Shown piece after piece: positions 1-64,000 of a stretch of 64,000 nucleotides of DNA. The notes beneath the pieces are model-generated. The model was not told where the DNA came from and made no database searches. It saw nothing but the letters and a program-made list of their open reading frames with translations. The position numbers and the translations under genes are program-made. The first letter of the stretch is position 1. Every line of letters starts with the position of its first letter. The DNA is taken from assembly GCA_027459645.1 (NCBI GenBank), contig DAIDHQ010000004.1, forward strand, positions 62,001 through 126,000, in the 5' to 3' direction. Origin of the DNA: Vulcanimicrobiota bacterium. GTDB lineage: Bacteria > Vulcanimicrobiota > Vulcanimicrobiia > Vulcanimicrobiales > Vulcanimicrobiaceae.

Positions 1-1274
1 GTCGCGCGTACGTCGACGAACTGACCGGCCTTCCCAACCGCGAAAAGTTAATCGAATGGATCGGCCAGCATCAGGAATCGCCCGTCGTACTGATCATCAT
101 GGACGTCGACGACATGCGCCTGCTCAATCAGGGTGTGGGCCGCATCGCCGCGGATCACGTGCTGCAAGAGATGGCGATTCGCATGCGCGTCACGTTTCCG
201 TCCTCGCACTTCGTCGCACGCGTGAGCGCCGACGAATTCGCGGTTGCCGTCGTCGACGATCGTAGCCCGCACGCCATTATGGCCGAACTGCGCTCGTTCT
301 TCGAAGCCCCCTTTGATGCCGACGGCTCGCGCGTCTTTATCTCGGTGGCGATGGGTGCGGTGCGCGCGATTCGAACGGCGTCGCCCGATGAATTGATTCG
401 CAAAGCCGACATGGCGCTCGACCGGGCGAAATCGACCCCGTCGCGGGCCGTGGTCTATACGCCCGAATTGCAAGCCGGCGAGACGCCGTCGCTCGTCGGC
501 GAACTACACCGCGCGGTCGAACGCCACGAACTCGTGCCGTTCTTCCAGCCGATCTTTGCTTTCGATCCTCGTGCGAATCTCTGGCAGTGCGTCGGTGCCG
601 AAGCGCTCTTACGCTGGATTCATCCGGACCGCGGCATCGTCTCCCCGGCAAGCTTCATCGACTTCTTGGAACGCCTGACGATCGGGGATCACGTCGGGTG
701 GGAGGTGATGGAACAGAGCCTCCTGCAAGCGGCGGAATGGCGCCGTATCATTCCCGAATTTCGAGTCTGGGTCAATCTCTTTGCGCGCCAGACGCTTTCG
801 CGCGATTGCGATCGGCGGATCGCCGAATTGCTCGAACGCACGCGCGTGCCTGCGGAGGCCCTGGTCGTCGAGATCAACGAAAGCATCGTCGCCAGCGACG
901 AACGCGACGTCGCAGCGCTCGTCTCGCGCTTGCGCGAGATGGGCGTCGTGAGCGCGATCGACGACTTCGGAACCGGCGGGTCGTCGCTCGGGCGCGTGCG
1001 CGACGTGCCGGCGGCCGTGCTCAAGATCGATCGATCGTTCGTCAATAAGAGCGAAGTCGACGCAAAAGCCAAAGCGGTCGCGGCGACGGTCGTACGCCTT
1101 GCCAACGAACTCGGCATGACCGTTCTCGCCGAAGGCGTCGAAAACATGATGCAACTCGACGTCATGATGGAAACGGGATGCCATCTGGTGCAGGGCTATG
1201 CACTCGGTCATCCGTTGCCGGCGGATCTCTTCGCGCGCACGTTCCTCGAAATCGACCGCGCCGTTTCGTCGTAG
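1..1274 (+). CDS. GGDEF/EAL cyclic-di-GMP protein, 5' truncated
   Basis: The reading frame is open from base 3 with no start, so the N-terminus lies outside the window. The visible part begins with the typical GGDEF-domain opening DELTGLPNR. Where GG(D/E)EF should stand (about 222-239) the protein reads SADEF, so diguanylate cyclase activity is doubtful. The following EAL domain keeps EALLRW (about 600), EINES, DDFGTG, KIDRSF, LAEGVE and QGYALG, the metal and substrate ligands of an active c-di-GMP phosphodiesterase. The likely role is c-di-GMP hydrolysis with a regulatory or inactive GGDEF half. A DUF4349 gene follows 33 bases later on the same strand. Confidence 0.9.
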   Translation, partial: RAYVDELTGLPNREKLIEWIGQHQESPVVLIIMDVDDMRLLNQGVGRIAADHVLQEMAIRMRVTFPSSHFVARVSADEFAVAVVDDRSPHAIMAELRSFFEAPFDADGSRVFISVAMGAVRAIRTASPDELIRKADMALDRAKSTPSRAVVYTPELQAGETPSLVGELHRAVERHELVPFFQPIFAFDPRANLWQCVGAEALLRWIHPDRGIVSPASFIDFLERLTIGDHVGWEVMEQSLLQAAEWRRIIPEFRVWVNLFARQTLSRDCDRRIAELLERTRVPAEALVVEINESIVASDERDVAALVSRLREMGVVSAIDDFGTGGSSLGRVRDVPAAVLKIDRSFVNKSEVDAKAKAVAATVVRLANELGMTVLAEGVENMMQLDVMMETGCHLVQGYALGHPLPADLFARTFLEIDRAVSS

Positions 1275-1307
1275 TCACGAAGCGTTTGCGCGTACCGTTG
1301 AACCGGC

Positions 1308-2171
1308 ATGGTACGTTACGCGCGCTATCCTCTCACAATGCTCCTGGCCGCGAGCGCCGTCGTGATGCTCGCCATTACGCTGCTGGCGCCGCGCATACCG
1401 CTTCCAGCTCGGCCGTACGCCATACCGCACCATAATGCCGCCGTGGTGGAGAAAGTCATGGTGTCGCGGCAATCGGCGGAGGCGGCGGGCACGCTGCAGA
1501 TCGCCCGCCGCGCGTCGCTCGACGTGATCGTTGCGAACGTCGACGCCGCGATTGGACGCGCTTCGTCGATCGCACGACGCGCCGGTGGTGACGTCTTTTC
1601 GCTTCAGGCGGAGAACGACGCGAGTGCCAATGCGTCCGCAGATATGAGGCTGAGAGTTCCAGCCGCCGCCTTTGATGCTTCGCTCCTCGCCTTGGCGAAG
1701 CTCGGCACGGTCAAGGAACGTACGGTCGACGCGGACGATTTGACGTCGAACATCACCGACTCCGCCGCCCGTCTGCGCAACTTACAGCATACCGAAGAAG
1801 ACATCTTGAGCATCATGAACCGCTCGGGTTCCGTTTCGCAAATTCTGGAGGCGGAGAACCAGCTCTCGCAGGTGCGCGAACGGATCGAGGTGCTGGAGTC
1901 GCAATTGAAAGAGATGCGCGGTCGCGTTGCCTACGCGACGATCGGGCTGCATTTCGAGCCGGAGGCGGTGCGCGCCGCCCCCGATCGTAGCGCGAGCGCG
2001 CGGTTGCGCAACGCTACGGCTGCCGCGGTCCACGCGCTCGGCAACGTGACGATCGGTCTCGTTTCGACCGTCATCTGGTGCGCGGTGTTCGTGCCTTACC
2101 TGCTGCTCGTGGCGGCGGTCCTGTATGCGGTGCGGCTACTCTTGCGGAAACGCTACGCGGTACGCCGCTAG
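1308..2171 (+). CDS. DUF4349 membrane-anchored coiled-coil protein
   Basis: This 287-residue protein has an N-terminal hydrophobic segment (about residues 8-28), an extracytoplasmic domain and a C-terminal membrane segment (about 240-275) ending in a basic tail. The middle holds the DUF4349 pattern of a beta-alpha domain followed by a coiled coil (about 165-205, heptads rich in L, E and Q). DUF4349 proteins are envelope proteins of unknown function. The ATG at 1308 is the first start after the preceding stop. The last 36 bases overlap the 3' end of a convergent lipoprotein gene. Confidence 0.8.
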   Translation: MVRYARYPLTMLLAASAVVMLAITLLAPRIPLPARPYAIPHHNAAVVEKVMVSRQSAEAAGTLQIARRASLDVIVANVDAAIGRASSIARRAGGDVFSLQAENDASANASADMRLRVPAAAFDASLLALAKLGTVKERTVDADDLTSNITDSAARLRNLQHTEEDILSIMNRSGSVSQILEAENQLSQVRERIEVLESQLKEMRGRVAYATIGLHFEPEAVRAAPDRSASARLRNATAAAVHALGNVTIGLVSTVIWCAVFVPYLLLVAAVLYAVRLLLRKRYAVRR

Positions 2172-2504
2172 CTTCCCGTCCTTGTCGACCCGGACCACGA
2201 CGTTGGCAAAGCCTTTGTCGAAGCTCGCGCGATACGTATATTCGTTCTTTGAAGCGTCGCTGATCGTCAACGTAAGTCCCTTGTAATTACCCATCGCATG
2301 CATCTTGTCGGAGAGCATGCCGACTTGCTGACGGGTTACCTGCGACTTCAGCTGCGTATCGAACGTGCTTTCGAGCGAAGCGACGTCGTCGTTGTACACG
2401 GACTTCGTCGCGCTATCGGCGGTGCTTTGCGCTCCCGAGCTCGCCGCCGCGCCATTGCAGGCGGCGAGTCCGGCCAGCGCAAGAAGCGCTAGATATTTCC
2501 CCAT
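2136..2504 (-). CDS. Small lipoprotein of unknown function
   Basis: This is a 122-residue protein with a signal sequence and a lipobox LAAC around residue 16, so it is probably a lipoprotein anchored in the outer or inner membrane. The mature part is polar, with alternating charged and aromatic residues and no recognised domain. Its start overlaps the end of the next upstream gene (stop at 2489) by 16 bases, which suggests translational coupling behind the TonB receptor gene. It also overlaps the DUF4349 gene tail to tail. The function is unknown. Confidence 0.7.
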   Translation of the reverse strand: MGKYLALLALAGLAACNGAAASSGAQSTADSATKSVYNDDVASLESTFDTQLKSQVTRQQVGMLSDKMHAMGNYKGLTLTISDASKNEYTYRASFDKGFANVVVRVDKDGKLAAYRVAFPQE

Positions 2505-2917
2505 CCGTACGTCACCATGGCGACCTGCTGGCCGGAGGGCGTACGTTCCCGTGCGACCTTCATCCCGAGCGAGGCAAGTTGATGGCGTTGCGCGACCACG
2601 ATGTTGTGTTGGTAGGCGACCTCGCGCTTGAGCTGTTGGTTGACCTTCACTTCTTCCTGATACGCCCGTTGCTCTTGACGATAGGCCGCCCAGGCGTCGT
2701 TGTTTTCGGATTGTAGCGCTGCCTGGCGCTGCGCGTCTTCGGCGTAACGTTCGTGGACCTTCCGGTTATGCTGAATGATCAGGTACGTCGCGGCGCCGCC
2801 GAGCAAAATCAAATTACGCGTGCTCGCCGCGCCGTTGGCGAACGTCGGTGCCGCTGGAATCGCGAGTGCGAGCGTTCCCGTCAGGGCGAGAGCTGCGAGT
2901 GCTTGCTTGATCTTCAT
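2489..2917 (-). CDS. Exported coiled-coil protein of unknown function
   Basis: The ATG at 2917 (MKIKQALAAL) is preferred over the longer ATG at 2938 because it opens directly into a signal peptide. This gives 142 residues. The signal peptide probably ends near APTFA. A short hydrophobic stretch (LILLGGAATYLII) follows, then a Q/E/R-rich helical region with coiled-coil character to about residue 115. The gene lies between the TonB receptor and a lipoprotein gene, with overlapping or nearly overlapping ends, so the three probably form one transcript. There is no recognised family. Confidence 0.65.
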   Translation of the reverse strand: MKIKQALAALALTGTLALAIPAAPTFANGAASTRNLILLGGAATYLIIQHNRKVHERYAEDAQRQAALQSENNDAWAAYRQEQRAYQEEVKVNQQLKREVAYQHNIVVAQRHQLASLGMKVARERTPSGQQVAMVTYGWGNI

Positions 2918-2927
2918 ACGAGTTCCA

Positions 2928-4943
2928 TTACCCTCCATGGCGAGGAAACGAAACGTGGCGGCAGCTTGTCGCGCGCGTTCCGAACGGAAGGATGAGGCCG
3001 ACGGAGACGCGAGCGGGCGGCCCGTAGCGGTCGATGCTGGAAAGGTAGCGAGCGTTCGTCAGATTGTCCGCGGAAAACAGCACGCGCGCCCCGTCGCGGA
3101 GCGGAGCGCTCGCGCGGACCCCGGCGACCACCGACGTGCCGAGCGGTTCTCGGTTGAGATCGTCGGCGAACGTTTGTCCGAGATAGGCGACCGTAAAGCC
3201 GAATTGCGTCGCGCCGGCTCGCGTGTCGAACGACGCCGACGCGGCCGCTTCCGGCACGTAGGGAAGCTTCTTGCCGATCGTCGCCGGTTCGCCCGCCGTC
3301 ACGCGGGCGTTCTGTTCGGTCGCACTCAGGGTTACGCTCGAACATGCGGAGAGCCGGTGCGTGTAGGTTGCGATGAGCCCGTCGGTTTGGGTGTGCGCGA
3401 TGTTGCTGCGAATCTGATGCGTCGCATCGACCGTGGTGAAACCGATCGCATCGCTCACAAACGTACGAACGAGATCCGCGGAGAGTTCTTCGGAACCCCG
3501 CGCCCAATCGAGTCCCGCGTCGATCGAGGAACTTCGCTCTGGAACGAGATAGGGATTGGGAAGATAGGAGACCGGACCGATGACGTACCCGTGCACGAGC
3601 TCGTTGAGAAACGGCGCGCGGAAGCCGGTTCCGGCGGACGCGCGAAATGCAAGCTGCGGCGTCAGGTCGTAGCGCAGGGCCGCTCTGGGCGAGAGCGCGC
3701 GGTCCGTATGCGGAACGATCGAGGTCGCGATCCCGCCGGAAAACACGGTGGCGCGCGGCAACGAGATCGCGCTGCCTGCGATACCGGCGACGGCTTCTCC
3801 GCGCCGGAAACGCCACGTGTTTTGAAGGGCAAGGTCCTCGACGTGCTGCGTTCCGCTCCCATAGGCGCTCGTTGCGTTACTCGCGCTGAGCTGGTCGCTC
3901 ACGCCGCCGACGGAGCGCGCATCGGCGCGCGCGGCAAAGGTTCCGCTACGCCGGTCGACGGTCCATTGGAGGATCGCGCCGCTTTCGTGGGTGGGCACGT
4001 ACTGCGTGTAGAGCAAGGTTCCCGGCGCGGCCGATCGATCGGCGCGATTCGTAACGAAGGTATTGCGCACGTAGATGTTTGCGCTCAACGAAGCGTTCGC
4101 CGAGCTCCGGTCGATCGTGAGGTGATGTTGCCCGAAGTCGCGCCAAAAATCGTAGTTCGGGCGCCCTTCCTGCTGGTAGTCCCACGCTCCGCGATATCCG
4201 TACTCGATGCTGGTCGAGCTCGAAGCCGCATAGCGAAACTTCAACGAAACGAGCTTCGCGCGTGAAAGCGCCGGGGTGTCGATCGGGCTTTGGTAGCCTG
4301 GCGGAAGGTCGAAGTAGGAAGATTGCTGTTGCGTCGCCGCGATTGACGCCGTGAGCTTCGACGACAGGGGCGCCGTGGCGAGCGTCGCGAGATCGAGCGC
4401 ATCGTGCGTTCCGGCGGCGGCTTGAAGGAAACCGGCCGGCGTTTGCGCTTGATGCGGTGCGAACGTATCGAGTTCGAGTACGCCGCCGATCGCGCCGGAG
4501 CCGTAGAGTGCCGACCCCGGTCCGCGCAAGAGTTCGGCGCGCGTCAGATCGATGGCGGGATAGGCCGCCCAATCCACTTGGCCGCCGAAAGCGTCTTGCG
4601 CGGGAATGCCGTCGACCAGAATCACGCCGCGATCGTTGCCGGCTCCGGCAAACGAGACGCGCAACTGGCCGTAGTTGGTGAAAGCGCTGTTACTTCGATT
4701 CCGATCGAACCCAGGGAGTGCGCGGAGCGCGGCATCGCCCGTAACCGACGGCATCGATCGCAGTTGCGCGGCGTCGAGCAGCGATGCACCCAGAGGCAAG
4801 CGATGCATCGATTGCGGCGTTCCCGTCGCCACACGTACGCGTTCGATCACCGGCGGCATGGTCGGCGCCGGTGAGGGGGAGGGCGACAACGCAGGAGCAG
4901 CGGCGACAATAATCGCCGCTGCGGCAAGAGCCATCTGCATCAC
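2928..4943 (-). CDS. TonB-dependent outer-membrane receptor
   Basis: This 671-residue protein has a signal peptide, a proline-rich linker, a plug domain (about residues 45-160, with ILVDGIPAQDAFGG and LLRGPGSALYGSGAIGG) and a beta-barrel ending in a terminal aromatic strand. The plug signatures are typical of TonB-dependent receptors, which import siderophores, vitamins or similar ligands using TonB/ExbBD energy. No TonB, ABC or periplasmic binding gene lies beside it, so the ligand cannot be inferred. Two small exported proteins follow in the same direction. Confidence 0.9.
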   Translation of the reverse strand: MMQMALAAAAIIVAAAPALSPSPSPAPTMPPVIERVRVATGTPQSMHRLPLGASLLDAAQLRSMPSVTGDAALRALPGFDRNRSNSAFTNYGQLRVSFAGAGNDRGVILVDGIPAQDAFGGQVDWAAYPAIDLTRAELLRGPGSALYGSGAIGGVLELDTFAPHQAQTPAGFLQAAAGTHDALDLATLATAPLSSKLTASIAATQQQSSYFDLPPGYQSPIDTPALSRAKLVSLKFRYAASSSTSIEYGYRGAWDYQQEGRPNYDFWRDFGQHHLTIDRSSANASLSANIYVRNTFVTNRADRSAAPGTLLYTQYVPTHESGAILQWTVDRRSGTFAARADARSVGGVSDQLSASNATSAYGSGTQHVEDLALQNTWRFRRGEAVAGIAGSAISLPRATVFSGGIATSIVPHTDRALSPRAALRYDLTPQLAFRASAGTGFRAPFLNELVHGYVIGPVSYLPNPYLVPERSSSIDAGLDWARGSEELSADLVRTFVSDAIGFTTVDATHQIRSNIAHTQTDGLIATYTHRLSACSSVTLSATEQNARVTAGEPATIGKKLPYVPEAAASASFDTRAGATQFGFTVAYLGQTFADDLNREPLGTSVVAGVRASAPLRDGARVLFSADNLTNARYLSSIDRYGPPARVSVGLILPFGTRATSCRHVSFPRHGG

Positions 4944-4949
4944 CGAACG

Positions 4950-5483
4950 TTAAACTGCGTGCTGTTTGCTATAGTGGCGTTCGATTTCGATGGCCTTAGC
5001 AAGAGGGCCCGCGTCTTCGACGGTGCCGCCGCAGACGCGGATCATCTCTTCGACGTGCATGCGCGCTTCGGGATCGTCCGAGGCGACGCGGATGGGCTCG
5101 TTCGGATCGGAAACGTCGACGAACGCTTTGACCACGTGGCGGTTGTCGAGTTTTTTCGCAAGCATCTCGGCGCCGCTGGTTCCGTCACCGAGGTCGGGCG
5201 GCCGCGTGGCGTCGATAACGATGCCGTCTTTATAGTCGCCGAGCGCGCGAAGGGCGCCGTCGAGATCTTCCCAATGGATCGCCATCACGAGTGCTTCGCT
5301 CGTCGCCGCCTGATCGTAGGTGGTCGATGCCGCTGCGTCACCGCCCAGAGCTTGCGCGGCTTTTTCCGCCGCCTCCATGCCGTGTGGACTGCTGAAGCTC
5401 ACTTTGTGTCCGCACTGTTGGAGCATCCGCCCGATTGCGACCGCGCGGTCGTCCGCTCCGATGATTCCAATCGTCATAGCCAT
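4950..5483 (-). CDS. F420-reductase-like dinucleotide-binding protein
   Basis: This is a Rossmann-type protein of about 177 residues starting at MAMTIGIIGADD; an ATG two codons later (5477) is equally possible. The opening beta-strand/GIIGA turn, the IDATRPP segment and the HVVKAFVDVSD region resemble the NADP-dependent F420 reductase/dinucleotide-binding family. The glycine loop is degenerate (IGADDRAVAIG), so cofactor binding is uncertain. It lies six bases upstream of the TonB receptor gene on the same strand and could share its transcript. No F420 biosynthesis gene is seen here. Confidence 0.6.
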   Translation of the reverse strand: MAMTIGIIGADDRAVAIGRMLQQCGHKVSFSSPHGMEAAEKAAQALGGDAAASTTYDQAATSEALVMAIHWEDLDGALRALGDYKDGIVIDATRPPDLGDGTSGAEMLAKKLDNRHVVKAFVDVSDPNEPIRVASDDPEARMHVEEMIRVCGGTVEDAGPLAKAIEIERHYSKQHAV

Positions 5484-5605
5484 AGTGAGCACGTTGTACC
5501 CGTTCGAGGCAGACAAACGCAGTGAGGACTTTCGAATCAAGGGAGCGGGTCCATGGTTGAGGAAAGGCGCCGACGCTCGCTTCCCACTTCGAAGAAAGTT
5601 TCAAA

Positions 5606-7684
5606 ATGCGGTCATGGATGCCGTTGTTTCCTGCGGCGCTCTTGGCGCTCGCGCTCTGCGCTTGCGGCGGTGGAGGCGGAGGCGGTTCGACCAATCCCGT
5701 TGCTCCGGTGACGACGCCTACGGGGACGCCGGCCGCGCTTGCATCTATGACGCCGCCGCCGGCGGCATCGATCGCAGACGTTTCGATCATGCAAACCAGC
5801 GAGCCGCGCTCGTCGATGGTCTACGACAGCGACGAAGGTACGATGCTCTACGACGTTAACGGGTACGTGCAGTCCCCGACCGCGTCGTTTTACGATAATC
5901 TCTCGACCCCATCTCTTGGAATCAGCGCCATGGCCTACGATTCACAAGGGCATCGCCTGCTTTTGAGCAACGGTCAGACGATCTATGCGCTGACGTATCG
6001 CACTGCGGGCCTTACGACGATCGCGAGTGGGTTCCAACAGATCACCTCGATGACCACCGATGGGAGCGGCAACGTCTATGTCGTGGATACCGACCACGTT
6101 GCGACGGTTCTCAACGGCCAGCCGAAGGCACTGACGCCGCCTGGCAGCATATGGGCCACCGGCTATCCGGCGTCGATCGCATTCGATTCCAAAGACGGCA
6201 ATCTCTACGTCACCAATCCCAGCAACGATCGCATCGACCGCGTTACCACAACCGGCACCATCGTCGCGTTTACCGGGCGGTGTTTATATCCGGCGCCCAA
6301 TAATTCTTCAGAGCCATGTTTGCTGCAGGCGCGACCGGGAAACTCGACTACCGCCGTATTCGGTTATCCGTCCGGTCTCGCGTACGACGCCGTGCGCGAC
6401 CGGTTCTACATGTCGGACTATTGGAACAACGTCATATGGTCTATCGACGCGCAAGGCAATGCGTCGATCCTCGCAGGTTACGGCTACCCCGGAATTAGCA
6501 GCGGTAACGGACGCCTCGCATTCATCGCGCAGCCGTCGGCATCCGCCATCGATCAATACGGCCGCCTGTTCTTTCGCTCGTACGCCGGCGAGATCGGAAC
6601 CGTTGCCTTGACGGGAAGTCCGGCTCCTTCAAATTCGGTGCCCGGTCCCATGATTTGGTCCCCGACCTTCGTTGGCTACTATGGATCCGTCACGAGCGAT
6701 AACAATGGCGGCGCCTGGGTTTCTGAGGCCAACAATACCGAACTGCAACATATCGATTCGCAAGCGAACGTCGCTGAATTTATGCTGCCGCTCCAAAACG
6801 CCACATCGTACGTCGTGCCGCTCGCGGTCGATGCCGCATCGAACGCATGGTTTGGGGCCTGGGACATGGGTGCAACGAACGCTCGAATGATCCGCATGTC
6901 GCCGTCAGGAACGATGACATCGTATCCCTTGAGCGCATCGCCCACGTCGCAAACGTATGCGAGCGATGGCAACGTGTGGATCGCGGAGGGTAACGTCGGA
7001 AGCGGCGGATACATCGCCTCGGTTGGTGCGACGAGCGGAACTCTCCATGAGTACGCGCTCCCTTCACCAACGCCGCCGCCCCCCGGATACCCGGTCTTTC
7101 CCCCGCCGTCGCCGCTCGCCGTTTCGCAAGGTCCGAGCGGGCAAATCTGGTTTCTCGCGGGCGGCGCGATCGGCCGTCTATCCGGCGGGAATTATCTTCC
7201 GTACTTCTATTCGCTACCGCAAGTCGTGTTTGGAATGGTTCACAATCCGATAAACGACAGCGAATGGTACACCGGCGGGAACGAAATCTACGAGGTGTCG
7301 GCTACGGGAAGCGTCGTATTGACGATGCCCGGTTCGTGTTCGACGTGCAGCGCGCCGGAGAACGGTATCACCGTAACGCCCGACGGCTACGTGTGGACGT
7401 TGGATGCCCTCGATTCCGTCACCCGGTACGACACGAACGGCAACGAGGTGCACTACGCGTTGCCGTGGGGCGCATCGCTAAATGGTATCTCCGGCGCGAG
7501 CGACGGGACGTTATGGATTTCGACCGGGTGGGGAGGCGTTATCCACTTCAATCCGGCTCTCTACGATCAGCTCAAGCTCCCGCACGCGGTCCCATTCTCC
7601 CGAGGGTCGAGCGCCCGCCCGGCACGAGACCTTACGCGAACGGCCGCCGGGCCGGCCCGAAACCGAGGTGCCAGAACGCCCTGA
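5606..7684 (+). CDS. Beta-propeller (NHL/SMP-30-like) lipoprotein
   Basis: This 692-residue protein opens with a lipoprotein signal (ALALCAC, lipobox LCAC) followed by a glycine tract and a proline/threonine-rich linker. The rest is a chain of propeller-like blades with repeated motifs such as GSGNVYVVDT, DGNLYVTNPSNDRID, PDGYVWTLDALDSV and DGTLWISTGWGG, as in NHL or virginiamycin-lyase-like propellers. It is probably a surface or periplasmic binding protein, but no active site was identified. The C-terminal 35 residues are arginine- and alanine-rich, unlike the blades, and may be a run-on tail. Two stem-loops follow before the rpoC promoter. Confidence 0.8.
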   Translation: MRSWMPLFPAALLALALCACGGGGGGGSTNPVAPVTTPTGTPAALASMTPPPAASIADVSIMQTSEPRSSMVYDSDEGTMLYDVNGYVQSPTASFYDNLSTPSLGISAMAYDSQGHRLLLSNGQTIYALTYRTAGLTTIASGFQQITSMTTDGSGNVYVVDTDHVATVLNGQPKALTPPGSIWATGYPASIAFDSKDGNLYVTNPSNDRIDRVTTTGTIVAFTGRCLYPAPNNSSEPCLLQARPGNSTTAVFGYPSGLAYDAVRDRFYMSDYWNNVIWSIDAQGNASILAGYGYPGISSGNGRLAFIAQPSASAIDQYGRLFFRSYAGEIGTVALTGSPAPSNSVPGPMIWSPTFVGYYGSVTSDNNGGAWVSEANNTELQHIDSQANVAEFMLPLQNATSYVVPLAVDAASNAWFGAWDMGATNARMIRMSPSGTMTSYPLSASPTSQTYASDGNVWIAEGNVGSGGYIASVGATSGTLHEYALPSPTPPPPGYPVFPPPSPLAVSQGPSGQIWFLAGGAIGRLSGGNYLPYFYSLPQVVFGMVHNPINDSEWYTGGNEIYEVSATGSVVLTMPGSCSTCSAPENGITVTPDGYVWTLDALDSVTRYDTNGNEVHYALPWGASLNGISGASDGTLWISTGWGGVIHFNPALYDQLKLPHAVPFSRGSSARPARDLTRTAAGPARNRGARTP

Positions 7685-7698
7685 ACGCTGGCCAAAGC

Positions 7699-7733
7699 GA
7701 CCGAGCGCTCGGTCCGGCGGCTTTACTCCGCCG
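7699..7733 (+). terminator. Two adjacent stem-loops, possible weak terminator
   Basis: A 16-base palindrome GACCGAGCGCTCGGTC (7699-7714) is followed directly by a 6-bp hairpin CGGCGG-CTTTACT-CCGCCG (7715-7733). They sit between the lipoprotein stop codon and the rpoC promoter. No U-tract follows, so termination would be weak or factor-dependent. Confidence 0.4.
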
Positions 7734-7750
7734 ATCTTGGCCTGCGGAAT

Positions 7751-7778
7751 TTGACCCCTGTGGCCGGTGTGATACAAT
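7751..7778 (+). promoter_or_regulatory. Promoter of rpoC
   Basis: TTGACC (7751-7756) and TACAAT (7773-7778) are separated by 16 bases. TG at 7770-7771 lies one base before the -10, giving an extended -10 element. The predicted start near 7785 leaves a leader of about 150 bases before the rpoC start at 7935. This explains how rpoC is expressed without an upstream rpoB. Confidence 0.75.
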
Positions 7779-7934
7779 ATCGGTCTGTGCCCGAGCCCGG
7801 TCCGCCCCCTGACGAGGGGTGCGCGTCCAGCTTGGAATCGGCGAAGCAACGGTGGGCGCCCCTTGCAGAACTGCGGGTCGCGGAAGCCCTGCGTAAGCGA
7901 CGACCGGTACGCACACCGACTCCAGGAGTCCCAC

Positions 7935-10900
7935 TTGAACCTGATTGACGTCAACAACTTTGATGCAATGCGCATCGGGTTGGCTTCGCCCGAGCAGATC
8001 CGTGCGTGGTCGTTCGGTGAAGTGAAAAAGCCGGAGACGATCAACTACCGCACGCTCAAGCCCGAACGCGACGGGCTGTTTTGCGAAAAGATCTTCGGCC
8101 CCACCAAAGACTGGGAATGCCATTGCGGCAAGTACAAGCGCATCCGCTTCAAGGGCATGATCTGCGATCGCTGCGGCGTCGAGATCACGCGCGCGAAGGT
8201 GCGCCGCGAACGCATGGGTCATATCGAACTCGCGACCCCCGTTTCGCACATTTGGTATCTCAAGGGCGTGCCCTCGCGCATCGGCATCCTGCTCGACATG
8301 TCGCCGCGCCAGCTTGAAAAAGTCATCTATTTTGCGGCATACGTCGTCATCGATCCGGGCAACACACCGCTGACCAAGCGCGAAGTGCTTTCGGAACAGA
8401 AGTACCGCGAAGCGCGCGACAAGTACGGCGCGAACTTCAAAGCCGGCATGGGCGCGGAGGCGATCCGCGAGCTGCTGCGCGATTTGAACCTGAAGAAGAT
8501 CCAAGACGATCTCCGTAAGGAATTCAAAGAGACCTCGGGCCAAAAGCGCCTCAAGGCGATCAAACGGCTCGAAGTCGTCGAAGCCTTCATTCAGAGCGGC
8601 AACCGTCCGGAGTGGATGGTGCTCTCGGCCGTGCCGGTCATCGCTCCCGAACTGCGCCCGATGGTGCAGCTCGACGGCGGCCGTTTCGCCACGTCTGACT
8701 TGAACGATCTCTATCGTCGCGTCATCAACCGCAACAATCGTTTGAAGCGGTTGCTCGAACTCAATGCGCCCGAGATCATCATAAAGAACGAAAAGCGGAT
8801 GCTTCAGGAAGCGGTCGACGCCCTGATCGACAACGGCCGCCGCGGCCGTCCCGTCACGGGCCCGAACAACCGCCCATTGAAATCGCTGTCCGATATTCTC
8901 AAGGGTAAGCAAGGCCGCTTCCGTCAGAATCTGCTCGGCAAGCGCGTCGACTATTCGGGACGTTCGGTCATCGTCGTCGGCCCGCACCTGAAATTGCATC
9001 AGTGCGGCCTTCCCAAAGAGATGGCCCTCGAGCTCTTCAAGCCGTTCGTGATGAAGAAACTCGTCGACCGCGCCCTCGCGCACAACATCAAGAGCGCGAA
9101 GCGCATGGTCGAACGCGTGCGTCCGGAAGTTTGGGACGTCCTCGAAGAGGTGATCAAAGAGCATCCGGTGCTGCTCAATCGCGCACCCACGCTCCATCGC
9201 CTCGGCATTCAGGCGTTCGAACCGGTGCTCGTTGAAGGTAAAGCGATTCACCTTCACCCGCTGGTCTGCACGCCGTACAACGCCGACTTCGACGGCGACC
9301 AAATGGCCGTCCATTTGCCGCTGAGCGCGGGCGCACAAGCCGAAGCTCGCATCCTGATGCTCAGCTCGAACAACATCCTGCTGCCGGCGTACGGGAACCC
9401 CGTTTCGATTCCGACGCAAGATATGGTTCTGGGCCTGTACTACCTCACGTTCCAGCGCGACGAGTACAGCGGTCCCGCGAAGGCCGAAGTCACCGAAGAT
9501 TTCGACAACGACGTTCGCGCGAAGAAGAAGAACGCTCCGAGCGCAGACGCTCCGGGCGCGATTCCGACGTTCTACGATCCGAAAGAAGCCGTCTACGCTT
9601 ACGAAACACGTAACGTCAAGCTTCAAGAGTGGGTCTACGTTCGTTGGAAGGGTGAGCTCATCAAGACCACGATCGGACGCGTGATCTTCAATTCGGCGTT
9701 CCCGACGTCGTGGAAGAAAGAGTTCGTCAATCGCACCATGGACAAGGGTGCGCTCAAAAAGACGATTACCGATTGCTATCGCAAATACGGTAACGCTGAG
9801 ACGGCGCGCTTCCTGGACGCGATCAAAGAACTCGGTTTCCACTACGCGACGCTTTCGGGTACGACCGTGTCGATCAGCGACATCGTCGTTCCTCAAGCGA
9901 AACACGACATTCTCGAGAAGGCGCAATCCGAAGTCGACGAACTGCACCGCCTCTTCGATCAGGGCTTCATCTCTGACGACGAGCGGTACAACAAGACGAT
10001 CGAGATCTGGTCGAAGGCCGGCGATAGCGTCACGGCCGCGATGCAGGCAGCGCAGAACCCGCTCAACCCCGTCTTTATGATGGCAACGTCGGGTGCTCGT
10101 GGTTCGATCGCTCAGGTCAAGCAGCTCGGCGGTATGCGCGGGCTCATGTCCGACCCCTCCGGCCGAATCCTCGAGATTCCGGTCAAGGCGTCGCTCAAAG
10201 AAGGTCTCACCGTTCTCGAGTACTTCATCTCGACGCACGGTGCGCGTAAAGGTCTTGCCGATACGGCGCTTCGTACCGCCGACTCGGGTTACCTGACTCG
10301 CCGTCTGGTCGACGTCGCGCAAGACGTGATCGTCCGCGAAGAAGACTGCGGTACCGCCAACGGCATCACCGTCAGCGATATTCGCGTCGGTAAGGAGATC
10401 ATCGAACCGCTGATCGACCGCATCATCGGCCGTCGTTCGGTCGAAGAGATCAAGGGCATCGTCTCGCGCGATGAAGAGATCGACGAAGAAAAAGCCAAGG
10501 CCATCGTCGATTCCGGCACCGCAAGCGTGAAGATCCGCTCGGTGCTGACCTGTCAATCGAAGTACGGCGTCTGCTCGATGTGCTACGGGCGCGATCTTGC
10601 GACCGCAAACCGCGCCGACATCGGCACGGCGGTCGGTATCATCGCCGCGCAGTCGATCGGTGAACCGGGCACGCAGCTCACGCTGCGCACGTTCCACACC
10701 GGCGGCGTCGCGACCGAAGACATCATCACCGGTCTCCCGCGCGTCGAGGAAATCTTCGAAGCGCGTAAGCCCAAAGGCCAAGCGGTCATCACCGAAATCG
10801 CGGGTACCGTGAAATTCGGCGACGACAAGAGCCGTCGTACGGTCTTTATCGTCGACGACACGGGCGAAGAGCACGAGTACGATATCCCGCACGGCACCCA

Positions 10901-11708
10901 TCTCGCCGTTCAAGAAGGCAAGAAGGTCGAAGCGGGCGATCAGCTCAACGAAGGTCCGCTCAACCCGCACGACATCCTACGCATCAAGGGCGAGACCGCG
11001 CTTCAGAACTACATGGTTCAGGAAGTGCAGAAGGTCTACCGCTCGCAAGGCGTCGACATCAACGACAAGCACGTTGAAGTCATCGTTCGCGCGATGATGC
11101 GCAAGGTGAAGATCGTCGAAGGCGGCGACACGCACATGCTTCCGGGGCAGGTCGTCGAAGCGTCGGCCTTCCACGAAGCCAACGACCGTACGCGCGCCGA
11201 GAACCGCGAAGAGGCCACCGCAACTCCGGTGCTGCTCGGCGTCACGAAGGCGTCGCTTGCAACGGAATCGTTCCTCTCCGCCGCGTCGTTCCAAGAGACC
11301 ACGCGCGTCCTCACGGATGCCGCGATCAAGGGCAAGTACGATCCGTTGCTCGGTCTGAAGGAAAACGTCATCATCGGCAAACTGATTCCGGCGGGTACCG
11401 GTATGTCGCGTTATCGCAACATCGACATCCAGCCGCAGGGTCAAGACGTCGACGAAGAAGGGCGTCCGCGCCAGCAGTTCGACTTGGGCGGTTACGCCGG
11501 CATGACTGCCGACGAAGCTGCGCTCGCCGAAGTGATGGGCGGCGGCAACGGCGACGGCATGAGCCGTCTCGTGAGCGCGTACGAACGCAATCGCGAGCCT
11601 TTGACGGTGCAGTATGAAGGCGAATACGACGACCACGTCGCCGTGCACGCCGCGCCGAAGAAGACGCAGTATGACCGCATCAAGGGCATCAACCCCGAGG
11701 ACTTGTAG
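7935..11708 (+). CDS. rpoC: RNA polymerase beta' subunit
   Basis: This is the beta' subunit of the transcribing enzyme, 1257 residues. A TTG start at 7935 is chosen because the family start ([23 protein letters not shown]) is there and AGGAG lies at 7924-7928 with good spacing. The protein shows the N-terminal zinc site (CHCG and CDRC), the catalytic loop [12 protein letters not shown] near 9283, the second zinc cluster ([11 protein letters not shown]) and the bridge-helix/trigger-loop region ([16 protein letters not shown]). rpoB would normally lie immediately upstream but is absent; a lipoprotein gene takes its place. A structured element and a strong terminator follow. Confidence 0.98.
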
Positions 11709-11711
11709 TTC

Positions 11712-11774
11712 TTTTGCCCCGTAGTGTCGTCGCGGGGTGGCTCGATAACCTTCGTGTTAACTGCGCCACCCCGC
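11712..11774 (+). ncRNA. Candidate structured 3' UTR element, rpoC copy
   Basis: Just after the rpoC stop lies TTTTGCCCC, then TAGTGTCGTCG, then a hairpin. The outer stem GCGGGGTGGC (11732-11741) pairs perfectly with GCCACCCCGC (11765-11774). A weak inner stem TAAC/GTTA (11746-11749 with 11756-11759) closes a CTTCGT loop. The same sequence block and two-stem layout recur after tuf (57799-57863), where the stems differ in sequence but still pair. It has no U-tract and the true terminator follows 40 bases later, so it looks like a separate RNA element. Confidence 0.5.
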
Positions 11775-11813
11775 TCCTAACTACGAACCAAAAGTTCCTA
11801 CAAGAAGATAATC

Positions 11814-11847
11814 AAAAAAGCCCGGCAGCATTTTGCCGGGCTTTTTT
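11814..11847. terminator. Bidirectional terminator between rpoC and deaminase
   Basis: A perfect 14-bp stem (AAAAAAGCCCGGCA pairing with its complement, six-base loop 11828-11833) ends in a T-run on the plus strand and, because of the A-run, on the minus strand too. It lies between convergent rpoC and the deaminase gene ending at 11852 and can serve both. Confidence 0.93.
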
Positions 11848-11851
11848 ACTT

Positions 11852-12541
11852 TTAGTAGGGATGGCGGTCTTTCTTATCCATCCAAGCTTTGTACGCTTTT
11901 AATCCGATGTCACGCTCGAAGTTCGGCGTGACCGCAATCGCCTTGCGCTCGGCCCACGGGCGCTTGAAGTCTTCGTATTGGAACGCATCGTCAAAGCCGA
12001 TCTTGTTCGTGTCGGTCAGACTTGCCGCGAAATATAAATGATCGATGCGCGACCAGTAGATGGCGCTCATGCACATCGGGCACGGCGCACCATTGATGTA
12101 GATCTCGCTGCCCTTGAGCATCTTCGCGCGCTCGGGAACGAGGTCGGGCGAGCCGGGCGGGCGCGGAATCATCTCGAGCATCGTGCCGGCACCATAATCG
12201 CTGCCCATCAACGCTTTTGGATTGAGGCGCGAGCTTGCGTCGATGATCGCCGTAACCTCGGCGTGATAGACGGGGCATCCGGTAAGGAGCACGCGGTTCT
12301 GCCCGCGTCCGATGATCTCGCCGTTCTTGACGATGACGGCTCCGAACGGGCCGCCCCAGCCTTTTTCGACCGACTCGATCGCGAGCCGGGTGGCTTCTTC
12401 CATGAACCGTGCTTGTCCCGGATCAAGCGTGGCCGCATCCGCATGTTCCGGGCGCAGTCCCAGGCCGCTGGCAGCAGCGGCAGCAACGGCGGCGCCAGTC
12501 ATTAAAAACGCGCCGCGTTCGATGGGCTTCAAAATGTACAT
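11852..12541 (-). CDS. Nucleoside/guanine deaminase-like zinc enzyme with leader
   Basis: This protein of about 229 residues belongs to the cytidine/deoxycytidylate deaminase superfamily. The zinc and proton-transfer motif HAE (in PVYHAEVTAI) and PCPMC are both present, and the spacing and flanks resemble guanine or tRNA-adenosine deaminases. The ATG at 12541 is chosen over the longer start at 12592. The N-terminus (MYILKPIERGAF, then a 20-residue hydrophobic alanine-rich run) looks like a signal or Tat-like leader lacking the double arginine. Export would be unusual for this family. It converges on rpoC across a shared terminator. Confidence 0.8.
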   Translation of the reverse strand: MYILKPIERGAFLMTGAAVAAAAASGLGLRPEHADAATLDPGQARFMEEATRLAIESVEKGWGGPFGAVIVKNGEIIGRGQNRVLLTGCPVYHAEVTAIIDASSRLNPKALMGSDYGAGTMLEMIPRPPGSPDLVPERAKMLKGSEIYINGAPCPMCMSAIYWSRIDHLYFAASLTDTNKIGFDDAFQYEDFKRPWAERKAIAVTPNFERDIGLKAYKAWMDKKDRHPY

Positions 12542-12711
12542 CTCATAGCGAGCGTCGTTCCTCGTCCGGCAGGCGAACCTTCTATCGTTCACATCCGGAA
12601 CGCGTTCGCGAGGCGCTCTAAGAGTGCGAGCAAACGGCTAATCGGTACGTCGCCAGCGTTCGATCCGTCGTCGCTTCCTGGCACGCCGGCATAATGCCGG
12701 CGAAATCTACG

Positions 12712-13587
<876 letters not shown>

Positions 13588-13648
13588 CGGGCGGCTTCAT
13601 TCCCGTTCGCGCCGGGTTTTCCGCTTGGTTCCACAGCCTATAACGGGA

Positions 13649-13666
13649 GTGCCATAGTGCTGGCAC
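13649..13666. promoter_or_regulatory. Inverted repeat in divergent intergenic region
   Basis: GTGCCA (13649-13654) and TGGCAC (13661-13666) form a perfect inverted repeat with a six-base spacer. It lies between the desaturase and the gene at 13689, just downstream of a TATAAC that could be a plus-strand -10 (13639-13644; no good -35 seen). It could be an operator for either gene. Confidence 0.3.
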
Positions 13667-13688
13667 GGGCTGCGTCTACGCTGGCGTC

Positions 13689-14255
13689 GTGGACCCCATC
13701 CTTGCTCTTACACGGTTGCCGATCTTGGCGGAGCGCGCCATGCGAAACGCCATCCTCGCCTCGCTCGAACGGGGGCGTGTCACCCCCCGCGCATTAATCG
13801 ACGAAGCTCTCGTCCGATTCGAACGGGCGGTGCAGTCACACGTGCCCGATGGCGTACGGCCGGCGTCGCTCTTTGCGGAGCGCGATCGCATCGTTCGCGA
13901 GCTGCATGGATTTATCGGAAGCCGCTTGGCCGCGCGTCTAGCGTCACTTTCTCGCCGTGACTTCGTGGCGACGGGCCGTGATGCCAAGCCGTTCGATGCC
14001 ATCGTGCGGAACCGCCGTGGGGAATATTACGCGCTTGCAATCCGGCGCATCCCAAACGACGGCTCCCGTCTGGAGATGATGCGCCGGATCGCTCAAGCGC
14101 GAGCCGCCGTTACGACGTGGCCGCTCGCGGGAGCGCTGGTCTACGACCTAGACGATGCCCGTGCGCAGCGCGTGGACGGCGACCTGGGTGCGCGCGGTGA
14201 GCTGCAGCTTCGCGAGGATGTGGGAAATGTGGTTCTTGACCGTCTTGTCGGATAG
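13689..14255 (+). CDS. Hypothetical protein
   Basis: A 188-residue ORF begins at GTG 13689. Residues 10-150 look like a real protein, with regular helices rich in R, A and L and a possible beta core around VRNRRGEYYALAIRRI. The basic, nuclease-like segment is only a resemblance. The last 36 codons are antisense to the LuxR-type gene at 14148-14522, a convergent overlap of 108 bases. No family was recognised. Confidence 0.5.
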   Translation: MDPILALTRLPILAERAMRNAILASLERGRVTPRALIDEALVRFERAVQSHVPDGVRPASLFAERDRIVRELHGFIGSRLAARLASLSRRDFVATGRDAKPFDAIVRNRRGEYYALAIRRIPNDGSRLEMMRRIAQARAAVTTWPLAGALVYDLDDARAQRVDGDLGARGELQLREDVGNVVLDRLVG

Positions 14256-14522
14256 GCCGAGGCGACGGCTGATTTCTTTGTTTGCAAGGCCTTCCGCTAT
14301 GAGGCGGACGACCTGCAGTTCACGGTCCGAGAGCAAGGTCGCCATTTCCGTGGCACTCGGGAGGGGACGCAAATGGCGCGCCGATTTAACGGGGCGCTGG
14401 TTCTGGAGAGAGTCGAGAAACTGGCCGATGCTCATTTCGCGAAGCTCTGCGAGCGTCTCTTCATCGATGAGGGAGAGCAGCTCGACGAGGGTGGCCCGTT
14501 GCTTGTGAAGGGCGAGGGTCAT
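14148..14522 (-). CDS. LuxR-type HTH regulator, small
   Basis: This 124-residue protein has a C-terminal LuxR/FixJ-type helix-turn-helix (about residues 62-120: LSDRELQVVRLIAEGLANKEISRRL followed by SDKTVKNHISHILAKL). The N-terminal 60 residues are helical, with no receiver domain or conserved Asp, so it is not a classical response regulator. It is divergent from the large SARP-like regulator gene, and the 103 bases between them hold the 11-bp repeat array. It could bind that region or be controlled from it; this is inference. Confidence 0.85.
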   Translation of the reverse strand: MTLALHKQRATLVELLSLIDEETLAELREMSIGQFLDSLQNQRPVKSARHLRPLPSATEMATLLSDRELQVVRLIAEGLANKEISRRLGLSDKTVKNHISHILAKLQLTARTQVAVHALRTGIV

Positions 14523-14581
14523 GGTTGCCTTTCCGTGGCTCGGCTGGCACCTCCAGTGTAGGGAGCAGTCCTTTCCCGGGA

Positions 14582-14620
14582 CTTACGGACTAATTACAGC
14601 CTCATTACAAACCGATTACA
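14582..14620. repeat. Four-unit 11-bp-period direct repeat (ATTACA boxes)
   Basis: ATTACA occurs at 14593-14598, 14604-14609 and 14615-14620, exactly 11 bases apart. A degenerate copy, CTTACG, lies one period upstream at 14582-14587. The array ends five bases before the ATG at 14626. Repeats with one-helical-turn spacing are the known binding pattern of OmpR/PhoB and SARP winged-helix regulators. The downstream gene encodes a protein with such a domain, so autoregulation is plausible. Confidence 0.6.
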
Positions 14621-14625
14621 AAGAC

Positions 14626-17403
14626 ATGCAGCTCGATGCCCGGGGGGTTCCGCGGGAACGGCTCCGTCGCCGAGTCGAGGGAGCGGACCCGATGGTCCTA
14701 TCGCTCGTGGCGCCGGCCGGCTTTGGCAAGACGACCTTCTTGCGCCAGTTTTTCGGGGCGGAGTTCTCGTCGTGCTTGTGTGAGTGCGCCGGCGTTCGCG
14801 ACGACGTCGATCTGGCCCAGCGCCTCTTGCCCGAATTGCGAGACGTACTCGAAGACGGAAGCCGTAGTGCCGCCGACCGCCTCGCGGTCGCCCTGGAGCG
14901 CTTCGCAGCCTCCGAGCGCACGTGCGTGGTCTTCGATTCGGCCGAAGCCATTGCGCGCAACCCGGCCGCGACGCAATTCTTCACGAAGCTTCTCGCGCAT
15001 CGTCCCAAGGAGATGCGGATCGCGGTGTCTTCTCGGGAGGCATTCCCGGTGCGTTTTACGCGATTCGTTCCGCCCCACCAGTTTCTCGCGTTGCGCGCCC
15101 GCGACTTTGCTTTTGATGCGGAAGAACTGCGGCACGCGTTTTCCGGGTTGTTGCCCGATGGGCAGGCGCTCGAACGCATCGCGCAGCTCTCGATCGGATG
15201 GCCGATCGCGGTCTTCCTACTCAAGCGGATCGCCGGAGAAGGGCGCCTGGAAGACGTGACCGCACGCATCGAACGGTACGAGTTCGAAGAGCTGCACGAA
15301 TACGTCGCCGACGAAATTCTTGGAGCATTCGACGAGCGCACCTTGCGGTCGCTCTTTGTATGCGCGTCGATTCCCGATGCAACGGCGCGCGACGTTCGCG
15401 ACGCATACGACGACGGATTGAGCGATGCGGAACTCGACGAACTGGCGCGCGAGTCGCCGTTCGTATCCCGCGAAGACGATGCATACTGCGTTCATCCGCT
15501 CGTCTCCGGGGCGCTACGCGAGCATCAGCACGAACGGCGCCGTGCGTTGGTCGCGCGTTTGGCAACGATGCGTGAAGACGACGGCGATTACGTGAGGCAG
15601 GCCGAACTGCTGCTCTCGATCGACGACGAGCGAGCCGCCGGCGCCGCTTTGGCACGTTTTGACGAAATCCTCAACGCGGCGCCGCCCGAGCGGTACCGTT
15701 CCGTGCTTAGGCGGCTGGATTATACGACGGTGCTTCGATATCCGCGGCTGTGGGCGGTCAGCGCGCTCGCGCGGTTGTATTGCGTATCCGCCTCACAACT
15801 TTGCGATGAAGGCGAATCGATTTGGCGCACGCTCGATCGTCAAACGCCGTTGCCGGACCGGTACGTCGTCTTTATCTTACGCATTTTGCTGCTTGCCTAC
15901 ACGGGGCGCGGCGCCGAGGCGGAAGCGGAAGCGGATGCGTTCTCGCAGATGGTTCCTCCCGATTCACCGCTCGCCGCGCACCTCGCGTTCCTGCGCGCGT
16001 TCGTCTATGGGCGAAATGGCCGCACGCAACGATCGCTCGATGAAATCAACCGAGCACTTCCGTTCGCGCGAAGCGGTGATCTTATCGCTGCAGCGGCGCA
16101 CGTTACGTTGGCCGCGGATATCGCGCGCGTGCGCGGCGATCGCATGGAAGAGCAATTCATTACGCTGGCGCTGCAACTCGCGGAAGAGACGGCTCTGCCG
16201 AATCTCATCGGCTTGGTGCTCGCCCATCGGCTGGTCGCCGCGTGGTTGCAAGGCGATGAGGTGTCGGTGGGAGACGTCGCATCGCGACTTGAGGTACTGG
16301 TTCAAAACGGCGTCGCAAATTTTGCGTACGTGACCGCATGTGCGCTCGGGCGGGAAGCGGAACCGTCGGCGGTCGATCTCCCGGAATTCGTGATCTACGG
16401 CCATTTAATCGCGCTGCAGCGGTCGCACGACGACGGCCGTCGCATGACGTTGGCGCGCAAGGCTCACGATGTCGCGGTTCGACTGGGTGTCCCGTTCCTG
16501 GAAACGTTGGCGGCGATCGCCGTCGCGTGTTGCGAAGACTTGCTCTTCGAGCAGTATCGCACGCTTGCGGAAGAAGCTTCACGCCGCGTCGAATCGCCCC
16601 CGTTGCAGGAGGCGGTGCGCGCGGTCTTCGAGCGCGCGAACGATGCCGGCATGTTGACCGGCTTTCTGAAACAAGTACGTCACGCGCACGCTCACGCGGC
16701 GCCGATCGAAATCGGCATGTGGAGCGGGCGCGTTCACGTCGACGGAAAGCTCGTCGCGCTGGGCGGCCGGGAGTTGGAATTGCTCTTTGCCATCGCGATG
16801 CGAAGGGAACCGGCGTCCCGGGCGCGCCTGGCATCACAGCTTTGGCCGGATTTAGACGAAACCGCGGCTCGGAACGCGCTTAGCGTCTGTTTGCATCGAC
16901 TGCGCGGGCGCCTCAAGCGCCATGACGCGATCGAGCGCGACGGCGACGGCTACCGCGTCCATGCGTATGCGTCGGTGACGTTATGGCGGCTCGAGCGCGC
17001 CGCATCGTTCCTGCGCGGGCGCGGAGCATTGCCGGTGGGCGAACGTGCGATGCTGGAGCGCTTGTGGGAAGAGTTGTGCGAAGAACAATCGCCGGTCGTC
17101 GCGCAATGGGAGTGGTTCGAGCCCTCGCTTCGGCGCTTGCGCGAGGCGAGCGTCGATCTAGCGCATCGTTTGGGCTTCGATGCCCTCGCTCGCGGTAAGT
17201 CGCTAGCAGCCCTTTGGCACGCGGAATGGGCGATGACGAAAGATGCCTGCGACGAGACCGCTTGCGAGATTGCGATCCGCGCGCACTTGGCGCTCGGCGA
17301 ACGTTCGAGCGCTATGCGGACGTTTCGTCGCTATCGCGACGCGCTCAAGAGCGAACTGGCGGCAGAACCATCGAAGTCGCTCGCCGAATTGCTGGCGCCA
17401 TGA
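14626..17403 (+). CDS. SARP/BTAD-type regulator with AAA-like ATPase domain
   Basis: This 925-residue regulator starts at ATG 14626; upstream in-frame starts run into the divergent promoter region. Residues 24-37 hold a Walker A (APAGFGKTT) and about 105-120 a Walker B-like VVFDSAEA, as in STAND/MalT-type ATPases. A long helical region resembling TPRs follows. From about residue 690 there is an OmpR-like winged helix (VHVDGKLVALGGRELELL, then ASQLWPD and ARNALSVCLHRLRGRL) and a bacterial transcriptional activation domain. The order is unusual, since SARPs usually carry the DNA-binding domain first. Its stop overlaps the amidase start (ATGA). Confidence 0.85.
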   Translation: MQLDARGVPRERLRRRVEGADPMVLSLVAPAGFGKTTFLRQFFGAEFSSCLCECAGVRDDVDLAQRLLPELRDVLEDGSRSAADRLAVALERFAASERTCVVFDSAEAIARNPAATQFFTKLLAHRPKEMRIAVSSREAFPVRFTRFVPPHQFLALRARDFAFDAEELRHAFSGLLPDGQALERIAQLSIGWPIAVFLLKRIAGEGRLEDVTARIERYEFEELHEYVADEILGAFDERTLRSLFVCASIPDATARDVRDAYDDGLSDAELDELARESPFVSREDDAYCVHPLVSGALREHQHERRRALVARLATMREDDGDYVRQAELLLSIDDERAAGAALARFDEILNAAPPERYRSVLRRLDYTTVLRYPRLWAVSALARLYCVSASQLCDEGESIWRTLDRQTPLPDRYVVFILRILLLAYTGRGAEAEAEADAFSQMVPPDSPLAAHLAFLRAFVYGRNGRTQRSLDEINRALPFARSGDLIAAAAHVTLAADIARVRGDRMEEQFITLALQLAEETALPNLIGLVLAHRLVAAWLQGDEVSVGDVASRLEVLVQNGVANFAYVTACALGREAEPSAVDLPEFVIYGHLIALQRSHDDGRRMTLARKAHDVAVRLGVPFLETLAAIAVACCEDLLFEQYRTLAEEASRRVESPPLQEAVRAVFERANDAGMLTGFLKQVRHAHAHAAPIEIGMWSGRVHVDGKLVALGGRELELLFAIAMRREPASRARLASQLWPDLDETAARNALSVCLHRLRGRLKRHDAIERDGDGYRVHAYASVTLWRLERAASFLRGRGALPVGERAMLERLWEELCEEQSPVVAQWEWFEPSLRRLREASVDLAHRLGFDALARGKSLAALWHAEWAMTKDACDETACEIAIRAHLALGERSSAMRTFRRYRDALKSELAAEPSKSLAELLAP

Positions 17404-17990
17404 TCGCGCTGCTTTTCGCCGTCGCCGTGCACCATGTCGACGTGCTTATCTCTGCGGGGCACGAAGGGCGCCCCGCTTCCTGTGCGCGCTTCCCGCACCG
17501 TGCGTGTAATCTCGGCGCGGCGGGAGAGCGAGCATGGACGCCGATCGTTGCCGACGAAGCGACGCGCGTCTTGCGCGAGCACGGCGTGAGCGTGGCGCGC
17601 CTGCCGGCGGATTTTCGCGGGCGGTACGCCGTGGATGCCGCGGTCTTCATTCATTTCGACGGCTCGGTCCGGCCGTGTTCGAGCGGTGCTTCAATCGGGT
17701 ATCACGATCCGGCGGAACGCCCCGTCGCAAATGCGTGGCGCGCGTTGTACTCGCAGTACTTTCCGTTTCGTTTTCAGCCCGACGACTTTACGAAAGGGCT
17801 GCGCGACTATTACGCATTCCGTCAAGTTCGTCCGCGCACGGCGGCGCTCGTGTTGGAACTCGGGGAGATCAGTTGCCCGGCGCAGCGCGCGTGGTTGGCC
17901 CCTAGGCTGCATTTTGAAGGCGATCTGCTCGCGGCATTCCTCAGCCGCCTGATCGGAAAAGGTGACGTGCCCCTCCCCTCTAAGGGATGA
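17400..17990 (+). CDS. N-acetylmuramoyl-L-alanine amidase-like protein
   Basis: The ATG at 17400 overlaps the stop of the SARP-like gene, giving 196 residues and likely coupled translation. The residue pattern fits Amidase_3 zinc enzymes: SAGHEG (first zinc His), GERAWTPIVADE (zinc Glu region), FIHFDG (second zinc His) and LELGEIS (catalytic Glu). Such enzymes cut the amide between muramic acid and the stem peptide. The short hydrophobic N-terminus (MIALLFAVAVHHVDV) may be a signal, but the first zinc His follows closely. Placement behind a regulator suggests signalling linked to wall fragments; this is inference. Confidence 0.7.
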   Translation: MIALLFAVAVHHVDVLISAGHEGRPASCARFPHRACNLGAAGERAWTPIVADEATRVLREHGVSVARLPADFRGRYAVDAAVFIHFDGSVRPCSSGASIGYHDPAERPVANAWRALYSQYFPFRFQPDDFTKGLRDYYAFRQVRPRTAALVLELGEISCPAQRAWLAPRLHFEGDLLAAFLSRLIGKGDVPLPSKG

Positions 17991-17997
17991 GGCGGAG

Positions 17998-18330
17998 ATG
18001 GTCGAGATTTTCTACCGCTACCGGGTGCATCCGTCGCAGCGCGCCGCGTTCGAACATGCCTACGGCCAGGACGGCCCGTGGGTTGCGCTGTTTTCTCGCC
18101 ATCCGGGGTATCGCCGTACGCGGCTCTTCCGCCACAAGCGCGAGCGGGACGTATACGTCACCATTGACGTCTGGGAAAGTAAGGAAGCTTACGATCGCTT
18201 CCGCGGGGAGGCGTCGGTAGAGTACGCTCGCTTGGATAAAGAGCTGCACATGCTCTACCTCGAGGAGCTGCTGATGGGTTACTATGAGGGCGAGGATGAG
18301 TATCGAGCACCCTTCGATAGCCTCGCGTAA
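17998..18330 (+). CDS. Antibiotic biosynthesis monooxygenase (ABM)-like protein
   Basis: This is a 110-residue protein starting at ATG 17998, with an SD-like GAGG/GGAG just upstream; an earlier in-frame ATG at 17962 lacks one. The ABM-type ferredoxin-like fold is suggested by MVEIFYRYRVHP, HPGYRRTRLFRHKR and YVTIDVWESKEAYDRF. Family members include heme-degrading and quinone monooxygenases and many small enzymes without cofactors. It lies between the amidase and the second large regulator, with gaps of only 6-7 bases, so all four genes probably form one operon. Confidence 0.75.
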   Translation: MVEIFYRYRVHPSQRAAFEHAYGQDGPWVALFSRHPGYRRTRLFRHKRERDVYVTIDVWESKEAYDRFRGEASVEYARLDKELHMLYLEELLMGYYEGEDEYRAPFDSLA

Positions 18331-18336
18331 GCGACC

Positions 18337-20994
18337 GTGATTCGCCCCGTACGCCCGGACGGCACGATCGAAACGGGCGGTGTCTTCGTACCCGTCCTGC
18401 GCGGCCGCATCGTGGAACGGCTCACATCGGCGGCGCGGCAGCGCGTCGTTTTGATCGTCGCACCGGCCGGTTACGGCAAATCGGTCGCGTTGCGCCAATT
18501 TCTCGACACGGTGTCCGAGCGGTGCGTGCGCTTCGACGTCTTGACCGATCACGGCACGCTGCTCGGCTTTTTGCGTGGATTCTCCGAAGCGCTGGCGGAC
18601 GTCGCACCCGACGCGCGCGCGACGTTGCCGGGCGCTTACGAGAAGAACGCCTCGTCACCGTCGCCCGGGGCCGATCTCGCGCTCTGGCTCCACTCGCATT
18701 TGAAGTCCTTCCGCGGCGTGATCGCGATCGACGATCTTCACGTCGCACAGGACGATCGTGAGGTTACGCGTTTCGTTGCATCCCTGATCGAACGAACGAA
18801 GGGTCGCGTGCAGTGGGTCATCGCGTCGCGGTCGACGACGGGCCTTCCCATCGGTACGTGGCTCGCCTACGGTGATAGCGACCTCGCAATCGACGAACAC
18901 GATCTGAAGTTTTCGATAGAAGAAGCGCGGGAAGCCGCGCGCGCGTTTCGATTGGCCGTTCGCGACGACGAACTGTACGAGCTATTGAACGTTACCGACG
19001 GCTGGGCCACCGCGATCAGCTTCGCCCTGCGCTCCTCGACGCGGTCGGTCGATCTGCGCAACATCTCGTCGATGACGCGCGAGATGATCTACCGTTATCT
19101 CGCGGAGCAGGTCTACGAGTCGCTCGCCGATCAGGAGCGTCGCTTCATCGAAAGTTGCGCGTTGCTGCCGGAAATCGACGTCGAGTTGTTGACCGCATGT
19201 GGCTTCGACCGTGCGGCGGCGATGCTCGAGGAGTTACGCGCGCGCGTCGCCTTCATCTCCGAACGAGAACCCGGACATTTCCGCCTGCACGATCTCTTCC
19301 GCGAATTCGCGATGCATCAACTGCATTTGCGCGGCAGCGTCGAAGCCGCTCGCATCCGTTCGCACCTTGCGCAACTGCTTATTGCCTCCGGCCGCGACGT
19401 CGAAGCGCTGCGGCTGCTGGTCGACGCCCGCGCCGCGGATGGAATTGCGTCCGTTTTGCGCTCGCGTGGACTGTGGCTCGTGTCTCACGGATATATCGAC
19501 GACGTCGATGCGGCGGTGGCCGCATGTCAGGAAACTGCGGACGACGCGGCGATGAACGCGGCCCTGCGGGGATTGATTGCGATCGCTCGCGGGAAGATGA
19601 TTGAAGGCGAACGTCTGTTGCAGCGTGGGATCGCAGGAATCGACGACCCGGCAATTGGTGCCGAACTGCGCATGCGGACGGCGACGCTGGCCGCAAACCG
19701 TGGAGAGGATGTCGAGCCGGTGCTGGCGCCGCTTCTCAGCGATGTTACGCTGCAGCCGACTCAGCGCCTGGAGGGAACTGCGCTGCTTGCGGCCGGGCTT
19801 GCGAAGCGGGGCGACATGGTACGTGCAATGTCTCTCGTGGCCGAAGCCCGCAATGGGTTACGTGACGTTGCGGAGGACGAGGCGTTGGCTCGTACCCTGC
19901 AGCGCTTAGGTTTTACTCTGCTGCAGTGCGGCGAATTGGATGAGGCTACGCAAGCCTTGAAAGAAGCGATCGAAATTGCGACGCCGCGTGGTCTTTGGAG
20001 CGTCGCGGCGCGGGCACATCTAACCTTGGCGCATATGGCTCTTTACTCGGAAAATTCTCCGTCGCTTGCTCTATGGAATGCACAGCAGGCGGCGCAGGCA
20101 GCAACGCGTGCGGGTGACCAATACGACCTTCAAGGGGCGCTTCTCACCATATTAAGCATAGAGACGCGCAGGGGAAATGCGGAGAGGGCTGCGCAGATAG
20201 AACGGCAATTAGCCGAGCTCAGTTCTTCCGATGAGGGACGTGCTCGCTATATTGCGTCCAGTCAGGCGCATCGATACGCTTGGAACGGACAATTCGCCGA
20301 CGCACATCGGTTGTTCGGAAGCATCCTCGATCGCCAGCCGTTCGTCGCCGATCGCATGAGCGTTCATGCCTTCTATGCGTTGACGCTCGCCCTGGACGGC
20401 GCCAAGAAGCAGAGCGTGGCGGCCGCTGAGAGGGCGGCCGAATTACTCGCCACATCGCGCGTAGCCGACGGCGGATTCGGCAGCGGTTTGAAAGAGTGCG
20501 CGCAGCTCTTTGTCGCGCTTACGGAGGTCGTCAACGGCCGCCTAACGGTAGTTGCGAAGCTTCTCAAACGACGCGGGCGATTCGGAGACGAGATGGGTTC
20601 GAATATGCGAAATGCAGTCGAAGACCTCGCACGTCTGGCGAAGAACGGAGCCTATATCAGCGACGAGTTCGAGCAGTACCTCGAGGCGATCCGGGACCAC
20701 GGATGGGGTGGCTACGCGCGTTATCTCGATATCGTTCGCGTCCGAATCGAGGCCCAGCACGTTCCCGAACCGGAAGAGTCGGTGAACCTGACCCCTTCGG
20801 AACTGAGAATTCTCCGCGCCTTGGCGCGGGGATTGTCGCCCAAGGAGATCGCGGCCGAAATGAGCCGGTCCCCGCTGACGATTCAGACCCACATTCAGAA
20901 TCTGAACAACAAGCTCGGCTCTCATGGCCGCAGCGATGCAATTGCGACGGCCAAACGGCTCGGCCTACTAGATGCCCGAAACGCTTCTACTTAA
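18337..20994 (+). CDS. MalT-like LuxR-family ATPase regulator
   Basis: This 885-residue LAL-type regulator starts at GTG 18337. Walker A (APAGYGKS) is at residues 42-49 and a Walker B-like VIAIDDLH near 130. A long helical TPR-like middle follows, then a C-terminal LuxR HTH (LTPSELRILRALARGLSPKE through TIQTHIQNLNNKLG, about residues 820-880). Proteins of this plan bind an inducer in the TPR region and activate transcription. It shares the ATPase-plus-TPR plan with the 14626 gene but has a different DNA-binding domain. A palindrome covers its stop codon. Confidence 0.9.
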   Translation: MIRPVRPDGTIETGGVFVPVLRGRIVERLTSAARQRVVLIVAPAGYGKSVALRQFLDTVSERCVRFDVLTDHGTLLGFLRGFSEALADVAPDARATLPGAYEKNASSPSPGADLALWLHSHLKSFRGVIAIDDLHVAQDDREVTRFVASLIERTKGRVQWVIASRSTTGLPIGTWLAYGDSDLAIDEHDLKFSIEEAREAARAFRLAVRDDELYELLNVTDGWATAISFALRSSTRSVDLRNISSMTREMIYRYLAEQVYESLADQERRFIESCALLPEIDVELLTACGFDRAAAMLEELRARVAFISEREPGHFRLHDLFREFAMHQLHLRGSVEAARIRSHLAQLLIASGRDVEALRLLVDARAADGIASVLRSRGLWLVSHGYIDDVDAAVAACQETADDAAMNAALRGLIAIARGKMIEGERLLQRGIAGIDDPAIGAELRMRTATLAANRGEDVEPVLAPLLSDVTLQPTQRLEGTALLAAGLAKRGDMVRAMSLVAEARNGLRDVAEDEALARTLQRLGFTLLQCGELDEATQALKEAIEIATPRGLWSVAARAHLTLAHMALYSENSPSLALWNAQQAAQAATRAGDQYDLQGALLTILSIETRRGNAERAAQIERQLAELSSSDEGRARYIASSQAHRYAWNGQFADAHRLFGSILDRQPFVADRMSVHAFYALTLALDGAKKQSVAAAERAAELLATSRVADGGFGSGLKECAQLFVALTEVVNGRLTVVAKLLKRRGRFGDEMGSNMRNAVEDLARLAKNGAYISDEFEQYLEAIRDHGWGGYARYLDIVRVRIEAQHVPEPEESVNLTPSELRILRALARGLSPKEIAAEMSRSPLTIQTHIQNLNNKLGSHGRSDAIATAKRLGLLDARNAST

Positions 20995-21004
20995 TTTTAA
21001 GTAG
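20987..21004. promoter_or_regulatory. Palindrome at the end of the MalT-like gene
   Basis: CTACTTAA and TTAAGTAG are perfect 8-base arms around a two-base centre, covering the TAA stop of the 18337 gene. The loop is too short for a good hairpin, so a dimeric protein site for the downstream 35-residue ORF/HD-GYP unit is possible. There is no further support. Confidence 0.3.
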
Positions 21005-21068
21005 GGTGCTCGCGTTTAGAACCCCCTATCGTAAGAGCAGAACGTTGCTTGCCGCTTAGGGGTTTACT

Positions 21069-21176
21069 ATGTTCGCTCTCGTCATTCAGTTTCTGCTCCA
21101 TTTCGTTCTTTCAATGCACGGCGCGCACGGCGGCCACATGATGCCGTTCGATTGCCCGCCGTCACCCATCAGCTAA
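21069..21176 (+). CDS. Small 35-residue hydrophobic, His-rich ORF
   Basis: ATG 21069 to TAA 21174-21176 encodes 35 residues: a hydrophobic helix (FALVIQFLLHFVLS) followed by a His/Gly/Met-rich tail (MHGAHGGHMM). AGGGG at 21058-21062 is a well-spaced ribosome binding site. The stop lies 15 bases before the HD-GYP gene. An upstream AACCCC (21020-21025) could pair with GGGGTT (21059-21064) and hide that site. It may be a membrane microprotein or a leader peptide. Confidence 0.5.
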   Translation: MFALVIQFLLHFVLSMHGAHGGHMMPFDCPPSPIS

Positions 21177-21191
21177 CCTCGCTTTCGAGCC

Positions 21192-22172
21192 ATGTCCTCC
21201 GTTCGCACCCTTACCGCCCTCGGCGCCGCGCTGGCGCAAGAACTTCCGGCTTTGACCAAAGCCGCGGTGGAGCAATTGACGCTCCCCGTGTCGGTCGATG
21301 TCGAGGAGACCGAGGAAGCGGTTACGGTGCTGCTGGATCGCCTCTGCCTCTCGCTTACGCTCGCAAAGCCGATCGGCATTCGAGCTTGGGCCGAGCGCGA
21401 GGGTGGCCGGCTCGGACGGGCGACGGTTTTTGATATCGCAGCCGCGTCCACGAAAACGATTTCGAGCGCGGCCCGTGCATTCGATGCCGATCACGGCCGA
21501 TTGCTCGCATTTCTCGACGTCCTCGGCTATGAAATCGAACGAGCGGCGCTCGGCGCCGATGCCGATGACGAAGGCGGTACGGGAGCGGAGAGTGTTACGG
21601 CGCTGCTCGCAATGCTCGCGGAACGCGACTACGGCACGTGTTGCCATTCAAAGGCGACGGGCGAGTGGGCGAAACGCCTTGCAACCGCGATGGGATGCGA
21701 TGCTTCGACCGTGGATTTCATCGGGTTGTGCGCGCTGCTCCACGACGTCGGGAAGATCTCGACGCCGGACGACATTCTCTTGAAAACCGGTCCGCTAACA
21801 TCGGCCGAGTGGGACGTGATGCGGGACCATGCCGCAGCCGGAGCGCGGGTGCTCAATCAAATTCCGTCCCTGCAGCGGTGCGCCATCGTCGTGCGTGCGC
21901 ACCACGAACGGTTCGACGGAGCGGGGTACCCCGATGGCCTAGCCGGTAACAGCATTCCCTTCGAAGCTCGTGTCGTCGCGGTCGCCGACGCGTTCCACGC
22001 GATGATCAGCGAGCGTCCCTATCGGCGCCCGATTCCACCGCGGCAAGCCCTGCAGATTCTCTCCGAAGGGAGCGGGTCGCAATGGGATCCCGCGATCGTT
22101 GAAGCGATGACCGCCATGTTCACCCGGCGCGCGGCGAGCGTCGCCGCGCATCAACACCTTTCTTCGGCGTAG
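21192..22172 (+). CDS. HD-GYP domain c-di-GMP phosphodiesterase
   Basis: This 326-residue protein has an N-terminal helical region of about 130 residues with no recognised sensor fold. It is followed by an HD-GYP domain with LLHDVGK and HHERFDGAGYPDG, the full signature. HD-GYP proteins hydrolyse c-di-GMP to GMP or pGpG at a di- or tri-metal centre. The N-terminal part might be a globin-like or other helical sensor, but this is not clear. An intrinsic terminator follows at 22212-22242. Confidence 0.9.
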   Translation: MSSVRTLTALGAALAQELPALTKAAVEQLTLPVSVDVEETEEAVTVLLDRLCLSLTLAKPIGIRAWAEREGGRLGRATVFDIAAASTKTISSAARAFDADHGRLLAFLDVLGYEIERAALGADADDEGGTGAESVTALLAMLAERDYGTCCHSKATGEWAKRLATAMGCDASTVDFIGLCALLHDVGKISTPDDILLKTGPLTSAEWDVMRDHAAAGARVLNQIPSLQRCAIVVRAHHERFDGAGYPDGLAGNSIPFEARVVAVADAFHAMISERPYRRPIPPRQALQILSEGSGSQWDPAIVEAMTAMFTRRAASVAAHQHLSSA

Positions 22173-22211
22173 CGTCCACGCCGGGGAAAGCCCGCTATCG
22201 GGTGGTGGGCG

Positions 22212-22242
22212 AAGAGGCGCCGTCAGAGCCGGCGCCTCTTTT
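22212..22242 (+). terminator. Intrinsic terminator after HD-GYP gene
   Basis: An 11-bp GC-rich stem (AAGAGGCGCCG pairing 22212-22222 with 22230-22240) with a seven-base loop is followed by a short T-run. It closes the transcript ending with the HD-GYP gene. Confidence 0.85.
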
Positions 22243-22290
22243 ATTCTGAAATGCCAGCCATGTGGCACTCGAGCATGGGATGCTTCGGTC

Positions 22291-22746
22291 ATGAACGACT
22301 ACGTCATCGGGTCGGCCGCCGTACTGACCGCAGGACCGTCCGCATCGATTGCCCCCGCCACGGTCCACGCCCAGACCGACCCCGTCCTCGCCGCATCCGT
22401 TCGTGCGGGCCTCATCGATTTCGAGTCGGGCACCGGCGGAGAACTCTCGCAGATCGTGGCTTTCGCCGCGGGTTGGAACGGGCGTCAGGTCGCCGACGAG
22501 TTCATCGCGCCACTGGTTCGTTTGCGCGAATGCACCCTTGCCGACGTCGTGCTCGCCCTGGCGCAAGCCACGGAAACGCGCGAGCTTCACATCTTCGCGC
22601 GCTGGCTTCCCGACGACCGGCTCGCGGCTGCGGGGGCAGCCCACGGCGTGACGCTGATCGCCCACCCGCTCGAAGCAATCCGCCGTGCCGCCCTCATATC
22701 CGGGCAGTCCTATCGCCGCTGGCCCTCGCCCCTGCGCGCCGCCTAG
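22291..22746 (+). CDS. Hypothetical protein
   Basis: This 151-residue soluble, alanine-rich protein has predicted alpha/beta character (residues 60-140: DVVLALAQATETRELHIFAR, then VTLIAHPLEAI). There is no signal peptide or membrane helix. It sits alone between a terminator and a two-component system. It has normal codon use and good ORF quality but matches no family I recognise. Confidence 0.6.
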   Translation: MNDYVIGSAAVLTAGPSASIAPATVHAQTDPVLAASVRAGLIDFESGTGGELSQIVAFAAGWNGRQVADEFIAPLVRLRECTLADVVLALAQATETRELHIFARWLPDDRLAAAGAAHGVTLIAHPLEAIRRAALISGQSYRRWPSPLRAA

Positions 22747-22797
22747 GTCGCCAAGCGTTCAGGCACCTCCAAGGGGAGAGGCACTAGTATCGGTGTA

Positions 22798-23490
22798 GTG
22801 TTCACTATGATCAATACCCGCGTCGCGGTCATCGACGACGACCGCATGATACGCGAGATGCTCGAACTCGGACTTTCCCGCGAAGGATATGAAGTCCAGA
22901 CCGCGGCCGACGGCTTTGCGGCTCTCGATCTCGTGCGCCGCTTCGACCCCGAGGTCATCGTGCTCGATATCATGATGCCGAAGATCGACGGCATAACGTT
23001 GTTGCCGCGTTTGCGCGAAATCACCCAGGCACCGATCGTCATGCTGACCGCCAAAGGCGGCACCGAAGACAAGGTGCAGAGCTTGAGCGCCGGGGCCGAT
23101 GACTATCTCGTCAAGCCGTTTATCTTCGAAGAGTTGATCGCGCGGATTCAAGCGAAGCTGCGGCGCCCTCAACTGATCGAAGAAAACGTGTTGCGCTGGC
23201 GAGACCTCGCGATGAATCCCCAGACGCGCGAAGTTTGGCGCGGAAAGGACGCCGTCGAACTGACGCAACGCGAGTTCGATTTGCTGGCCGTCTTTATGCG
23301 TGAGCCGCGACGGGTTTTCAGCAAGGATCACCTTTTGGAGATCGTCTGGGGACACGACTTTGAAGGCGGCCCGAATATCGTCGAAACCTATATCTCGTAC
23401 TTGCGCGCGAAGATCGACCGGCCGGGCGAACGCGGTTCGTTTCTCCGAACGGTTCGCGGCGTCGGATACGGCCTCTCGCAAAGCGGCTAA
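22798..23490 (+). CDS. OmpR/PhoB-family response regulator
   Basis: This 230-residue protein has a receiver domain (acidic pocket IDDD at residues 12-15, phospho-acceptor D57 in IVLDIMMPKIDG, conserved Lys in YLVKPF) and a C-terminal winged helix (LTQREFDLLAVFM through VETYISYLRAKI). The start is GTG 22798 or ATG 22807. A TAGTAT at 22785-22790 would place the transcript start next to the GTG, so it may be leaderless; no good SD is seen for either. The cognate kinase follows directly. A TonB receptor gene lies downstream and could be a target. Confidence 0.93.
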   Translation: MFTMINTRVAVIDDDRMIREMLELGLSREGYEVQTAADGFAALDLVRRFDPEVIVLDIMMPKIDGITLLPRLREITQAPIVMLTAKGGTEDKVQSLSAGADDYLVKPFIFEELIARIQAKLRRPQLIEENVLRWRDLAMNPQTREVWRGKDAVELTQREFDLLAVFMREPRRVFSKDHLLEIVWGHDFEGGPNIVETYISYLRAKIDRPGERGSFLRTVRGVGYGLSQSG

Positions 23491-24900
23491 GTGAAGCAAT
23501 CCCTGGCATCCCGGCTTTCCGGGATGTACACCGTCCTACTCGGTATCACGATCCTTTTGGTCATCGTGGCTTCCGGCGTTGCCCTAGTGCTGCAGTTGAC
23601 GCGTTTCACGGGCGACGTCGTGATCGCCAAGCACGAAGAAGCGCGCATCATCACCGAGCAGTACCGCATGGAAGGGATGACGCTGGATCAAGCCGCTCCC
23701 GAGATCGTGCACGCGCTCAGCGGCATCGGTTTGCGCGTCACCGTCTTTGATGACAACGGAAACTATCTGGCCGGCGACAAGAACCTGCGTCCGAAGATCC
23801 TCGACGAAGTTATCGCGGGGGACAAGCTGTTTTACGGTTCTCCCCCGCAGGCCCCCACGCCCGACGAGCCGTTTTCGATCGTTCCGGCCGAACGCACCTT
23901 CAGCGGCAGGCCGGAACCGATGCAGCTCACGTCGGTGCTGGGCGGATACGTCGCCTTCGAGCCGTCGATGCCGCTGCTCTTGGTTTCGCTGCTGCCGTAT
24001 TGGCGCGTGGTCGTGACCATTGCATTCGTTGCCATGTTGGTTTCGTGGTTCCTCGGACGCTTCGTGGCGCGTCAGGCGCTGCGCCCGATCATCGACATCA
24101 CCGACTCATTGCGCGCGCTTGCCAATGGCGATTTCACCCAGCGGCGTTTTATGGCACCCGGCGGTGATGAGATCGGCACGCTGACGATCGCCTATAACGA
24201 CGCGGCCGCAAGCGTCGCCGCCGCAATGAGCGAGCGCCGGGAAACCGAAGAGCGGATGCGGCAATTCGTCGCCGATGCAGGCCACGAGTTACGTACGCCG
24301 CTTACCGTCATCGGCGGATATATCGACGTGCTTCGCCGGGGCGCCGTAGCCGAACCGACGATCGCGCGCCAGATTCTCGGTACAATGGCGATCGAAAAAG
24401 AACACATGCGCGGCCTCATCGACCGCCTGATGCGGCTTGCGCGTCTGGATTCGGAAACACCGCCGCATGTGGAAACGATCGATCTTGCGGATCTGCTGCG
24501 CGATCAATGCGAAGCAGCGCGCCGCTTGGACGAACAGCGGCAGATCGACTACAGCGTCGACGGCGTGTCGAGCGTCCAGGCCGACCGTGCCGAGCTGAGC
24601 GAAGCCATCTGGAACGTCGTCGAGAACGCGTTGAAGTATGCACCCGATGCGCCGGTCCACTTGCGCGCGCAAGGCCGGAACGGACGGACCGAAATTCTCG
24701 TCAGCGACGAAGGTCCCGGGATGACCGAATCGGAGCGCATCCACGCCTTCGAGCGCTTTTACCGGGGCGACCAGCGTGGCGAGATTGCGGGGAGCGGACT
24801 CGGCCTAGCGATCGCAAAACGCGCGGTCGAACGTGCCGGCGGAACCATTGCGCTGGAGAGTGCGCCCGACCGCGGCACGACGGTGACCATCACCTTATAG
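23491..24900 (+). CDS. Sensor histidine kinase
   Basis: This 469-residue kinase starts at GTG 23491, directly after the regulator stop. Order: TM helix (about 12-35), periplasmic sensor region (about 36-160, no recognised fold), second TM (about 168-190), HAMP, HisKA with H265 in DAGHELRTPLT, and HATPase_c with N box (WNVVENALKYA), DEGPGMTE and GSGLGLAIAKRAVE. All catalytic boxes are intact. It should phosphorylate the preceding response regulator. The signal is unknown. Confidence 0.95.
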   Translation: MKQSLASRLSGMYTVLLGITILLVIVASGVALVLQLTRFTGDVVIAKHEEARIITEQYRMEGMTLDQAAPEIVHALSGIGLRVTVFDDNGNYLAGDKNLRPKILDEVIAGDKLFYGSPPQAPTPDEPFSIVPAERTFSGRPEPMQLTSVLGGYVAFEPSMPLLLVSLLPYWRVVVTIAFVAMLVSWFLGRFVARQALRPIIDITDSLRALANGDFTQRRFMAPGGDEIGTLTIAYNDAAASVAAAMSERRETEERMRQFVADAGHELRTPLTVIGGYIDVLRRGAVAEPTIARQILGTMAIEKEHMRGLIDRLMRLARLDSETPPHVETIDLADLLRDQCEAARRLDEQRQIDYSVDGVSSVQADRAELSEAIWNVVENALKYAPDAPVHLRAQGRNGRTEILVSDEGPGMTESERIHAFERFYRGDQRGEIAGSGLGLAIAKRAVERAGGTIALESAPDRGTTVTITL

Positions 24901-24911
24901 CGGCTCGTCGA

Positions 24912-24943
24912 TGCTGATAACCCCGCTCAGCCTATTATCAGCA
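24912..24943. promoter_or_regulatory. 9-bp inverted repeat over a possible -10, TonB receptor
   Basis: TGCTGATAA (24912-24920) and TTATCAGCA (24935-24943) are perfect 9-base arms 14 bases apart. A -10-like TATTAT (24933-24938) overlaps the right arm; no clear -35 is seen. AGGAAAG at 24948-24954 precedes the ATG at 24965. This is more likely an operator than a terminator because no T-run follows. Confidence 0.5.
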
Positions 24944-24964
24944 GTCTAGGAAAGAATCGACGCG

Positions 24965-27900
24965 ATGGTACGCCGCTGGCTGGCGGCCGCGCTCGCGGCC
25001 GGTCTGTTTGCATGTTTATTTCCGCTGGCATCGCTCGCGCAAAGCGATGCGGGGTCGATTCGCATCCTCGTGGTCAGCGATCAAACGGCGAAGACGCCGG
25101 TCTCGCTTGCGCGCGTCGTGCTCGACGGGCCCGTGATCGCGAGCGAACTCACCGGAAAGAACGGACAGGTGCTCTTCACCGACGTTCCCGACGGCATCTA
25201 TCGGGCCCGCGTGATCAAGTACGGATTTGCCGGCGTAACGTCGCAGCCGTTTGAAATCGTCAACGGGCGCTCGGTGCTCGTGACCGTAACGCTGGCGTCG
25301 TCGACGGGATTAAAGACGATCGCAACGGTCACCGCGCGTTCCAGTGCCGTCGTGACGACGGAATCGGTCTCGCAAGACTCGGCGCAGCGCAAACTCTCGG
25401 GCGACCTTGCAGACGCCTTGAACAAAATCTCCGGCGTCTCCGTTTCGACCAACGGCGACGATAACGATGCGACCCAAACCATTTCGCTGGAAGGTCACGA
25501 TCCAAGTCAAACGCAGCTTTCGCTCGACGGTATCCCGCTCAATGCGCCGGGAAGCGCGGGCGATCTCGGCATGTTTGCGACCGATCTCTTCAGCGGTGCG
25601 TCGGTCCGGCGCGGACCGCAGGTCGGCGGTCTCGGCGGCGGCGTAAACTTCTCGACCCTGCAGCCGACCTTGACGTGGCGCTCGCAGACGCAGCTCGGCG
25701 TCGGATCGAACGGCAAATACAATTATCTCTTCGGTGAAAGCGGATCGCTCGGGAAGCTCGGCTTCGCCCTCATGGGATCCCAACGGCAAAACACGAGCCT
25801 GATCGATGGGATGCGCTTCCTCGACGCCAGCGGCTTGGATTACGTGCACGACGGCGACTCCTCGATCTTCGGAAGCCTGGCGCGGCTTCGCTATCAGGTC
25901 AACGAGGGACAGACGCTCACCGGTACGTTTCTGGGATCGAACCGCACCACGAACCTCGCCTGCCTGCGCGTCACGCAAAGTCTTCCGTGCGGTTACGGTC
26001 CCGATAATACGGCAGGCGGTAACGTGCAGCTCTATTCGCTGCAGGACGACGCACTCATCGGCGCCACCGACCTCGTAGGCTCGGTCTATTCCACCACGTT
26101 TTCGATGGTCAACGATCAACTGAACCGCTTCGTGGCCGGCGTCGCGCAACCGATCGGCTTTTCGACCACGCATCACAGCAGCGGCTTCACGCTCTCCGCG
26201 GAACTTCCCGAGCGCGAACGGCACACGCTTTCGGTGCAGGCGCAAGGGTCCTGGAGTTCCCAACGGACGACGCCTCTGGTCGCTCAAGCAAATCCCTATT
26301 ACAACAGCACGACCAGTTCGTATTACGGCGCATTGCAGCTCGCCGATACGATCCATTCGAACGACAAGCTCACGTTGAACGAGTCGTTCGGGTTCAGTAC
26401 TGCGACGGGGAACCAAAGCAGCGTGCTAGGCTCGGTCGGCGCGACGTGGAAGCCCGACGCCCACGACGCGTTCTCGGCGTCGCTTGCCTTCGGCGGCGTT
26501 GCGGCCGGCTTTACGCGAACGACGGTGCTGACCGATCCGGCGTCGCTCCGGTTCGATTGTAACGGGAACGTCGCCTACGGCAACGCGCCGGGGGATGCAC
26601 CGAGCGGCAGTTCGTCGACAAGCGAACGGCTTACGTACACGCGTTCGTTGAGCGGCGGTTACGTCTCGGCTCAACTCTACAATCAAGTCCAACGCGGGAC
26701 CGTCTTGCCGGTCCAGGTCAACGGCTCGGTGCTGCTCGCGAACGGTACGATTTCACCAGCCTATCTAGCGGCCGTGCAGAGCGTGTATCAATCGTCGGCG
26801 GGATGCGGTACGGTCGCACCCTTTAACGCAACGCAGTTGTACTTCACCACCCCGGTCGGGGGCGTTACGCGCATCTATCAGGGTGGATCGTTGAGTGGGT
26901 TCTTCCATGCGGGCAATCTGGTCGTGCAGCCGTTCTGGGATACGACCGTTTCGAAGCTGCAGTCGAACGACCCCCGCATCGACAATCCGTATTCGATCGA
27001 ACTCTCCGGCTCGCAGGTGCCGAACGTTCCGCTGCAGCGCGCCGGCGTGGTCTTCGATTATAAAGCGCCGCGCAGCGCGGTCGAATGGCTGGCCGACGCG
27101 CAATACGTCGGAAAGAACAATCCGAACAACCTGCCTGCTTACACGCAATTCGATGCCGCCGTCAGCACCCAATTCCAACACGGGACGTTGACCTTCGCTG
27201 CCAACAACCTTTCGAATATTTTCGCCGGCACGTTTGCGAGCTCCGAGAATTCCGTACCTTACGTTACGCAGAACGGTACGTTGATTCCAACGATCGCGCG
27301 TCCGCTTGCGCCGCGCAATTATACCGTGACCTACACCGTGCGATTCGGGCAGGGCGGTGAAGGGCTGCCGACGGGTGGCTTGCGCGGCGGCGCTGCCGGG
27401 CCGCGAGGCGGCGGTCCGCGCGGCGGGTTCTTCCGCCGCATGCAAGGTTTGCCGTCGACGCCGCCGGCAAATCCACTCGATCTGCAAGCGTCATGCACGA
27501 GCGACGAGCAGGCGCAAGCGCAGAAGCTTTCGACGGAACTGAAGGCGTACGTAGCGCAGATCGAAGCGGCCAAAACCGCGGCCGGCTATCCGGCGACGAT
27601 GCCGCCGCCGGAGATTGACGGTGCGACCGTGACCTATCACGGCCTCGGTTCGACCTATGCGTTGACCGTCGTTCCGAAGTTCGACGTGGCATCGCAGCCC
27701 GTTCGATTGGCGTCGCAAGTCGTTGCGAACGTGCAATCACCGACGGCGCCGAACCAACGCCGCGGCGGTCCGATGCGTACGTTCTTCACGTGCTTCGCGT
27801 TGCACATCGCCCAGCCCGCCGAGGTGAGTGCGCACCACCTCTATTCGGTGGCGAACGAACGCGGCGGACTGTTCCGTGCGCCGCAGTTGATCTTCATGCC

Positions 27901-28324
27901 GAGCGTCGGATTATATTTCGAAGCGCGTCCGCCGCAGGCCGGTCAGGAGATGTTCCGCGTCTACGCGTTGCCTTCGGCACCGCCGAAGAACGCCTTCGAA
28001 GTTCGTGCCGCCGCAAGCTGCACGGCAGATCTTCGAAACACGGCCGCCGATGCCATCGGCGAACTTCGCTCGTATTTCGCGGATCCGGCTACGGCAAAAA
28101 CGCCGTTATGGACGATCGCTCCGCACGCTGCAAAGAGCGGCACGTGGTACGATCTTGCGCCCAACGATCCAAGCATCATCGGCGCGCTGATTACGTGCGG
28201 CCGCGTAGCCACGGCGACGCCTCAAGAGATCGTCGCAAAGGGGTGGGATGGAGCGCTTCCCCCGCACCTCAATTACACCAAAGCCTTCGGGATCTATCTG
28301 ATACGTCCGCAACCAAATCGCTAA
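24965..28324 (+). CDS. TonB-dependent receptor with duplicated C-terminal domain
   Basis: This 1119-residue protein has a signal peptide (residues 1-25, LASLAQS), a carboxypeptidase-like beta-sandwich (about 30-110), a plug (about 120-230, with LSLDGIPLNAPGSAG) and a barrel ending near 797. Such receptors normally stop at the last strand. Here a Gly/Arg-rich linker (about 797-830) leads into a further 290 residues. These hold two related units, each opening with ASCT-x-D and EL-xx-Y (residues about 842 and 1017) and ending in a GLYFEARP/GIYLIRP strand. Four cysteines may form disulfides. It follows a two-component system. The ligand is unknown. Confidence 0.9.
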   Translation: MVRRWLAAALAAGLFACLFPLASLAQSDAGSIRILVVSDQTAKTPVSLARVVLDGPVIASELTGKNGQVLFTDVPDGIYRARVIKYGFAGVTSQPFEIVNGRSVLVTVTLASSTGLKTIATVTARSSAVVTTESVSQDSAQRKLSGDLADALNKISGVSVSTNGDDNDATQTISLEGHDPSQTQLSLDGIPLNAPGSAGDLGMFATDLFSGASVRRGPQVGGLGGGVNFSTLQPTLTWRSQTQLGVGSNGKYNYLFGESGSLGKLGFALMGSQRQNTSLIDGMRFLDASGLDYVHDGDSSIFGSLARLRYQVNEGQTLTGTFLGSNRTTNLACLRVTQSLPCGYGPDNTAGGNVQLYSLQDDALIGATDLVGSVYSTTFSMVNDQLNRFVAGVAQPIGFSTTHHSSGFTLSAELPERERHTLSVQAQGSWSSQRTTPLVAQANPYYNSTTSSYYGALQLADTIHSNDKLTLNESFGFSTATGNQSSVLGSVGATWKPDAHDAFSASLAFGGVAAGFTRTTVLTDPASLRFDCNGNVAYGNAPGDAPSGSSSTSERLTYTRSLSGGYVSAQLYNQVQRGTVLPVQVNGSVLLANGTISPAYLAAVQSVYQSSAGCGTVAPFNATQLYFTTPVGGVTRIYQGGSLSGFFHAGNLVVQPFWDTTVSKLQSNDPRIDNPYSIELSGSQVPNVPLQRAGVVFDYKAPRSAVEWLADAQYVGKNNPNNLPAYTQFDAAVSTQFQHGTLTFAANNLSNIFAGTFASSENSVPYVTQNGTLIPTIARPLAPRNYTVTYTVRFGQGGEGLPTGGLRGGAAGPRGGGPRGGFFRRMQGLPSTPPANPLDLQASCTSDEQAQAQKLSTELKAYVAQIEAAKTAAGYPATMPPPEIDGATVTYHGLGSTYALTVVPKFDVASQPVRLASQVVANVQSPTAPNQRRGGPMRTFFTCFALHIAQPAEVSAHHLYSVANERGGLFRAPQLIFMPSVGLYFEARPPQAGQEMFRVYALPSAPPKNAFEVRAAASCTADLRNTAADAIGELRSYFADPATAKTPLWTIAPHAAKSGTWYDLAPNDPSIIGALITCGRVATATPQEIVAKGWDGALPPHLNYTKAFGIYLIRPQPNR

Positions 28325-28842
28325 TCGACTTCGCTGGAGAGACCCTTCGAACGGGCAAGTTCGACCATCTCCCGCATACGCGGATGCTCGCCGGGAATCG
28401 TCGTCACCCACGGTTCAAAACGCGGGACCGGTTCGTGCAACCGGAAGAGCAGATACCAAACGTTCATGTCGCCCATAAAGGCGAAGCGCTTTTTGAGGTC
28501 TTTTGCACGCGAGGTATAGTCGGGAAACGTGGCCAGATACGCCTGAAAATCGCCGAACTCACGAACGACCTCGCCCAACGCTTGCGCGTTGCGGATCGTC
28601 GCTGCTATCTTTCTGCGCATGCGCAGGATGCCGGGCTCCGCCAGCACGCGCTCGACGTCGGCGTCGCCGAACGCCGCAACCCGTTCGACGTCGAACGCAT
28701 CGAACGCACGGCCATACGCTTCCCATTGGTTTGCAATCTGCGCCCAGCTCACACCCGCTTGAAAGACGGCTCGAGTCATGACCTCGAAGACGTCGGCGAG
28801 GGTCGGATTCGGGATGACCTCAGGGGGCGTTGCGTGGGGCAT
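28321..28842 (-). CDS. DNA-3-methyladenine glycosylase I (Tag)-like protein
   Basis: This 173-residue protein resembles the Tag family (FEVMTRAVFQAGVSWAQI, then FDAFDVERVAAFG and LAEPGILRMRRKIAATIRNA). Tag excises 3-methyladenine from DNA. Here the family Glu in the LEG-QAG block is replaced by Ala (TRAVFQAG), and the Cys/His zinc ligands are not visible, so activity or substrate may differ. Its end overlaps the TonB receptor gene by four bases (convergent). Its start overlaps the 3' end of the M20 hydrolase gene on the same strand, suggesting coupling. Confidence 0.7.
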   Translation of the reverse strand: MPHATPPEVIPNPTLADVFEVMTRAVFQAGVSWAQIANQWEAYGRAFDAFDVERVAAFGDADVERVLAEPGILRMRRKIAATIRNAQALGEVVREFGDFQAYLATFPDYTSRAKDLKKRFAFMGDMNVWYLLFRLHEPVPRFEPWVTTIPGEHPRMREMVELARSKGLSSEVD

Positions 28843-29998
28843 TGAACGCCAACGCCGCCATCATCGCGACGCCGTTCGGCAGCGCCGCTTCATCGATGTC
28901 GAAGAGGCTCGAATGATGCGGATGGCTCGTTTCCGGGCCACCGCTCGCGCCCAGCGTATAAAAACACGCGGGCACGCGCTGAGCGAAGAAGGAGAAGTCT
29001 TCGGCGCCCATCAGCATTGATGCGTCGACGACCATGTGTTCGCCGACGGTGGCCGTTGCCAGCGCTCGCGCGTACTGCGTCTGCGCGGCATCGTTTTCCG
29101 TCACCGGATAGCGCCAGAGATAGGTGAAGTCGTACCGGGCGCCGGTGGAATCGCAGCACGAGCGCAAGACCCGTTCGATGCGTTCCGGCATAGCTTCGCG
29201 CACGCTGTCGTTGAAGGCGCGAACCGTGCCCAACATCCGGCACGTGCGCGGAATAACGTTGTGCGTCGTTCCGGCGTGGATCGAACCGATCGTCACGACC
29301 GCCGGTTCGAGGGGATCGATGTGGCGCGAAACGATCTGCTGCACGGTCGTGATAAAATTGGCGGCCGTGTAGATGGGATCGACCGCGTCGTGCGGAGCCG
29401 ATCCGTGGCCGCCCACGCCTACGACGTCGATCTCGATCGAGTCACTCGAGGCGTACATCGGCCCCTCGCGGAAGCCGAGGACGCCGGCCGGATACTTCGT
29501 CGAAAGGTGCAGCCCGTAGGCGCGTTCGATGTGAAAGCGTTCGAAGAGGCCGTCGTCGATCATCGCCTTGGCGCCGGCGAGCCCTTCCTCGGCCGGCTGA
29601 AACACGAGGCAGACCGTTCCGGCGAGCTCGTCTTTTCGATCGGCGATCAGCGCGGCGGCGCCCAAGAGCATCGCAACGTGTCCGTCGTGGCCGCAGGCGT
29701 GCATCACGCCGTGGGCTTGAGAGACGTAGGTGTGGGTGCGCTCCTCGACGATGGGCAGTGCGTCCATGTCCGCGCGCAGCATGATCGTCCGGCCCGGGTG
29801 CACGCCCTTGATGACACCCACGACGCCCGTCCCGCCCACGCCTTCGTGCACGTCGTAGCCGAGCGCACGCAGCCGGTCGGCCACGATGCCTGCCGTGCGA
29901 TGCTCCTTGTACCCGAGCTCCGGATGCATGTGCAAATCGCGACGGATCAGCACCACGTCGTCGGCAAGGCGCTGCGGGACAGTTATTGTTGCTGCCAT
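28820..29998 (-). CDS. M20-family amidohydrolase (aminoacylase/IAA-amino acid hydrolase-like)
   Basis: This protein of about 392 residues starts at ATG 29998 (MAATITVPQ); an upstream in-frame start at 30037 is less likely. Metal and catalytic motifs of M20D peptidases are present: MHACGHDGH, FQPAEEG, a GAEDFSFF segment and the dimerisation (lid) domain VGVGGHGSAPH. The family cleaves N-acyl amino acids such as N-acetyl or indole-acetyl conjugates. It overlaps the glycosylase-like gene by 23 bases and is divergent from the Mpo1-like gene. Confidence 0.93.
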   Translation of the reverse strand: MAATITVPQRLADDVVLIRRDLHMHPELGYKEHRTAGIVADRLRALGYDVHEGVGGTGVVGVIKGVHPGRTIMLRADMDALPIVEERTHTYVSQAHGVMHACGHDGHVAMLLGAAALIADRKDELAGTVCLVFQPAEEGLAGAKAMIDDGLFERFHIERAYGLHLSTKYPAGVLGFREGPMYASSDSIEIDVVGVGGHGSAPHDAVDPIYTAANFITTVQQIVSRHIDPLEPAVVTIGSIHAGTTHNVIPRTCRMLGTVRAFNDSVREAMPERIERVLRSCCDSTGARYDFTYLWRYPVTENDAAQTQYARALATATVGEHMVVDASMLMGAEDFSFFAQRVPACFYTLGASGGPETSHPHHSSLFDIDEAALPNGVAMMAALAFNAPRNAP

Positions 29999-30097
29999 CC
30001 GGCGGTCGTTCTTGGGCGCAAGCCGTGGTCCCCGCAAGCAGGGACTTAAGTCGCACGAGTCGGAAAATCCGGCACACAGTCAAGGAGACCGGGGTCA

Positions 30098-30529
30098 ATG
30101 ACCAAGACAGAATTATTTGCCGAATATGGTTCGTATCACGCGGACCGGCGTAATCGCGTCTGTCACGCCTTCGGCATCCCGTTGATCGTGCTGGGGATCA
30201 TGGGCCTCGCGCACCTCGTGGCGCTCGGTCCGGTCGACCTCGCGGTTGTGGCCGCGATTGCCGTCCTCGTCTACTACGCCGCTATCGATCTGCGCGGCGC
30301 ACTGCTCTCGGCCGTCGTCTTTGCGATTCTGTATGCGATCGCGATGCGATTACCGTGGGAAGTCAGTTTGGGAGCGTTCATCCTCGGGTGGGTATTCCAA
30401 CTGGTCGGACATCGCTTCGAAGGAACGAAGCCGAAATTTTTGGAGAACCTCGTGTATCTCCTAATCGGACCGCTGTACATCTTCGAAGAAACGTTCGACG
30501 CCGTGATCGGAGCGAAGCGATTCACCTAA
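30098..30529 (+). CDS. DUF962/Mpo1-like membrane protein
   Basis: This 143-residue protein has three to four membrane helices and the DUF962/Mpo1 pattern: YGSYHADRRNRVCHAFGIPL at the N-terminus with two conserved His, and QLVGHRFEGTKP later. Yeast Mpo1 is an iron-dependent alpha-dioxygenase shortening 2-hydroxy fatty acids; bacterial members are little studied. A strong SD (AAGGAG, about 30085-30090) precedes the ATG. Divergent from the M20 gene. Confidence 0.85.
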   Translation: MTKTELFAEYGSYHADRRNRVCHAFGIPLIVLGIMGLAHLVALGPVDLAVVAAIAVLVYYAAIDLRGALLSAVVFAILYAIAMRLPWEVSLGAFILGWVFQLVGHRFEGTKPKFLENLVYLLIGPLYIFEETFDAVIGAKRFT

Positions 30530-30623
30530 TACGTTGCGGCCGGCGTCCCTCGGTTTGCGTATCTACGTGCCCGGAGACTCGTCCCAATCGTTTACCGTCG
30601 CACTTTGAGGAGTTTCTCGTTTC

Positions 30624-30947
30624 GTGTACGTAGATGAAATGTTGAACTGCGTGGATTGTGGCCGCCAGTTCGTTTTTAGTTCCGGAGAACAGCAGTTTTA
30701 CGAACAAAAAGGCTTTCAGAATAAGCCGAACCGTTGCCAGGATTGCCGCTCTGCGCGTAAGGCCATGCGATCGCAGAACGGCGGAGGTGGAATGAGTTCG
30801 GGTGACCGCGGAGGCGGCCGCCCGCGCGAGATGTTCCAAGCCACCTGCAGCAACTGCGGTAACATCGCCGAAGTGCCGTTCAATCCGCGCGGCGACAAAC
30901 CGGTCTATTGCCGCGACTGCTTCCAATCGCGACCGTCGTACCGATAA
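30624..30947 (+). CDS. Double zinc-ribbon protein (CxxC motifs)
   Basis: This 107-residue protein starts at GTG 30624. It contains two CxxC pairs at the N-terminus (CVDC and CQDC) around a QFYEQKGF segment, a Gly/Arg-rich linker, and a C-terminal CSNC and CRDC pair. This matches the zinc-ribbon/CxxC-x17-CxxC family often found in GC-rich bacteria and proposed to bind nucleic acid or ribosomes. The glycine linker resembles RNA-binding tails. A strong bidirectional terminator follows. Confidence 0.85.
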   Translation: MYVDEMLNCVDCGRQFVFSSGEQQFYEQKGFQNKPNRCQDCRSARKAMRSQNGGGGMSSGDRGGGRPREMFQATCSNCGNIAEVPFNPRGDKPVYCRDCFQSRPSYR

Positions 30948-30969
30948 GCCTTTCGCACTTCGGTAGAGC

Positions 30970-30999
30970 AAGAGAGCCGGTCTTACGACCGGCTCTCTT
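30970..30999. terminator. Bidirectional intrinsic terminator
   Basis: A perfect 13-bp stem (AAGAGAGCCGGTC at 30970-30982 with its complement at 30987-30999) has a four-base TTAC loop. It lies between the zinc-ribbon gene and the convergent gene ending at 31017. Confidence 0.88.
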
Positions 31000-31016
31000 C
31001 CTCCAGAGACAGAAGT

Positions 31017-31376
31017 TCAGTTATTCCCGTTATTCGTCAGTTCATAGCAGCGCGCGGCGTGTAACCCCTGTGGAACTCTCCCACGAAAAAGCGCGAGTGA
31101 TGAGCGTGCGGTTCCCGGGACAAATCGCAGGTGGAGAGCGTGCGCGTCTGCGGTTTGCATTGTACTCTTCGCCTGGACATACTGCGCTTGCTTCTCTCCT
31201 TTGTAGTCTGCTAGATACAGCCAGCCAACGACTTGTCCATCGGCGTCTACTAACTTAGCAATCGATGCAATATAGCGCGCCTGTCCGTCCTCGGCGACGA
31301 CCGGCCCTCCTGTTTCCATTGAGCCCATGCATGAAGTGCGTTCTGGCATTCGGGCGTAAATTGCTGGTGTCGTCAT
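31017..31376 (-). CDS. Hypothetical protein
   Basis: This 119-residue ORF has one believable beta-rich stretch (ARYIASIAKLVDADGQVVGWLYLADYKGEKQAQYV). The last third is low-complexity and asparagine-ended. Codon use and composition look less GC-biased than the neighbours, so it could be a recently acquired or degenerate gene. No family recognised. It is flanked by a terminator and, upstream, by the SSS transporter end. Confidence 0.4.
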   Translation of the reverse strand: MTTPAIYARMPERTSCMGSMETGGPVVAEDGQARYIASIAKLVDADGQVVGWLYLADYKGEKQAQYVQAKSTMQTADAHALHLRFVPGTARSSLALFRGRVPQGLHAARCYELTNNGNN

Positions 31377-31408
31377 GCCGGCCTTAGGCTTTTCATAAGG
31401 CTAAACGG

Positions 31409-32842
31409 CTACTGCTCCAGCGCAAGAGATTTCGACGTCAGCAACGATATGCTGATCGTGAGCAGGGCATTGATGCACAGAGCGAGGAAGCCGGGATTCA
31501 GACCGAACGGCGTAATGTTTCCGACGGCAAAGATCAGTGCGAGTGCGATGCCCGCAACGAGGCCGGTTGCGACGCCCGCGGTCGTTACGCGCGGCCAGAA
31601 GAAGCCGAGGAAATACGCCGGTGCGAATTGGCTGATCGCGTTATAGTACACGAGCAAGAGCGTTACGAGCGTTCGACTGTATACCAGCCACAAACCGAGC
31701 GCGAAGAGTCCGACGACCACCACCATCACCCGCGTGAGCAGCACGCGCGCCTGATCGTCACGAGCGACTCCAAAAACGTCGCCGGCCAGGTTCTTGGCCG
31801 AAATGCTGGCAACGCTGAGCAGCAGCGCGGTCGAAGGCACGAGCGCGCAGAGGGCGCCGGCTCCGCAAACGAAGCCGAGTACCCACGCCGGATAATAGTG
31901 TGCGACGAGGACTAAGAACGAACGGTCGACAGCGGCGCCCGTGAGCCCGGGCGTCACCAAAAAAGCGCTGAATCCCGCGAAAAACACGAGCAGCATGATC
32001 AACTGGTATACCGGCAAAAAAACCGCGTTACGCCGCAACACGTCGCCATCTTTCGCGCTAAAGACGGCCGCGTTCGACTGCGGACCCATGAAGAAGCCGA
32101 TTCCCGTCAGCAGCACGGTGGAAATGAACCACACGGTCCCCTTCGCGCTAAACGTACCGTCGAGCGTGAGGTGCGCGTTGGCCGCGCGAAGTTGATCGAA
32201 CATCTGCGCGGGCGATCCGAAGAAGTGGATGGGGATCGCCAGCCCCACGAAGATCAGGGCGCCGAGGACGAGCGCGTCCTTGACGATGCTGGACCAAGCC
32301 GTTCCGCGCAGACCCGTCGCAAAGATGAAGGCGAGCGTCAACAGAAACGCGAGAACTGCGCCGAGCCGCGCATCGATCGCGCCGTAGCCGGCAATCGTAA
32401 GAAACGTTTGCAGTGCCGAAAGTTGAAGCGTTATGTAAGGAACGATCGCGACGATGTGCACGATCGACGCGAACGTCGCGAGGTTGCGGCTGTTATATCG
32501 CGCGGTGAAAAAATCGGGTGCGGTCAGCAGCCCGCGCTCTTTGCCGATTTTCCAAAGGCGCGGGAGTAAAAAATAGCCCAATACGTAGCCGACCGTCCCG
32601 TAAGCCATGATGTAGAAGGCCGGCGCGCCGAAGCCGTACGTCCAACCGGCAGCGCCGAGGAACGTGAAGCTCGTGTAGATTTCGCCGGCGAGAAGCACCC
32701 ACAAAAACACGGCGCCGAAACCGCGGCCGCCGACGATATATTCCTGGGGCGTCATCTTCATATGGCGCACGCTTACGAGCGCGAAAGCGACCGTGCCGAG
32801 CACGATCGCCACGACGACGCCGAGGGAACTGACCGCGCTCAC
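31409..32842 (-). CDS. Sodium:solute symporter (SSS family)
   Basis: This 477-residue transporter has about 13 membrane helices. The start is GTG 32842, overlapping the DUF3311 stop (GTGA); the longer ORF start at 32911 would run through the DUF3311 gene. The SSS signature region (GFFMGPQSNAAVFSAKDGDVLRRNAVFLP) and the early GGRGFG/AGEIYTSFTF motif are visible. Close SSS relatives include proline, pantothenate and monocarboxylate carriers; the substrate cannot be read here. It is the typical partner of DUF3311, and the pair is repeated at 44082-45765. Confidence 0.92.
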   Translation of the reverse strand: MSAVSSLGVVVAIVLGTVAFALVSVRHMKMTPQEYIVGGRGFGAVFLWVLLAGEIYTSFTFLGAAGWTYGFGAPAFYIMAYGTVGYVLGYFLLPRLWKIGKERGLLTAPDFFTARYNSRNLATFASIVHIVAIVPYITLQLSALQTFLTIAGYGAIDARLGAVLAFLLTLAFIFATGLRGTAWSSIVKDALVLGALIFVGLAIPIHFFGSPAQMFDQLRAANAHLTLDGTFSAKGTVWFISTVLLTGIGFFMGPQSNAAVFSAKDGDVLRRNAVFLPVYQLIMLLVFFAGFSAFLVTPGLTGAAVDRSFLVLVAHYYPAWVLGFVCGAGALCALVPSTALLLSVASISAKNLAGDVFGVARDDQARVLLTRVMVVVVGLFALGLWLVYSRTLVTLLLVYYNAISQFAPAYFLGFFWPRVTTAGVATGLVAGIALALIFAVGNITPFGLNPGFLALCINALLTISISLLTSKSLALEQ

Positions 32843-33027
32843 CAGCGCCGCTCCACGCGGCCGATCGACCACACGAAGACGGGCGTTATTAACACCCACC
32901 AAGCGATCCACGCCAGCAAGAACGGCAGTCCGAAGATCCGCGGCTCGTCGCGGTTGACGAACGGGATCGCAATGCTCAAAGCGACGATAGGAACGGCGGC
33001 TAAGAGGATTCGAATCGGTGTCCGCAT
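32839..33027 (-). CDS. DUF3311 small membrane protein
   Basis: This 62-residue protein starting at ATG 33027 has two membrane helices (ILLAAVPIVALSIAIPF and FLLAWIAWWVLITPVFVW) and a basic end. This is the DUF3311 pattern, nearly always found just before an SSS symporter, and probably an accessory subunit. Its stop overlaps the symporter GTG by four bases. It is divergent from the methyltransferase at 33043 with only 15 bases between. Confidence 0.88.
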   Translation of the reverse strand: MRTPIRILLAAVPIVALSIAIPFVNRDEPRIFGLPFLLAWIAWWVLITPVFVWSIGRVERRW

Positions 33028-33042
33028 GAGTTTAGGGTACTT

Positions 33043-33702
33043 ATGACTGCGAGAAGCGCGTTCCTCGACGAGCGGGTCCAGCGATACATTCTCGATGCGA
33101 CCGTGCAGGAAGATCCGATCCTGGCGCGCCTGCGCGAGGAGACGTCGGCCATGCCCAACGCGCAGATGCAAATCGGCGCCGATCAGGGGCGCTTCATGCA
33201 GTTTCTCGCCACGCTCATCGGGGCGCGCCGGTACGTCGAGATCGGCGTGTTTACCGGATATAGCTCGCTCGCAATCGCCCTTGCGCTTCCCGCCGACGGC
33301 ACGATTCTCGCCTGCGACGTGAGCGAGGCGTTTACCTCGGTTGCGCGGCGCTATTGGCGCGAAGCCGGCGTCGAGTCGAAGATCGATCTTCGGCTCGCTC
33401 CCGCGCTCGAAACGCTCGATCGCGCGATCGCGACCGAAGCCGGAAGCTACGATCTTGCATTTATCGATGCCGACAAAACGAACGTCGAGGCGTATTACGA
33501 GCGCTGCTTGGAGTTGCTTCGGACCGGCGGCGTGGTGATGATCGATAACGTGCTATGGGATGGAGCGGTCGCGGATCCGTCGGTCCACGATGCCGAAACC
33601 GAAGCCCTGCGCGGGATCGGCCGCAAAGCCTCGCGCGATTCGCGCGTCGACGCCGTTATGTTGTCGATCGGCGACGGGCTGCTGCTCGCGCGCAAGCTCT
33701 AG
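33043..33702 (+). CDS. O-methyltransferase, class I
   Basis: This is a 219-residue SAM-dependent methyltransferase of the catechol-type family. The SAM-binding motif VEIGVFTGYSSLAIALALP, the AFIDADKTN acid-metal motif and IDNVLWDG are all present, so it probably uses a divalent metal and a catechol- or caffeoyl-CoA-like substrate. Only 15 bases precede its exonuclease neighbour, so both may be co-transcribed. The real substrate is unknown. Confidence 0.9.
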   Translation: MTARSAFLDERVQRYILDATVQEDPILARLREETSAMPNAQMQIGADQGRFMQFLATLIGARRYVEIGVFTGYSSLAIALALPADGTILACDVSEAFTSVARRYWREAGVESKIDLRLAPALETLDRAIATEAGSYDLAFIDADKTNVEAYYERCLELLRTGGVVMIDNVLWDGAVADPSVHDAETEALRGIGRKASRDSRVDAVMLSIGDGLLLARKL

Positions 33703-33717
33703 CGTGAGGCGCTTCCT

Positions 33718-34500
33718 CTGACACGTATCGTCAGCCTGAACTGCAACGGCATTCGAGCCGCCGCGCGCAAGGGACTCTATGACTGGCTGGCGACGATCGA
33801 CCCCGACGTGATCTGCCTCCAAGAAACGAAATCTCAGGAGTACCAACTGCCCTTCGATGCCGAGCATCTCTCGCAGTACTTTAACGTCTTTGCCGATGCG
33901 GCGTCGCGCAAAGGCTATAGCGGCGTCGCGATCTATGCCAAGCGCGCGCCCGACCGCACCCAGGTGGGTTTCGGGTGGCCGCAATTCGATGCCGAGGGCC
34001 GGTACGTCCAAACGGATTTCGGCAAGCTCTCCATCGGGTCGGTGTACGTACCCAGCGGGACGATGGGGATCGAGCGGCAGCGATGGAAAGAGGATTTCTT
34101 GGACCATTTTGAGGCGTGGCTAAAACGAGCGCTCCGCGACGGCCGCAGCTACGTGCTCTGCGGCGACTACAACATCGCGCACCGGCCCATCGACGTGAAC
34201 AATCCGAAGACCGCACAGCGTGTGACGGGTTTTTTGCCGCAGGAACGAGCCTGGATGGAGCGGATCATTGAAAGCGGTTGGGTCGACGCATTGCGCGTGG
34301 TTCGGCCCGACGAGCCGAAGATCTACACCTGGTGGTCGAATTTCTCCAACGCTTACGAACGTAATCTGGGATGGCGCATCGATTATCAACTGCTCACACC
34401 GGACCTCGCGTCGCGGGTTCGCAGGGCGGACGTCTATCGCGGGCAACGGTTTTCGGATCACGCACCCGTCGTCATCGATTACGACTTGACGCTCGATTAA
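33718..34500 (+). CDS. xth: Exodeoxyribonuclease III
   Basis: This is a 260-residue AP endonuclease/3'-5' exonuclease. The family N-terminus [14 protein letters not shown] lies upstream of the first ATG, so the start is a CTG at 33718 with GAGG at 33706-33709; an ATG-only call at 33808 would cut off the active-site NCNG. Catalytic residues are seen: E in QETK, D and N in GDYN, and SDHAPV with the terminal His. It repairs abasic sites. The anthranilate operon begins 10 bases later, so it may be the first gene of that transcript. Confidence 0.93.
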
Positions 34501-34510
34501 AGGACCGCTA

Positions 34511-36820
34511 ATGCGCATCGACATCGTGGGCGGAGGGCCCGCCGGCTTATATTTCTCGATTCTCGCGAAACGGCGCGCGCCCGAAGCGCGGATCCGCGTT
34601 TTGGAACGCAACCGGCCCGACGACACCTTCGGCTGGGGCGTCGTGTTTTCCGATGCGACGCTCGAGAATCTGCGCGAAGCCGATGCGTCGACCCACGCGC
34701 AAATCACGGCGTCCTTCGCTCATTGGGACGACATCGTCATACACTTCAAAGGGCGCGAACTGCGCTCTGGAGGCCACGGCTTCTCGGGCATTGCGCGAAA
34801 GAAACTGCTCAATATCCTGCAAACGCGCGCGCGCGAACTCGACGTGGACCTGCAGTTCGAAACCGACGTGGAAAACGTCGCCGCGCTGCGCGAAGGGTGC
34901 GATCTGCTCGTTGCGGCGGACGGCGTCAACAGCCGCGTACGCACCACCTACGCCGACGCGTTCCAACCGGACTTGGACCGGCGTCAATGCCGCTATGTGT
35001 GGCTCGGTACGACGCTGCCGCTCGATGCCTTCACGTTTATCTTCGAAGAGACCGAGCACGGGTGGTTCACGGTTCATGCGTACCGCTTCGACGAGACGAC
35101 GAGCACGTTTATCGTCGAATGCCGGGAAGAGACGTGGCTCGCACACGGCCTGGACAAGGCCGACGCCGCACAAACCGTTGCGTTCTGCGAGCGGCTCTTC
35201 GCGAAATTCCTCGGCGGCCACAAGCTGATGACGAACTCCGCGCATCTGCGTGGGCGTGACTGGATCAACTTCGTGCGCGTCAACAACCGGCACTGGATCG
35301 ACGGTAACGTGATCTTACTCGGCGATGCCGCGCATACCGCGCACTTTTCGGTCGGTTCGGGCACCAAGCTGGCGCTTGAAGACGCCATCGCACTTGCCCA
35401 TGCACTCGATGCGAAGGGAGCTACCCGCTATGCGCTTGCCCGCTACGAAGAAGAACGCCGGGTCGAAGTGCTCAAGCTGCAAAACGCGGCTCGTAACTCC
35501 ACCGAGTGGTTCGAGAACGTCGCCCGCTACGCGACCCTTCCCCCCGAACAATTCGCCTACAGCCTACTGACCCGCAGCCAGCGCATCGGTCACGAAAATC
35601 TCCGGCTGCGCGATAGTACGTACGTCGAGCGGATCGAGGGGTGGTTCGCGTCGCGGTCGCAAGACCTCGTGCGAACGAACGGCGAGATGACGCCCGCAGC
35701 GCCGGTCCCGCCAATGTTCACTTCGTTCCGTTTGCGTGACCTGGTGTTGCGCAACCGCGTTGTCGTCTCGCCCATGGACATGTACAGCGCGGTCGACGGA
35801 ATGCCCAACGACTTCCATCTGGTGCATTTGGGCTCGCGCGCGCTTGGCGGTGCCGGCCTCGTCTTTACCGAGATGACCTGCGTTTCGCGCGAGGGGCGCA
35901 TCTCGCCGGGATGTTGCGGGATGTACATGCCGCGGCACGTCGAGGCGTGGACGCGCATCGTGCATTTCGTGCACGAATTCTCCGGCGCTAAGATCGCGCT
36001 GCAGCTCGGCCATTCCGGACCCAAGGGGTCGACGAAGCTGATGTGGGAGGGCATGGACGAACCGCTCGAGAGCGACAACTGGGAGGTTAGCGGCCCTTCC
36101 GCAATACCGTATTCGCCGAAGAACCAGGTTCCGCGCGAGCTCGACCGAGACGAGATGACCGTCATTCGCGATCAATTCGTTCGCGCGACGCGCATGGGCA
36201 TCCAGGCGGGTTTCGATCTGCTGGAACTGCACTGCGCCCACGGCTATTTACTCTCGAGCTTTCTTACGCCGCTGCGCAATGCGCGCACCGACGAATATGG
36301 CGGATCGCTCGAAAACCGCTTGCGCTATCCGCTCGAGATCTTTGAGGCGATGCGCCGGGTGTGGCCAGAGAACAAGCCGATGTCGGTGCGCATCTCGGCG
36401 ACGGATTGGCATGAGGGCGGCATTACGGGGGACGACGCCGTCGCGATCGCGCGCGCTTTCAGGGAGGCGGGAGCCGATCTGATCGACGTCTCTACGGGGC
36501 AGACGCATCCGGATGCGCAGCCCGTCTACGGACGGATGTTCCAAACCCCGTATGCCGACAAGATTCGCAACGAAGCCCGGATCGCCACGATGGCCGTGGG
36601 CAATATCACCGATGCGGACCAAGTCAACGCGATCGTGGCTGCGGGCCGGGCCGATCTCGTGGCGCTTGGAAGACCGCATCTCGCCGACCCGGCATGGACG
36701 ATTCATGCCGCCGCACAATTGCACTACGGCGACATGCCCTGGCCGGTGCAGTACTTGCCCGGCAAGTCGCAGCTCGAACGGCTCATCGCACGTGCGGAGG
36801 CGGCAACCAATGCCATCTGA
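34511..36820 (+). CDS. Bifunctional anthraniloyl-CoA/salicylyl-CoA monooxygenase-reductase
   Basis: This 769-residue fusion has an N-terminal FAD monooxygenase ([13 protein letters not shown] at residue 5, [14 protein letters not shown] around 272) of the PHBH type and a C-terminal OYE-like FMN oxidoreductase from about 400 ([42 protein letters not shown]). The plan matches 2-aminobenzoyl-CoA monooxygenase/reductase and salicylyl-CoA 5-hydroxylase. It hydroxylates and then reduces the aromatic ring. The nearby CoA ligase, SDR, hydratase and acyl-CoA dehydrogenase favour the 2-aminobenzoyl-CoA route, because no gentisate gene is seen. The stop overlaps the SDR start. Confidence 0.9.
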
Positions 36821-37562
36821 TTGGACGGCTATTCTTTCCGGAAAGCACGCGCTCGTAACCGGCGGTTCGCGGGGCATTGGACGCGCGATCGCCCTCGCGC
36901 TGGCATCGCACGGCGCGCGCGTTAGCATCGTCAGCCGCAGTCCCGCGCGAGTCGACGGCGATTTCAACGTCGCGCAAGCCGACGTGAGCGACGAAGGCCA
37001 GGTGCATCACGCGTTTGCGGCCTGCCGTAAGAGATTCGGCCCCGTCGACGTGCTGGTCAACAACTCCGGCATATCGGATTCCGCCCCGTTGACGCGCACG
37101 AGCAAGGCGCTCTTCGACCGGATCATCGCGACGAATTTGACCGGCACGTTTTTGTGCAGCCGGGAAGCCGCGCAGGACATGCTGATCGCCAAATGGGGTC
37201 GCATCCTCAACGTGGCGAGCATCGCCGGGCTCTACGGCGCGCCGTACATTGCCGCGTATTGCGCGAGCAAGCACGGCGTCATCGGTCTCACGCGCGCGGC
37301 CGCCGCAGAGTTCGGCGGCACCGGGATTACGGTCAACGCGATCTGTCCCGGCTATACCGAAACCGCGATGATGCAGCAAGCGATTTCGAAAATCGTACGC
37401 TTCACCGGCGCTTCGGAGGACTCGGCAAGAGAGACGCTTGCCGGAATGAATCCTGAGGGTCGTATCGCGACCGTGGACGAAGTTGCAGATGCGGCGCTCG
37501 ATTTGATCTGCGGCGACAAAAACGGAATCTCACTCATCGTTCCCGGAGGAATGGAAGCATAA
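36810..37562 (+). CDS. SDR-family dehydrogenase of the anthranilate operon
   Basis: A 250-residue short-chain dehydrogenase begins at ATG 36810, overlapping the monooxygenase stop. The coenzyme motif [12 protein letters not shown], catalytic Ser in VASIAG and the YCASK tyrosine-lysine are present. In the A. evansii abm pathway the comparable enzyme is a 3-hydroxyacyl-CoA dehydrogenase, which fits this operon, though sequence alone does not prove the substrate. A YceI gene starts right after its stop (TAAATG). Confidence 0.9.
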
Positions 37563-38093
37563 ATGATGCTCGCGACTGTACTCTCGCTCGTCATGTGGAA
37601 GGCCGACCCACCGCACTCCTCCGCGACCTTCACGGCGATCCACCTCGGCATTTCTCGCGTCAGCGGCGTCATACCGATGAAAGACGTCGTCATCGAAACG
37701 CAACCGGGCAGCACGATGCCGGTGCAAGCGCATGCCGACTTCGATCCGTCGGGAATCGACACGCGCAACGGAATGCGCGACGGGGACCTGCGCTCGCCGC
37801 ATTTCTTCGACGTCGCGACCTACCCCGCCATGAGTTTCGTGAGTACCAAAATCGCGCCGTCCGATGCGACGCATTTCACGATGACCGGAAATCTCACGAT
37901 GCACGGCCAAACGCATCCCGTAACGTTGCAAGGGACGATCCTCGGGAGCATGACCGATCCGCGCGGCCACGTCCACGCGGCTTATTCCGCGAAGACCACC
38001 ATCGACCGCACCCAATGGGGCATGACGTGGGGCAACCCGTTTGCCGGGAATTCGATCGACGTCGATATCGAAATCGAAGCGATCAAACAATAG
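37563..38093 (+). CDS. YceI-family lipid-binding protein
   Basis: This 176-residue protein shows YceI features ([29 protein letters not shown]-like beta-strands, [10 protein letters not shown]), a lipocalin-like barrel thought to bind isoprenoids or long acyl chains. The short hydrophobic N-terminus ([11 protein letters not shown]) is too weak for a clear signal peptide, so the location is uncertain. Its position inside the aromatic-degradation operon is unusual and suggests handling of a hydrophobic intermediate or cofactor; that is inference. Confidence 0.85.
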
Positions 38094-38095
38094 CA

Positions 38096-38884
38096 ATGAC
38101 CAAGGCGCACTTCGAGGTCGCCGATCGCGTAGCGACCGTCACGCTCGATCGGCCCGAACGCAAGAATCCGCTCACGTTCGAGCTCTATGCCGAACTGCGC
38201 GATTGGTTTCTGGCGCTCCGGGGACGCGATGACGTCAGGTCGGTCGTGCTGACGGGCGCGGGCGAGAACTTTTGCTCCGGCGGTGACGTCCACGACATCA
38301 TCGGTCCGCTCACGCGCCGTTCGCCCGAAGAGTTGCTCGAGTTCACGCAGATGACGGGCGATCTCGTCAAAGCGATGCGGGCCGCGCCGCAGCCCATCGT
38401 TGCAGCCGTCGACGGCGTGTGCGCCGGCGCCGGCGCAATTCTTGCCATGGCTTCGGACCTGCGTTACGGAACCGCGCGCTCGAAGGTGACCTTCTTGTTC
38501 GTACGCGTCGGGCTCGCCGGCTGCGATATGGGCGCCTGTGCGATGCTGCCGCGCATCGTGGGACTCGGCCGCGCTTCGGAGCTGCTCTATACCGGACGCT
38601 CGCTCGGCGGAGAAGAAGCGCGGGAGTGGGGATTATTCAACGCGCTCTGCGAGCCGGACGATCTTCTTGCAACCGCAAGGGCGATGGCGCAACGGCTCGC
38701 GTATGGGCCGACGTTCGCGCACGCGATGACCAAACGCATGCTGCACCAAGAGTGGGCGATGCCGCTCGACGAGGCGATCGACGCGGAGGCGCGCGCGCAG
38801 GCGGAATGCATGACCACGCGCGATTTCGTGCGTGCCTACGAGGCGTTCGCGGCAAAGCGCGAGCCCGTTTTCGAAGGGAATTGA
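38096..38884 (+). CDS. Enoyl-CoA hydratase/isomerase
   Basis: This is a 262-residue crotonase-family protein starting at ATG 38096. The oxyanion motif [28 protein letters not shown] and the [16 protein letters not shown] region are present. The stop overlaps the acyl-CoA dehydrogenase ATG (TGATG). In this operon it would hydrate or isomerise the CoA thioester after ring dearomatisation. Confidence 0.92.
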
Positions 38885-40011
38885 TGGACGCCCGCGTGGT
38901 GGCTTGGCCCTTCTTCGATGCCGAACATCGCGAGCAATTCGCGCGTTTTCAAGCCTGGCTGGACCGGCAGAGCGTCCCCGAAGACGAAAGCGATCCGGAG
39001 GGCAGCGTACGCGCGTGGGTTTCGGCGCTCGCATCCGGCGGCTGGCTGGATGCCTGCACCAAACTGGACGTTCGCATGCTGTGCTTGATGCGCGAGTCGC
39101 TCGCGTACCGCTCCGCGCTCGCCGATTTCGCTTTTGCGATGCAGGGTCTCGGCAGCGGAGCGATCACGCTCTTCGCCGCGGACGCGCTCAAGGAGCGCTA
39201 TCTCCCGAACGTTAGAAGCGGCAGTGCGATTGCCGCGTTCGCGCTTTCGGAGCGTGAAGCGGGTTCCGACGTCGCCGCGCTTGCGACGAGCGCAAAGAGA
39301 GACGGCGATGCGTACGTCATCGACGGTGAGAAGACGTGGATTTCGAACGCCGGCATCGCCGGCTTCTTCGTCGTGTTCACGCGCACGTCGGAAGCGGGAT
39401 CGAAGGGCCTCTCGGCGTTCGTCGTCGATGCCGCAACGCCGGGGCTGGACGCAAGCGTCCGCATCGAAACGATCTCACCGCATCCGCTTGGAACGCTCAC
39501 GTTTCGCGGAGTGCGCGTACCGGCCGCGCAGCGGCTCGCCGGCGAGGGAGACGGATTCAAGATCGCGATGGCGACGCTCGACGTCTTTCGAAGCACCGTG
39601 GGCGCCGCCGCGCTGGGCTTTGCACGCCGCGCTTACGACGAAACGCGCGCACACGTTCGAGAGCGCCGGCTATTCGGGGCGCCGCTCGCCGCGCTGCAGA
39701 TGACGCAGGCATCCATTGCCGACATGGCACTCGACCTCGACGCAAGCGCATTGCTTGTGTACCGCGCGGCGTGGACGAAGGATGAAGGCGCCGCACGCGT
39801 CACGAGGGAAGCGGCGATGGCGAAGCTCTATGCCACGGAAGCGGCGGCGCGCATCTGCGATCGCGCCGTGCAACTTTTCGGCGGACGCGGCGTCACGCGC
39901 GGTGAGATCGTCGAACGTCTCTATCGCGACGTGCGCGCGCTGCGTATCTACGAAGGAGCGAGCGAAATTCAGAAGATCGTAATCGCGCGCGCGGCGCTGG
40001 AGGAAGCATGA
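38884..40011 (+). CDS. Acyl-CoA dehydrogenase
   Basis: This is a 375-residue FAD acyl-CoA dehydrogenase starting at ATG 38884, overlapping the hydratase stop. [18 protein letters not shown] (FAD loop), [10 protein letters not shown] and [16 protein letters not shown] with the catalytic Glu in YEGASE identify the family. It probably oxidises a saturated ring-derived CoA ester. The next gene, the CoA ligase, starts four bases before its stop. Confidence 0.92.
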
Positions 40012-41642
40012 CGGCAAGAACCGGTCACGTGGATCGCTTTGCAGAGCAGCATCTGCCCACCCCGGAGCAGATGCCGGAGTTGCGTTTCCAACTGCCCGAA
40101 TTGCAGTTTCCCGAATATTTGAACGCAGCCGACCATTTCGTCGATCGCCACGTTCGTCAGGGACGCGGCGGACACCGTTGCATCGTCTCGCCGGGCGGCA
40201 TCGATTGGACCTACGCCGATCTACTGCGTACGGCGAACAAGATCGCGCACGTGCTCGTGGACGACTTCGGCGTCGTGCCCGGAGCGCGCGTTCTCTTGCG
40301 CGCGCCCAACACGCCGATGCTCGCGGCTTGCTGGGTGGCCGTTCTAAAGGCCGGCGCGATTGCCGTGACCACGATGCCGCTCTATCGTGCCGCCGAACTG
40401 CGTCACATGATCGAAAAGGCGCGCGTCTCGCTCGCGCTCTGCGACGCGCGGCTCTCGGACGAGTTGCTCAAAGCTTGCGGCGGTCTGGCGGATCTTACCG
40501 TGGCATACTTTGAGACCGACGACGTTAAGGGCATCGAAGCGCGCATGGATGCCAAGCCCGACCACTTCGATAACTGCACGACCGCGGCGGAAGACGTGGC
40601 GATTATCGGGTTTACCTCCGGCACGACGGGTACGCCGAAAGCGGCGATGCACTACCATCGGGATCTGCTCGCTACCTGCGAGACATACGGAAAATACGTG
40701 CTGCAGCCGAAGCACGACGATCTCTTTTGCGGCAGCCCGCCCCTCGCGTTTACGTTTGGTTTGGGAGGCCTGCTGCTCTTCCCGCTACATGCCGGGGCGG
40801 CGACGCTGCTCGCCGAAAAAGGGCCGCCCGAAGATTTGCTGCGCTACGTGCAGTCGTTCGGCGTGACGACGATCTTCACCGCGCCGATTGCGTATCGCAC
40901 CATGGCGGGACTTGCCGAGAAATACGATATCTCGACGCTACGGACGTGCGTGTCGGCGGGAGAAACGCTTCCCGGTGCGGTCTTTGATGCGTGGTACGAA
41001 AAGACGGGACTCAAGATTCTCGACGGAATCGGCAGTACGGAAATGCTGCATATTTTCGTCGGAAGTCCGCTCGACCGCGTTCGTTCGGGCTCGACGGGAG
41101 AAGCGGTTCCCGGTTATGTTGCGGAGATTCACGACGACGACGGCAGCCCGGTGCCCAACGGCACGGTCGGGCGGCTGGCCGTAAAGGGTCCGACCGGGTG
41201 CAAGTATCTCGACGACGCGCGTCAGACGAGTTACGTGCAAAACGGCTGGAATTATCCCGGTGACGCCTACCGTCGCGACGACGACGGCTATTTTTACTAC
41301 GTCGCGCGGGCGGACGATATCATCGTTTCCGCCGGCTATAATATCTCCGGCCCCGAGGTCGAACAGGCGCTGCTCACGCACGAACACGTGCGCGAGGTTG
41401 CGGTGGTCGCCAAACCGGATCCCGCCCATGCGACGCATATCGTTAAGGCCTACGTCGTGCTGGTCGATGCGTCCCACCATCACGACGCAAAGGCCGAGGA
41501 ATTGCGCGAACACGTGCGAGCCGTGATCGCCCCCTTTAAGGCTCCGCGCGAGATCGAATTCGTGAGGGAACTCCCCCGAACGGAAACGGGCAAGGTGCAG
41601 CGCTTTAAACTGCGAGAACGTGCGAGCTCCGAAGGGGTTTAG
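40008..41642 (+). CDS. 2-aminobenzoate/benzoate-CoA ligase family protein
   Basis: This 544-residue AMP-forming ligase shows the adenylate motif [50 protein letters not shown] and the C-terminal Lys motif [11 protein letters not shown]. The layout matches 2-aminobenzoate- and benzoate-CoA ligases. It would activate anthranilate for the fused monooxygenase upstream. It is the last gene of the main operon; the M23 peptidase gene overlaps its end by 23 bases. Confidence 0.9.
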
Positions 41643-42348
41643 GCTCCCGTTCGCTCTTCCAACCGGCCGCGCGATCTTCATCGTCGCGCTCTTTGCGTTC
41701 ATCTATGCCGCACGCTGGAACCGCAGGCTCGGCATCAGCGGTGCGGCGCTTTCGGCACTCGGGTTCCTCTTGTGGAGCGCATTCGAGCGGGGGAGTGCCC
41801 GCAAACGCTGGCTCGATCGCGCCGTCGATCCGATCATTCTCGCGCCGCCGTTCGAGGACACATGGTACGTCGCTGCCGGCGGCCCCGATCCGCGGCACAA
41901 CCATCATACGGTCGTGAGCGACCAGTATTTTGCCTACGATTTTCTCCGCGTTGACGGCGACTCGTGGGGACAGCCGATTCTTGCTCCCTGCGACGGCATG
42001 ATCGTTCACGTCGAGAACCGCCGAGAGGATGCGCCGCCCGATGAAAGCCGCCGCGATTACGAGCGTCCGTTTGGAAACTACGTGTCGATCGAAACGCCGC
42101 GAGGTTACGTTATTTTAGCCCATTTGCAACAGGGGAGCATCGCGTTGCGCACGGGAGATACGGTGAAGGCCGGCGATATCATCGGCCGTTGCGGAAATTC
42201 CGGCAACACGCGCGGTACCCATCTGCACCTGCACGCACAAGACCAACCATCGCAGAGCGTCGGGGTAGCAAACGGTATCCCCGTCGCCTTTACCGATCGC
42301 CTTCGAAGCGAACCGCTGCTGCTAGAATATGGAGACCGCGTTGGATAG
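41620..42348 (+). CDS. M23-type metalloendopeptidase, membrane-anchored
   Basis: A 242-residue protein begins at GTG 41620, overlapping the ligase end. Two N-terminal hydrophobic segments (about 15-55) lead to an M23/LytM-like domain with HNHHTVVSDQYFAYD, YVILAHLQQGS and GTHLHLHAQD (the HxH zinc motif). Members cleave peptidoglycan cross-links or act as periplasmic regulators. The first metal His in HNHH is followed by a D, as in many M23 enzymes, so activity is likely. It is out of theme with the aromatic operon and probably only shares its transcript. Confidence 0.8.
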   Translation: MRAPKGFRLPFALPTGRAIFIVALFAFIYAARWNRRLGISGAALSALGFLLWSAFERGSARKRWLDRAVDPIILAPPFEDTWYVAAGGPDPRHNHHTVVSDQYFAYDFLRVDGDSWGQPILAPCDGMIVHVENRREDAPPDESRRDYERPFGNYVSIETPRGYVILAHLQQGSIALRTGDTVKAGDIIGRCGNSGNTRGTHLHLHAQDQPSQSVGVANGIPVAFTDRLRSEPLLLEYGDRVG

Positions 42349-43048
42349 AGAGATTCGTATGCTGCGCATCTGGTGCGTTGCGAGCTCCTGCGTGGCTGCG
42401 CTCGCGCTCATCGGCGCGGCGGCGGCCGTTAAGACCGTGACCTTCGATACGATGACGGTGCACCGCATCAACGTCGTCGATCGCGAGGGGAAGCTCGCCA
42501 TGGTCATCGCCTCCCACGACGACGAGGGAACGCCCGTGATTCATGGCTACGCTGCGAAGCGAGCGCAGGGAAACAACGCGGACAACGGGATCATTTTTTA
42601 CAACCAAAAAGGTGACGAACAGGGCGGACTCATCTGGTCGTCGTCACCCGATCGATCGGAATCGGGCGACACGCTCTCGTTCGACACGGCAAACACCGAC
42701 CAGTTGATTCAGGTACGCGACGGCGACGAGCATGGGCACCACATCGCAAATATCGTCGGTTGGGATCGCGTTGCGGACGAAGAGGCGCAAGTCGCGCCGA
42801 TGCTCGAGGCCTACGACGCCGCGAAGACGCCGGCTGAGAAGGCTGACGCCGCTAAGGCGTTTGCGAAGATTCGGGCTCCCCAACGGTTCTTGCTTGGCTA
42901 CGGCCCCGACGACACAGCTATACTCTCGCTCGCCGACGGAAAAGGGCGCCCGCGCATCCGTCTTTCGGTAACCAAGAGCGGCGTTGCCAGGATGCAGTTT
43001 CTCGATGCGTCAGGGAAGGTCGTCGATGAGATTCCGCGCGCGAAGTAA
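42329..43048 (+). CDS. Exported protein of unknown function
   Basis: This 239-residue ORF starting at ATG 42329 overlaps the M23 gene by 20 bases. A signal-anchor near residues 14-35 (IWCVASSCVAALALIGAAAAV) precedes a beta-rich region with repeated R-x-N-V-D-x-x-G/D-x-x-GR motifs (HRINVVDREGKLAMVI, QRFLLGYG, PRIRLSVTKSGVARMQF). Internal repeats suggest a beta-sheet wall-facing fold. No known family. It ends 39 bases inside the convergent DJ-1-like gene. Confidence 0.6.
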   Translation: METALDREIRMLRIWCVASSCVAALALIGAAAAVKTVTFDTMTVHRINVVDREGKLAMVIASHDDEGTPVIHGYAAKRAQGNNADNGIIFYNQKGDEQGGLIWSSSPDRSESGDTLSFDTANTDQLIQVRDGDEHGHHIANIVGWDRVADEEAQVAPMLEAYDAAKTPAEKADAAKAFAKIRAPQRFLLGYGPDDTAILSLADGKGRPRIRLSVTKSGVARMQFLDASGKVVDEIPRAK

Positions 43049-43699
43049 CGCAGCGCGCCGTTCGTAGTTGGCTTGCGTGCGCGTGCTGAGCTCTTCCACG
43101 ATGTGAAAGGGCGCACCGCGCGGATTGCCGGCCGCAAAGGGCGGTTGTGGATCGTATTGCATCATCAGTTGGCGCTCTTTTGCCGCGTCGGGTCCTTGCA
43201 ATTCGGCGACCAGCGCGAGTCCGAAATCGATGCCGGCCGTCACGCCGCCGCTCGTAATGCGGTTGCGATCGCGCACCACCCGATCGTCGGACGGCGTCGC
43301 GCCGGCAAGTCGAAGCAGCTCTAGATAGCGCCAGTGCGTGCTCGCGCGATAGCCGCGCAGCAAACCGGCAGCGCCGAGCACGAGGGAACCCGTGCAGACG
43401 GAGGTGACGAATCGCGCCGCTGCGCCGATTCTCGCGAGATCGTCGAGCGCGACGTCGTCTTCGAGCAGGTAGCGGATCCCGTCGCCGCCGGGCACCAGCA
43501 GGACGTCGGGGCATGCTTCGACGAGCGTTTCATCCGGCGTGAGCGTGATATTGGCGAGGCCATCGGGTTTGACGCTTTCGACCGTCCGTCCGATGAGGCG
43601 CACGGCGATCCCATCAACGCCGTTCAACACGTCGAGCGGCCCCGCGACATCGAGCAACTGCACGTCGGGGAAGACGACGATGCCGATCGTCGTGCTCAC
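43010..43699 (-). CDS. DJ-1/PfpI-family (isonitrile hydratase-like) protein
   Basis: This 229-residue protein shows nucleophile elbow VTSVCTGSLVLGAAGLL, STHW and ITSGGVTAGIDFGL, as in isonitrile (cyclohexyl isocyanide) hydratases and related DJ-1 members. The catalytic Cys is the one in SVCTGS. It lies in an operon with a RidA-like protein, an SSS/DUF3311 transporter pair and an EamA exporter. Its ATG overlaps the RidA stop by four bases. Confidence 0.85.
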   Translation of the reverse strand: MSTTIGIVVFPDVQLLDVAGPLDVLNGVDGIAVRLIGRTVESVKPDGLANITLTPDETLVEACPDVLLVPGGDGIRYLLEDDVALDDLARIGAAARFVTSVCTGSLVLGAAGLLRGYRASTHWRYLELLRLAGATPSDDRVVRDRNRITSGGVTAGIDFGLALVAELQGPDAAKERQLMMQYDPQPPFAAGNPRGAPFHIVEELSTRTQANYERRAALLRARNLIDDLP

Positions 43700-44085
43700 G
43701 GCAAGACCGCCGTCGCTTCGATCTCTACGCGTGCCCCCTCTTCGAGCAGCGCAGCTACCTGTACGAGTGACATCGCCGGAAAGTGCGATTCCAGAATCGC
43801 ACGATACGCGGCGCCTAACTCTCGCGCGACCGCGAGATACTCGTCCTTGTCGGCGACATACCAGGTGAGCCGCACGATGTCGCGCGGCGTACCGCCGGCG
43901 GCACGCACGATCGCGACGACGTTTTTCAGCGCTTGCACCGCTTGCGCCAGAAAATCGGCGCCCACGAGCTCTTCACGCTCGTTCCAACCGATTTGGCCCG
44001 CAACCGCGAGCACGCGCCCCTGCGCGAGCACGGCGTTGCTGTAGCCTTTCGGGCGCGGCCATCCGGGTGGATCGATCGAACTCAT
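43696..44085 (-). CDS. RidA-family protein lacking the active-site Arg
   Basis: This 129-residue protein of the YjgF/RidA/Rid family (GYSNAVLAQGRVLAVAGQIG, VVAIVRAAGGTPRDIVRLTWYV, VEIEATAVLP). In RidA imine deaminases, an Arg follows V-x-V-A; here the corresponding segment is VQVAALL, so the catalytic Arg is replaced by Ala. That points to a Rid subgroup without standard imine deaminase activity. Start overlaps the SSS gene stop by four bases, with the SSS gene upstream on this strand. Confidence 0.88.
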   Translation of the reverse strand: MSSIDPPGWPRPKGYSNAVLAQGRVLAVAGQIGWNEREELVGADFLAQAVQALKNVVAIVRAAGGTPRDIVRLTWYVADKDEYLAVARELGAAYRAILESHFPAMSLVQVAALLEEGARVEIEATAVLP

Positions 44086-45578
44086 GCGTAATCTCCGGGC
44101 GAGGTTGCATCGATGCCGGCGTCGATGCGTATACCGCGCAACAGCGGCGTCAGGACGGCGGCGACGAGAATGTTCAGTGCCAGGGCGTACAGCGCAAGGA
44201 AGCCGGTAAACGAGAGGCTTCCGAAGCCGACGGTGATGTTCGGTTTAAATCCGGTGGCAAGGGCCATAACCGTCGCTGCAATCATGCCGGCGGCCCATCC
44301 CGCCAAGAGTGCCTTGGGATGGAACCATCGCGACCACATGCCAAAGACGAATGCCGGAAAGATCTGCAGCATATACGCGCCGCCGAGCAACTGGAAGTAA
44401 ATCGCGAAGGCAGGTTTGATGAAGAGTACGATCAGGAGCGCGAGTACGCAGAATCCGATCGTGAGCAGTTTCGCAGCGCCGGCTTCGCCCGACGCGCGCC
44501 CGGGTGAGAACTGGTTGAAAATGTTACTCGCGAAGAGGTTCGCCGAACCGATCGCCATGATGGCGGCCGGCACCAGCGCGCCGATGACGATCGCGGCTTG
44601 CGCGACCCCTGCGAACCACGGCGGGAAGAATTGATGCAGCAGCATCGGAACGACCGCGCTGTTGTTCGCCGTGGTATAGCCGGCGGCCAGCGCGCAAAAA
44701 CCCAGCAACGCGAGGAAACCGAGCAGCAGCGAGTAGACAGGCAGGAGCGCCGCGTTGCGACGGATCACGCCGCGGCTCTTCGCCGCCAGAACGCTCGTGA
44801 TCGAATGGGGATAGATGAAAAGCGAGAGCGACGAGCCGAACGCCCAGGTGGCATAGGCGAAGAATTGTCCCGGCTTGAGCAGAATGCCGCCGCCCGGCTT
44901 TGCTGCAAGCGCCCTCTGCGAACTCGCGAACACGTGCGCCCAACCGCCGAGTTTTGCGGGAATGACGATGATCGCCGCGATGACCGTGACGTAGATGAGC
45001 GTGTCTTTGACGAACGCGATGAGTGCCGGCGCGCGCAGTCCACTCGTGTACGTGTAGGCTGCGAGCAGCACGAAGGCGACTGCGAGCGACACGAATCCGG
45101 AGTCTGCCGCAAAGGCACCCCCGAGCGACGCAAAGACGGCCTCCATGCCGGTGAGCTGAAGCGCGATATACGGCATCGCGGCGACGACGCCGGTGAGTGC
45201 GACCGCGATCTCGAGCGTCCGGTCACCGAAGCGATCGCGCACGAAATCGGCGGCGGTCACATATCCGCGCCGCTTCGCAATGCCCCAAAAGCGGCTGAGC
45301 ACGACAAACGCGATGGGATAGGCGATGGTGGCGTACGGCACCGCAAAGAATCCGATCGCGCCAAGTCCGTAGACGAGCGCGGGTACGGCGATGAACGTAT
45401 ATGCGGTGTAGAGATCGCCGCCGAGCAGAAACCACGACACGAGGGTGCCGAAACGCCGTCCGCCGAGCGCCCATTCGTCGAGCGAATCGAGCCGCGTTCC
45501 GCCCCACCGCGAGGCGAGAAATCCCATGACCGTAACGCCGAGAACCAGTACGACGAGAATAACGGTGCCGCTAGACAT
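44082..45578 (-). CDS. Sodium:solute symporter (SSS family), second copy
   Basis: A 498-residue transporter starts at ATG 45578 (MSSGTVILVV), overlapping the DUF3311 stop by eight bases. It has about 13 helices, with the DEWALGGRRFGTLVSWFLLGGDLYTAYTF motif and the HSITSVLAAKSRGVIRRNAALLP signature region. The organisation matches the SSS/DUF3311 pair at 31409-33027, though sequences differ clearly. It may carry a monocarboxylate or amino acid; the operon context (RidA, DJ-1, EamA) suggests a nitrogen-containing substrate. Confidence 0.92.
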   Translation of the reverse strand: MSSGTVILVVLVLGVTVMGFLASRWGGTRLDSLDEWALGGRRFGTLVSWFLLGGDLYTAYTFIAVPALVYGLGAIGFFAVPYATIAYPIAFVVLSRFWGIAKRRGYVTAADFVRDRFGDRTLEIAVALTGVVAAMPYIALQLTGMEAVFASLGGAFAADSGFVSLAVAFVLLAAYTYTSGLRAPALIAFVKDTLIYVTVIAAIIVIPAKLGGWAHVFASSQRALAAKPGGGILLKPGQFFAYATWAFGSSLSLFIYPHSITSVLAAKSRGVIRRNAALLPVYSLLLGFLALLGFCALAAGYTTANNSAVVPMLLHQFFPPWFAGVAQAAIVIGALVPAAIMAIGSANLFASNIFNQFSPGRASGEAGAAKLLTIGFCVLALLIVLFIKPAFAIYFQLLGGAYMLQIFPAFVFGMWSRWFHPKALLAGWAAGMIAATVMALATGFKPNITVGFGSLSFTGFLALYALALNILVAAVLTPLLRGIRIDAGIDATSPGDYA

Positions 45579-45765
45579 CGTCGGACCTCCGCGTTGCAAG
45601 CACGACGATGCCGAGGAGGGCCGACGTGACGATCACCCACGTCAGCTGATACCAGTAGAAGAACGGAATGCCGAACAGTGCCGGTTGGAGTCGATTGTAG
45701 AACTGCGGAAACAACGTTCCGGCGAAGGGGAGAACCAGCAGCAGATACCACGCGCGTTTTCCCAT
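45571..45765 (-). CDS. DUF3311 small membrane protein, second copy
   Basis: This 64-residue protein has two hydrophobic helices (AWYLLLVLPFAGTLFP and YQLTWVIVTSALLGIVVLA) joined by a short FYNRLQPALFGIPFFYW segment, the DUF3311 pattern. It ends inside the start of the SSS gene. It begins 13 bases after the EamA stop. Confidence 0.9.
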   Translation of the reverse strand: MGKRAWYLLLVLPFAGTLFPQFYNRLQPALFGIPFFYWYQLTWVIVTSALLGIVVLATRRSDDV

Positions 45766-45777
45766 TGCGCGGCCCCT

Positions 45778-46698
45778 TTATCGCTCGAGGGGTAACGTCC
45801 TTTGTGCCCAGATCGCGGTCAGCGACGTGCGCCCGAGTACGTAGGAAAGAATCATCCCGCCCAGACAGACCGCCGCGCCGACCAATTCGTACGATGAAAA
45901 TTTTGCGTGTACGATCGGAATGCTGAGCAGTCCGGTGAGTACCGGCGTGAGAAAGCTGAAAATCGAGGCTCTGCCCGCGCCGAGCCGGCTGATGCCGTGA
46001 CTCCAGACCGGATAGGTGAGCAGAATCGGAAAGAGCGTGGCATAGATCAGCCGCCACCAAACGTCCCACGACACGGCACCGAGATCGGTGTGAACGAGCG
46101 CCGGAATGCCGCCGGGCGCGATCATGATCGTGCCGATCGCCATCGTGATAGCAAGCAGTTCGAGGGGCGTGTAGCGATCGAGCAAACGCGCGCTGATGAC
46201 GTTGTATCCCGCGAAGACCAGCGCCGCGGCGAGCGTGAGAAGATCCCCGATGCGAAAGCTGGTTGCTCCCGAAAAGGCGCCTTCGAAGATGGCGATGCCC
46301 AGCATGGCGACGGCGGAACCGAACCATCGTCCGCTTCGCACGCGTTCGTGTCCGAGCATTGCGACGATTGCAAGCGTGAAGATCGGCGACATCGCGCCCA
46401 GCAGCGAAGAAGCAAAAGGCGTCGTGTATTTCAGACCGACGATCCAGAAGTATTGATAGACGCCGTATCCGCAGGCGCCGCAGGCGATCAGCGCGGGCAG
46501 GTCGCGGCGCTCCATGTGGATGCGCGTCCCGGTGAGACGCACGAGCAAGAACGCCAGCGGCGTCATGACCACGAAGCGCATGAAGGTAAAGGCGAGAGGG
46601 TCGATCTGGACGACAGCCTGCTTCGCAAGCACCGTATTGAGTGCCCACGCGAAGACGACGTATAAGAGGCTGAGGTAGAGCAGCAGGCGGCGCGACAC
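45778..46698 (-). CDS. EamA-family (DMT superfamily) transporter
   Basis: A 306-residue protein with about ten helices in two EamA repeats (VFAWALNTVLAKQAVV in the first, ISARLLDRYTPLELLA leading to the second). A GTG at 46698 is chosen because earlier starts would overlap the divergent hydrolase gene and 306 residues is the usual length. These proteins export amino acids, nucleosides or drugs. It is the first gene of a reverse-strand operon with DUF3311, SSS, RidA and DJ-1 genes. Confidence 0.88.
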   Translation of the reverse strand: MSRRLLLYLSLLYVVFAWALNTVLAKQAVVQIDPLAFTFMRFVVMTPLAFLLVRLTGTRIHMERRDLPALIACGACGYGVYQYFWIVGLKYTTPFASSLLGAMSPIFTLAIVAMLGHERVRSGRWFGSAVAMLGIAIFEGAFSGATSFRIGDLLTLAAALVFAGYNVISARLLDRYTPLELLAITMAIGTIMIAPGGIPALVHTDLGAVSWDVWWRLIYATLFPILLTYPVWSHGISRLGAGRASIFSFLTPVLTGLLSIPIVHAKFSSYELVGAAVCLGGMILSYVLGRTSLTAIWAQRTLPLER

Positions 46699-46722
46699 GA
46701 TTCGCCGCAGTTTCGAGCGCGC

Positions 46723-47505
46723 ATGGAAGACTCCATCCTCGATTTTCTTCGAAACGGCGACGTCTCGCTGTGCCTCGAGCGGCGCGGTAGCGGACCGCGG
46801 CACATCCTCTTCGCGCACGGCTGGATTTCATCGAGGCGCATGTGGTACGACGTGGCCGATCGTCTCGACGGCAATCGCTGCACGATGCACCTGCTCGATT
46901 TTCGCGGCTGCGGACTCTCCGATCGGCCTGCCGAGGGGCACGACCTGGAGGGGTATGCGAGCGATCTGCGCGTGGCGCTCGGTTCGATCGAAGCGCCCGT
47001 GACGCTGGTGGCGCATTCGATGGGTGCGAAGCTTGCGCAGTATGTCGCGGCGGAACGGCCGCAGAATCTCGAGCGGCTCATTCTCGTCGCGCCGGGCACG
47101 GCGCGCGCGGCCCGGTTTCCGCAGAAGCACCGCGCGCTCACGCTGGCGGCCTACGGCTCGCGCGAGCGGATCGAGCGTTTTCAGCGCGCGGCGATGGCGC
47201 GAGACGTTCCCCCGAGGAGCATGCTGCGGATCGTCGACGATGCGCTCGTCGCTCAACTCCAACATTGGATCGGCTGGTACGATCGCGGCCGCGGCATCGA
47301 ATTCGTCGAGCGCCTTGCAGAGATCGCGGTGCCGGCGCTGGTGATCGCAGGCGCGAAGGATCCTCTCGCGCTTGCAGACCGGGTCAAGCGCGATGTCGCA
47401 ACCGCGATCCACGGCGCGCTCTTCGTACTCTTACGGGACGCCGGGCACAATTTACCGATCGAAACACCCGACGATATCGCAAGCGCGATCGACCGCTTCC
47501 TGTAA
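46723..47505 (+). CDS. Alpha/beta hydrolase
   Basis: This is a 260-residue hydrolase with oxyanion HGW, DFRGCGLSD, nucleophile elbow AHSMGAK, the acid in GAKDPLA and the catalytic His in AGHNLPIE. This is the classical alpha/beta hydrolase family without a clear substrate. It is divergent from the EamA operon with only 24 bases between the starts, so the promoters must overlap. Confidence 0.9.
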   Translation: MEDSILDFLRNGDVSLCLERRGSGPRHILFAHGWISSRRMWYDVADRLDGNRCTMHLLDFRGCGLSDRPAEGHDLEGYASDLRVALGSIEAPVTLVAHSMGAKLAQYVAAERPQNLERLILVAPGTARAARFPQKHRALTLAAYGSRERIERFQRAAMARDVPPRSMLRIVDDALVAQLQHWIGWYDRGRGIEFVERLAEIAVPALVIAGAKDPLALADRVKRDVATAIHGALFVLLRDAGHNLPIETPDDIASAIDRFL

Positions 47506-48174
47506 TCACGGATTCCAGGGCTGGGCGTTGCCGGCTGGGCGTTGCTCGACCGGCCGCCACACGTCGCCCGGTACGTCGCCTGCAGGCCCGCTATAGCGCA
47601 CGTGAATGAGCGTTCCCGCGACGTTTCCGCCGTCGTCTCCGGCGCCGCTGGTGAGTGCGGCATCGAGCGTTGCATCGAGCGATCCGACGAGCGTCGCGTA
47701 CGGCGGCTGCGCGAACGTTCGAAAGGCGACCGTCGCGTTGCGCGACGCGAGCGTGTCGCCGTTTGGCGCAAGCACGCGGGCGGAAATGGTAAATGTGCTG
47801 CGCCCTTCGGACACGGCGCTATTGTTCTGCATCAACACCGTGCAACTCGCGACCGGGCATGCCGTTGCGGCCGGCAACGCAGCGGTTGACGGTGCTGCAT
47901 CGCTGTCCACTCGCAGCGTGCATCCGCCGTTGGATGCATACGCGCAGGTCGAGAGCGGGTGCGGCGACACCTCGCCGGCGGCAGCTTGCTGAGCCAGAGC
48001 GACGGCCGACGCAAGGCCCTCCCGTAACGCCGTCATCTCGCGCCGGTGGTAGGCGGCGCGCGCCGCCGCCGCGCCGGCGTTGACGATCGCATCGGCAAGC
48101 ACGGCGACGAAGAGCACGAGAAAGAGCGAACGTAACAGCACGTTAAAGCGGGGACGCTCCGCGCGCGCTCGCAT
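47506..48174 (-). CDS. Prepilin-like exported protein
   Basis: A protein of about 222 residues starting at ATG 48174; earlier in-frame starts would lie inside the neighbour. A basic N-terminus (MRARAERPRFN) precedes a single hydrophobic helix (VLLRSLFLVLFVAVLADAIV), then a long polar, threonine/alanine-rich domain with an even number of cysteines (CAYASNGGC, CPVASC). This could be a pseudopilin or a TadE-like pilus-assembly protein, but the prepilin cleavage motif is not visible. It overlaps the upstream prepilin-like gene by 32 bases. Confidence 0.6.
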   Translation of the reverse strand: MRARAERPRFNVLLRSLFLVLFVAVLADAIVNAGAAAARAAYHRREMTALREGLASAVALAQQAAAGEVSPHPLSTCAYASNGGCTLRVDSDAAPSTAALPAATACPVASCTVLMQNNSAVSEGRSTFTISARVLAPNGDTLASRNATVAFRTFAQPPYATLVGSLDATLDAALTSGAGDDGGNVAGTLIHVRYSGPAGDVPGDVWRPVEQRPAGNAQPWNP

Positions 48175-48577
48175 CGATCGATGCCGACGGCAACGGCGCC
48201 GGAACGGCGCTACGCACCGAAACCGTTTCGCTCGTCGAGGTCGCATCGTCGCTCGCGCTCACCGCGATCGTGTGGCTGCCGTCCGGGTTTGCCGTCGTGA
48301 CGATGGAGAGGTGCACCGCTATGGGTGAGGCGCCCGAGATCGGCACGGTCGTCGCTATAACGGCGGGAGGTACGCTGCCGCCTTCGTACTTCAACACGTC
48401 GAGCGCCACGCGCGTTTCCGATGCGGCAAGGTTTCTCAGCGCGTTCGTGCGGTCGTTTGAAGCAAGCCAATGCGTCGAAGCAATGACCGCGCTCGTGACG
48501 GCGGCTACGGCGATGCTGACGATTGCCGCGCCGGCAACCGCGTCGACGAGGCCTTCTCCGCGTTCGCCCGAGCGCAC
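48143..48577 (-). CDS. Prepilin-type N-terminal methylation protein (PilV/minor pseudopilin-like)
   Basis: A 144-residue protein starts at GTG 48577, two bases after the acyltransferase stop. The N-terminus RG-EGLVDAVAGAAIVSIAVA has the prepilin layout (Gly, then +3 Leu, +4 Val and an acidic +5, Asp instead of Glu) followed by a hydrophobic helix. The rest is a beta-rich, Thr/Ser/Ala domain. It is likely a minor pilin or type II pseudopilin. No other pilus gene is in the window. Confidence 0.65.
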   Translation of the reverse strand: MRSGERGEGLVDAVAGAAIVSIAVAAVTSAVIASTHWLASNDRTNALRNLAASETRVALDVLKYEGGSVPPAVIATTVPISGASPIAVHLSIVTTANPDGSHTIAVSASDDATSTSETVSVRSAVPAPLPSASIDASARGASPL

Positions 48578-48578
48578 G

Positions 48579-49721
48579 TCAGGTCGTGTGCCCGCCCGCC
48601 TCCTTGATGAGCCGTGGCTCGGGCGCACGCAATAGCGGCCGTTCGAAGAGATACGTCACCAGTGCCGCTTCGGCAATCGTGACCGCGAACGCTAGAACGG
48701 TAAACGAGAGCTGCCAGTTCGGATCGAAGTGCGGATCGGTTCCGTGGTAGGGAGGCAGGCGCCAATGCAACATCTCCCGCGCGATCATCTGATGGTAGAG
48801 ATAGAGATTGTAGGAGATGATGGCGAGAAACCGCAGCGGCGGATTCGCGAGAACGATCTCGAACCAGCGCGGCGCGCAGAGCGATCCATAGGCGATCGCG
48901 GCGAAACTCAAACCGTAGAGTGCGCGCGTCCAGATCTGTCCCGCCTCTTCCCAGTTGGGATGCAGGCGGTAGCCGTAGATGTTCTGCAGCAGGATGGCGA
49001 GCGCGACCCAGCCGGCGAGCGCGATCGCGATCGACGCGAGGTTGAAACGCGAGGCGCGTACGCGATGCCCGGTGCGTACGAAGAGCAGCGCGCAGATCAT
49101 GCCGGTCGCGAAGATGTCGATGTATCCCGGCAGATTTTCGGAATACATGGTGAAGGTGGTCGTGAAGCAGCAATGCGCGGTAAACGCGCGCCAGGCAAGT
49201 GCGATGGCGATCATGACGCCGGCCGTGATCCACGGCGCGCGGCGGAAGAAGAACCACACGAGCGGGAAGATCGCGTAGAACTCGACCTCGACCGCAAGCG
49301 TCCACAATACGCCGTTGATCGAGCCGTACGTATTCTGCCACCACGTATGGATGAAGAGCAGATGCGTGACGATCTCTTGCAGCGGCGTCGTTCCCCAGCG
49401 CACGGTTGCGGCATAGCCGATCGCGTATGCGACGACGATCGAAAGCACGTACGACGGCATGATCTTCATGAAACGGCGCCAGTAGAAGTGCCGCCACGTC
49501 GGCAGCGGCTGATCCGCCGCTTGCGCTCGCAAGAACGGATACGAGATGACGAAGCCGCTCAAGAAAAAGAAGAGGTGAACGCCGATGAAGCCCGTCTCGG
49601 GCACGAACTCCAGCCAATGCCACGGCGCTTGCAGCCACGAGATCTCCCACACGTGGTACCACAAGACGAGCAGTACAGCGACGCCGCGCATCCCATCGAG
49701 AACACCGAGCCGGTCTTTCAT
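48579..49721 (-). CDS. Acyltransferase family 3 (OafA/YrhL-type)
   Basis: This 380-residue membrane protein has about ten helices and the acyltransferase-3 signature (GMRGVAVLLVLWYHVWE with the catalytic His, then HLFFFLSGFVISYPFL and FYWRRFMKIMPSY). Such enzymes add acetyl or other acyl groups to sugars, lipids or peptidoglycan. It is divergent from the membrane triplet operon; the 76-base spacer holds the operator described at 49773-49802. The two prepilin-like genes follow within 2 bases. Confidence 0.93.
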   Translation of the reverse strand: MKDRLGVLDGMRGVAVLLVLWYHVWEISWLQAPWHWLEFVPETGFIGVHLFFFLSGFVISYPFLRAQAADQPLPTWRHFYWRRFMKIMPSYVLSIVVAYAIGYAATVRWGTTPLQEIVTHLLFIHTWWQNTYGSINGVLWTLAVEVEFYAIFPLVWFFFRRAPWITAGVMIAIALAWRAFTAHCCFTTTFTMYSENLPGYIDIFATGMICALLFVRTGHRVRASRFNLASIAIALAGWVALAILLQNIYGYRLHPNWEEAGQIWTRALYGLSFAAIAYGSLCAPRWFEIVLANPPLRFLAIISYNLYLYHQMIAREMLHWRLPPYHGTDPHFDPNWQLSFTVLAFAVTIAEAALVTYLFERPLLRAPEPRLIKEAGGHTT

Positions 49722-49758
49722 GCCGCCGATTTCATCCGGGTGCGATTGTTCTAAGCCA

Positions 49759-49788
49759 TTGACACAAAACCTGTCATTGTATTAGGAT
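49759..49788 (+). promoter_or_regulatory. Promoter of the membrane triplet operon
   Basis: TTGACA (49759-49764) and TAGGAT (49783-49788) are separated by 18 bases. The predicted transcript start (about 49795) lies only about three bases before the ATG at 49798, so the message is nearly leaderless. The -10 sits exactly in the centre of the operator described next. Confidence 0.65.
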
Positions 49789-49802
49789 GTCGATACAATG
49801 AC
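49773..49802. promoter_or_regulatory. Perfect operator over -10 and start codon
   Basis: GTCATTGTAT (49773-49782) and ATACAATGAC (49793-49802) are perfect 10-base inverted arms around a 10-base centre. The centre contains the -10, and the right arm contains the ATG of the first triplet gene. A bound repressor would block both RNA polymerase and the message start. The likely repressor is the YtrA-type GntR protein encoded at 52241 in the same operon. Confidence 0.8.
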
Positions 49803-50613
49803 GTACAGCCCTTGGGCAAACCCGCTCGTCCCGTATATTCCGCTGGTGGTCGGCGGTGTGGTCATGATGCTTGCCCTCATCGGAGAACGTTCGCTACTGG
49901 GGGACGAGCGAACGCTGTTTGCAAACGCCGTCGAAGGCGCGAGCCCCGAGGCCAAGAGCCGCATCGCCGCGGCGATCGAACGGCGGCGCCGCGACGAACG
50001 CTTGCCGCGCGTGCCCTTTCTATTCGGCGGAGCGCTTCAGCTCGGCATCGGCGTACTCTCCGCCGCGCGCATGCTCGATCCGGGGATCGCGATCGGCGTT
50101 ATGCTCGCCATCTATGTGGCGATCATGAGCGTGCAGTGTCTGTCGGCTCGCCGGAGCGAGCGCGGCGTTCGCGTTGCAGCGCTCTCGCCCCGGCGCGCGG
50201 TCGCAATCGTGTCGCCGTGGGCCTTCGCGGTGCCTCTAGGATCGATAGCGCTCGCTCTGTACGTGATGTACCGCTTCGGACCAAGCGTGGCGATGCTGCT
50301 CGCCCTGGCCGTCTCGCTGGTCGCGCTCGCCATCGCGCCGTTGCTCGCGCGCACGCCGGCCATTCTCTCCGGCGACGACGTCGTTGCCGATGAGATCGTC
50401 GATGAGAAGGTGCGCGGCTCGCGACTGCGCCAGATGCTGCTGATCGCCGGGTACGCGCCGTTGATCGTTTCATATGCCGTCATGCCGGCGCACGGCAACG
50501 ACGCCAGCTTCATCCACAGCATGTGGATGATCTCGTTGACGTTCGGATTGGTCCTCTCGGCTCGTGCCGTCAAATTCGGTCCGAGAGATTTGCAAAGGAT
50601 GTTCCCGTCGTGA
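49798..50613 (+). CDS. Triplet membrane protein 1 (seven predicted helices)
   Basis: A 271-residue protein with about seven membrane helices (near 12-32, 73-93, 95-116, 138-162, 163-186, 218-236, 247-266). A charged 35-residue loop follows helix 1. Two motifs are shared with the next two genes: LSPRRAVAIVSPW before helix 4, and SGDDVVADEIVDEKVRGSR between helices 5 and 6. No known family. The ATG lies inside the operator; no SD is seen, as expected for a leaderless message. Its stop overlaps the next GTG (GTGA). Confidence 0.75.
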   Translation: MTYSPWANPLVPYIPLVVGGVVMMLALIGERSLLGDERTLFANAVEGASPEAKSRIAAAIERRRRDERLPRVPFLFGGALQLGIGVLSAARMLDPGIAIGVMLAIYVAIMSVQCLSARRSERGVRVAALSPRRAVAIVSPWAFAVPLGSIALALYVMYRFGPSVAMLLALAVSLVALAIAPLLARTPAILSGDDVVADEIVDEKVRGSRLRQMLLIAGYAPLIVSYAVMPAHGNDASFIHSMWMISLTFGLVLSARAVKFGPRDLQRMFPS

Positions 50614-51425
50614 TACACCCCACCTCAATTCCCCCCACCGTGGAAAATGCCGTAGCGCTTGCGTTTATCTTGGGCATGGGCTCTATCGTTGCGAGCCGTT
50701 TGCCGACGCTCTTCGGCGACGACCGGAAGATTTTCGCGAGGACGTTCTGGCGCTACGGCGCCGTCTTCGGCGAGCGTCTTGGAGCGGCGATCGATCGGCG
50801 CGCCGCCTACGAAATCGTCGATCGACGCGTCGTGTGGGTAACGACCGCGGTCGTCGCGATCGTCTATTGGATGCTGATGGTGGACCGTCTGTCGAAGCCA
50901 AACGCACTGGCCCTCATGTTCGCCGCTTTTGTGACGGGTATGGCCTTGCAGGCATTGACGACAAAGCGAAAAGGTAGGCTGCACGTCGCGGTGCTGCAGC
51001 CGCGCGATCCGCATCGCATCGTGCCGCCCTGGCTCTTTCTTTTACCGGCGGTCGTGTGGTGCGCCGGCGCAATCGTTGCCGTCATGCACCACGCCGTCCT
51101 TACGACCGGCATCGTCCTCGTGGCGTCGCTCGGTGCCTTTTACGCCAGCTATATCATCGCAGCGGCGCCGCCGATCATCGCTTCGGACGATCCGCAAATG
51201 GACGCGATCGTGGACATGAAGGTTCGCGGATATCGCATGCGTTTCGTACTTCTCATCGGGGCGCTCGCACCGATCGCTCTCGTGACCGCGCTCGAACCCT
51301 CGAACCATTCCGTAACGATGGCATTCGTCATTGCCCTTGCGGCAATTGCGTGGTGGTCGAAACGCCAAGGGAACTTTACCGCGTCCGAAATCGCCGCGAT
51401 CGTTTCTTCCACCGAGGGAGCCTAA
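50610..51425 (+). CDS. Triplet membrane protein 2 (seven predicted helices)
   Basis: A 271-residue paralog of triplet protein 1 starting at GTG 50610, overlapping its stop by four bases. Same seven-helix plan and length. The shared motifs are LQPRDPHRIVPPW and SDDPQMDAIVDMKVRGYR. The loop after helix 1 is a shorter charged version (KIFARTFWRYGAVFGER). No enzyme or transporter signature was recognised. Coupled translation suggests a fixed ratio to protein 1. Confidence 0.75.
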   Translation: MIHPTSIPPTVENAVALAFILGMGSIVASRLPTLFGDDRKIFARTFWRYGAVFGERLGAAIDRRAAYEIVDRRVVWVTTAVVAIVYWMLMVDRLSKPNALALMFAAFVTGMALQALTTKRKGRLHVAVLQPRDPHRIVPPWLFLLPAVVWCAGAIVAVMHHAVLTTGIVLVASLGAFYASYIIAAAPPIIASDDPQMDAIVDMKVRGYRMRFVLLIGALAPIALVTALEPSNHSVTMAFVIALAAIAWWSKRQGNFTASEIAAIVSSTEGA

Positions 51426-51426
51426 C

Positions 51427-52239
51427 ATGGACTTTGCTGCCGAATTTACGCGTTGGTACATCGGCGCGTTCTCCGTATTCTTCGGCATTCGAACGTTGTG
51501 GCGGGGCGCCGATACATTCCGTGCGGGTTGCTATTTCAAGGCGGAGAAGCGGGACCGAACGCTCGGCGAGCGGTTCGCCGCGGTCGTCGCTCGACGTGAA
51601 GAGCTCGAGGGCGATGCCACGCCGGCTGCGCGCATGCTCGGCGTCGCGGCGGTCGCCATCGGCGTGCTCGTGTTGATCCAAACGATTGTGCCGCTCGTTG
51701 CCTACGCGCTGCTCTGCGTCGTACTCGCCGTGACGATGTCGTACGTCTATTCGCAGATGCGAAATCGAAGCGAACGCCGGGCCGCATCGCTGCAGCCGCG
51801 AACCGCCACGACGACCGTCCCGGGAATCTGGTATGCCGGAGGAATCCTGGCCGCGCTTTTACCGCTCGCCTTCGCGATCGTCCCTTCGCTCGTGCAAACG
51901 CAACCGGTCGTGCCGGCGGTGATTATCGCACTCGCGTGCACGGCGATCGTGTATACGGCCGCGCGCTTGTCGCAGATGGCCGCGTTGCTCGCGGGCGACG
52001 ATCCGGAGATCGAACTCTACGTCGACGACCGTCTGCGCCGGATGCGCGTCTCGTCGCTCTTGATGCTCGCGTACGCGGTCAGTTTCGTGTTTATCGTCTT
52101 CGAGCTTGCGCCGGAACATCGCCTCACCGGGGCGTCGCTCGCCGTCGGCGCGAGTTCTTTCGTACTCCTTGCGGCGTTTAGTGCGTGGCTTGCGGTCAAA
52201 TTTTTCTTCGGACGGATGAGCGACAAGCTTCCCGCATAA
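51427..52239 (+). CDS. Triplet membrane protein 3 (seven predicted helices)
   Basis: A 270-residue paralog starting at ATG 51427, one base after the previous stop. Same seven-helix plan. The shared motifs are SLQPRTATTTVPGIW and GDDPEIELYVDDRLRRMR, both more divergent. One base separates it from the GntR gene. Equal lengths of 271, 271 and 270 residues and matched motif order point to two rounds of tandem duplication. Confidence 0.75.
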   Translation: MDFAAEFTRWYIGAFSVFFGIRTLWRGADTFRAGCYFKAEKRDRTLGERFAAVVARREELEGDATPAARMLGVAAVAIGVLVLIQTIVPLVAYALLCVVLAVTMSYVYSQMRNRSERRAASLQPRTATTTVPGIWYAGGILAALLPLAFAIVPSLVQTQPVVPAVIIALACTAIVYTAARLSQMAALLAGDDPEIELYVDDRLRRMRVSSLLMLAYAVSFVFIVFELAPEHRLTGASLAVGASSFVLLAAFSAWLAVKFFFGRMSDKLPA

Positions 52240-52240
52240 C

Positions 52241-52618
52241 ATGGCATCGCTCATCGCGGTCGATCCGGATCTGGAAACGCCGCCCTATCAGCAGATCTTC
52301 GAACAGATTCGCGCGTCGATCGAGCGGGGCGAATTGCCCTCCGACGCGCCCTTGCCGACGGTGCGCCAGTTGGCCGGCGACCTCGGCGTCGCCCCTAACA
52401 CGGTAGCGCGTGCCTATGCCGATCTCGCGGAAGCGGGATGGATCGTTGCCGAGGGGCGCCGTGGAACGCGGGTCGCGCCGAAGACGCCCGCGCACGATCG
52501 CCGCGCACGCCATCAATCGCTGATTGAAACGGTATCGCATTTTATCGAAACGCTGCGTCATCGCGGATATACGTCCGAAGAGATCGGCGCGGCCCTTGAC
52601 AGTTTGCGGCGCTCGTGA
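52241..52618 (+). CDS. YtrA-type GntR transcriptional repressor
   Basis: A 125-residue regulator with an N-terminal GntR winged helix (PPYQQIFEQIRASIERGELP, LPTVRQLAGDLGVAPNTVARAYADLAEAGWI) and a short helical C-terminal tail of about 40 residues, the length typical of the YtrA subgroup, which has no ligand domain. YtrA regulators usually sit in operons with transporter or membrane genes and repress them. It starts two bases after triplet gene 3, so the operon is probably autoregulated through the 49773-49802 palindrome. Confidence 0.9.
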   Translation: MASLIAVDPDLETPPYQQIFEQIRASIERGELPSDAPLPTVRQLAGDLGVAPNTVARAYADLAEAGWIVAEGRRGTRVAPKTPAHDRRARHQSLIETVSHFIETLRHRGYTSEEIGAALDSLRRS

Positions 52619-52683
52619 CACCAGGTTCTTCCTGCGCTCCCGAAAAAGCAGCAACGCGAGCGAGCACTTCGCGGAGGCAGCGT

Positions 52684-53364
52684 ATGTATAACGAGCGGAT
52701 GGAACGGTCGGCTGGGTGGTCGGGCATCGCCTTTATCGTCATGGTCTTGCTGGCGGCGTTCTTGCCGGGCGTGCCACCTCCGCCGGATACCCCGAGCCCG
52801 GTGCTGAGCGCCTGGCTCGACGGGCACCGGATGTTGTGGACCCTCGGCGGCTGGCTGATCTTTCCGGGGGTGGCTTTCTTCTTATGGTGGCTGGTGCAGC
52901 TGCGGGCCTATCTGCGGCTCGCGCCCCAGATCGATGACGGCTTACCGACCTATATGCTGACGGGCGGCATCTTGGCCGCCGTCGTGGTGACGCTCGCGGC
53001 GACCGTGCAGGTCGTCATGGGCTTGCAACCCGCGGCGGTCTTCGGGCCGCAGGTCGTGCAGATGCTCTTCGAGACGTTTAACGCTCTAGGAGCGATGGTC
53101 TTTATCCCGAGCACCGTGGTCGTTTTCGCGGCATCGCACAGCGGGCTGCGCCATCAGAGCCTTCCGCGGGGGCTTGCCTACTGGGGCTATCTGACGTCGG
53201 TGGGCTGCGCGATCTCGACCCTCTCGGTCTTTAGCATTTCCGGGTTCATGGCGGTGGGATACGTCGGTACGGTCGTGCTCGGTCTGCTGCCGTTTGCCAT
53301 CTGGGTTCTGGGCGTCAGCGTGGCGATGATTCGGGCGCCGCGCAGCGGCCAAAACTCGCATTGA
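52684..53364 (+). CDS. DUF4386-like six-helix membrane protein
   Basis: A 226-residue protein starting at ATG 52684 with GGAGG at 52672-52676; upstream starts lie inside the GntR gene. About six membrane helices, with a loop pattern reminiscent of DUF4386 (DGLPTYMLTGGILAAVVVTL), but the match is weak. It lacks the motifs of the triplet and could still be the fifth gene of the operon. Its stop overlaps the rpsL promoter -35. Confidence 0.7.
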   Translation: MYNERMERSAGWSGIAFIVMVLLAAFLPGVPPPPDTPSPVLSAWLDGHRMLWTLGGWLIFPGVAFFLWWLVQLRAYLRLAPQIDDGLPTYMLTGGILAAVVVTLAATVQVVMGLQPAAVFGPQVVQMLFETFNALGAMVFIPSTVVVFAASHSGLRHQSLPRGLAYWGYLTSVGCAISTLSVFSISGFMAVGYVGTVVLGLLPFAIWVLGVSVAMIRAPRSGQNSH

Positions 53365-53389
53365 CGCGTCCCATCCTCCCTGCTATACT
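53361..53389 (+). promoter_or_regulatory. Promoter of the rpsL-rpsG-fusA unit
   Basis: TTGACG (53361-53366) and TATACT (53384-53389) are separated by the ideal 17 bases. The -35 overlaps the stop codon of the upstream membrane gene. The predicted leader of about 67 bases ends in AGGAG (53452-53456), six bases before the rpsL TTG. Confidence 0.85.
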
Positions 53390-53462
53390 GCCGTAGTTCA
53401 GGCCCACCCGACGGTGCGGCCGACTTTGTGTGTGTTGTAAAGCAGTAGCGTAGGAGCCCAGT

Positions 53463-53903
53463 TTGCCCACTATTAACCAGCTGGTCCGTAAGGGCCGGGC
53501 GAAGACGGAAAAGAAGGTCAAGACCCGCGCCTTCCGCGTGATTCTCACGGGACCGAAGCCGGGACATCCCGATCTTCCGACGCGTTCCTTTGAAGTCGCC
53601 GGCAACCCGCAGCGTCGCGGCGTTTGCACGCAAGTGAAGACGGTGACCCCCAAGAAGCCGAACTCGGCGCTCCGTAAAGTCGCCCGCGTCCGCTTGACCA
53701 ATGGTGAAGAGGTGACGGCGTACATTCCGGGCATCGGCCACAACCTGCAGGAGCACTCCGTAGTGCTCGTGCGCGGCGGCCGCGTCAAGGATCTTCCGGG
53801 CGTTCGCTATCACATCATTCGCGGAACGCTTGATACGGCCGGCACCGCGAACCGCAAGCAAGGCCGCTCCAAGTATGGCGCCAAGCGCGAAAAGAAGAAG
53901 TAA
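53463..53903 (+). CDS. rpsL: Ribosomal protein S12
   Basis: The start is TTG 53463, preceded by AGGAG. The protein is 146 residues; S12 is normally about 124. The extra block of about 21 residues (between KKVKT and [10 protein letters not shown], including [20 protein letters not shown]) lies in the N-terminal extension that reaches into the 30S decoding centre region. [11 protein letters not shown] and [11 protein letters not shown] are conserved, with both decoding-site lysines normal. [10 protein letters not shown] has Ile where most bacteria have Glu. Confidence 0.97.
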
Positions 53904-53907
53904 CTAG

Positions 53908-54378
53908 ATGCCACGTAAAGGACCCGCCCCGAAGCGGCAGATTCTGCCGGATCCGAAGTACAATTCGAAGATCCTCTCGCGCTTCATCAACAAGGTGATG
54001 CTGAGCGGCAAGAAGTCGACGGCCGAACAAGTGACGTACGGCGCCCTCGACATTATCGCCGAGAAGACCGGACGCGACCCGTACGAAGTCTTCCAGCAAG
54101 CCCTTTCGAACGCGATGCCGCTCGTTGAAGTGCGTCCCCGCCGCGTCGGCGGTGCGACGTACCAGGTTCCGATGGAGGTCCGTCCGGACCGCCGTCAGGC
54201 GATGGCCATGCGCTGGCTGATCGGTTTCGCGCGTTCGCGCGGCGGCCGCTCGTTCGAAGAAAAGCTCGCCGGCGAATTGATGGATGCGTCCAATAACACG
54301 GGCGCGACGATCAAGAAGCGCGAGGACACGCACAAGATGGCCGAGGCCAATAAAGCCTTCGCCCACTATCGCTGGTAA
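53908..54378 (+). CDS. rpsG: Ribosomal protein S7
   Basis: This 156-residue 30S subunit protein binds the 16S 3' domain and nucleates its assembly. [31 protein letters not shown] and [19 protein letters not shown] are standard. It starts four bases after the rpsL stop, so the two are translationally coupled. Confidence 0.97.
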
Positions 54379-54400
54379 TCACCACTAGAGATTTTTTAAG

Positions 54401-56503
54401 TTGGCCACACGAGATTTCGCCCTCGAGAAGACCCGTAACATCGGCATCGCTGCTCACATCGATGCCGGTAAGACGACTTGTACCGAGCGCATCCTATTCT
54501 ATACCGGGCGCGTGCATAAGATCGGTGAAGTGCATGACGGCGCCGCGACGATGGACTGGATGGTCCAGGAGCAAGAGCGCGGCATCACGATCACGTCGGC
54601 CGCTACGGCAGCCACGTGGCGCGATCACCGGATCAATATCATCGATACGCCTGGGCACGTGGACTTCACGGTCGAGGTCGAGCGCTCGCTTCGCGTGCTC
54701 GACGGGCTCGTCGCGCTCTTTGACTCGGTTGCCGCCGTGCAGCCGCAGTCCGAGACCGTCTGGCGTCAAGCGAACAAATATAAAGTTCCGCGCATCATCT
54801 TCGTCAATAAGATGGACCGCATGGGTGCGGACTTCTTTAACGTCGTCGACAAGATTCGCGAGCGTCTCGGCGCGCGCGCCGTGCCGATTCAGGTGCCGAT
54901 CGGCGCCGAAGATCAGTTCCAAGGCGTCGTCGATCTCTTCACGATGAAGAAGACGATCTACACCGACGACCTCGGTTCGACGATGGCGAACGACCCGGTG
55001 ACCGATGCCGACGGCGAACTCAAGGCGCTTGCCGACAAGTGGCGCCAAGAACTCGTCGAGGCGATCGCCGAGCAAGACGACGAATTGCTCGAGATGTTCT
55101 TTGGCGGCGAAGAGCTGCCGATCGAACGCATGAAGAATGCGCTTCGCAAGGCGACGATCGCCGGCACGGTTCTTCCGATGCTGTGCGGTTCGGCGTTCAA
55201 GAACAAAGGCGTGCAGCCGTTGCTCGACGCAATCGTCGAGTATCTGCCGTCGCCGCTCGATGCGAAAGCGATCGTCGGTACCGACGAAGACGGCGCCGAG
55301 ATCACGCGTAAGCCGGACGACAACGAACCGTTCAGCGCGCTCGCGTTCAAGATCGCGACCGATCCGTACGGCAACCTGACGTACTTCCGCGTCTATTCCG
55401 GCACGCTCAATAAGGGCTCGTACGTATACAATTCGCGTTCGGGCAAGAAAGAGCGCATCGGACGCATCCTGCGGATGCACGCGAACCATCGCGAAGACAT
55501 CGATTCGATCGGCGCGGGCGACATCGCGGCGGCGGTCGGCTTGACCGACACGCGCACCGGCGACACGTTGTGCGACGAAAAGAAACCGATCGTGCTAGAG
55601 TCGATCACGTTCCCGGAACCCGTCATCTTCCAGGCGATCGAGCCGAAGTCGAAGGCGGATCAGGATCAGCTCGGTAAGGGCCTCGCGCGCCTCGCGCAGG
55701 AAGATCCGACGTTCCGCATGCGTACCGATGAAGAGACGCAGCAAACGATCATCGGCGGCATGGGCGAACTGCATTTGGAAATCATCGTCGATCGTCTGCG
55801 TCGCGAATTCAAAGTCGAAGCGAACGTCGGTAAGCCGCAGGTCGCGTACAAAGAAGCGATCGGTAAGACCGTCGAAAAGCAAGGCAAATTCGTGCGTCAG
55901 TCCGGCGGCAAAGGCCAGTACGGCGACGTGTGGCTGCGCGTCGAACCGCTCGAACCCGGTTCGGGCTTCCAGTTCGAATGGAAGATCGTCGGCGGCGCGG
56001 TTCCCAAAGAATACCAAAAGGCCGTTCAGCAAGGCGTCGAAGAGGCCTCGCAAAACGGCGTGTTGGCGGGCTTCCCCGTGCTCGACTTCAAGGTGACTGC
56101 ATTCGACGGTTCCTACCACGACGTCGACTCCTCGGAAATGGCGTTCAAGATCGCCGCGTCGATGGGCTTCAAGGAAGCCAATCGTTCGGCCGGACCGTAC
56201 ATTCTCGAGCCGATCATGAAGGTCGAAGTGACGACGCCGAAAGATTATCTCGGCGCGATCAACGGCGACTTGAACCGCCGTCGCGGCATGATTCAGTCGA
56301 CGGAAGAAGCTCCGGGCGGCGCGCAGATCATCATGGCGCACGTCCCGCTATCAGAGATGTTCGGGTACGCAACCGACATGCGTTCTATGACGCAAGGTCG
56401 CGCGACGTACACGATGGAGTTCTCTCATTACGAGAAAGCTCCGAAGACGGTCGAAGAGGAAATCATCGCCAAATCGGCCGGCAAGAAGGGTGCTCCGGCA
56501 TAA
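54401..56503 (+). CDS. fusA: Elongation factor G
   Basis: This is a 700-residue translocation GTPase with all G motifs: [12 protein letters not shown] (G1), DTPGHVDFT (G3), [10 protein letters not shown] (G4) and the five usual domains. The start is TTG 54401; the region before it (TTTTTTAAG) lacks a good SD, so initiation may depend on coupling with rpsG 22 bases upstream. A small oddity is CTE in place of the usual TTE after GKTT. A 95-base spacer leads to tuf. Confidence 0.97.
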
Positions 56504-56549
56504 CCACTCGGCGGCATAAGCTGAGTTATTCAAACAACATAGGCTACAG

Positions 56550-56570
56550 CCGTCGAGATTTCATCGACGG
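56550..56570 (+). promoter_or_regulatory. Hairpin in fusA-tuf spacer
   Basis: CCGTCGA (56550-56556) pairs perfectly with TCGACGG (56564-56570) around a GATTTCA loop. It stands 28 bases before the tuf ATG, within the spacer between fusA and tuf. It could be an attenuator, an mRNA-stability hairpin or a processing site; no T-run follows, so termination is unlikely. Confidence 0.45.
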
Positions 56571-56598
56571 ATACTAACGAGGAAAAGCGAAAACAAAC

Positions 56599-57798
<1,200 letters not shown>

Positions 57799-57863
57799 TT
57801 TTCGCCCAATAGCGTCGTTGTGAGGGGGCTCGTGGTCCCCAGTAGACCACGTCACCCCCTCAC
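57799..57863 (+). ncRNA. Candidate structured 3' UTR element, tuf copy
   Basis: Right after the tuf stop the sequence TTTTCGCCC, then TAGCGTCGTTG, then a hairpin repeats the layout seen after rpoC. The outer stem GTGAGGGGG (57820-57828) pairs with CCCCCTCAC (57855-57863). The inner stem CGTGGTC (57831-57837) pairs with GACCACG (57845-57851) around a CCCAGTA loop. Roughly three quarters of the first 33 bases match the rpoC copy, and the stem letters differ yet still pair, which supports RNA structure. No T-run follows. Confidence 0.55.
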
Positions 57864-57924
57864 GCCTCGCTCTGGACGAAAACACCCTCGCTGTGATACG
57901 GTACCTTCCGGACTTCCCGTAACC

Positions 57925-57952
57925 TTGACTTCGTTCTTTGAAAATTTAGGAT
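57925..57952 (+). promoter_or_regulatory. Promoter of rpsJ
   Basis: TTGACT (57925-57930) and TAGGAT (57947-57952) are separated by 16 bases. The predicted start (about 57959) is only four bases before the rpsJ ATG at 57963, so the rpsJ transcript would be almost leaderless, as for the triplet operon. Read-through from tuf cannot be excluded. Confidence 0.6.
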
Positions 57953-57962
57953 AGAGACAGAG

Positions 57963-58271
57963 ATGGCTAAGCAGAAGATTCGCATTCGTTTGAAGGCGTT
58001 CGATCACAAAGTTTTGGACCAAAGCGCCGAGCGTATCGTCGAGACGGCGAAGCGCACCGGTGCCTTCGTGTCGGGTCCCGTCCCGCTGCCGACCGAGATC
58101 AATCGGTTCTGCGTTCAGCGGTCGACGAACAACGACAAGAAGTCCCGCGAACATTTCGAGATGCGTACGCACAAGCGTCTCATCGATATCCTTCAGGCGT
58201 CGCCAAAGACGATGGATGCGCTGATGCATCTCGACTTGCCGGCCGGCGTCGACATCGAACTCAAAGCCTAA
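57963..58271 (+). CDS. rpsJ: Ribosomal protein S10
   Basis: This 102-residue S10/NusE shows [28 protein letters not shown] and [13 protein letters not shown]. It normally opens the long S10 operon, but here an intrinsic terminator stands 25 bases after its stop and the next gene is an unrelated exported protein on the other strand. It is therefore a single-gene unit with its own promoter. Confidence 0.97.
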
Positions 58272-58295
58272 GCGAAGCGCCGCGAGCGTTTCTAT

Positions 58296-58338
58296 AAGCA
58301 TCGAGCCCGGGAGTGTATCTCGGGCTCGATGCTTTTTT
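58296..58338 (+). terminator. Intrinsic terminator after rpsJ
   Basis: A stem of about 13 base pairs (AAGCATCGAGCCC pairing 58296-58308 with 58322-58334), with further weak closing pairs, ends in six T. It ends the rpsJ transcript and thereby separates it from any S10-operon genes. Confidence 0.93.
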
Positions 58339-58355
58339 ATCTCTCACGCGACGCG

Positions 58356-58781
58356 TTACGGGTTGGTGATTTCGAACCGCTGGCTCTTCCCTATTTCGCG
58401 AAGGGTCCAGTTGATAAAGCCCGGCTCGGTGAACGTGATGCCGTTACGCCACGCGTCGGCCGTGGCGAAGGGGTGTCCGCAAGCGTCCAGCACTTGCACG
58501 CGCATTTTGATGTATTCTTGCCGGGCGACTTGAAGGCGAGCGCGGCGTCCCGGGTCGACGTTTTGCGCTTGGCTCCCCGGCCCGGAATCGACCGGGACGT
58601 CCCGACACGTGGTGCCTTTGCAGAGCCGGTGCAGGAACGAGACGCGGGTGAAGTACGTCGTGCTGTTCCTGCAATTGACGACGACGGTGCCGCGGATATT
58701 TTGTGCCTGGGTAGCGCCCGCGGAGGCGAGCGTCAGGACGAGAACGGTAACGGCAACGAGCGGATGGAAGAGGACGCGCAT
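58356..58781 (-). CDS. Small secreted protein, four cysteines
   Basis: This 141-residue protein starts at ATG 58781 (MRVLFHPLVAVTVLVL), preferred over an upstream start because it opens directly into a signal peptide that probably ends at AGATQA. The mature part is beta-rich with two cysteine pairs (CRNSTTYF, CKGTTC, CGHPF) likely to form disulfides. No family recognised. It faces the rpsJ terminator and is divergent from the DUF5654 gene. Confidence 0.6.
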   Translation of the reverse strand: MRVLFHPLVAVTVLVLTLASAGATQAQNIRGTVVVNCRNSTTYFTRVSFLHRLCKGTTCRDVPVDSGPGSQAQNVDPGRRARLQVARQEYIKMRVQVLDACGHPFATADAWRNGITFTEPGFINWTLREIGKSQRFEITNP

Positions 58782-58890
58782 AGGGCCTCCAAAACGGTCG
58801 CCGAGTAAAATGGGCAACCAAGGGACGCCTTTCCCGCCGCGGGCCGCTTGGCCTGCAGTTCGTAATTGCCATTCTCATGAGAGGTGATGC

Positions 58891-59130
58891 ATGGAAGTCA
58901 AACCGACCTATCTCGGCACGATGATCGCCCTTGCGACGGTCGCGTTCGGCCTGATCGCCGCGGGCGCGTGGAACAAATTCATCACGGATCTGATCGCGCT
59001 CTTTTTAAAGCCCGGAGCGGGGCTGTGGGCCGAACTCGGCTATGCCGTGATCATTACGATCGTCGCGATTCTCGTCGTGCAGAATCTCGGCAAGATTGCC
59101 GAACGTCAGAGCGGCGGTCCGAAGGGTTAG
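58891..59130 (+). CDS. DUF5654 small membrane protein
   Basis: A 79-residue protein of the DUF5654 family with two membrane helices (LGTMIALATVAFGLIAAGAW and GYAVIITIVAILVVQNLG) joined by an amphipathic segment. It is frequent in GC-rich bacteria and archaea, function unknown. Its stop overlaps the Dyp peroxidase gene by four bases at the 3' ends. Confidence 0.85.
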   Translation: MEVKPTYLGTMIALATVAFGLIAAGAWNKFITDLIALFLKPGAGLWAELGYAVIITIVAILVVQNLGKIAERQSGGPKG

Positions 59131-60056
59131 TTCGGCCCTTCGTCCGTCGAGAAGCGTTTGAGCGCGGTGATCGACGGTACCACGTAATAGCTGCCGGTGA
59201 GGGCGGTCGTATAGCGCGTGATCGCGTCGCGTACGCCGTCCTCGATCCCGGCCATGCGACGCAGCATGCGGTCCAAGCGCGATTGTTCGGCGGAGAAACC
59301 GACGAACAGCGTGCCCCACTCGCGCACGTTGCCGTACGGCGTATTGCGGCGAAAGATTTTTTGTTCTTCGCCGTCGACGACGTCTTTCGCGCGGCTCACG
59401 TGCGAATCTGTGGGCATTCGATCTTCCGGTAATTCGATGCTCTCGCTTTTGGTGCGTCCCATCGCGAGCTCCTGATCGCGCGTGCTCAAGATCTCCCACG
59501 TGGTCTCGTGGTGCCACTTTTGGAAGAGCAAGATCGACGCGCCTTCGCCCTGCTGACCGAGCGGGACCAGCGCCACGTCGGAAGCCTGCATCAAGCTCGG
59601 GTTTTCGGTTCCGTCGATAAAACCCGTAAGATCGCGACTGTGCTTGTACGACCAGCCGTCGAGATCGCGAACCAGGATCGCAACGCCGGCAAGTGCCTCG
59701 ATCGCGCCGCGCGCGCTCTGCCATACGATGTCGTACGACGCGCCGCTGAACCACAACCACAGATCGGCCTGCGTTGCGGGCATCGTGAAGGCTTCGACGC
59801 CTTCGTAAGCACGGTCGAAGTCGCGCGCATCGTGCGGCGTTTCGGCGGGCGCTAGTGCGCGCCAGAGCGAGGGGCGGAAACCTACGGCGAAATTCACCCC
59901 GCCGACGGTCGTGCGCGGTTCGTGAATGTTGGCTACCGTCGCGACGAACGTGCGCGGGTCGGTCCCGGGTTTCATATCGAATTCCAGGTAGATGTGCGCG
60001 GCGTCGCCGAGTGCAAAAATCGCAGGCTGTGGATGCATGTGCGAGGGTGTTCCCAC
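59127..60056 (-). CDS. Dyp-type heme peroxidase
   Basis: This is a 309-residue peroxidase with the GFIDGTENPS motif (distal Asp), the proximal His in SHVSRAKDV, and the C-terminal FVGFSAEQSRLDRMLRRM Arg/Phe block, typical of dye-decolorizing peroxidases. They oxidise aromatic compounds or dyes. The start is GTG 60056; an ATG at 60038 is possible. It has no signal peptide and no encapsulin neighbour, so a cytoplasmic role is likely. Confidence 0.93.
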   Translation of the reverse strand: MGTPSHMHPQPAIFALGDAAHIYLEFDMKPGTDPRTFVATVANIHEPRTTVGGVNFAVGFRPSLWRALAPAETPHDARDFDRAYEGVEAFTMPATQADLWLWFSGASYDIVWQSARGAIEALAGVAILVRDLDGWSYKHSRDLTGFIDGTENPSLMQASDVALVPLGQQGEGASILLFQKWHHETTWEILSTRDQELAMGRTKSESIELPEDRMPTDSHVSRAKDVVDGEEQKIFRRNTPYGNVREWGTLFVGFSAEQSRLDRMLRRMAGIEDGVRDAITRYTTALTGSYYVVPSITALKRFSTDEGPN

Positions 60057-60077
60057 TGCGCCCGGAACAATCTTTTC

Positions 60078-60818
60078 GTGAACGACGCTAAAGAACGCTT
60101 TACCGAGCGCGTCGCCGATTACGTTCGCTATCGCCCTGCCTATGCGCCCGAAATCATCGACGCCGTTCTCGCGGGCTTTACCGCTCCCGCGGTAGCCGAC
60201 CTCGGTGCGGGAACCGGCATTTCATCACACCTGCTCGCGCAGCGGGGCGCGCGCGTCTTTGCAGTAGAGCCCAATGCCGCGATGCGTTCGGCGATCGTAC
60301 CCGGGCCACGCATCACGATCGTCGACGGGAGTGCCGAGACAACGAACCTGCCCGACGGCAGCGTCGACGTCGTTGCTGCGTTTCAAGCCTACCACTGGTT
60401 CGATCACGATGCGGTGCTGCGCGAGGCGCAGCGAATCGTGCGGCGCGACGGCCGGTTCGCTGCAGTATGGAACACGCGCGACCGCCGCGATCCCTTCACC
60501 GAGGCCTACGAAGCGATCGTCGACCGCTACGACGAGAGTGGCGCGCGCCATCGTTCGCCCGGTCGTAACGTGACCACCTTGGACGATCTTCGCCGGCACG
60601 GTTGGCGCAATCCACGAGTCGTCAGTGCTAGCCACACGCAGCGGCTCGATGCCGATGCGGTGATCGGCTTTGCCCGCTCGGCATCGTATTTGCCAAAATC
60701 GGGTGCGGCGTACGATGCGATGGCGTCGGAGATGCTTGCGCTCTACGATCGATGGCCCGAGCCGGCGGCCTTCACCTGGATCACGGAAGCGTACCTCGCA
60801 GAACGCCCGCTCGAATGA
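60078..60818 (+). CDS. Class I SAM methyltransferase
   Basis: A 246-residue enzyme begins at GTG 60078 (VNDAKERFTERVADYVRYRP, the usual start of this family). ADLGAGTGISSHLLAQRG is the SAM-binding loop and VAAFQAYHWFD the post-motif acid. Substrate unknown; the family includes ubiquinone-like and small-molecule methyltransferases. It is divergent from the Dyp gene with 21 bases between the starts. Confidence 0.85.
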   Translation: MNDAKERFTERVADYVRYRPAYAPEIIDAVLAGFTAPAVADLGAGTGISSHLLAQRGARVFAVEPNAAMRSAIVPGPRITIVDGSAETTNLPDGSVDVVAAFQAYHWFDHDAVLREAQRIVRRDGRFAAVWNTRDRRDPFTEAYEAIVDRYDESGARHRSPGRNVTTLDDLRRHGWRNPRVVSASHTQRLDADAVIGFARSASYLPKSGAAYDAMASEMLALYDRWPEPAAFTWITEAYLAERPLE

Positions 60819-60849
60819 GGTCGCGTCCGGTGCCGCGAAGGCGGGCACC

Positions 60850-61275
60850 ATGCCAATCGCGCTTCGAGAATCAAGAACCCGCACGTTCCACGGCACGAAG
60901 CGCCGGATCTTTCATCTCCTCGAAGAGATGGGGACCTCCGGCGATCAAATTTGGCCCTTCGCCGCTCAGCCGTTCATGCGTTCGCCGGGTCCATTGACGC
61001 CGGACCGGACCGAAGAGTGGCATCTCGGCATTCATGCCGTGCTTCAAGAAGTCGTTCCCGAGGAACGAATCGTGTGGCGCATCCTCAACGAGGGCATGGA
61101 AGGGACGCACGGCTTCTACCTGTCGAGCGAAGGCAAGGAGACCGTGCTCGAATACCGGATCGAGGCATCGCTCAGTGAGAGCGAAGGCCGCATGCTCTGG
61201 CGCCGTTCCGAGGATGCTTTCGAACGTTCGACGGAGGCGCTCTTCGATAAACTCGCTCGCGTCTTAAAACGGTAG
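60850..61275 (+). CDS. SRPBCC (START/AHA1-like) protein
   Basis: A 141-residue protein starting at ATG 60850 with the SRPBCC pattern: [49 protein letters not shown] and [16 protein letters not shown]. Such proteins bind hydrophobic ligands or act in polyketide and lipid processes. The next gene starts five bases later, suggesting an operon with the AKR and acyl-CoA dehydrogenase genes. Confidence 0.8.
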
Positions 61276-61279
61276 GATC

Positions 61280-62266
61280 ATGCAGCATCGTCGTTTGGGA
61301 AAACATGGTCCCGAGGTCGCCGCGCTCGGTCTGGGATGCATGGGGATGTCGGAATTCTACGGAAGCGGCGACGAAGCCGAGTCCATCGCAACCATTCATC
61401 GCGCCCTGGACTTGGGCGTCACGATGCTCGACACCGCCGATATGTACGGCGTCGGCAAGAACGAAGAACTGGTCGGTAAAGCGATCGCCGGGCGGCGTGG
61501 CGCGGTGTTTCTCGCAACGAAGTTCGGCGTCGTTCGCGATGCCGACGACCGCTCTCGTCGCGGGATCAGCGGAAAGCCCGCCTATGTCAAGCAGGCGTGC
61601 GACGCATCGCTGCGGCGCTTGGGCGTCGATCACATCGATCTCTACTATCAACATCGCGTCGACCCCGAGACGCCGATCGAAGAGACCGTGGGAGCGATGG
61701 CCGAACTCGTGAGCGCCGGCAAGGTTCGCTACCTCGGATTATCCGAAGCAAGCGCCGCTACGATTTCGCGCGCCGTGCGCGTGCATCCGATCGCGGCCTT
61801 GCAGCAAGAGTGGTCGCTGTGGTCGCGCGATCTCGAAGAGAACGGCCAGCTCGCCGCGGCGCGGGAACACGGCGTGGCAATCGTTGCCTACTCGCCCCTC
61901 GGACGGGGATTCTTGACCGGAAAATTCCGGCGTCCCGGCGATTTCGAACCCGACGATTTCAGGCGTCACAATCCGCGCTTCCAAGGCGAGAACTTCGAAA
62001 AGAATCTGCAGCTCGTCGACCGCGTCGAGGAATTGGCGCGAGAGAAGGGCTGCACGCCCTCGCAACTGGCTCTTGCGTGGGTGCTCGCGCAGGGCGACGA
62101 CGTCGTGCCGATTCCCGGCACCAAGCATGTGGGATATCTCGAGCAAAATCTCGCCGCGCTCGACGTTCGTCTGACCGCCGAGGAACTGCGCCGTCTGAAC
62201 GACGTGTTTCCGCCCAACGTGGCCGCCGGCGATCGTTATCCCGATATGAGCGGCGTGAATCGATGA
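61280..62266 (+). CDS. Aldo/keto reductase
   Basis: A 328-residue NADP-dependent (alpha/beta)8 reductase: [29 protein letters not shown] with the catalytic Tyr, LATKFG with the Lys, and the coenzyme motif [15 protein letters not shown]. Most similar to the AKR11/13 oxidoreductase group. Likely reduces an aldehyde or quinone; the substrate cannot be read. It overlaps the next start (ATGA). Confidence 0.92.
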
Positions 62267-63450
62267 CGATCGCGACGCGGCGTGCCGCCCCTCCCGATGC
62301 CGTCGATTTTCTCGGCATCGACGCGCTGCTTTCCGACGAAGAACGCTTGATTCGCGACACGGTTCGAGGTTTCGTTCGCGAACGCGTCCTGCCCGACGTC
62401 GCAACGTGGTTTGAAGAAGGCTATCTGCCGCGCGAATTGGGCCGCGAGCTCGGAAAACTCGGCCTGCTCGGCATGCACCTTTCGGGATACGACTGCCCTG
62501 GCGCGAGCGCCGTCGCCTATGGCATCGCGTGTCTCGAACTCGAGGCCGGAGATGCCGGCGTTCGCAGCTTTGCATCGGTGCAAGGCTCGCTTGCGATGTA
62601 TGCGATCTATCGATGGGGCAGCGAAGAGCAAAAGCGCGAGTATCTGCCGCGCATGGCGCGCGGCGAAGCGATCGGCTGTTTCGGTCTTACCGAGCCGGAC
62701 TTCGGCAGCAATCCCGCCGGCATGCGTACGTTCGCACGGCGCGACGGCAGCGACTGGATCCTCAACGGTACCAAGATGTGGATCACGAACGGTTCGATTG
62801 CCGACGTCGCGATCGTCTGGGCGAATTCCGACGACGGCATCGTCGGCTTTGCGGTGCCGACGAATACGAAAGGTTTTTCGGCATCGAATATCCATCGCAA
62901 GATTTCACTGCGCGCGTCGATCACGAGCGAACTCGTGCTGCAAGACGTGCGGTTGCCGGAGTCGGCGCGCTTACCGCTTGCAAACGGCCTCGGTGGTCCG
63001 CTCGCGTGTTTGAACGAGGCGCGCTTCGGCATTATCTGGGGCGCGATGGGGTCGGCGCGTACGTGTTATGAAACCGCGCTCGAATATTCGAAGACGCGCG
63101 TGCAGTTCGACCGGCCGATCGGCGGCTTTCAATTGACGCAAGAAAAGCTTGCGAACATGCTGCTCGAGCTCGGCAAAGGGACGCTGCTCGCGCTACACCT
63201 CGGAAGAAAGAAAGACGAAGGTACCCTGCACTCCTCGCAGGTCAGCTTCGGGAAACTGAACAACGTGCGCGAAGCGCTGGCGATCGCGCGCGAGGCGCGG
63301 ACGATCCTGGGCGCGAACGGCGTGACGCTGGAATATCCGGTCATCCGGCACATGAACAACTTGGAATCGGTGCTCACCTACGAAGGGACGAGCGAAGTGC
63401 ACACCCTGGTTATCGGGGCGCAAATCACCGGTATACCTGCGTTCACGTAA
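62263..63450 (+). CDS. Glutaryl-CoA-dehydrogenase-like acyl-CoA dehydrogenase
   Basis: A 395-residue acyl-CoA dehydrogenase starting at ATG 62263, overlapping the AKR stop. [61 protein letters not shown] and [22 protein letters not shown] carry the FAD loop and catalytic Glu; the pattern most resembles glutaryl-CoA dehydrogenases, which decarboxylate glutaryl-CoA to crotonyl-CoA. That reaction is a downstream step of aromatic-CoA catabolism, but the assignment is by resemblance only. Confidence 0.85.
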
Positions 63451-63502
63451 ACCCGACTTTTCCTCCTGAAAGACTGCGGCGGTATCGCTAGGATGGGAGG
63501 CA

Positions 63503-64000
63503 ATGATTGCCTCCGTCCGCTTACGCGACTTTACGACCGATCCGCGGCGCCTGATCCTTCTGAGTCTGCTCGCCGCGGTCGTTGGCGCGTGCGCCGGCGC
63601 GCTGGCGAAGCTTTTGCTCGTGATGATCGGGTTCATCACCCACCTCGCGTACTTCGGCAGCGCTCGCACGGGGCTGATCCAGCCCGATCCGCATCATTTT
63701 GGACCGCCTACGATTCTCTGGCCGGTGGTGGGTGGATTGATCGTGGGCTGCATAGCACGCTTCGGTACCGAGAAGATTCGCGGGCACGGCATTCCAGAAG
63801 CGATCGGCTCGATTCTCGAAGGCAACAGCATCATTCGAGCCCGGGTTGCGTTTTGGAAACCGATCGCTTCGGCGATTACGATCGGCACCGGCGGCCCCTT
63901 CGGTGCAGAAGGGCCGATCATCATGACGGGCGGCGCGTTCGGTTCGCTCTTCGCCCAATATTTGCATCTGTCGTCGTTCGAGCGCCGCACGCTGCTCGTC
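63503..64000 (+). CDS. ClC-type chloride channel/transporter, 3' truncated
   Basis: An ORF from ATG 63503, with GGGAGG just upstream, runs off the window after 166 residues. It begins with a basic DFTTDPRRLILL cytosolic start and membrane helices, then GHGIPEAIGSILEG (family GSGIP region) and GTGGPFGAEGPIIMTGG (family GREGP/GKEGP filter with the gating Glu). Ala replaces the usual basic residue before the gating Glu and His replaces Ser in GSGIP. This is a ClC-family anion channel or antiporter. Confidence 0.85.
   Translation, partial: MIASVRLRDFTTDPRRLILLSLLAAVVGACAGALAKLLLVMIGFITHLAYFGSARTGLIQPDPHHFGPPTILWPVVGGLIVGCIARFGTEKIRGHGIPEAIGSILEGNSIIRARVAFWKPIASAITIGTGGPFGAEGPIIMTGGAFGSLFAQYLHLSSFERRTLLV

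Follow-up and report, generated by a model that had tools for sequence, protein, structure and literature searches.

In integrons, the attC site is folded from the bottom strand, has variable stems and conserved unpaired bases, and is located at the 3' end of the gene. GTAG REPs are described as palindromes of 20–40 bp with a terminal GTAG that are mobilised by RAYT (PMC3733652). Furthermore, sequences of 83–100 nt related to QMITE2, an element of Coxiella burnetii, are reported to occur in Alphaproteobacteria (PMC5896051), and REP elements of Escherichia coli located within 15 nt of stop codons stall ribosomes (work cited in PMC12306157). By behavior, as far as it is described in these sources, GTAG and CGTC REPs (PMC3733652) and QMITE2 (PMC5896051) are the nearest published relatives of the element analyzed here, which was first noticed as two similar blocks within a window of 64,000 nt (the whole stretch of DNA that was analyzed).

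The starting copies after rpoC and tuf

The initial annotation placed a block of about 65 bases right after the stop codons of rpoC and tuf. An element indeed adjoins each of these stops (TAG 11706–11708 and TAG 57796–57798), but both are longer than proposed because the 3' arm had been missed; the pairing ends give 11711–11795 and 57799–57884. The common opening is genuine, with 25 of the first 33 bases identical between the two copies as counted on the sequence, and in the alignment the likeness extends across the entire ~85 nt. The two copies have the same hairpin, with stems that differ in sequence yet pair, and these compensating stems confirm the shared two-loop fold. Neither copy has a T-run, and rpoC has its own terminator ~20 nt beyond the element, both as had been stated. 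The features are as follows.

11711..11795, + strand: copy 1, hairpin element, 2 nt past the rpoC stop (model-match coordinates; cmsearch 86.9 bits; fold z −4.8, with 0 of 200 shuffles as good)
11726..11731, + strand: copy 1, internal loop 1, 5' side GTCGTC (column conservation K-U-C-G-U-Y)
11742..11744, + strand: copy 1, internal loop 2, 5' side TCG (column conservation)
11761..11764, + strand: copy 1, internal loop 2, 3' side CTGC (column conservation)
11775..11779, + strand: copy 1, internal loop 1, 3' side TCCTA (column conservation)
11814..11847 (approximate), no strand assigned: separate intrinsic terminator of rpoC, with A-run, GC stem and T-run (from the sequence and the rpoC 3' flanks of relatives)
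57799..57884, + strand: copy 2, hairpin element, abutting the tuf stop and ahead of rpsJ, which starts at 57963 (cmsearch 80.6 bits; fold z −6.8, with 0 of 200 shuffles as good)
57814..57819, + strand: copy 2, internal loop 1, 5' side GTCGTT (column conservation)

A covariance model built from six sequences, namely the rpoC and tuf copies and the post-tuf copies of four relatives, detects seven strong copies in the genome that contains the window, i.e., five in addition to the starting ones. They are located behind rpoC, tuf, rplL, rpsR, a universal stress protein gene and two others (the gene names were read by eye from the C-termini; the rpoC, tuf, L7/L12 and S4 families were confirmed by a protein-family scan). 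A plain consensus pattern with mismatches, tried on the same genome, performs at chance level (266 matches, compared with 249 for the reversed control). The covariance-model search that the initial annotation had suggested yielded many further matches, along with compensatory changes in related genomes, and the proposal accordingly withstands its own refutation test. That the rpoC and tuf blocks belong to one real element family is near certain.

A family of dispersed two-loop hairpins

Within the bacterial family, the element is present in 45 of 61 genomes (covariance model, E<=0.01), with copy numbers from 0 to at least 74, the latter in the genome G012. A second model (E<=0.001) detects it in 82 of 149 genomes of the phylum (Ca. 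Eremiobacterota, a name that the NCBI taxonomy directs to Vulcanimicrobiota), where a count of 30 matches stands for at least 30; the matches reach a distant family (f16), with four genomes listed, and many class-level relatives have none. A third model (E<=1e-4) finds it in 31 of 240 Alphaproteobacteria. A tight pattern, which specifies about 24.5 bases and has an estimated 0.02 chance matches, matched 60 stretches in public genomes, mostly from Ca. Eremiobacterota, the others coming from Alphaproteobacteria bins, two Rheinheimera genomes, an Arenicella bin, a Burkholderiales bin and a bin labelled as an archaeon. The copies retrieved from genomes other than G012 are the best-scoring among the matches listed. 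One Arenicella sequence (L240) is a weak match in which the upper stem is longer and loop 1 is kept, suggestive of a subfamily that lacks the standard loop 2.

Pattern scans of viral_contigs gave no matches, and blastn against plasmids and phages gave none or short, weak matches only. There is no Rfam gathering match within the window, and a permissive Rfam scan of six copies produced weak, scattered matches, none near the gathering score, of which two overlap copies. We found no description of this hairpin family in the open-access literature. Apparently, this is a so far undescribed family of dispersed folded elements that is present in at least two bacterial phyla.

The architecture is constant, a single hairpin P1-P2-loop1-P3-loop2-P4 with two conserved asymmetric internal loops, a core of ~85 nt and a size of ~110 nt when the copy-specific outer arms are counted. 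Read as mRNA, it consists of P1, P2, the loop KUCGUY/KCCUM, P3 (9–10 bp), the loop UCR/CKUC, P4 and an apical loop. Almost no variation is seen in the loop columns, whose key positions are identical in 61–62 of 62 copies, and the stems take all pair types. The covariation score is 0.680 vs 0.170 for shuffled alignments among 62 copies and 0.709 vs 0.182 among 59 copies that include those from Proteobacteria; in three alignments, covariation is well beyond both the shuffled and the slid controls. Pairing of at least 8 bp between the outer arms of the same copy is found in 54 of 60 copies in G012 and 38 of 62 in the family, compared with 23 and 3, respectively, when the flank of another copy is used as control (one of the 60 G012 copies, L095 9658, is a reverse reading, leaving 59 distinct). 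Compensation is also apparent over short distances: in two close relatives that share an element after one ribosomal gene (rplQ by eye), 11 of 125 positions differ, and as read from the alignment, 8 of these 11 differences form four fully compensated base pairs.

Four half copies in G012 (L104, L091, L084 and L095), each consisting of the outer arm and the 5' half up to the apical loop, directly precede full copies; they look as if they arose by duplication through slippage at the hairpin apex.

The distribution at individual sites is patchy. Among the relatives first examined, the post-tuf element is present in G010, G012, G009 and G024 and absent in G001, a member of the same genus, where the rpoC 3' end also has a terminator only and no element. 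Vertical descent at single sites as the sole history is ruled out by this patchy presence after tuf and rpoC.

Gene ends, selection and the folded strand

The 5' end of the element usually lies 0–15 nt past a stop codon or at the end of a tRNA gene. With gene calls from a home-made gene caller, a sense stop codon lies within −3..16 nt of the core in 45 of the 59 distinct G012 copies and at the mirror position in 5, convergent spacers in G012 hold 34 of 53 copies compared with 192 of 717 background gene ends, and co-directional sites in three sets carry 71 sense and 19 antisense copies (p 3e-8). At tRNA ends, a Rheinheimera copy, located between tRNA-Ile and tRNA-Ala, directly follows the CCA, and other copies are located just ahead of tRNA genes. 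Thus, the shared gene-end element that had been postulated is present, with the same two-loop hairpin at gene ends in related genomes as well. A restriction to essential transcription and translation genes is not supported: in low-copy genomes, 16 of the 47 upstream proteins scanned are of this kind (tuf 5, rpsD 4, rpoC 4, L7/L12 3), whereas in copy-rich G012 the upstream genes are varied housekeeping genes, and there are tRNA neighbors. Stop-codon readthrough was rejected from sequence given that the stop-to-core distances differ among copies, so that there is no shared reading frame.

Behind tuf, six relatives that lack the element but have a long tuf-rpsJ spacer (G001, G014, G007, G025, G006 and G026) possess an unrelated simple GC hairpin, and nine relatives have no room for one; hence a hairpin at this site is common yet dispensable. 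In G012, the tuf stop is separated from the element by an unrelated palindrome of roughly 165 nt. A further dispersed repeat, marked by CCTGAGCG...GTCGAAGG motifs, was seen in the genome that contains the window (L046) and after rpoC in G053 (L273), where it is in tandem.

Most species of one genus carry the element only once, behind pstA. Ten genomes were searched and the site was located in nine (not in G112); G072 lacks the element and G108 ends nearby, which leaves seven genomes, in which divergence from the stop codon to the arm end is 4.1%, vs 22.6% at third codon positions and 38% in the flank. In this set, the stop codon changed from TGA to TAA along with the facing arm base, and a CTTTT run is kept behind the stem, at the pstA site only, in an otherwise diverged flank. 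The element is under purifying selection at this site and, given that the genome has no other copy, does something there; where only one copy exists, such selection is more readily explained by a host function than by an element that is purely selfish. In genus g35 (L287–L296), the spacer past the element downstream of pstA is filled with short tandem repeats of the GACGACGGGG type.

These data bear on an alternative in which the element acts in the 3'-UTR of the mRNA, as a sense RNA hairpin that is bound or cut by a protein (an RNase III-like dimer, or as a barrier to an exonuclease) and sets mRNA stability or 3' ends. It is mainly position and selection, i.e., the sense orientation and adjacency to stop codons and the constraint after pstA with its retained CTTTT, that keep the mRNA strand in consideration, in addition to the highly expressed housekeeping genes upstream and the GC hairpins that six element-less relatives have behind tuf. 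Nevertheless, we consider this reading unlikely, given the antisense copies (19 of 90 co-directional sites), the copies ahead of tRNA genes and the properties of the mRNA-strand stems, in which G.U is rarer than A.C and C.U is common. Read as mRNA, the stems of 62 copies (1537 cells) contain 53 A.C vs 14 G.U and 56 C.U vs 2 A.G mismatches; on the complement, A.C and C.U become G.U and G.A, the tolerated mismatches. When each column is counted once, the excess of A.C over G.U is not significant (21 vs 11, p 0.11; 21 vs 14, p 0.31), whereas that of C.U over A.G is (12 vs 2 and 14 vs 2). The tolerance of G.U in stems typical of a conserved cis-acting RNA on the mRNA strand was not found, a result that is weaker per column. 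The mRNA strand also folds worse: in 61 of 62 and 57 of 59 copies, the complement has the more stable fold, with a mean gain of 8 kcal/mol under RNA parameters and 3–4 under DNA parameters. Both mismatch types and stability contradict the assumption, implicit in the initial annotation, of a structured mRNA strand.

On the complement, the apical loop often takes the form C(UNNG)G (29 of 44 four-base loops), and loop 2 reads, by eye, as C-GAM-G over Y-GA-G, i.e., tandem G.A with one bulged base; loop 1, also read by eye, forms a similar module in the opposite orientation. The module 5'-CGAMG-3'/5'-YGAG-3' is thus found in both loops, its presence in loop 1 being limited to the copies that have G at that position. 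Judging from the sequences, we consider it likely that the upstream gene's template strand is the one that is structured, be it as DNA or as RNA, with the qualification that the choice of strand draws in part on the conserved loops themselves. If an RNA is involved, it could be a small or antisense RNA transcribed from the complementary strand, for which the G.U and G.A mismatches, the stable fold and the frequent C(UNNG)G loop would be natural; this is improbable, however, with many copies located inside co-directional operons and no conserved promoter-like flank seen, the flanks varying by copy and diverging by 38% at pstA. Finally, that the element is the stem-loop of a family of intrinsic terminators is very improbable, and as a general rule rejected, despite the enrichment at convergent gene ends, the CTTTT at pstA (the only site at which the element has the terminator pattern of a GC hairpin followed by a T-run) and the rpoC of G059, where the element occupies the place at which G010, of the same genus, has a terminator, since TTTT follows the stem in only 2 of 60, 4 of 62 and 5 of 30 copies, near background, rpoC in the window has a terminator besides the element, and termination does not need conserved internal loops.

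Possible mode of spread and comparison with known systems

The explanation that we favor is a REP/MITE-like, non-autonomous dispersed hairpin that is spread by some factor and is sometimes kept as a functional gene-end hairpin; we regard its chances as evenly balanced. The folded and recognized strand would be the complement of the mRNA, i.e., the template strand. The opposed G.A modules would make the element roughly dyad-symmetric about P3, which is what the binding site of a dimeric protein should look like. Some factor might act on the hairpin and spread copies in the manner of REPs or MITEs, gene ends would be the places where copies land or survive, and certain copies, such as that behind pstA, may have been retained as useful gene-end hairpins.

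Several potential movers were searched for. Y1_Tnp (RAYT, PF01797) is found in only 2 of the 61 family genomes (G021 and G044) and is absent from the copy-rich G012, G059, G018, G060, G015 and G047, with a positive E. coli control. The integron integrase (TIGR02249) is above cut-off in 3 of 28 genomes, none of them copy-rich, and reverse transcriptase was not found in G012. The element thus does not follow the presence of RAYT, integron integrase or reverse transcriptase in these searches, and none of the three is supported as its mover. Nor did 784 kb of G012 yield a long autonomous version carrying an ORF in its loop. With respect to MITE features, the ends of the element pair but differ from copy to copy, and no target-site duplications were noticed by eye in the flanks of the copies.

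A broader formulation, which we consider possible but doubtful, is a cross-phylum class of structure-recognized DNA sites, in which a template-strand hairpin is read by a candidate dimeric protein at its two inverted tandem-G.A loops; its placement at the 3' ends of genes and at tRNA ends would not depend on RAYT, integron integrase or reverse transcriptase. The combination of near-invariant loops with freely rewritten stems, common to Eremiobacterota and Proteobacteria, points to one conserved, unnamed recognition partner. If the template strand rather than the mRNA is folded, the kind of molecule to look for changes. Furthermore, the placement at stop codons, the expansion to at least 74 copies in one genome and the single-copy conservation in another genus allow the transition from a mobile repeat to a gene-end signal to be tested directly.

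Among the known systems, integron attC resembles the present element in the choice of the folded strand, the variable stems, the conserved unpaired bases and the site at the gene 3' end. In contrast to attC, the present element has no conserved R boxes (AAC...GTT) in its arms, the columns of which are not conserved, and is dispersed singly behind core genes, and the copy-rich genomes lack an integron integrase; identity with attC was rejected on these grounds. The ribosome-stalling REPs of E. coli, as cited in PMC12306157, are alike in the distance of at most 15 nt from the stop codon but differ in sequence, length and loops.

QMITE2, as described in PMC5896051, is likewise stem-rich, is located mainly in 3' UTRs and overlaps gene 3' ends by 1–10 bp; it differs in that it contains a GTAG REP, has a full length of 150–190 bp and has direct repeats, the comparison being one of descriptions. 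GTAG REPs also share some of the behavior seen here: according to PMC3733652, they are small palindromic repeats that mostly follow coding regions and lie between genes in convergent or unidirectional arrangement, in variable number and with compensating changes in the stem. However, compared with GTAG REPs as described there, the present element is longer (~85–110 nt), has two conserved internal loops and no terminal tag, and its copy-rich genomes have no Y1_Tnp gene; with a core of ~85 nt and ends that are not conserved, it departs from the REP definition of a 20–40 bp palindrome with terminal GTAG or CGTC. CGTC REPs, as presented in PMC3733652, have a stem of 8–9 bp, a loop of 4–5 bases, a terminal CGTC and a CCA tail, and a two-loop hairpin of ~85 nt is not among the features given for them in that source; yet they are found mostly in Alphaproteobacteria and have no dedicated transposase known, and in that they are similar to the present element.

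Follow-up and report, generated by a model that had tools for sequence, protein, structure and literature searches.

Introduction

GntR-type regulators of the YtrA subfamily are short proteins of about 120-130 aa with a C-terminal domain of about 50 aa and no ligand domain. They repress their own promoter by binding a long palindrome in it whose half-sites are far apart. YtrA genes often regulate ABC transporters, and as of 2019 none of the YtrA regulators had a known ligand of biological relevance (PMC6746942). Operons that combine YtrA with a membrane protein of unassigned function have been described in actinomycetes (the SCO3812-type group) and in Sulfolobales (PMC6746942). In Sulfolobus acidocaldarius, YtrASa (Saci_1851) acts as a repressor at two loci that encode membrane proteins (Saci_1850 and Saci_2078), its own operon and one other, and covers the transcription start (PMC6746942). 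The ytrGABCDEF operon of Bacillus subtilis is repressed by its own YtrA and has membrane components among its products; it responds to cell-wall antibiotics, with induction by lipid II cycle inhibitors (PMC12772383). Its payload is an ABC transporter plus the small membrane protein YtrG, and no seven-helix protein of the family reported here is described there.

Here, we analysed a stretch of DNA of 64,000 nucleotides (the window) that contains three genes for seven-helix membrane proteins (MPs) followed by a gene for a YtrA-type repressor (Table 1). The locus resembles the S. acidocaldarius system in its short YtrA repressor, in the unassigned membrane protein within the operon, in a very small predicted regulon and in an operator predicted to lie over the transcription start. 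In addition, the best solved match of the repressor is YtrASa itself (6sbs, E 2.5e-11). The archaeal YtrA gene, however, is the first of its operon, whereas here YtrA follows the MPs, and the two systems are likened by their layout. With the SCO3812-type actinobacterial pairs, the locus shares a membrane-protein gene directly upstream of YtrA and a similar predicted helix layout, but the similarity is at profile level only and the N- and C-terminal parts remain unaligned; this comparison is based on loci found here (e.g. L181 and L195). The MP-YtrA operon is best read as a variant of the known arrangement of YtrA with a membrane protein. To call it an undescribed system, as the initial annotation did, was an overstatement, given that YtrA operons with membrane proteins had been described (PMC6746942) and that the actinobacterial proteins appear to be remote homologues.

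We favour, at about even odds (0.5), an autorepressed, envelope-protective operon: from within the membrane, the MPs would protect or adjust the envelope. This reading rests on sequence, namely layout, homology, invariant linkage, operator conservation and synteny, from which we infer the repression, the inducing condition and the role of the MPs.

Table 1. Features of the MP-YtrA locus (positions in the window)
Feature	Position	Strand	Remarks
Acyltransferase-3 (OafA-type, PF01757)	48579-49721	-	divergent; common intergenic control region with the operon
Control region, upstream half	49740-49772	+	degenerate half-site TTGTTCTAAGCC; -35 element with half-site TTGACACAAA
Perfect 10+10 inverted repeat	49773-49802	+	GTCATTGTAT-N10-ATACAATGAC; predicted main YtrA operator
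Gene 1, seven-helix MP, 271 aa	49798-50613	+	ATG start
Gene 2, seven-helix MP, 271 aa	50610-51425	+	GTG start; sister of gene 1
Gene 3, seven-helix MP, 270 aa	51427-52239	+	ATG start
YtrA-type GntR repressor gene, 125 aa	52241-52618	+	
Hydrophobic 226-aa protein	52684-53364	+	possible hitchhiking fifth gene; without Pfam match

Genes of the operon

Genes 1 and 2 overlap by 4 nt, and gaps of 1 nt separate gene 2 from gene 3 and gene 3 from the GntR gene. The three MP genes and the YtrA gene form one overlapping operon, in agreement with the protein sizes and gene order given initially. No RNA families were found in the operon region. Residues 15-78 of the GntR protein match PF00392 (E 1e-16) and constitute the N-terminal winged helix-turn-helix. 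Its length of 125 aa and its short C-terminal dimerisation region are those of the YtrA subfamily, and a Pfam search found no second (ligand) domain. Judged by these features, the protein is of the YtrA type and without a ligand domain. The closest GntR relatives come from MAGs titled Candidatus Eremiobacterota, which suggests this phylum for the window as well; further ones are clearly more distant and mostly from Actinobacteria.

The BLASTP comparisons of gene 1 with gene 2 (E 2.9e-17) and of gene 1 with gene 3 (E 1e-5), together with pair alignments that beat hydropathy-preserving local shuffles (Z of 15.8, 4.3 and 6.2), indicate that the three MPs are true homologues. A common profile, which all three helped to build, recovered each of them at E < 1e-54. 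The two motif blocks noticed initially were found as written in all three proteins: LSPR..VSPW (gene 1), LQPR..VPPW (gene 2) or LQPR..VPGIW (gene 3), and DD-6-VD-xx-(V/L)R-xx-R. The seven helices of genes 1 and 2 are backed by alignment and hydropathy. None of the three MPs had a match above the curated cut-offs of Pfam and NCBIfam (e.g. DUF1345, DUF1648, BrkB), and 35 MP homologues searched against Pfam yielded just scattered sub-threshold matches, none of them consistent. The initial impression that the MPs belong to no known family was thus borne out in Pfam, NCBIfam and the PDB, and the searches of Pfam and NCBIfam returned no strong match to any one family.

Distribution and copy number

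The MP profile matched 39 genomes out of 99 in the window's own taxonomic family. Over 149 genomes of the phylum the matches numbered 42, only two of them outside the family. By these matches, the MP-YtrA operon is spread through the uncultured phylum Candidatus Eremiobacterota with one to three MP copies. The intact loci checked comprise the window and 41 measured relatives. In all 42, a YtrA-type gene lies directly downstream of the MP, and a membrane protein stands beside YtrA in place of an ABC transporter. Of the measured relatives, 30 have a 4-nt overlap between the MP stop and the YtrA start. Matches in L012, L013 and L005 were rejected as chance or non-family matches.

Most loci have a single MP, always with the GntR gene; two in a row occur in G042 and G011, and three only in the genome of the window. 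YtrA accompanies the rare doublets and the one triplet as it does the single copies. In the tree, genes 1 and 2 group with the lone MP of G041 (L117), and gene 3 groups with the G042 pair and the lone MPs of L050 and L119. The initial annotation proposed that the three proteins form one heteromeric complex, and the overlapping genes and equal sizes in the window would agree with an obligate assembly. Single MPs are nevertheless the rule, and since both subtypes occur alone elsewhere, we consider an obligate heteromer highly improbable. The best explanation of the copy numbers is that the basic unit is one MP and that the triplet arose by local duplication and divergence.

Promoter and predicted operator

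Both the -10 region and the ATG of gene 1 fall within the inverted repeat, as does the probable start site. The first base of the repeat coincides with the position at which the initial annotation let the system begin, although the repeat itself was absent there. The 40-bp promoter-operator (49759-49798) has its left part within the upstream half of the control region, and its consensus is TTGACACAA-N9-TTGTATTA-N8-ATACAA. The control region is conserved over 39 sites, and the repeat core is kept in relatives; for the repeat, the chance expectation at 3 mismatches is 0.02 per 64 kb. With 3 mismatches allowed, the 40-bp pattern had 32 matches in 99 genomes and the reversed-pattern control had 0. 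Nearly all 40-bp matches precede MP-YtrA operons, a few of which are broken or at contig ends. A short-operator match in L110 (G084), which has neither the downstream half-site nor an MP or GntR gene, is probably due to chance.

The ATG of gene 1 sits inside ATACAATG. The MP starts with the ATG of this sequence, or of a close variant, at 26 sites; the codon lies within the operator and about 10 nt 3' of a TANNNT -10-like element. Given this spacing, the MP mRNA is probably leaderless at gene 1 and at the 26 sites. At several further sites a leader follows this promoter, and three of them contain an AGGAG sequence.

Because of the position of the operator, and because YtrASa covers the transcription start, we infer that YtrA represses its own operon. 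The repressor control claimed initially is supported by the predicted operator, conserved over the promoter, and by the YtrA linkage in 42/42 loci. YtrA would bind the 40-bp region, which takes in the -35 and the -10 as well as the start of the probably leaderless promoter, and would thereby silence the operon, perhaps together with the divergent acyltransferase gene. Envelope disturbance would lift the repression, the MPs would be made along with fresh YtrA, and the latter would reset the switch.

Predicted regulon

The predicted regulon consists of the operon itself and one ABC-2 exporter operon in this genome. Contig C32 of the genome carries a further MP-YtrA pair. About 13 kb from this second pair, at C32:28149 onward (L112:2650-4773), lies a third copy of the operator, which has no mismatch to the 40-bp pattern. 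It precedes genes for an ABC ATPase (PF00005, DrrA1-3_C) and an ABC-2 permease (PF12698), a probable extra regulon member. The link between operator and ABC-2 exporter was found only in this genome.

The genome G001, of the same genus, has the promoter-operator and YtrA between the same neighbours with the MP genes absent (L113:2793-3235), which is most simply explained by deletion. The MP therefore appears to be dispensable there. A 9-codon ORF begins at the former leaderless ATG. In G010 (L115:1040-2100), the MP gene is seemingly broken, and operator and YtrA are intact.

Structure and conserved residues of the MPs

AlphaFold2 modelled gene 3 with seven membrane-length helices (pLDDT 90.7, pTM 0.88). 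The positive-inside rule places three stretches in the cytoplasm, namely the large first loop, the LxPR loop and the GDD segment; the conserved residues on this side are R118, A120, L122, R125, D192, E196, D200, R204 and R207. The most conserved residues of the MPs are the cytoplasmic R57, R118, A120, L122, R125, E196, D200 and R204 and the helical Y93 and A178. Those that are charged (R57, R118, R125, E196, D200, R204) belong to cytoplasmic segments or to the ends of helices, and the residue-conservation analysis found no conserved charge, acidic ones included, in the middle of the membrane. The single bridge residues at 119 and 187 of the model are consistent with contact between the two conserved loops. 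Comparison of the model with solved structures gave nothing convincing (Foldseek best E 0.81; VIA-align Z below 8), a missing match (GPCR and microbial rhodopsin tested for) that does not exclude a fold. Foldseek with an actinobacterial relative of the MPs gave nothing convincing either.

These results bear on the possibility that the MPs are a new permease or exporter family that removes a toxic compound (peptide, antibiotic or lipid), with YtrA sensing the compound directly. The frequent regulation of ABC transporters by YtrA genes (PMC6746942) and the ABC-2 exporter with the same operator in this genome would fit such a role. So would the divergence expected for varying substrates: the mean identity across the same loci is 27% for the MPs and 58% for YtrA. 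Variable substrates would account for the fast divergence of the MPs, but so would weak constraint outside the cytoplasmic motifs. However, an export function would have to be reconciled with conserved charges that are cytoplasmic or at helix ends and never mid-membrane, with the missing transporter fold match and with a YtrA that has no ligand domain, and we regard it as rather unlikely.

The conserved cytoplasmic face could alternatively make the MP a sensor and anti-repressor that captures YtrA at the membrane under envelope stress and so frees the promoter. The capture face would consist of the RxAxLxPR loop and the start of the GDDxxxExxxDxxxR helix. The positive-inside rule puts both motifs in the cytoplasm, and each contains a one-residue beta bridge in the gene 3 model. 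A YtrA without a ligand domain, the translationally coupled linkage of one or more MP genes to each YtrA gene and a predicted regulon that is almost solely the operon would all suit this mechanism. On the other hand, YtrA persists in G001 without any MP, and the YtrA genes of Micromonospora adjoin an unrelated BrkB-type protein, which leaves capture of YtrA by the MP an unlikely explanation.

Conserved neighbours and the envelope

Of 34 related loci, 15 resemble the window in having a divergent acyltransferase-3 gene beside the operon, and acyltransferase-flanked operons often have rpsL-rpsG-fusA downstream. Since these neighbours recur, the location of the operon is probably ancestral and syntenic, not mobile. 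A PF00144 beta-lactamase-fold serine hydrolase is encoded directly 3' of YtrA in seven loci (L137, at 3389-4840, and L138, L140, L142-L145), and the SxxK and YxN motifs are present in the five full-length copies examined.

The conserved neighbours suggest, by association, a function in the envelope, and the envelope theme of the initial annotation is supported by the acyltransferase-3 and the beta-lactamase-fold hydrolase. No direct support emerged for the peptide immunity that was also suggested there. In the favoured envelope-protective operon, the MPs would most likely work in the membrane, protecting or adjusting the envelope beside the O-acyltransferase. Their partners may be the serine hydrolase in some relatives and the same-operator ABC-2 exporter in this genome. 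Against this reading, neighbours are guilt by association, the acyltransferase is found in under half of the loci, and adjacency to rpsL-rpsG-fusA alone could keep the synteny. G001, moreover, does without the MP, and the ABC-2 link is confined to this genome.

The 226-aa protein sits between YtrA and rpsL and has homologues at the same place in two related loci only (L130, 65%; L140, 38%).

Relatives beyond the phylum

A search of genome contigs with an MP-alignment profile gave nothing usable, because no stretch of the MPs was conserved enough. The reach beyond the phylum was therefore probed via the neighbours of YtrA. In many actinobacterial relatives of YtrA, the gene of a multi-helix protein ends at the YtrA start. 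A profile of 16 such upstream proteins matched the Eremiobacterota MP profile with a probability of 93% (E 3.2e-7), and the match spans the core from RxAxLxPR to D..R. In the AlphaFold2 model of a Kribbella protein (pLDDT 77), the helix order is similar and the same two loops form short strands. These comparisons suggest that the proteins upstream of actinobacterial YtrA are remote homologues of the MPs.

With such a range, the MPs might be a widespread receptor class, from Eremiobacterota to Actinobacteria, that senses envelope damage and binds YtrA via the conserved cytoplasmic face. We consider this distinctly unlikely; if true, the MP-YtrA receptor unit would amount to two-protein signalling and would answer how YtrA regulators get their signal. 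The MP family is absent from Pfam, had no solved relative in our searches and seems to reach beyond one phylum. Together with the syntenic envelope genes and with the operator, which can serve as a bioinformatic tag, this defined family offers specific tests of the question of YtrA and its membrane proteins.

The BrkB-family neighbour of YtrA in Micromonospora was considered as a possible MP homologue and was rejected: its profile matched the Eremiobacterota MP profile with 0.2% and became the negative control. The YtrA-type gene lies just 3' of the BrkB-family gene in L180, L186, L189, L194, L196, L201, L202 and L207, and this arrangement is highly conserved across Micromonospora species.
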